DNA from: Candidatus Aenigmatarchaeota archaeon
GTDB taxonomy: Archaea > Aenigmatarchaeota > Aenigmatarchaeia > QMZS01
DNA: 15,575 bases
Direction of reading: 5' to 3'
NCBI GenBank assembly: GCA_016932615.1
Contig: JAFGCN010000012.1
Location: 1 to 15,575 of the forward strand
Part shown: positions 1 through 15,575 of the stretch, one piece after another
Numbering within the stretch: the first letter of the stretch is position 1
Layout of the letters: every line of letters begins with the position of its first letter
Made by a program: the position numbers and the translations under genes
Notes under the pieces: generated by a model
What the model was told of the DNA's origin: nothing
Seen by the model: only the letters and a program-made list of their open reading frames with translations
Databases searched by the model: none

Positions 1-52
1 AATATTGAATTATATTTTTTTCTATACTCAAGGATACACTGGGTAGTCATTT

Positions 53-66
53 GCTTTTTTTATCTT
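53..66 (+). promoter_or_regulatory. TATA-like element of gatC
   Basis: A T-rich TATA-like stretch is centred about 22 bases before the gatC ATG, which is itself preceded by GATT. There is no Shine-Dalgarno sequence. The spacing fits a leaderless archaeal transcript. The rest of positions 1-81 is AT-rich and shows no gene. Confidence 0.4.
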
Positions 67-81
67 CAGTAGATAAGGATT

Positions 82-354
82 ATGGGAGAAGTTGACGTGA
101 GGGCTGTTGCAAAAATCGCCCGCATCACACTGACCGATGAGGAAGCGGAAGCGTTTGCGCGTGACATCGATGAGATAAAAAAGATTTTTGATGAGATTGA
201 CCGCATCGAGGTGTCCGAAGAGCCGGCGTTTCAGCCGATTGAGGTGAAAAACCGGACGAGAGAGGATGTAGCCAAGAAGGGCTTTTCAATCGAGGAGGCA
301 TTCTCGAACACGGGCCACAGGGAGGAGAATTATTTTCGGGGCCCGAAGGTTTGA
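82..354 (+). CDS. gatC: Asp-tRNA(Asn)/Glu-tRNA(Gln) amidotransferase subunit C
   Basis: This 90-residue protein has the size and layout of GatC, the small subunit of the GatCAB amidotransferase. That enzyme converts Asp-tRNA(Asn) (or Glu-tRNA(Gln)) to the amide form in the cytoplasm. Visible family traits are the N-terminal helix with the KIARITLTDEEAEAFARDID pattern, a second acidic helix (IKKIFDEIDRI), and a C-terminal part ending in NYFRGPKV, which resembles the usual 'ffkVPkv' tail that wraps around GatA. GatC usually sits beside gatA and gatB. Here the next gene is convergent and unrelated, so gatC looks like an orphan unless its partners lie upstream of the window. The ATG at 82 follows a TATA-like element at leaderless spacing. 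Confidence 0.88.
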   Translation: MGEVDVRAVAKIARITLTDEEAEAFARDIDEIKKIFDEIDRIEVSEEPAFQPIEVKNRTREDVAKKGFSIEEAFSNTGHREENYFRGPKV

Positions 355-415
355 AGCACAGGGCATTTTTTCATGAGAAATTTTGCAATTGTTGGGATTG
401 CCATTTAAATTGACT

Positions 416-853
416 CTAAGAAGAAGCACCTGAACCGTTGGAAGCAAGCTCGACAATCATCACGTATAAATCCTGGGCGCTGGCTATGGCGGCGCTCTGT
501 GAGCCGGCCAGGGGATCTCGGGGATTCTTTTTCATATACTCCTGCATATCTTCAATAAGGATTCTCAGGTGCCTTGCCGCTTCGTCAAGCGCTTCAGGAG
601 ACACTTTTTCAAAATTCACTCCGTAAAGCTTTCTAATCTCAAGGTATTGCTCTGCAATGGGCCCAAGAACTTTTTCCACGATTTCCGGCTCGGCTGTGGC
701 AATGTTGGCGTACTTCGTCCTGCCATCCAGTCCGATAAAGGTTCCCCAGGCGTAAGCATTTGGCTTTTTTATCCGGGGCGTTTCTTCCCTGTCTTCAGTA
801 TATGCACTAGACTTTTTTCTTTCAAGAGCATGCCTCAGGGTGTCCAAGACCAT
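416..853 (-). CDS. hypothetical protein, 145 residues
   Basis: I do not recognise this family. The protein is soluble, with no signal peptide or membrane segment. It starts with a basic stretch (RHALERKKSS), then a segment ending in NAYAWGTFIGLDGRTKYANI that may form a beta hairpin. From about residue 55 it is mostly helical (PEIVEKVLGPIAEQYLEIRKLYG, then helices near 85-105 and 120-140). The tail is small and polar (SNGSGASS). The reverse strand is preferred over two overlapping forward frames because it has an AT-rich TATA-like element upstream, an AGTT-ATG start context shared with neighbours, and the composition of a folded protein. It converges on gatC with a 61-base gap and is divergent from the DUF357 gene. 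Confidence 0.72.
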   Translation of the reverse strand: MVLDTLRHALERKKSSAYTEDREETPRIKKPNAYAWGTFIGLDGRTKYANIATAEPEIVEKVLGPIAEQYLEIRKLYGVNFEKVSPEALDEAARHLRILIEDMQEYMKKNPRDPLAGSQSAAIASAQDLYVMIVELASNGSGASS

Positions 854-863
854 AACTTAGGAG

Positions 864-882
864 TTTTATAAATATCTTATTC
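864..882 (-). promoter_or_regulatory. TATA-like element for the gene starting at 853
   Basis: An AT-rich block (ATATTTATAAAA on the reverse strand) lies 11-29 bases before the ATG at 853. It sits in the 74-base divergent gap and reads as a TATA on both strands, so it could also contribute to forward transcription. Confidence 0.45.
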
Positions 883-902
883 TTGGCTTATCTCTACTGA
901 TT

Positions 903-914
903 GATAATTTTTAG
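903..914 (+). promoter_or_regulatory. TATA-like element for the DUF357 gene
   Basis: GATAATTTTTA is centred about 20 bases before the ATG at 928, which is preceded by AGTT. This supports ATG 928 over an in-frame TTG at 901, which would fall inside or before the promoter. Confidence 0.4.
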
Positions 915-927
915 TATTTTGGTAGTT

Positions 928-1167
928 ATGGGGACAGAAGAGGAACTAGTCGGCGAAACAAAGCGGTGGCTTTCGAAAATCAAAGCCCTGAAGATTACAC
1001 CCAAGTCAGATAAGGGAAGAGAACATAAAGGGAATATTGAGGCATACATAAGCGACTCGTTGCATTTTTTTGACAAGGGCGACTATGTCAGGTCATTTGA
1101 AGCCGTTGTCTGGGCGTGGGCATTCCTGGAGATTTCAAAAGACCTTGGCTTAATCGAGGTTTGCTGA
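928..1167 (+). CDS. DUF357-family protein
   Basis: This 79-residue all-helical protein resembles the archaeal DUF357 family, whose biochemical role I do not know. The diagnostic part is the C-terminal half: a helix containing AYISDSLHFF, then KGDYVRSFEAVVWAWAFLEI and a final DLGLIEV. This matches the family's pattern of a Tyr/Asp helix, a 'GDYV.AFEAV.WAWA.LD' helix and a Leu-Gly end. The N-terminal half is basic (TKRWLSKIKALKITPKS). The start at 928 is chosen because a TATA-like element ends just before it and the AGTT-ATG context is the local norm. The next gene begins 10 bases after the stop on the same strand, so the two are probably cotranscribed and may act together. Confidence 0.8.
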   Translation: MGTEEELVGETKRWLSKIKALKITPKSDKGREHKGNIEAYISDSLHFFDKGDYVRSFEAVVWAWAFLEISKDLGLIEVC

Positions 1168-1177
1168 GCTTTGCAGT

Positions 1178-2011
1178 ATGGGGAGTGGGAAATCTGGTTG
1201 GGATGGCAGGTCTTCTCATCCCAGGCGGCTCATAATACCGGAACCGCTCTATCAGGTTATGCTCTCAGGAGCGGTGAGTAATTACCTGACTGGGGTAGAG
1301 AGCAGCTACGACCTGTCTGGCATGTCAAAAGTTGGTGGGGACTATCTTGTTGAGAGCCTGTCCAGACTTCCTCCGGGGAATCTCCCTGAGGTAAGGAGGG
1401 TGGTTTTTGGAGATTTGGGGGATTATTGCTTTCACGGAAGCACTGTTGCGGGGGATTTTCACACGCATCCCCTGTTGCCCTTTCATTTCAGGTATTTTAG
1501 TGTGGCTACAGAAGAGGGTTTTTTGAAAGTAGACCCCTTGATTGCCGCAAATATTCTGAACTGTGAAATACTTCCTCCAAGCGGTGCGGACTGGAGGTTT
1601 TTTCTTAATAGAGGGATTGTAGGCACAATGTGTTACCTCGGAAAGGATGTGCTGGCAGTAAACTGCTTGTACAATGAAGGGAGAAACCAGTTCAGCCAGA
1701 TTCCGGTTTGCCGCTTTAAGGATGATCGGCTTTTTGAATTGCCAAGTCATGTTTCAGCGAATCATATTGGAAGCCTTTTTGACCTGGTGGAAGTTTACCG
1801 TCATATTGAAGAGCCGGTTCGCGTCAGTTCCGGGAGGGCAGAGTTTGTGACAGAGTCTGCCGATGGGCTCAGGGAAGTGGAGAGGGTGGATGAGTTCAGG
1901 ACGGTTTCAAAACCCGGCACTGGCCGCATTGGTTATATGCCGGTTGCAAGGGACATGCAGGGAAAACCTTTTGTCAGCCCGATTTCTGAGTATTGTGCTG
2001 GTATGTTGTAG
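1178..2011 (+). CDS. JAMM/MPN-like metalloprotease candidate, 277 residues
   Basis: The first half reads like a JAMM (MPN+/Mov34) zinc isopeptidase, the family that removes ubiquitin-like proteins or trims peptides. After a polar N-terminus, residues 18-48 match the opening of archaeal JAMM proteins (LIIPEPLYQVMLSGA, then E41 and G48 at the spacing of the usual 'E..G.L.G'). GDFHTHP at 92-98 supplies the HxH metal ligands (H95, H97). PPSGADW at 133-139 matches the 'PS..D' that supplies the catalytic Ser and the Asp ligand (S135, D138). In typical members the HxHP and S..D parts are about 10 residues apart. Here about 35 residues intervene (VATEEGFLKVDPLIAANILN and neighbours), so there is an insertion in the catalytic loop. 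Residues 150-277 are unassigned. It follows the DUF357 gene by 10 bases. No ubiquitin-like or E1 gene is nearby, so the substrate is unknown. Confidence 0.62.
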   Translation: MGSGKSGWDGRSSHPRRLIIPEPLYQVMLSGAVSNYLTGVESSYDLSGMSKVGGDYLVESLSRLPPGNLPEVRRVVFGDLGDYCFHGSTVAGDFHTHPLLPFHFRYFSVATEEGFLKVDPLIAANILNCEILPPSGADWRFFLNRGIVGTMCYLGKDVLAVNCLYNEGRNQFSQIPVCRFKDDRLFELPSHVSANHIGSLFDLVEVYRHIEEPVRVSSGRAEFVTESADGLREVERVDEFRTVSKPGTGRIGYMPVARDMQGKPFVSPISEYCAGML

Positions 2012-2041
2012 TGATTTGAGGCATTAATCTTAAACTTCTTT

Positions 2042-2051
2042 GAAAATTATG
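2042..2051 (+). promoter_or_regulatory. TATA-like element of ftsY
   Basis: GAAAATTAT is centred about 25 bases before the ftsY ATG at 2072, in a 60-base gap. No Shine-Dalgarno sequence is seen. Confidence 0.35.
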
Positions 2052-2071
2052 CCGTTATGGCAAATTAGACT

Positions 2072-3163
2072 ATGTTTGGATTCCTAAAGCAGAAGGTAAA
2101 GGAGGTGCTTGACAAGGTAAAGGTGCCTTCCAAGGAGGAAAAAAAGAAGGGTGAGCCGAAAGAAAAGAAAAAAGTGGTTTCCGAAGAAAAGCTGCCCCAA
2201 AAAGCTCTGAAAGAAGAGTCCTTGCCAAAAGCTCCAGCCAGCAAGGTAGAAAGTTTTTCTACAAGAGAGCCCACTGCGACTGCAAAGAGTAAGCCAGGCG
2301 CTGAAGCTTCCACAGAAAAGATGCGCGAAAAAGAGAAGAAGGGCTTTGGCTTTTCCTTGTTTTCAAAAAAGCTCTCTGAAAAAGACCTTGAAGAACTCAA
2401 GATTGGCCTTGTCCGGGCGAACATGTCGTACGAAGCCGCTGAAAAGATTGTCGAGGCATTGCGGGACACTGAGAAAAAGGCGGCTGATGAAGTTTTGCGT
2501 GAGCAACTAATTGAGCTTTTGGGAACAGAAAGATTTGACCTGGTGAAGTTTGTCAAAGACAGGATGAAAACCCAGAAAGCAGTAACGATTCTTTTCTTTG
2601 GCTTTAACGGCGCGGGCAAGACGACGACGATTGCAAAAATTGGGCATCTCCTGAAGAAGAACGGCGTGCCCGTTGTTTTTGCGGCAGGCGACACTTTCAG
2701 GGCCGCTGCAATTGAGCAGTTGTCGGCGCACGCAAAAAATCTTGGCATCGAAATCGTCAAGCACAAGTATGGGGGCGACCCTGCGGCGGTCATATTTGAC
2801 GCGAAGAAGCACGCAGAGAAAATCCATGGAGTGGTCTTGGGCGACACTGCAGGGCGGCTTCATACCGATAAAGGGCTGATGGAAGAGCTTAAAAAAGTAA
2901 TGCGCGTTAACTCGCCTGACTTTAAGATACTTGTCATGGATTCGCTAACCGGAAGCGACATAGTGACTCAGCTTGAAAACTTCTCGGCTATTGGCTTTGA
3001 CGGGCTAATTTTCACAAAGGTGGAGATTAACGAGAAGGGAGGGTCTATTTTCTCTGTCAGGCAGCACACGGACAAGCCGATACTTTTCCTTGGAACCGGG
3101 CAGGGATATGGTGACCTTATGGAGTTTGATCCTGAGAAGATTGTCGAAAAGCTTGATTTGTAG
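2072..3163 (+). CDS. ftsY: signal recognition particle receptor FtsY
   Basis: FtsY is the membrane-associated SRP GTPase that docks ribosome-nascent-chain-SRP complexes at the translocon. Residues 1-100 form a very charged Lys/Glu-rich A-like region, followed by the N domain (about 100-165) and the G domain. GTPase motifs are visible in order: GFNGAGKT (177-184, P-loop), DTFRAAAIEQL (207-217, the SRP insertion-box region), DTAGR (258-262), TKVE (315-318, position of the TKxD guanine motif) and GTGQGYGDLMEFDP (341-354). The closing motif is the FtsY rather than the Ffh form. The length of 363 residues is normal for an FtsY with an A-like extension. The last residue of the TKxD motif is Glu (E318, codon at 3023-3025) instead of the expected Asp. 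The gene is convergent with the next one, 18 bases away. Confidence 0.95.
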   Translation: MFGFLKQKVKEVLDKVKVPSKEEKKKGEPKEKKKVVSEEKLPQKALKEESLPKAPASKVESFSTREPTATAKSKPGAEASTEKMREKEKKGFGFSLFSKKLSEKDLEELKIGLVRANMSYEAAEKIVEALRDTEKKAADEVLREQLIELLGTERFDLVKFVKDRMKTQKAVTILFFGFNGAGKTTTIAKIGHLLKKNGVPVVFAAGDTFRAAAIEQLSAHAKNLGIEIVKHKYGGDPAAVIFDAKKHAEKIHGVVLGDTAGRLHTDKGLMEELKKVMRVNSPDFKILVMDSLTGSDIVTQLENFSAIGFDGLIFTKVEINEKGGSIFSVRQHTDKPILFLGTGQGYGDLMEFDPEKIVEKLDL

Positions 3164-3181
3164 TTTCGGGAATTAAATTTC

Positions 3182-3910
3182 CTAGGCAGTTGCTGATTCT
3201 GCTGATTGATGCGGCGAGCCAAAAGGCATCTGAGCAGACGGGGCTTCCAGTTCTGCTTGGAGATGACCGTAGGATCCCATATCGAACCTTTGTTGCGGGC
3301 TTACGTTCAAGCCGGCATTAGTTATGAGCTGGTCGTTTATTTCTTGTTGTCCAAAATCCGTTTTAATTTGGGTTTCGTAGTGCCCGTTTATAACACTTCT
3401 GTTAGGGTTTTCAATGTAGATGAATCCACTCGGTCTATCTACATATCTAAAGTCGGTAATTCCATCAAAGCGGTCAAATAGTGTTGGAGTTTTCTCAGCG
3501 ATTTCGGATTGAATCTGAGCTCTTTGGCTGTCGTATGTTTTTTCTAAGCTATCAATAAGTTTGCGGACCTTTTTGACTTCTTTTTCGACCTTGCTAAGGT
3601 ATTCCTGGCCGCTTTTTGTTTCAGACAGTATGCTGTAAGCGGCATCAGTTGCCTTCATGCCACCACTAATCAATGCTTCTGCCTTTGTTTTATTGTTTGC
3701 AAGAACGTCTTCACAAACGCTTAGGTAAGAATTTGTTACCTTTAGTAGTCCTTCATATGCGGAATGTCCTTCAGCGGTGAGACTAACCCTACCTTTGCTT
3801 ACATATTCTCCCTGTGAAACTTTTCTATCATATCTGCTGTTGTAGGTACTGAGACTGTCCCCTTCATTCCTGCCTCCAAGACCATTACGGATATATGTAA
3901 GAAGTGGCAT
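3182..3910 (-). CDS. hypothetical helical protein, 242 residues
   Basis: I do not recognise this family. The protein is soluble and hydrophilic, with no signal peptide. Residues 1-45 are polar and basic. Residues 50-140 look like long amphipathic helices; the part around 104-138 (SKVEKEVKKVRKLIDSLEK and onward) is a likely coiled coil. Residues 143-195 look mixed (LFDRFDGITDFRYVDR, GFIYIENPN). The last 40 residues are rich in Gln, Pro, Ser and Ala and are probably disordered. The base composition looks a little more AT-rich than ftsY. The forward-strand frame at 3206-3481 is its shadow. It has its own divergent promoter and sits alone between ftsY and the gene at 3978. A structural or adaptor role is possible but not shown. 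Confidence 0.75.
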   Translation of the reverse strand: MPLLTYIRNGLGGRNEGDSLSTYNSRYDRKVSQGEYVSKGRVSLTAEGHSAYEGLLKVTNSYLSVCEDVLANNKTKAEALISGGMKATDAAYSILSETKSGQEYLSKVEKEVKKVRKLIDSLEKTYDSQRAQIQSEIAEKTPTLFDRFDGITDFRYVDRPSGFIYIENPNRSVINGHYETQIKTDFGQQEINDQLITNAGLNVSPQQRFDMGSYGHLQAELEAPSAQMPFGSPHQSAESATA

Positions 3911-3920
3911 AACTATGGTA

Positions 3921-3941
3921 GGAATATATAGGTTATTTTGG
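3921..3941 (-). promoter_or_regulatory. TATA-like elements for the gene starting at 3910
   Basis: On the reverse strand CCAAAATAACC and TATATATTCC lie 11-31 bases before the ATG at 3910 (context AGTT-ATG). Either could be the TATA box. The 67-base gap also carries the promoter of the divergent gene at 3978. Confidence 0.45.
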
Positions 3942-3977
3942 AGTCGCTAGCCACTTTTTTATTTTTAAAGAATAATT

Positions 3978-4433
3978 ATGTCAAATTCTTACAGGAGCGT
4001 TATGGAAAGAATTGCAAGGGTGAGCCCCATTACAGGGACAACCTCAATAAAGGGCCGCCCTGGCATGAGGGTTTACACAAAAGACGGGCCTTATTTTACG
4101 CTTTATCCCTCACACAAGTATGCAGGTGTCGGCCTGATGGCCATGAATAATCCTCCCATAGAGAACACTTATGACAATTCTATGCTTAGCCCCAGACAAG
4201 TTGAATTCGAACTACAGCTCATCGGAGACTCAGGATGGCGCCTTCACAGAACTGATGTCGCGGATAAGCGATATAGAGGAACTGTGCTTTTTGCGCCTGA
4301 TGCAAGTGTAGCTGCATTGTGGCATGGGCTGAATGCTTTGGAGGGGTATGAAATTCATAAGGGAAGTTTTGACTTGCATTTGCCTATTGGGAAGAGGGAT
4401 ATATTCATAAGGTATATCGCTTCCTCCGTTTAG
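3978..4433 (+). CDS. hypothetical protein, 151 residues
   Basis: I do not recognise this family. The protein is soluble and looks alpha/beta. Its first 60 residues are basic and rich in Gly, Pro and Tyr (SPITGTTSIKGRPGMRVYTKDGPYFTLYPSHKY). A likely beta-rich core follows (VEFELQLIGDSGWRLHRTDVADKRYRGTVLF), then a helix containing ASVAALWHGLNAL and a C-terminal strand pair (GSFDLHLPI, RDIFIRYIASSV). No catalytic motif is evident. The ATG is preceded by AATT and by a T-rich TATA-like run at about 3955-3967. The stop lies 22 bases before the tatD start. Both genes could share a transcript, although tatD has its own TT-ATG start context. Confidence 0.75.
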   Translation: MSNSYRSVMERIARVSPITGTTSIKGRPGMRVYTKDGPYFTLYPSHKYAGVGLMAMNNPPIENTYDNSMLSPRQVEFELQLIGDSGWRLHRTDVADKRYRGTVLFAPDASVAALWHGLNALEGYEIHKGSFDLHLPIGKRDIFIRYIASSV

Positions 4434-4455
4434 GTTTCTTTGCAGATACCCTCTT

Positions 4456-5211
4456 ATGATAGACGCGCACTGCCATCTTGAGCAAAAAGATTACGACCCC
4501 GACCGGGAGGAAGTTATAAAGAGGTGCAAAGAGTTGTTGAAGGCAGTGGTTTTTAGCTGCGCCCACCCAAGGGACTTTGAAACGGCTCTCGAAATCGCTG
4601 AAAAGCACAGGGGCTTTGTTTTCTTAACCGCAGGGATTCACCCCGAATATATCAAGGAAATTTCGGAAGATGAAATCCATTCCTTTTTTGGCCTTCTAAG
4701 GAAAAACAGGAAAAAGCTTGTCGGGCTTGGCGAGTGCGGGCTTGACTACCATTGGGTCCAGGAAGAAGACTGGAGGGAAAAGCAAAAGAAATTGTTCAGG
4801 CGGCACATATCTTTTGCAAAAGACTTGGGCCTGCCCCTGGTAATCCACTCGAGGGAGGCGGAAGGGGATTGCTTGGACCTACTGGAAAAAGAAGGCGCAA
4901 AAAATGTGTTGATGCACTTTTTCTCAGACAAGGACTTGGCGGAGCGGGCCATAGAGGACGGCTACTTTATTTCCGTCAACACGCTTGTCCTAAAAAGCAA
5001 ATCTATCCGAAAAATCCTGAAAAAAACCCCGCTTGAGAGATTGATGACCGAGACCGATGCCCCCTGGCTTGGCTTTGGAAAAAGAAACGAGCCAATTGCG
5101 GTAAAAGAGGTGATAGAGAAAATTTCTGAGCTCGAAAGAATTCCTTTTGAAGAAATAGATAAGGCAACCACCAACAATGCAAGAAGATTTTTTGGCTTGA
5201 AAGATATATAA
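4456..5211 (+). CDS. tatD: TatD-family metal-dependent hydrolase/deoxyribonuclease
   Basis: This 251-residue TIM-barrel protein has every family motif in order: DAHCHL (3-8, metal ligands H5 and H7), GIHPEY (60-65), GECGLDY (92-98, ligand E93), HSREAE (131-136, ligand H131), MHFFS (153-157, ligand H154) and TETDAPWL (198-205, ligand D201). TatD enzymes act as 3'-5' exonucleases or DNases in DNA repair and quality control; the exact substrate here is not known. All metal ligands are present, so it should be active. The last residues (ARRFFGLKDI) are odd because the sequence encoding ARRFFG recurs 445 bases downstream in a second tatD-like end. The stop codon also overlaps the TATA element of the next gene. 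Confidence 0.93.
   Translation: MIDAHCHLEQKDYDPDREEVIKRCKELLKAVVFSCAHPRDFETALEIAEKHRGFVFLTAGIHPEYIKEISEDEIHSFFGLLRKNRKKLVGLGECGLDYHWVQEEDWREKQKKLFRRHISFAKDLGLPLVIHSREAEGDCLDLLEKEGAKNVLMHFFSDKDLAERAIEDGYFISVNTLVLKSKSIRKILKKTPLERLMTETDAPWLGFGKRNEPIAVKEVIEKISELERIPFEEIDKATTNNARRFFGLKDI
5177..5196 (+). repeat. direct repeat copy 1, inside the tatD 3' end
   Basis: This 20-base perfect repeat, identical to 5622-5641, encodes the ARRFFG segment near the TatD C-terminus. Beyond it the two copies diverge: this one continues into LKDI-stop, the other into L-stop. Confidence 0.85.
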
Positions 5212-5212
5212 T
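5202..5212 (+). promoter_or_regulatory. TATA-like element overlapping the tatD stop codon
   Basis: AGATATATAAT encodes the last codons (KDI-stop) of tatD and lies centred 24 bases before the ATG at 5231, so the tail of one gene appears to serve as the promoter of the next. Confidence 0.55.
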
Positions 5213-5230
5213 GCTCCGCTGAATTATCTT

Positions 5231-5587
5231 ATGGACTCCATCAGACCAAGCTCCGTAGAGGTAGCCGGAGCAATGCTCATTGCTGTTGTGGCATATTTTT
5301 TACTCTCCGGGTTCATTCAAAATGGCAATTTGGCCAGTGTCTTAGGTGCGCTAATTGCACTGTTTGTGTATATTCTTTATAAGTATTTTAGGCGGGAATC
5401 TAATGGGTTGGTCACTTTGTATGCCGATAGGCAGAATCGTATTTTTCTTGCGTTGGTAGTTATCTTTGTTGTGGCTGATGTGGTGCTCAACAATACCATT
5501 CCTTATGTAGTGACCGTGATAGCAGCGGCAGTTCTGACCAAAATAATAGTTTACAAAGAGCCAAAGACACATAAGCTCAAAAAGTAG
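5231..5587 (+). CDS. small multi-pass membrane protein, 118 residues
   Basis: I do not recognise this family. Four hydrophobic segments are visible at roughly 10-28 (VAGAMLIAVVAYFLLSGF), 33-53 (LASVLGALIALFVYILYKYF), 70-85 (IFLALVVIFVVADVV) and 88-107 (TIPYVVTVIAAAVLTKIIVY). Short basic loops (KYFRRES) and a Lys-rich tail (KEPKTHKLKK) suggest a cytoplasmic C-terminus. The gene starts 19 bases after tatD with a TCTT-ATG context and a TATA-like element at leaderless spacing, so it is probably transcribed on its own. It is bracketed by two copies of a tatD 3'-end sequence, which suggests it was inserted at the end of tatD. The cargo function is unknown. Confidence 0.75.
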   Translation: MDSIRPSSVEVAGAMLIAVVAYFLLSGFIQNGNLASVLGALIALFVYILYKYFRRESNGLVTLYADRQNRIFLALVVIFVVADVVLNNTIPYVVTVIAAAVLTKIIVYKEPKTHKLKK

Positions 5588-5605
5588 TCCTTTGCCAGGT
5601 GTAGC

Positions 5606-5647
5606 GAAGCTGCAACAAAACATGCAAGAAGATTTTTTGGCCTTTAG
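5606..5647 (+). pseudogene. remnant of a tatD 3' end
   Basis: In the frame ending at the TAG of 5645-5647, this stretch reads EAATKHARRFFGL-stop. It aligns with the real TatD C-terminus KATTNNARRFFGL over 13 residues, with the DNA identical over 20 bases and only loosely similar before that. No tatD sequence precedes it, only the end of the 118-residue membrane gene, so it is a broken tail. It overlaps the convergent gene at 5644 by 4 bases, as an original tatD end would. It may be the displaced native end, or a leftover from an older tatD duplication. Confidence 0.5.
5622..5641 (+). repeat. direct repeat copy 2, in the tatD remnant
   Basis: This is a perfect 20-base match to 5177-5196. The interval from one repeat to the next is 445 bases and holds the whole 118-residue membrane gene. 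Confidence 0.85.
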
Positions 5648-6090
5648 GAAAAAGAAATCCTGAAATGGCCTAGTCCCTGACCCTTCATCCACTCAGGCAA
5701 CTCCGGGGCGGCTGTGGGCGCAGAAGAAGGGCCTTGCCAAAATGTGGGTGGTCCATTGGGCGAAGGAATGTATGCTCCGTGGATATTCGGAGAAATGTGT
5801 CCCTCCTGCGGTGTGTGCCATGACTCAGGCCCCATCTGGAAAGGATATTCCCAGGTGCCGCTTGTGTCTACAGTGCCAGTTCCGCTGAAATTTGTTTGTT
5901 CATAGAAGCCCAGGTCTCCTGGATCGTATGGATTGTCAATGCCTGTTCCGGCAAGCGCCAAAAGCGCACCGGCGACAATCACCCCTCCAATTATCGGCCA
6001 TTTATTTTCCTTAATCCAGCTATACGCCCGTTCACTATAGCTACTCCCAGCGATGGTTTCTCCCTGCAAATATGAATACTTCTCTACCAT
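5644..6090 (-). CDS. hypothetical single-pass membrane protein, 148 residues
   Basis: I do not recognise this family. About 32 polar residues come first (SSYSERAYSWIKENKW), followed by one hydrophobic helix at about 33-49 (IIGGVIVAGALLALAGT). A roughly 100-residue tail then follows, rich in Pro, Gly, Ser, Thr and aromatic residues (FYEQTNFSGTGTVDTSGTWEYPFQ, SPSAPTAAPELPEWMKG). The basic residues before the helix and the Pro/Ser-rich tail suggest an inside-to-outside orientation with an extended external domain. There are no cysteines and no catalytic motif. It has a clear TATA element, an ATT-ATG start, and converges on the tatD region with a 4-base overlap of the remnant tail. Confidence 0.72.
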   Translation of the reverse strand: MVEKYSYLQGETIAGSSYSERAYSWIKENKWPIIGGVIVAGALLALAGTGIDNPYDPGDLGFYEQTNFSGTGTVDTSGTWEYPFQMGPESWHTPQEGHISPNIHGAYIPSPNGPPTFWQGPSSAPTAAPELPEWMKGQGLGHFRISFS

Positions 6091-6103
6091 AATAACACTT
6101 GTG

Positions 6104-6119
6104 GCATATATATAATTTT
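6104..6119 (-). promoter_or_regulatory. TATA element of the gene starting at 6090
   Basis: AAAATTATATATATG on the reverse strand is centred about 21 bases before the ATG at 6090. It is one of the clearest TATA boxes in the window. Confidence 0.6.
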
Positions 6120-6164
6120 AGAATTGCCTTCTGAGGGATATTCTGGACAGTAATGGCTTGAATT

Positions 6165-6183
6165 TAATTAAAAAACAAAAAAT
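6165..6183 (-). terminator. T-rich terminator after tfb
   Basis: Just after the tfb stop, the reverse strand reads a run of Ts interrupted by one G (TTTTTTGTTTTTT), followed by TAATTAA. Archaeal transcription commonly terminates at such U-tracts without a hairpin. Confidence 0.5.
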
Positions 6184-6188
6184 CGGGA

Positions 6189-7136
6189 CTATTCATCCCT
6201 TCCGTCCAAAATTTTCAGCCGTTTGTCCACTTCTTCTTCTAGGCCAAGGGTTCTGGCTATGTCTTTGCACCTGTTTCTGATGGTGACCTCGGTTACGCCT
6301 ATTGCGTCAGCGATCTTCCTCTGCGGTATGAACTGGCTGTTCATGATCGCGGCAATGTAGAGCGCTGCAGCGGCGACGCCGATTGGGCCTTTGCCTGAGA
6401 TGTCCTCCTGAAGGTTTAGTTTGTTCAGGTACTGTTTTGCAGTAACCTGCGTCTTGTCGTCAAGCTTCAAGATAGTGGCGCACCTGGGTACATAAGCAAT
6501 TGCCTTTGCAGGCAGAATCCTCAAACCGAGTTTTCTTGCGACATACCTGTAGGTCCTTCCCAAGTCCCTTTTGTCTACGCCTGAAACAGCGCAGATTTCG
6601 TTCATAAGACGGGGAGTGCCATACTCTCTGGAAAGAGCGTAAACAAGCGAGCCGATTACGGCTTCGATGCTCCTTCCCTTGACTAGCCCTTCTTCCAAGG
6701 CCTTCTCGTACATTGAGCTTACTTCCTCCTGAAGATTTCGGGGAAGGTTCAATGCCGAGGCAATTCTCTCAAGCTCCGCTAGCGCATATCCGAAGTTCCT
6801 GTCTTTTGAGGATACAAGCCGTTTTTGCCACTGCTTTATCCTGAAGTACTGTCCACGCTTACCGGCAGAAACTTTGAAAAGCTCTGCCTGGCTCTTGCCA
6901 ATCTCTGTTCCTATACCCTTGTCATGCCTCATTCTGGTAAGTGGTGCACCGGTTCTTGCTGATTTTTCAAGGTCTTCAGAGTCGAAGGCCCTCCAGTCCT
7001 GCTGTGTGTCAATCATTCCGTCGTTCAGGATGAGCCCGCATCTGGAGCAGATTTTTTCTCCCTTAAGAGAATCCTCCATTATCTCTTCAGATCCGCATTC
7101 TGGACAAGTTAACCCTGCTTCTTCCTTTATTCGCAT
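6189..7136 (-). CDS. tfb: transcription initiation factor TFB (TFIIB homologue)
   Basis: TFB bridges TBP-bound promoter DNA and RNA polymerase and sets the transcription start site. All domains are present in 315 residues: the N-terminal zinc ribbon (C11, C14, C30, C33 in CPECG...CSRCG), then the B-reader/linker (RAFDSEDLEKSARTGAPLTRMRHDKGIGTEIG, about 49-80). Two cyclin-like repeats follow at about 115-205 and 210-305; the second ends in a helix-turn-helix-like segment (KIADAIGVTEVTIRNRC) that contacts the BRE. The length and motif order are normal. The ATG at 7136 is chosen because the zinc ribbon starts 10 residues later. Its upstream region differs from its neighbours: the closest TATA-like elements lie 29-40 bases away and AAGGGGT sits about 10-16 bases before the start, so this mRNA may have a short leader. 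Confidence 0.96.
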   Translation of the reverse strand: MRIKEEAGLTCPECGSEEIMEDSLKGEKICSRCGLILNDGMIDTQQDWRAFDSEDLEKSARTGAPLTRMRHDKGIGTEIGKSQAELFKVSAGKRGQYFRIKQWQKRLVSSKDRNFGYALAELERIASALNLPRNLQEEVSSMYEKALEEGLVKGRSIEAVIGSLVYALSREYGTPRLMNEICAVSGVDKRDLGRTYRYVARKLGLRILPAKAIAYVPRCATILKLDDKTQVTAKQYLNKLNLQEDISGKGPIGVAAAALYIAAIMNSQFIPQRKIADAIGVTEVTIRNRCKDIARTLGLEEEVDKRLKILDGRDE

Positions 7137-7160
7137 AGTGCATTACCCCTTAGTAAGGAA

Positions 7161-7180
7161 ACTATATTCCTTTAAAAAGG
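7161..7180 (-). promoter_or_regulatory. candidate tfb promoter
   Basis: On the reverse strand CCTTTTTAAAGG and GAATATAGT lie about 25-44 bases before the tfb ATG. The first is a TATA-like palindrome and the second is nearer the expected spacing. Which one is used cannot be decided from the sequence. Confidence 0.35.
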
Positions 7181-7200
7181 CACTAAATAATAAGTAGAAT

Positions 7201-7285
7201 GATATATAAATACTTTTCGGTTCTGGAAAATATATACTTAAGGACAATTTCATTGAAAAACCCCTTTTGCCAACAAATATATACT
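7201..7285 (+). promoter_or_regulatory. tandem TATA-like elements upstream of the gene at 7305
   Basis: Three strong TATA-like elements occur in the tfb divergent gap: GATATATAAATAC (7201-7213), and two copies of the 11-base AAATATATACT (7228-7238 and 7275-7285, 47 bases apart). The last one is centred 25 bases before the ATG at 7305, the expected spacing for a leaderless start. The others could give longer leaders or act in reverse toward tfb. Confidence 0.5.
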
Positions 7286-7304
7286 GGAAGTGCGCTATAT
7301 GTAT

Positions 7305-7667
7305 ATGGCAGAGATAGGCGATGCAAGAGCCAGAGTGAAGGCAGATGCAGATGAGATATACTCGAACCTCAAAAGTAATCTTGAGAAAAATGGATGGAAC
7401 ATCACTCAGACAGAAAGTTATGACGCTACAGATGGGACAAAAGTTCGGACTGTTGTTGGGGTAAGCTCTCGTCTTGGGGGAAGTACTGTACTTTCGCTTG
7501 GATTTCAGGGCGTAAAGACCACTCCATTCTACGCCACAGTAAAAGAGAAAGATGGCGTAACAGAAGTTTACGCCCAGGGACTGGGTTCAGAGGATGTATT
7601 TAAGTTCGACTTTGGCAGGAACAAAAAGGTGGCTGAAAAAGTTGTGGCCTACGCAACCAGCAAATAG
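7305..7667 (+). CDS. hypothetical protein, 120 residues
   Basis: I do not recognise this family. The start could also be ATG 7299 or GTG 7290. ATG 7305 fits a leaderless transcript from the TATA-like element at 7275-7285 and gives MAEIGDARARV. The protein is soluble and alpha/beta. A first helix at about 10-30 (DADEIYSNLKSNLEKNG) is followed by probable strands (GWNITQTESYDA, TKVRTVVGVSS, STVLSLGFQG, FYATVKEKDGVTEVYAQG) and a C-terminal helix (NKKVAEKVVAYATSK). One long helix, several strands and a closing helix might suggest a small ligand-binding fold, but no motif confirms this. Strong tandem TATA-like sites suggest good expression. Confidence 0.75.
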   Translation: MAEIGDARARVKADADEIYSNLKSNLEKNGWNITQTESYDATDGTKVRTVVGVSSRLGGSTVLSLGFQGVKTTPFYATVKEKDGVTEVYAQGLGSEDVFKFDFGRNKKVAEKVVAYATSK

Positions 7668-7728
7668 GACAGATTTTAACTCGCTTTTGTTTTTGGCATT
7701 TTAATTGGCTGGAAGGCACGCTTTCTCT

Positions 7729-7740
7729 AATTTAATTTTG
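7729..7740 (+). promoter_or_regulatory. TATA-like element of the helicase gene
   Basis: AATTTAATTTTG is centred about 16-18 bases before the ATG at 7750 (context AATT-ATG). This favours 7750 over an in-frame TTG at 7705. Confidence 0.4.
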
Positions 7741-7749
7741 ACCACAATT

Positions 7750-9558
7750 ATGCTCAATTTTCCTTTCGAAACCAAGCGGCCTGGGCAGCAGGAGCTTATG
7801 GATAAGATTACAAGCTGCCTTGAAAACAAAAAACACCTCCTTGTGCATGCGCCAACAGGGATAGGAAAGACCGTCTCTGCCCTCTACCCAACGTTGAATT
7901 TTGCTAAAGAGAAGGGGCTGACGGTTTTTTACCTCACACCCCGCCACTCCCAGCACACAATTGCCCTTAATGCCCTGAAGAAAATGGGGGACGTAAAAGT
8001 CACGGACATGGTCGGAAAGCTGTGGCTTTGCAATTACCTTGGGGAGGACATGATCGGAAGCGACTTTCACGAGATATGCAATTTCCTGAAAAAAGACGGC
8101 AAATGCGCGTATTATAATAACGTCATCACCAAGGGAGAGCTTACGGAAAGCGCCCAGAAGAAAATTAATGCCCTTTCAGGCAGTATTCTGGCAGCAGATG
8201 AGCTAAAGGAGCAATGCGCAGGGCTCTGCCCTTATGAAATCTCGTGTTTCCTTGCGAGGAGAAGCGATGTCATAATTGGGGACTATTTTCATCTTTTCAA
8301 CCCATACATTGCCGACACATTTTTGGCAAAAATCAACAAAAAGCTCGAAAATTCCATAGTTATTGTTGACGAAGCCCACCAGCTGCCCTCAAGAGTAAGG
8401 GACCTCATCTCATCTAAGCTAACTGAGTATGTCCTGGACAAGGCAGCGCAGGAAGCAAAAGAATTCAAAAGCGCAATATATGGCGACATCATGGGACTTC
8501 AGTCAAGGATACACAACGAAATGCGCGTTCTCCTCGGCTTTTCGGAAGAGGCGTATCTTCAGAAAGACGACCTGAGCAATATCTTCAGGCAAGTTGGCGC
8601 TGAGTTCCTGGACGAGCTTAAGCTTGTCTCCGACCAGGCAAAGGAAGCGGGAAAGAAAAAGAGTTTTTGCGCTTCTCTTGCAAAATTCATCGAGGAGTGG
8701 ATAGCTTCTAACGACAGCTATGCTCGCGTCGCCAAGAGAGTCAAGGCGTACGGGGGCGACAGGTACGAAATCCGGCTCACCGCCCTCATGCCTTCTCTTG
8801 TTTCGGGTGGAGTGATTTCCGAAACCCACTCGACAATACTGATGTCGGCAACCCTCCAGCCGCTGAAGATGTACGGCGACTTGCTGGGGGTTCCAAACTA
8901 TGAGACCATTCTTCTTAGAAGCTCGTTTCCAAGGGAGAACCGCCTGAACATTATTGCGCCCATAGCCACCACAAGGTATGCTCAGAGGGGAGAAGACCAG
9001 TACAGGACATACGCTGGCGCTATAGAGAAAATATGCTCGAACCTCTCAGGAAATGTTGCTGCTTTTTTCCCTTCATACGCATTCATGCAGCAGGTGGAGC
9101 GCCTTCTAGACCACCAGCAGAAATTCATCGAGGACGCCGAGCAAAGCAAGGACCAGAAGGCAGTCCTCCTGAACCAATTTATCCTTTCCGATGGCGGCCT
9201 TCTCCTGGGCGTTCAGGGCGGCTCATTCGACCAGGGCATAGACTTTCCCAACAATGTCCTTAAAGGAGTTGTTATCGCAGGAATCTCCCTTGCCAAGCCC
9301 GACCTGGAGACAAAGAGCTTAATCGAGTGCTATGACAAGCAGTATGGAAAGGGAATGGAATACGGCTACCTCTACCCTGCAGTCCAGAAAGCAATCCAGG
9401 CAAGCGGGAGAGCAATAAGAAAGGAAAGCGACAAGGCAGTAATAGTGTACCTTGATGAGAGGTTCACCTGGTCAAACTACCGCCCTGTTTTTGCAGACCA
9501 CACTTTTGTCGTAAGCAAAGAGCCCTGGGAGAAACTGAAGGAGATGGAGTGGAATTAG
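7750..9558 (+). CDS. XPD/Rad3 (DinG-like) superfamily 2 DNA helicase
   Basis: This 602-residue ATP-dependent helicase has the motifs of the XPD/Rad3/DinG group: the Q-like FETKRPGQQELM (6-17), Walker A HAPTGIGKT (33-41), DEAH box (207-210), motif III SATLQPLKMYGDLLG (366-380), motif V GGSFDQGIDFPNN (490-502) and motif VI QASGRAIRK (550-558). Six cysteines between Walker A and DEAH (C94, C110, C119, C156, C160, C166) include the XPD-type 'C..LCPYE' element, so a 4Fe-4S cluster domain is very likely; which four bind iron is not certain. In archaea such enzymes unwind 5'-3' and are linked to repair. The protein is close to the usual archaeal XPD length. ATG 7750 is preferred because MLNFPFETKRPGQ is how the family begins and the TATA spacing fits. 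Confidence 0.9.
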   Translation: MLNFPFETKRPGQQELMDKITSCLENKKHLLVHAPTGIGKTVSALYPTLNFAKEKGLTVFYLTPRHSQHTIALNALKKMGDVKVTDMVGKLWLCNYLGEDMIGSDFHEICNFLKKDGKCAYYNNVITKGELTESAQKKINALSGSILAADELKEQCAGLCPYEISCFLARRSDVIIGDYFHLFNPYIADTFLAKINKKLENSIVIVDEAHQLPSRVRDLISSKLTEYVLDKAAQEAKEFKSAIYGDIMGLQSRIHNEMRVLLGFSEEAYLQKDDLSNIFRQVGAEFLDELKLVSDQAKEAGKKKSFCASLAKFIEEWIASNDSYARVAKRVKAYGGDRYEIRLTALMPSLVSGGVISETHSTILMSATLQPLKMYGDLLGVPNYETILLRSSFPRENRLNIIAPIATTRYAQRGEDQYRTYAGAIEKICSNLSGNVAAFFPSYAFMQQVERLLDHQQKFIEDAEQSKDQKAVLLNQFILSDGGLLLGVQGGSFDQGIDFPNNVLKGVVIAGISLAKPDLETKSLIECYDKQYGKGMEYGYLYPAVQKAIQASGRAIRKESDKAVIVYLDERFTWSNYRPVFADHTFVVSKEPWEKLKEMEWN

Positions 9559-9573
9559 CGGCCTAGCTTAAGC

Positions 9574-10635
9574 TCAATTACGGGCTTTCCTGCGGTATCC
9601 TTCATGGGGCTTGCAATCTTTTTCAAGCTGTGTGTCAAGCTTTTCGATTATGTCCTGAACAAGGTCAATAATCTTGTAGCCCTGGGCATGTGCATTTATC
9701 ACACGCCCGCCGGTAAGGATTTTGGAGTAAAGCTCATATATGTCCTTTCCCGGCTTTTGTGAGACCTGAAGGTGAAATTTGATTGCGCTCGGTTTGAATA
9801 TTTTCTGAGTCCTGTTTGCAAACATCTCTATTTCCTTCATGACCTGAGCGCCTTCAAAGGCGCTGACCTCTCCATCGCCCTGGTTTGCAAAGTCAAAGCC
9901 GACCAGCTCAAGCACCTCGTTTTTGCCTTCTTCCTTTTCTGACCTTAGGCCGGTAAGTATCGTTTTGGGGGTTATAATATAATCCTCGCAGACAAGATAG
10001 GATTTTTTGCCCAAAAGGTCCAGCGCCTCGGAAAGCTCGGTTTCAAGTGTTACTGCAGTAAACTTTTCGGTAACCGGCCGGACCTGTATGCTTTTCTCGG
10101 ATATTTTCTGCACGGCGAGAGTATTATCCTCCTTTGGTATAATCTGCCTTGCAAGCGAAAACAGGTCAATTCCTCCAACAAGCTCATCATTCTCGCTTAC
10201 AAGAATTGCGTCATTTGCTTTCAGAAGGTTTCTTGCGGTGCCAATGTCGCTTTCGAAAGGAATTACTTCGGCCTCGACAGAATATTCGCAGGCCTTTCCA
10301 TTTGGCTTTAAAAGCTTCAAAAAATCATTAAGTTCAATGACCCCCAGGTAAGCGCCATGCTCGAAAACAGGCAAAACAGGATACTCCATAAATGCCTCCA
10401 TGAGCTTTTCTTTTGCGGCATTTTTCTCGAGTTTGTTTGGCCTTTTCAGAAAGCCGGAAATTTTCGTTCCTGTGTCAAAATCCCTCACTACAAGGTCCCG
10501 TAAGTAAACCATTCCAATGTAATCCTTGCCGTCAAGAACCGGCAGGCCCAGGATACCCTTCATCCTTGGGGCTATCTTGCCGAAAGTATCTTCTGGGGAA
10601 GCTACTGGCGGCTTTTTGATGATTTCGCTTATCAT
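9574..10635 (-). CDS. four-CBS protein with a C-terminal S30AE/HPF-like domain
   Basis: This 353-residue fusion begins with four consecutive CBS modules, at about 1-55 (GLPVLDGKDYIGMVYLRDL), 58-110 (PVLPVFEHGAYLGVIELNDFLK), 118-166 (DAILVSENDELVGGIDLFSLA) and 178-230 (a degenerate SYLVCEDYIITPKTIL). CBS pairs commonly bind adenine nucleotides and sense energy state. Residues 240-345 then follow the layout of ribosome hibernation factors (HPF/RaiA): a helix (GAQVMKEIEMFANRTQKIF), strands (SAIKFHLQVSQK, IYELYSKILTGGRVINAHAQG) and the hallmark last helix YKIIDLVQDIIEKLDTQLEK, closely resembling HPF's 'aID...dKL.rQL.K'. The tail is basic. I infer a ribosome-binding factor gated by nucleotide levels. 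It is divergent from the gene at 10658, only 22 bases away. Confidence 0.78.
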   Translation of the reverse strand: MISEIIKKPPVASPEDTFGKIAPRMKGILGLPVLDGKDYIGMVYLRDLVVRDFDTGTKISGFLKRPNKLEKNAAKEKLMEAFMEYPVLPVFEHGAYLGVIELNDFLKLLKPNGKACEYSVEAEVIPFESDIGTARNLLKANDAILVSENDELVGGIDLFSLARQIIPKEDNTLAVQKISEKSIQVRPVTEKFTAVTLETELSEALDLLGKKSYLVCEDYIITPKTILTGLRSEKEEGKNEVLELVGFDFANQGDGEVSAFEGAQVMKEIEMFANRTQKIFKPSAIKFHLQVSQKPGKDIYELYSKILTGGRVINAHAQGYKIIDLVQDIIEKLDTQLEKDCKPHEGYRRKARN

Positions 10636-10661
10636 AAATGTAAGGAGTTATTAATTTATGT
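10627..10661. promoter_or_regulatory. compact overlapping divergent promoters
   Basis: Only 22 bases separate the two start codons. The TATA-like element for the forward gene (TTATCATAAATG, about 10629-10640) covers the reverse gene's start codon. The TATA-like element for the reverse gene (CATAAATTAATAA, 10648-10660 on the reverse strand) covers the forward gene's start codon. Each lies about 20-24 bases from the start it serves. Confidence 0.5.
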
Positions 10662-11119
10662 ATCGTTATCTTTTCGAAGAGACGTGCTTTGACAGGTCAT
10701 TTGATTCAGATACTCCCCTGGATAAGGAAAAGCAGGATAAGGTAAGGTTTATTATTGCACAGCGGCTTGGGCTGACCTATCGGGATATACGCCTCGTCTA
10801 TTACAAGACCCTCCCCGGGGGCGCGGAGGTCGAGTTTGAGGGGCGCTTACCGATAGACAAGAATTTTGAGTTCAGGGTTATTGTAACGCTTACGTCTTAT
10901 GACACAACCCTGGTGTCAATCAGGGCCACAGTTTCCCGCCTTGACCCGGTGTACCTAAGGGAGAAGCTAAACCTGTGCGAAAGCATTGTGGGAAACATGT
11001 TCAAGGAGTTTGTCAAAAAGTCATTCTACCACGACCTTTTTTCGGACTATATGAAGCAGTATGAGGAAGTAAGCAAGGGCATGTTCGAGGCAATAGAGCT
11101 TGTTTTTGAGGGCCAATAG
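10658..11119 (+). CDS. hypothetical protein, 153 residues
   Basis: I do not recognise this family. The protein is soluble with no signal peptide. After a polar N-terminus it has a helix (DKEKQDKVRFIIAQRLG, about 23-39), then probable strands (RDIRLVYYKTL, GGAEVEFEGRL, FEFRVIVTLTSYDTTLVSIRATVS, about 43-93). A long helical end runs from about 97 to 150 (VYLREKLNLCESIVGNMFKEFVKK, FSDYMKQYEEVSKGMFEAIEL). This strand-core plus helical-tail arrangement fits a small regulatory or binding domain but proves nothing. It shares a 22-base divergent control region with the CBS-HPF gene, so the two may be expressed under related conditions. Confidence 0.78.
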   Translation: MYRYLFEETCFDRSFDSDTPLDKEKQDKVRFIIAQRLGLTYRDIRLVYYKTLPGGAEVEFEGRLPIDKNFEFRVIVTLTSYDTTLVSIRATVSRLDPVYLREKLNLCESIVGNMFKEFVKKSFYHDLFSDYMKQYEEVSKGMFEAIELVFEGQ

Positions 11120-11156
11120 TCCGGCATTGCCTGCTTATGTTTCTTTGGGGTACCTA

Positions 11157-11168
11157 CTAAATATATTC
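11157..11168 (+). promoter_or_regulatory. TATA element of the gene at 11183
   Basis: CTAAATATATTC is centred about 21 bases before the ATG at 11183, which is preceded by GTTT. It lies in a 63-base gap. Confidence 0.55.
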
Positions 11169-11182
11169 TTCCCTTTTAGTTT

Positions 11183-12001
11183 ATGGATGAGTTATATGCC
11201 TTCCTGTTTGCAGGGCTTTTCATTATGTTCCTCTTGTTTGCCTTCTTTGGGGGGCCTGAAGTTTCGATTATCTCAGACTCAAAAACCTTCGGGGCTGACT
11301 CCTCCAAGGATTACAGGGCAGAGGATATTCTCTGGAAGGAAATCGACCTTGGCGACATAATTTCCGAGGAAAGGATTGTAAGGACTCAAGAGGTCTTTCA
11401 GGACCAGGTTTCTGTCCAGAACGGGTTTTTCTTCGGCTCTACCAATTACGCAAGAAAAATTGACCTGGACCCTTCAGTTGCCGAGAACCTTGAGGGGGCG
11501 GCAATAACATTTGATGTGGACGAGACTAACAATTACGGGGACCTCACAGTTACGCTTGACAACTCCACACTTTATCTTGACAGGTCTATCAGGGGAAGCT
11601 ACAGAGTAGACGTTTCAGGCATGCAAAAGACTTCGGTTGTTCATATCAGCACATCTTCTTCCGGATGGAGGGTCTGGGCACCTTCAAAATATGAGCTTTC
11701 CGATCTGGGGCTTGAGTATTCCTACCGAACACGGGAGGCCTCGGAGTATGAGTTTGACGTCCCGCACTATGTGTATAATTCCTTCTACAAGGGAGAATTG
11801 AAGTTTGACTCGGTGTACCCCGCAGACCTGGAAATATTCCTCAATGGCGCGTCTTTTTATAACGGGCGCGACTGCTCCGGCAGGACTAACATAAAGCTTT
11901 CAAGAAAAGACCTGGTGCCAGAGGAAAACACGATAAAGTTTGTTTCAGGCAGCGACTTCCGTCTCGAGGGAGCGAAGGTTTACCTGTATTACCAGAGCTA
12001 A
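11183..12001 (+). CDS. membrane-anchored extracytoplasmic protein, 272 residues
   Basis: I do not recognise this family. Residues 5-24 (YAFLFAGLFIMFLLFAFFGG) form one membrane segment with very few residues before it, so the remaining 245 residues are probably outside the cell on an uncleaved anchor. The external part is rich in alternating hydrophobic and polar residues typical of beta-sandwich domains (GAAITFDVDETNNYGDLTVTLDNSTLYLDRSI, TSVVHISTSSSGWRVWAP). It ends with a second probable beta module at 200-270 (GELKFDSVYPADLEIFLNGASFYNGRDCSG to VYLYYQS). It has one cysteine, unlike the cysteine-rich proteins encoded opposite. It converges on the surface operon with a 29-base gap, so it is a candidate partner of that system. 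Confidence 0.76.
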   Translation: MDELYAFLFAGLFIMFLLFAFFGGPEVSIISDSKTFGADSSKDYRAEDILWKEIDLGDIISEERIVRTQEVFQDQVSVQNGFFFGSTNYARKIDLDPSVAENLEGAAITFDVDETNNYGDLTVTLDNSTLYLDRSIRGSYRVDVSGMQKTSVVHISTSSSGWRVWAPSKYELSDLGLEYSYRTREASEYEFDVPHYVYNSFYKGELKFDSVYPADLEIFLNGASFYNGRDCSGRTNIKLSRKDLVPEENTIKFVSGSDFRLEGAKVYLYYQS

Positions 12002-12030
12002 TTTATTATTCATTTAGATTGTGGCATGGT

Positions 12031-12222
12031 CTAGCTTATCGTTGGGGCAATCAGCCCGATGCTTGACGCAATGGATTTTGCAAGCGCCACAGCATGTCCG
12101 CTTACCAGGACGGCAATTGATATAAGCACGACAAAAAGGATTAAAAGCAGCACAAGGTTTCTCGTAAGGTCATGCATTTCCCCTTTCATGTGGGGGGATT
12201 TGCCTTTATTTTCCATAATCAT
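12031..12222 (-). CDS. tiny single-pass membrane protein, 63 residues
   Basis: I do not recognise this family. Nineteen polar, Lys-rich residues precede one hydrophobic helix (LVLLLILFVVLISIAVLVSG, about 23-42). A short, probably amphipathic end follows (HAVALAKSIASSIGLIAPTIS). The start ATG at 12222 overlaps the stop of the upstream vWA gene by 4 bases (ATGA), typical of translational coupling; an in-frame ATG at 12216 is an alternative. It is the last gene of the reverse-strand surface operon. Its size and layout recall small pilin-like or assembly membrane subunits, but no pilin cleavage motif is clear. Confidence 0.68.
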   Translation of the reverse strand: MIMENKGKSPHMKGEMHDLTRNLVLLLILFVVLISIAVLVSGHAVALAKSIASSIGLIAPTIS

Positions 12223-14633
12223 CCGTACAATTCCTTAATCTTATCGGCGATATGCGCGCCTATGGTCTTTGAGTGGGCTTCAGTTGTCCCGTCCAGGTTT
12301 TGCTTTTGCATCTTTATCTGGTCCCAGTGCGTTTCTCCTCTCTCGACGTAAGGGTAGCTCCAATCAGCCCTTCCTGAGGGGTCCCAGTCAACTATGTAAA
12401 CCAGCCCCGAATAGACCTCTTCATACCCCCTCTTGAAAAGTAGCGGGGTGTCTGGCTCTATGCGGTTTTCCTCTTTTGATAAATCAGTGTATTTGTTGTA
12501 TCCCTTGTCGAATGCCGCCCCACGGCTTACGGAGCTGGTAAGAAGGTCTTTTATGTCCTGGCTTGCCCTGAAATGCCGGGCAGACCCACCAGTTGGAACT
12601 GAAATGTCTGAAAACATCTTCTCAATGAGTTGTTTGTCGCCGTCCGTTGGTATGTGGTCCATGTCCCCCCAGAGCCCGTATATCCGGATGTTTCTTCCGG
12701 CCTCCTTTGCCATGTTTGCGGCAACAGCCACAGAGTTAATGTCTTCCTCTGAATTTATCACGCCGACACAGTCGGTTCCAGAGCGGCCTTCTGCGCAGGT
12801 TCCCCCTTCATATGGCCCTTCATCGCCCACGACAAATATTATCCTCTGGGAAGGCACGTCATCCCAGCGGTGGTTTGCTTCGTTCATCACCCATGCAGCC
12901 CCAGGCCCCCAGCTTTCTTCATGGCCCGGAATTGTTCCGTAGGTTGCATCATCGAAGAAGGAAAGGCCGCCGCATGTCCGGTCCTGGCCAAGTGAATATA
13001 CCCAGACCTTGATGTTGTAACCCTCATCCTGCATCTCCTCTCCAAGTGTCTCTATTGCAGCGCAAAGCTCAGCCCACTCGTCATCCATGCTTATGGAGGT
13101 GTCCATTATGAAGACTGCTTGTATGTTTTTGATGCTTAACTCGCCATACTGGTTTTCCATGCGGTAGGCCCAGTCGCAGCCTTCAGTGCAGAGCTTTCTG
13201 TCAGGGTAGCCGCTTTCTGCGGGCTCGCTGTAGTAGGCGTCCTGCGATGAGCAGAAGTTTTTGCACAGGACATAACGGTTCTCATCACTAAGTGCCTGGG
13301 TTGTAGAGCACTCAAGCTTGTCCTGGCAGGTGGTTTCGGGTGCAGGGCAGGTTGCGCCCGTGCAGGCAGGGTCTACGGGAACGGTGCAGGCAAATTCCGG
13401 CTTTTTGCATTCCAGACTTCTGGAGTTTCCCTCCTTGCAGAACTCGTTGCAGCACTGGAGGTAGTCGTTTAGCCGTTCAGGGCTGTAGCAGCTCAGGGCT
13501 GTAGCCGGCTCTGTCACAGTTACGGAGGCAGAGGCATAGGCAGTTCCCCTAAAGGTGGGGTCAGTAAGCTGCACGTCGCCAAGCTTTACAATAGTGTAAT
13601 TGGGTGAGACAATCTGAAAAACATTTTTCTCGAACTCAAGGTATTTCAGGCAGCCCTCCCTTTTTGCGCTGCTAAGCCCTTTGCAGGTGTCAAGCTCTAT
13701 CTCGGGGCTTTTGAACATATCGGGACAGTTGGGGCAGGCAGTAAGGGCTTCGCATTCCTCTTTCCCTGAGATTTCACATAAGAGGTAAGCGCTTCGTTTC
13801 TGGCCTTCTTCGCATCCGGAGGAAAAATCGCTTCCGCTTCCGCCGAGAAGCCCGCAGTTCTTGCACAGGTCAAGGGGATCTTCTTCATAGTACCTTAGCG
13901 TTTCGCTGCAGTGGCATTTTTCCGCATCCCGGCTTGACTGGTAGCAGTTGAAGTTTTCTCCTGTGTAGCAGCTTTTCTCCTCACCAACCAAGTTGCTTAT
14001 AAGCTCGCTTTCGCCAACCGTGCCTTTGTAAAGGGCGCCGGTAATCTTTTGAACAGTCCTGTTTCCGCCAACCCTCACCCCGGCATATAGCGACAGGCGC
14101 GCCTCCCGCCCTCTTTCCACTACAAATACCTGGGGGGTCTTGCCTGTTTCAACAAACTCCTTGTCATTTACCCCGCTTCCAACCTTTGTCTGCGTTTCAT
14201 ATCCAAACTCGAGGTTTCGTTTTTCATCAGAGGAATCCCCTTCAATGATTTTTTCCTCCAGCGTAAGGCAGGTAGCTCTCTTCTTTTCGCTGCAATAGCC
14301 GTCAAGCTTAATCCCGTATGCAGACTTGGCTTTTATCTCACTCCAGCCGACATATTCCCCGCCGAGCAGAGTGTCTTCCATTTTGAGGCACTGGTCCTTA
14401 AGGTCGGATTTTTCGATAGCATTATATATTTCTTCTCCGTCGTCTCCTGGTGGGATGAAGCACCCTGCAGGAACCCTGTCTGACACGATGATGTCGATTC
14501 TTTCATCTGCATCCTGCACCAGGTTTGTGTTTTCGGCAGACCTTTGGATATAGGCGTAGAGCGAAAGGAGGACTGCTAGGAGTATAAGTATCAGGACGAC
14601 TTGGGTCAGCAGCTTGTCCGTGATTTCTGCCAT
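12219..14633 (-). CDS. cysteine-rich membrane-anchored protein with a vWA domain
   Basis: This 804-residue protein starts with MAEITDKL and one membrane helix at about 8-29 (LLTQVVLILILLAVLLSLYAYI); the rest should be extracytoplasmic. Residues about 50-490 contain some 31 cysteines in short-spaced groups (KCHC, ACPNC, CCNEFC, LCKNC), so many disulfides or a metal-binding scaffold are likely. A von Willebrand A domain follows at about 505-705. Its metal site is visible as DTSIS (511-515), with later GDEGP (603-607). vWA domains usually bind protein partners through this metal. ATG 14633 is preferred over the in-frame ATG 14669 because it falls just after the upstream stop (TAA-A-ATG); the longer form would add 12 residues and overlap. 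The gene is coupled to the small genes on either side. It is probably a surface adhesin or assembly factor. Confidence 0.82.
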   Translation of the reverse strand: MAEITDKLLTQVVLILILLAVLLSLYAYIQRSAENTNLVQDADERIDIIVSDRVPAGCFIPPGDDGEEIYNAIEKSDLKDQCLKMEDTLLGGEYVGWSEIKAKSAYGIKLDGYCSEKKRATCLTLEEKIIEGDSSDEKRNLEFGYETQTKVGSGVNDKEFVETGKTPQVFVVERGREARLSLYAGVRVGGNRTVQKITGALYKGTVGESELISNLVGEEKSCYTGENFNCYQSSRDAEKCHCSETLRYYEEDPLDLCKNCGLLGGSGSDFSSGCEEGQKRSAYLLCEISGKEECEALTACPNCPDMFKSPEIELDTCKGLSSAKREGCLKYLEFEKNVFQIVSPNYTIVKLGDVQLTDPTFRGTAYASASVTVTEPATALSCYSPERLNDYLQCCNEFCKEGNSRSLECKKPEFACTVPVDPACTGATCPAPETTCQDKLECSTTQALSDENRYVLCKNFCSSQDAYYSEPAESGYPDRKLCTEGCDWAYRMENQYGELSIKNIQAVFIMDTSISMDDEWAELCAAIETLGEEMQDEGYNIKVWVYSLGQDRTCGGLSFFDDATYGTIPGHEESWGPGAAWVMNEANHRWDDVPSQRIIFVVGDEGPYEGGTCAEGRSGTDCVGVINSEEDINSVAVAANMAKEAGRNIRIYGLWGDMDHIPTDGDKQLIEKMFSDISVPTGGSARHFRASQDIKDLLTSSVSRGAAFDKGYNKYTDLSKEENRIEPDTPLLFKRGYEEVYSGLVYIVDWDPSGRADWSYPYVERGETHWDQIKMQKQNLDGTTEAHSKTIGAHIADKIKELYG

Positions 14634-14634
14634 T

Positions 14635-14796
14635 TTAGAACGAGACGCTTGCAAGAATGTTTCTTGCAAGACCCATAATCATCGAGCTGATGTTTCCAAG
14701 CACGTCTATGTTAAGCACTTTTGTAAAAATCACCATTAGCAGAACCGCCGAAGCAAGTATAATCACCCACATGGGCAGTGAGCTGATGTTAACCAT
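14635..14796 (-). CDS. tiny single-pass membrane protein, 53 residues
   Basis: I do not recognise this family. From ATG 14796 the protein is almost entirely one hydrophobic helix (LPMWVIILASAVLLMVIF, about 7-24), followed by KVLNIDVLGNISSMIMGLARNILASVSF, probably amphipathic. The frame stays open upstream to 14904, but that extension runs back into the preceding gene and carries an unlikely Arg cluster, so 14796 is the better start. The gene sits 38 bases after the upstream stop and one base before the vWA gene. It resembles the 63-residue protein at the operon's end in having one helix plus a short LA(R/K)-(N/S)-I tail. It is probably a membrane partner of the vWA protein. Confidence 0.65.
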   Translation of the reverse strand: MVNISSLPMWVIILASAVLLMVIFTKVLNIDVLGNISSMIMGLARNILASVSF

Positions 14797-14834
14797 AATC
14801 CATACTTCTTTTTTCAAGAATATGCATGAAGCCA

Positions 14835-15575
14835 CTATCTTGTGCAGGGGCACTGGACTTTCACGGCGCCGGCGCTTGAAAGCAGGGACATGGTAATTAC
14901 ACATTCCGGGTCTTCCCCCTTGCAGAGATACCCCGAAGGCAAGAGGTCTTTGTGGTTGCAGATATAGTTTTCATCACCCTCATTTTTGCTCCCCGGAAGG
15001 TCAATGGCGCCAAGCTTCGCCCAGCAGAGATTTTTGCAGTTCTTGCAGTTGGACATTCTCCAGAACTCGGACGGAAGCTGTACGGTATATTTTTCCTCCG
15101 CTTCTGTTCCGGTTGTTCCGGACGCGCTCTCGTCTTCCGGCGTGGAAGAGCCGTCTTCAGTGGCTCCACCGCTTGAGCCGCTGCCCGATGCCCCGGAGCC
15201 GGTTCCAAGCCCCGCCCCCTTAAACGACATCTGGGCGCTGTCTATGGCCTGCTTTGCCAGGTCCCAGGCATACTGCTTTTCGCGCTCGTATTCAATGAAC
15301 GCCCATTTTCTTTTTAGCGTCCCTGAAGGAATGCGGTTTTCCAGATATCCGGGCTTTGGATCCGATGGCAGGTTTTCGCCGTCAAGCTTGCAGAAGGCAT
15401 AGGGGTTGTATAGGTAGTAGCCTGCATCCCCTTTTTTGCAAAGCCACCCTCCGTCGAGCAAATAGTATCCGTCGGCGTCTTTTGCCGCCCCGGAAGTTTC
15501 ATCCGTGCAGGGCTGAAAGCTGATGGTTTCGCCATAGGGACCGAGAATCTGAAGCTTGCTAAGTTGCCCCTTTTC
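14835..15575 (-). CDS. cysteine-rich secreted protein, N-terminus outside the window
   Basis: The reading frame is open from the window edge to the stop at 14835, giving 246 residues of a larger protein. I do not recognise the family. An N-terminal part with aromatic and Gly-rich repeats (DADGYYLLDGGWLCKKGDAG) leads to a helix (RKWAFIEYEREKQYAWDLAKQAIDSA). A low-complexity Gly/Ser/Thr/Glu linker of about 45 residues follows. The C-terminal domain of about 80 residues holds cysteine motifs NCKNCKNLC, ICNHKDLLPSGYLCKGEDPEC and the final QCPCTR. These cysteines and the linker fit an extracytoplasmic disulfide-bonded or metal-binding protein. It is the first visible gene of the surface operon, 38 bases from the next. 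Whether it has a signal peptide cannot be seen. Confidence 0.78.
   Translation of the reverse strand, partial: EKGQLSKLQILGPYGETISFQPCTDETSGAAKDADGYYLLDGGWLCKKGDAGYYLYNPYAFCKLDGENLPSDPKPGYLENRIPSGTLKRKWAFIEYEREKQYAWDLAKQAIDSAQMSFKGAGLGTGSGASGSGSSGGATEDGSSTPEDESASGTTGTEAEEKYTVQLPSEFWRMSNCKNCKNLCWAKLGAIDLPGSKNEGDENYICNHKDLLPSGYLCKGEDPECVITMSLLSSAGAVKVQCPCTR

Follow-up and report, generated by a model that had tools for sequence, protein, structure and literature searches.

How do DPANN archaea recognize their partner cells? To our knowledge, the matter is largely unknown. The locus treated here puts the question in a concrete form: what do four tightly packed genes at the end of a contig—one for a cysteine-rich protein, one for a large anchored protein with a vWA domain and two for single-helix membrane proteins—build together, and with what else, in an archaeon whose genome is small? 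The original prediction was of a surface operon, possibly used for attachment to a host or partner cell and matching no named system. Much of that has held up, and what is the strongest new result, the exchange of the vWA head, was no part of it.

Four genes at the end of a contig

The window, by which we mean the whole stretch of 15,575 bp that was analysed, is an entire contig (C12) of its own genome (G000), a MAG of 1.26 Mb in 29 contigs. All four genes lie on the minus strand, and recomputed coordinates return the gaps of 38, 1 and -4 bases that had been described between them. The first (14835..15575, minus strand) is a partial gene (at least 246 aa), cut by the contig end. It had been presented as a cysteine-rich protein with a low-complexity linker, and both the Gly/Ser/Glu-rich linker and the Cys-rich tail that follows it (15096..15221, minus strand, from sequence and alignment) are indeed there, but the frame covers no more than the C-terminal part of a protein family of ~500-540 aa, whose orthologues begin with M[KR]G and a hydrophobic helix. 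The remaining piece of this ~530-aa gene was not found in the G000 assembly, and among aligned orthologues, the GSG-rich linker and Cys-rich tail occur in this genome only.

The second gene (14635..14796, minus strand) encodes a 53-aa single-helix protein, and its orthologues in relatives, of 53-63 aa, lie directly 5' of the vWA gene. The third (12219..14633, minus strand) encodes an 804-aa protein that consists of an N-terminal membrane helix, a Cys-rich ectodomain, a vWA module and a conserved C-terminal segment; its cysteines number 35 and not the ~31 first counted. The fourth (12031..12222, minus strand) encodes a 63-aa single-helix protein with an internal MKG ahead of the helix, and its orthologues, of ~50-56 aa, lie directly 3' of the vWA gene.

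Are genes as small as these real? Chance ORFs are ruled out by synteny in relatives and by the dN/dS of the tiny genes, which for informative pairs is 0.20-0.22 in the 53-aa family and 0.18-0.25 in the 63-aa family and denotes purifying selection. (The small orthologues of G001, G003 and G008 were absent from the mechanical gene list and were located by hand.) The two tiny proteins had been thought to look alike, and they do so in being single helices; paralogy found no support, the profile comparison giving a probability of 4% and no homology.

The larger cluster and its distribution

The four genes do stay together in related genomes, where they prove to be a slice of a co-directional cluster of 10-12 genes (at loci of related Aenigmatarchaeota MAGs). 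Where the cluster is complete (L026 in genome G001 and L031 in G002), its genes encode, in order, proteins of 46 aa, ~500-540 aa, 53-54 aa, ~760-800 aa (the vWA protein), 50-66 aa, 84-90 aa, ~170 aa, 161-177 aa, ~715 aa (Cys-rich), 360-400 aa, ~540-560 aa and 50 aa. All five relatives with the ~530-aa gene at that place keep the order ~530, 53, vWA and 54-63 unbroken, and its 53-vWA-63 part is kept by two further relatives, G006 and G007, which have upstream not the ~530-aa gene but a nucleoside-diphosphate-kinase-like gene and one for a secreted protein of >2800 aa. G000 has the second half elsewhere, at locus L050 of contig C14 (C14:36000-49498), where the order is kept: 117 aa, 174 aa, the 161-aa orthologue and a frame of ~835-890 aa. 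Because C12 runs on into a convergent gene past the 63-aa gene, the two halves look like separate loci in this genome. Conserved as a unit, and found in a DPANN archaeon and its relatives among Ca. Aenigmatarchaeota, the cluster agrees well with the surface operon of a small-genome archaeon that had been envisaged.

How far does it reach? Relatives of the 804-aa protein occur in 8 of the 10 other genomes of the same family (9 of 11 with its own), and all named copies belong to Ca. Aenigmatarchaeota or Aenigmarchaeota. Three marker families (vWA, ~700-aa and 161-aa) match the same 9 genomes out of the 156 searched in the phylum, all from one family; beyond these, the vWA profile gives weak partial matches in G053, G072 and G151 and the 700-aa profile a single marginal one in G047. 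Searches of the window's proteins against Pfam, NCBIfam and PHROGs returned nothing usable, and for the 804-aa protein, there was no Pfam family at E<1 and no NCBIfam match, hence no Tad/TadG family model. A sequence search of the PDB with the 161-aa family gave no match. A provirus or plasmid module was considered and found no support: there were no viral contig and no plasmid homologs, and the PHROG matches were weak, of unknown function and restricted to members outside the window. The literature that we searched, which covers few subscription papers, held no description of this operon.

Prepilin-like N-termini and motors encoded elsewhere

What, then, does the cluster resemble? A dipeptide offers the clue. 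[KR]G stands just ahead of the N-terminal hydrophobic helix in 45 of 64 operon proteins vs 11 of 45 controls (other proteins with an N-terminal hydrophobic helix in the same and in T4P-bearing loci), a difference (Fisher p=2.5e-6) obtained with a simple pattern rather than FlaFind and from related MAGs that are not independent, so that the p-value is indicative only. Most of the 11 motif-bearing controls adjoin TadA/TadC genes and resemble pilins themselves. [KR]G followed by a hydrophobic helix is the signal pattern of class III prepilins (PMC8179133; PMC4858521). By the same pattern test, the motif is absent from every full-length member of the vWA family, from the terminal 50-aa protein and from the window's own 53-aa protein. 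Several orthologues of the tiny proteins do carry M[KR]G, and for that reason, a reading as small subunits, either pilin-like or made of the helix alone, suits these proteins better. It had been suggested that they are assembly or anchoring subunits of the vWA protein; they are real membrane proteins that flank it and may have such a role, but the pilin-like reading is the one that we prefer.

Among the other members, several have large Cys-rich ectodomains. The 161-aa protein is modelled (pLDDT 73) as a helix of 55 residues (9-63) followed by beta strands, a predicted arrangement that follows, in outline, that of type IV pilins; in Foldseek and VIA, the model found no significant match, the helix alone being aligned. 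No obvious candidate for an abundant major pilin was identified in the cluster.

The genes for a motor are present in these genomes and nearly always at other loci. A secretion ATPase (T2SSE, TadA-like) and T2SSF (TadC-like) are encoded in 11 of 11 family genomes, and 9 of the 11 have a match to the A24 (prepilin) peptidase, G000 with two above the cut-off. In the loci that we read, no ATPase gene lies within the cluster, and TadC lies within it in G010 only, as a pair that sits between the two operon halves. Two further genomes also link the cluster to T4P genes: in G000, a gene for a 190-aa protein comes after the second half, on the same strand, and its product is 36% identical to the pilin-like protein beside TadA/TadC in G001, and in G005, a 518-aa gene next to the second half is 60% identical to one beside a TadC pair in G001.

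With the pilin loci of archaeal type IV pili (Makarova, Koonin and Albers 2016, PMC4858521) and the “dark matter” pilin islands of DPANN (Makarova et al. 2019, PMC6393860, Fig. 2A), the cluster shares runs of small and large prepilin-like proteins, Cys-rich members, fast evolution and motors that are possibly encoded apart from the pilin sets. Unlike these loci and islands, it has no match to a Pfam or NCBIfam pilin family and no ATPase, it includes a motif-less vWA protein and it is confined to one family of the phylum. The statement that no named system has this exact set is right in that the protein families are nameless, but it passes over these hallmarks of archaeal pilin loci. The cluster, which is larger than the unit first recognized, can most likely be placed among type IV pilus-like systems, where it would be a new form restricted to one family.

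Could the same genes build something that does not polymerize? One might imagine a membrane-anchored envelope complex—an S-layer-like or disulfide-linked layer—that keeps its helices as anchors and has the vWA protein as one of several receptors. The high cysteine content and large ectodomains would suit such a complex, as would the absence of a motor gene from the cluster and of a prepilin motif from the vWA protein, but the strong enrichment of [KR]G directly ahead of the helix is a prepilin pattern, and links to T4P genes exist in three genomes; we regard this explanation as unlikely.

The exchanged vWA head and its possible role

The vWA module of the 804-aa protein (aa ~501-706; 12516..13133, minus strand) carries, as predicted, the sequence DTSIS, which is MIDAS motif 1 (aa 511-515; 13089..13103, minus strand). 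In the seven relatives with the module, the motif reads DTSGS, and all eight proteins with a vWA module have one form or the other (DxSxS). The Pfam VWA family was detected in 3 of 9 family members, which do not include the protein of the window. The model of the 804-aa protein is poor outside this domain (aa ~500-706), its best part, which has the vWA fold: the best VIA match of the domain is the I-like domain of an integrin beta-subunit (Z 10.6, rmsd 4.0, 164 residues), VWF A1 and the pilus adhesin SpaC also align with it, and the structure of Streptococcus sanguinis PilB (7ba2) is among its Foldseek matches.

Lineages have exchanged this module without its anchor and scaffold. In a comparison of the close genomes G006 and G007, the module has a dS of 0.415, against 0.086 for the N-terminal part, 0.091 for the Cys-rich part and 0 for the C-terminal part, which places synonymous divergence in the module about five-fold above the flanks. 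Between G006 and G002, which is of another genus, the module is 77% identical and the rest of the protein 43%; in DNA, an 833-bp block at 81% spans the module, and the rest of the gene holds one short significant match (82 bp, 73%). Trees of the module and of the scaffold, built from eight sequences of MAG data, reject each other (AU p=1.2e-4 and 2.3e-4). In G003, the slot of the module is filled by a Gly-rich domain that is not a vWA at all, with the junction on its left and the C-terminal segment on its other side both conserved. Positive selection by itself was rejected as the source of this divergence in the head, for synonymous sites show the excess too, and their excess therefore points to recombination. 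An assembly chimera is an unlikely source of the mosaic: the G002/G006 block is at 81% and not near-identical, and contig coverage is ~107 vs 25.

The ~700-aa protein has a second variable segment (codons ~361-555, G006 vs G007), with tree conflict (AU p=0.011 and 2e-7) for a segment that was chosen after the data were seen. The C-terminal parts of another cluster member vary as well, with Lcl_C and DUF4215 in G002 and a MopE-type motif in G008. As far as the sequences go, the pattern is one of a constant chassis with exchangeable modules, seen in eight sequences and MAG data, and more genomes are needed.

What kind of pilus protein has a vWA head? PilB of S. sanguinis (PMC8179133, PDB 7BA2) is a modular pilin with one, and it has in common with the 804-aa protein an N-terminal membrane helix, a vWA domain with a MIDAS and a pilin context. 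What sets PilB apart is a class III signal peptide together with a small pilin module; the 804-aa protein lacks the motif and has a long Cys-rich region instead. Because the prepilin motif is absent, we do not count the vWA protein among modular pilins of the PilB type. The tiny helix proteins encoded on either side of it may carry it, or it may be membrane-anchored like TadG of bacterial Tad pili (PMC4858521), another helix-anchored vWA protein encoded with pilin-like proteins. One could go further and suppose that, within a T4P-like apparatus, the vWA protein is itself a TadG-like membrane anchor or assembly factor rather than an adhesin. Its N-terminal helix without a prepilin motif is what an uncleaved anchor would have, and for TadG, a vWA protein found in bacterial pili, a role as pilus anchor has been hypothesised (PMC4858521). 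We nevertheless doubt it and think it improbable, for the exchange of the vWA module across genera, or replacement by a Gly-rich domain, would be unexpected in an internal anchor and suggests a binding role. The 804-aa protein also differs from TadG in having no Tad-family Pfam match. A machine for secretion or DNA uptake on the lines of a pseudopilus would account for the many different minor-pilin-like proteins and the missing abundant major pilin, but with no secreted effector, nuclease or competence gene consistently linked, and with recognition a better fit to the exchange of the vWA module, we give it very little credence.

The cluster is thus probably a family-restricted, T4P-like surface apparatus with an exchangeable vWA head and a presumed adhesive function. 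Against its T4P-like character we count the absence of the motif from the vWA family, the terminal 50-aa protein and the window's own 53-aa protein, the lack of an ATPase in the cluster and of TadC outside G010, a pilin fold of the 161-aa protein that fold searches did not confirm, the lack of an obvious major pilin and the relatedness of the MAGs. In such an apparatus, the prepilin peptidase would cleave and so process the KG proteins, and the TadA/TadC motor encoded elsewhere would assemble them for display at the surface. The tiny helix-only proteins might pack as small subunits beside the anchor helix of the vWA protein, which would serve as a MIDAS-dependent head, binding its ligand by way of a metal, and replacement of the head would then alter binding specificity, most plausibly for attachment to a partner or host cell. 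More tentatively, one may imagine that one family of Aenigmatarchaeota has a type IV filament or adhesion complex of its own, with the vWA head as a specificity cassette that recombination exchanges, by swaps across genera or by replacement with another domain, and that might set which partner cell is bound.

Attachment to a host or partner cell, as first suggested, is a role that we infer; it is reasonable for a surface operon and our best functional guess for this one, in an archaeon whose host dependence is putative. The type IV pili of Saccharibacteria (PMC12206443), which an ultrasmall epibiont uses in episymbiosis, offer a functional analogy only, the system being bacterial.

The cluster is a good candidate, all the same, for partner-cell recognition by these archaea. 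It delimits a set of genes and, within it, a candidate module for binding, of which nature supplies variants: the vWA alleles are divergent, and in one case a similar scaffold bears a domain other than a vWA. With these domains purified, specificity would be directly testable. Modular, exchangeable pilus heads are documented mainly in bacteria, and the exchanged head described here would extend that idea to uncultured archaea.

vWA proteins and pilin-like genes outside the operon

The window's own genome encodes a second vWA protein (1101 residues, 77 of them cysteine, with the motif DSSGS) in locus L051, on contig C9, and its vWA region is similar to that of the operon protein. Directly preceding it is a cysteine-rich protein of 185 residues that has KG before its helix; the region described is 4586-8548 of L051.

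A second and different pilin-like operon was read in relative G001 (locus L053, 5515-9907, contig C54) and in genomes G072 (locus L045) and G053 (locus L046), where a protein of about 406-426 residues joins the prepilin motif MKGQ and a vWA MIDAS motif in one chain, adjoined by an MKGQ protein of about 250 residues. This operon is also present in other families of the phylum. TadC-like proteins are encoded as split genes, two adjacent genes for each (loci L078-L087; for example, 7280-8826 of L080, on contig C21 of the window's genome), and each genome has about three of these pairs, one of which has no recognisable ATPase gene beside it.

Secreted proteins upstream of the operon and a transposase-like fragment

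Just upstream of the operon, where the ~530-residue gene is expected, relatives G006 and G007 carry secreted proteins of 2845 residues (L028, 680-9217; with a Big_13 Ig-like match) and 2823 residues (L030, 746-9217), respectively. Inside the G007 operon, between the ~172- and 156-residue genes, lies a transposase-like fragment (L030, 13601-14257), and G006 has a related remnant (L028, 13647-13862), both identified by eye.

Chromosomal neighbourhood of the operon

Directly after the operon fragment, and convergent with it, the plus strand of the window encodes a 272-residue protein with an N-terminal helix (11183-12001), for which a Pfam search and BLAST against the relatives' loci read gave no match. 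The operon's contig also carries two further genes, one FtsY-like and the other small and DUF357-like (names assigned by eye), both in the window (901-3163) and in relative G005 (L029, 12969-14652), and because of this sharing, the chromosomal neighbourhood of the operon may be partly conserved between the two.
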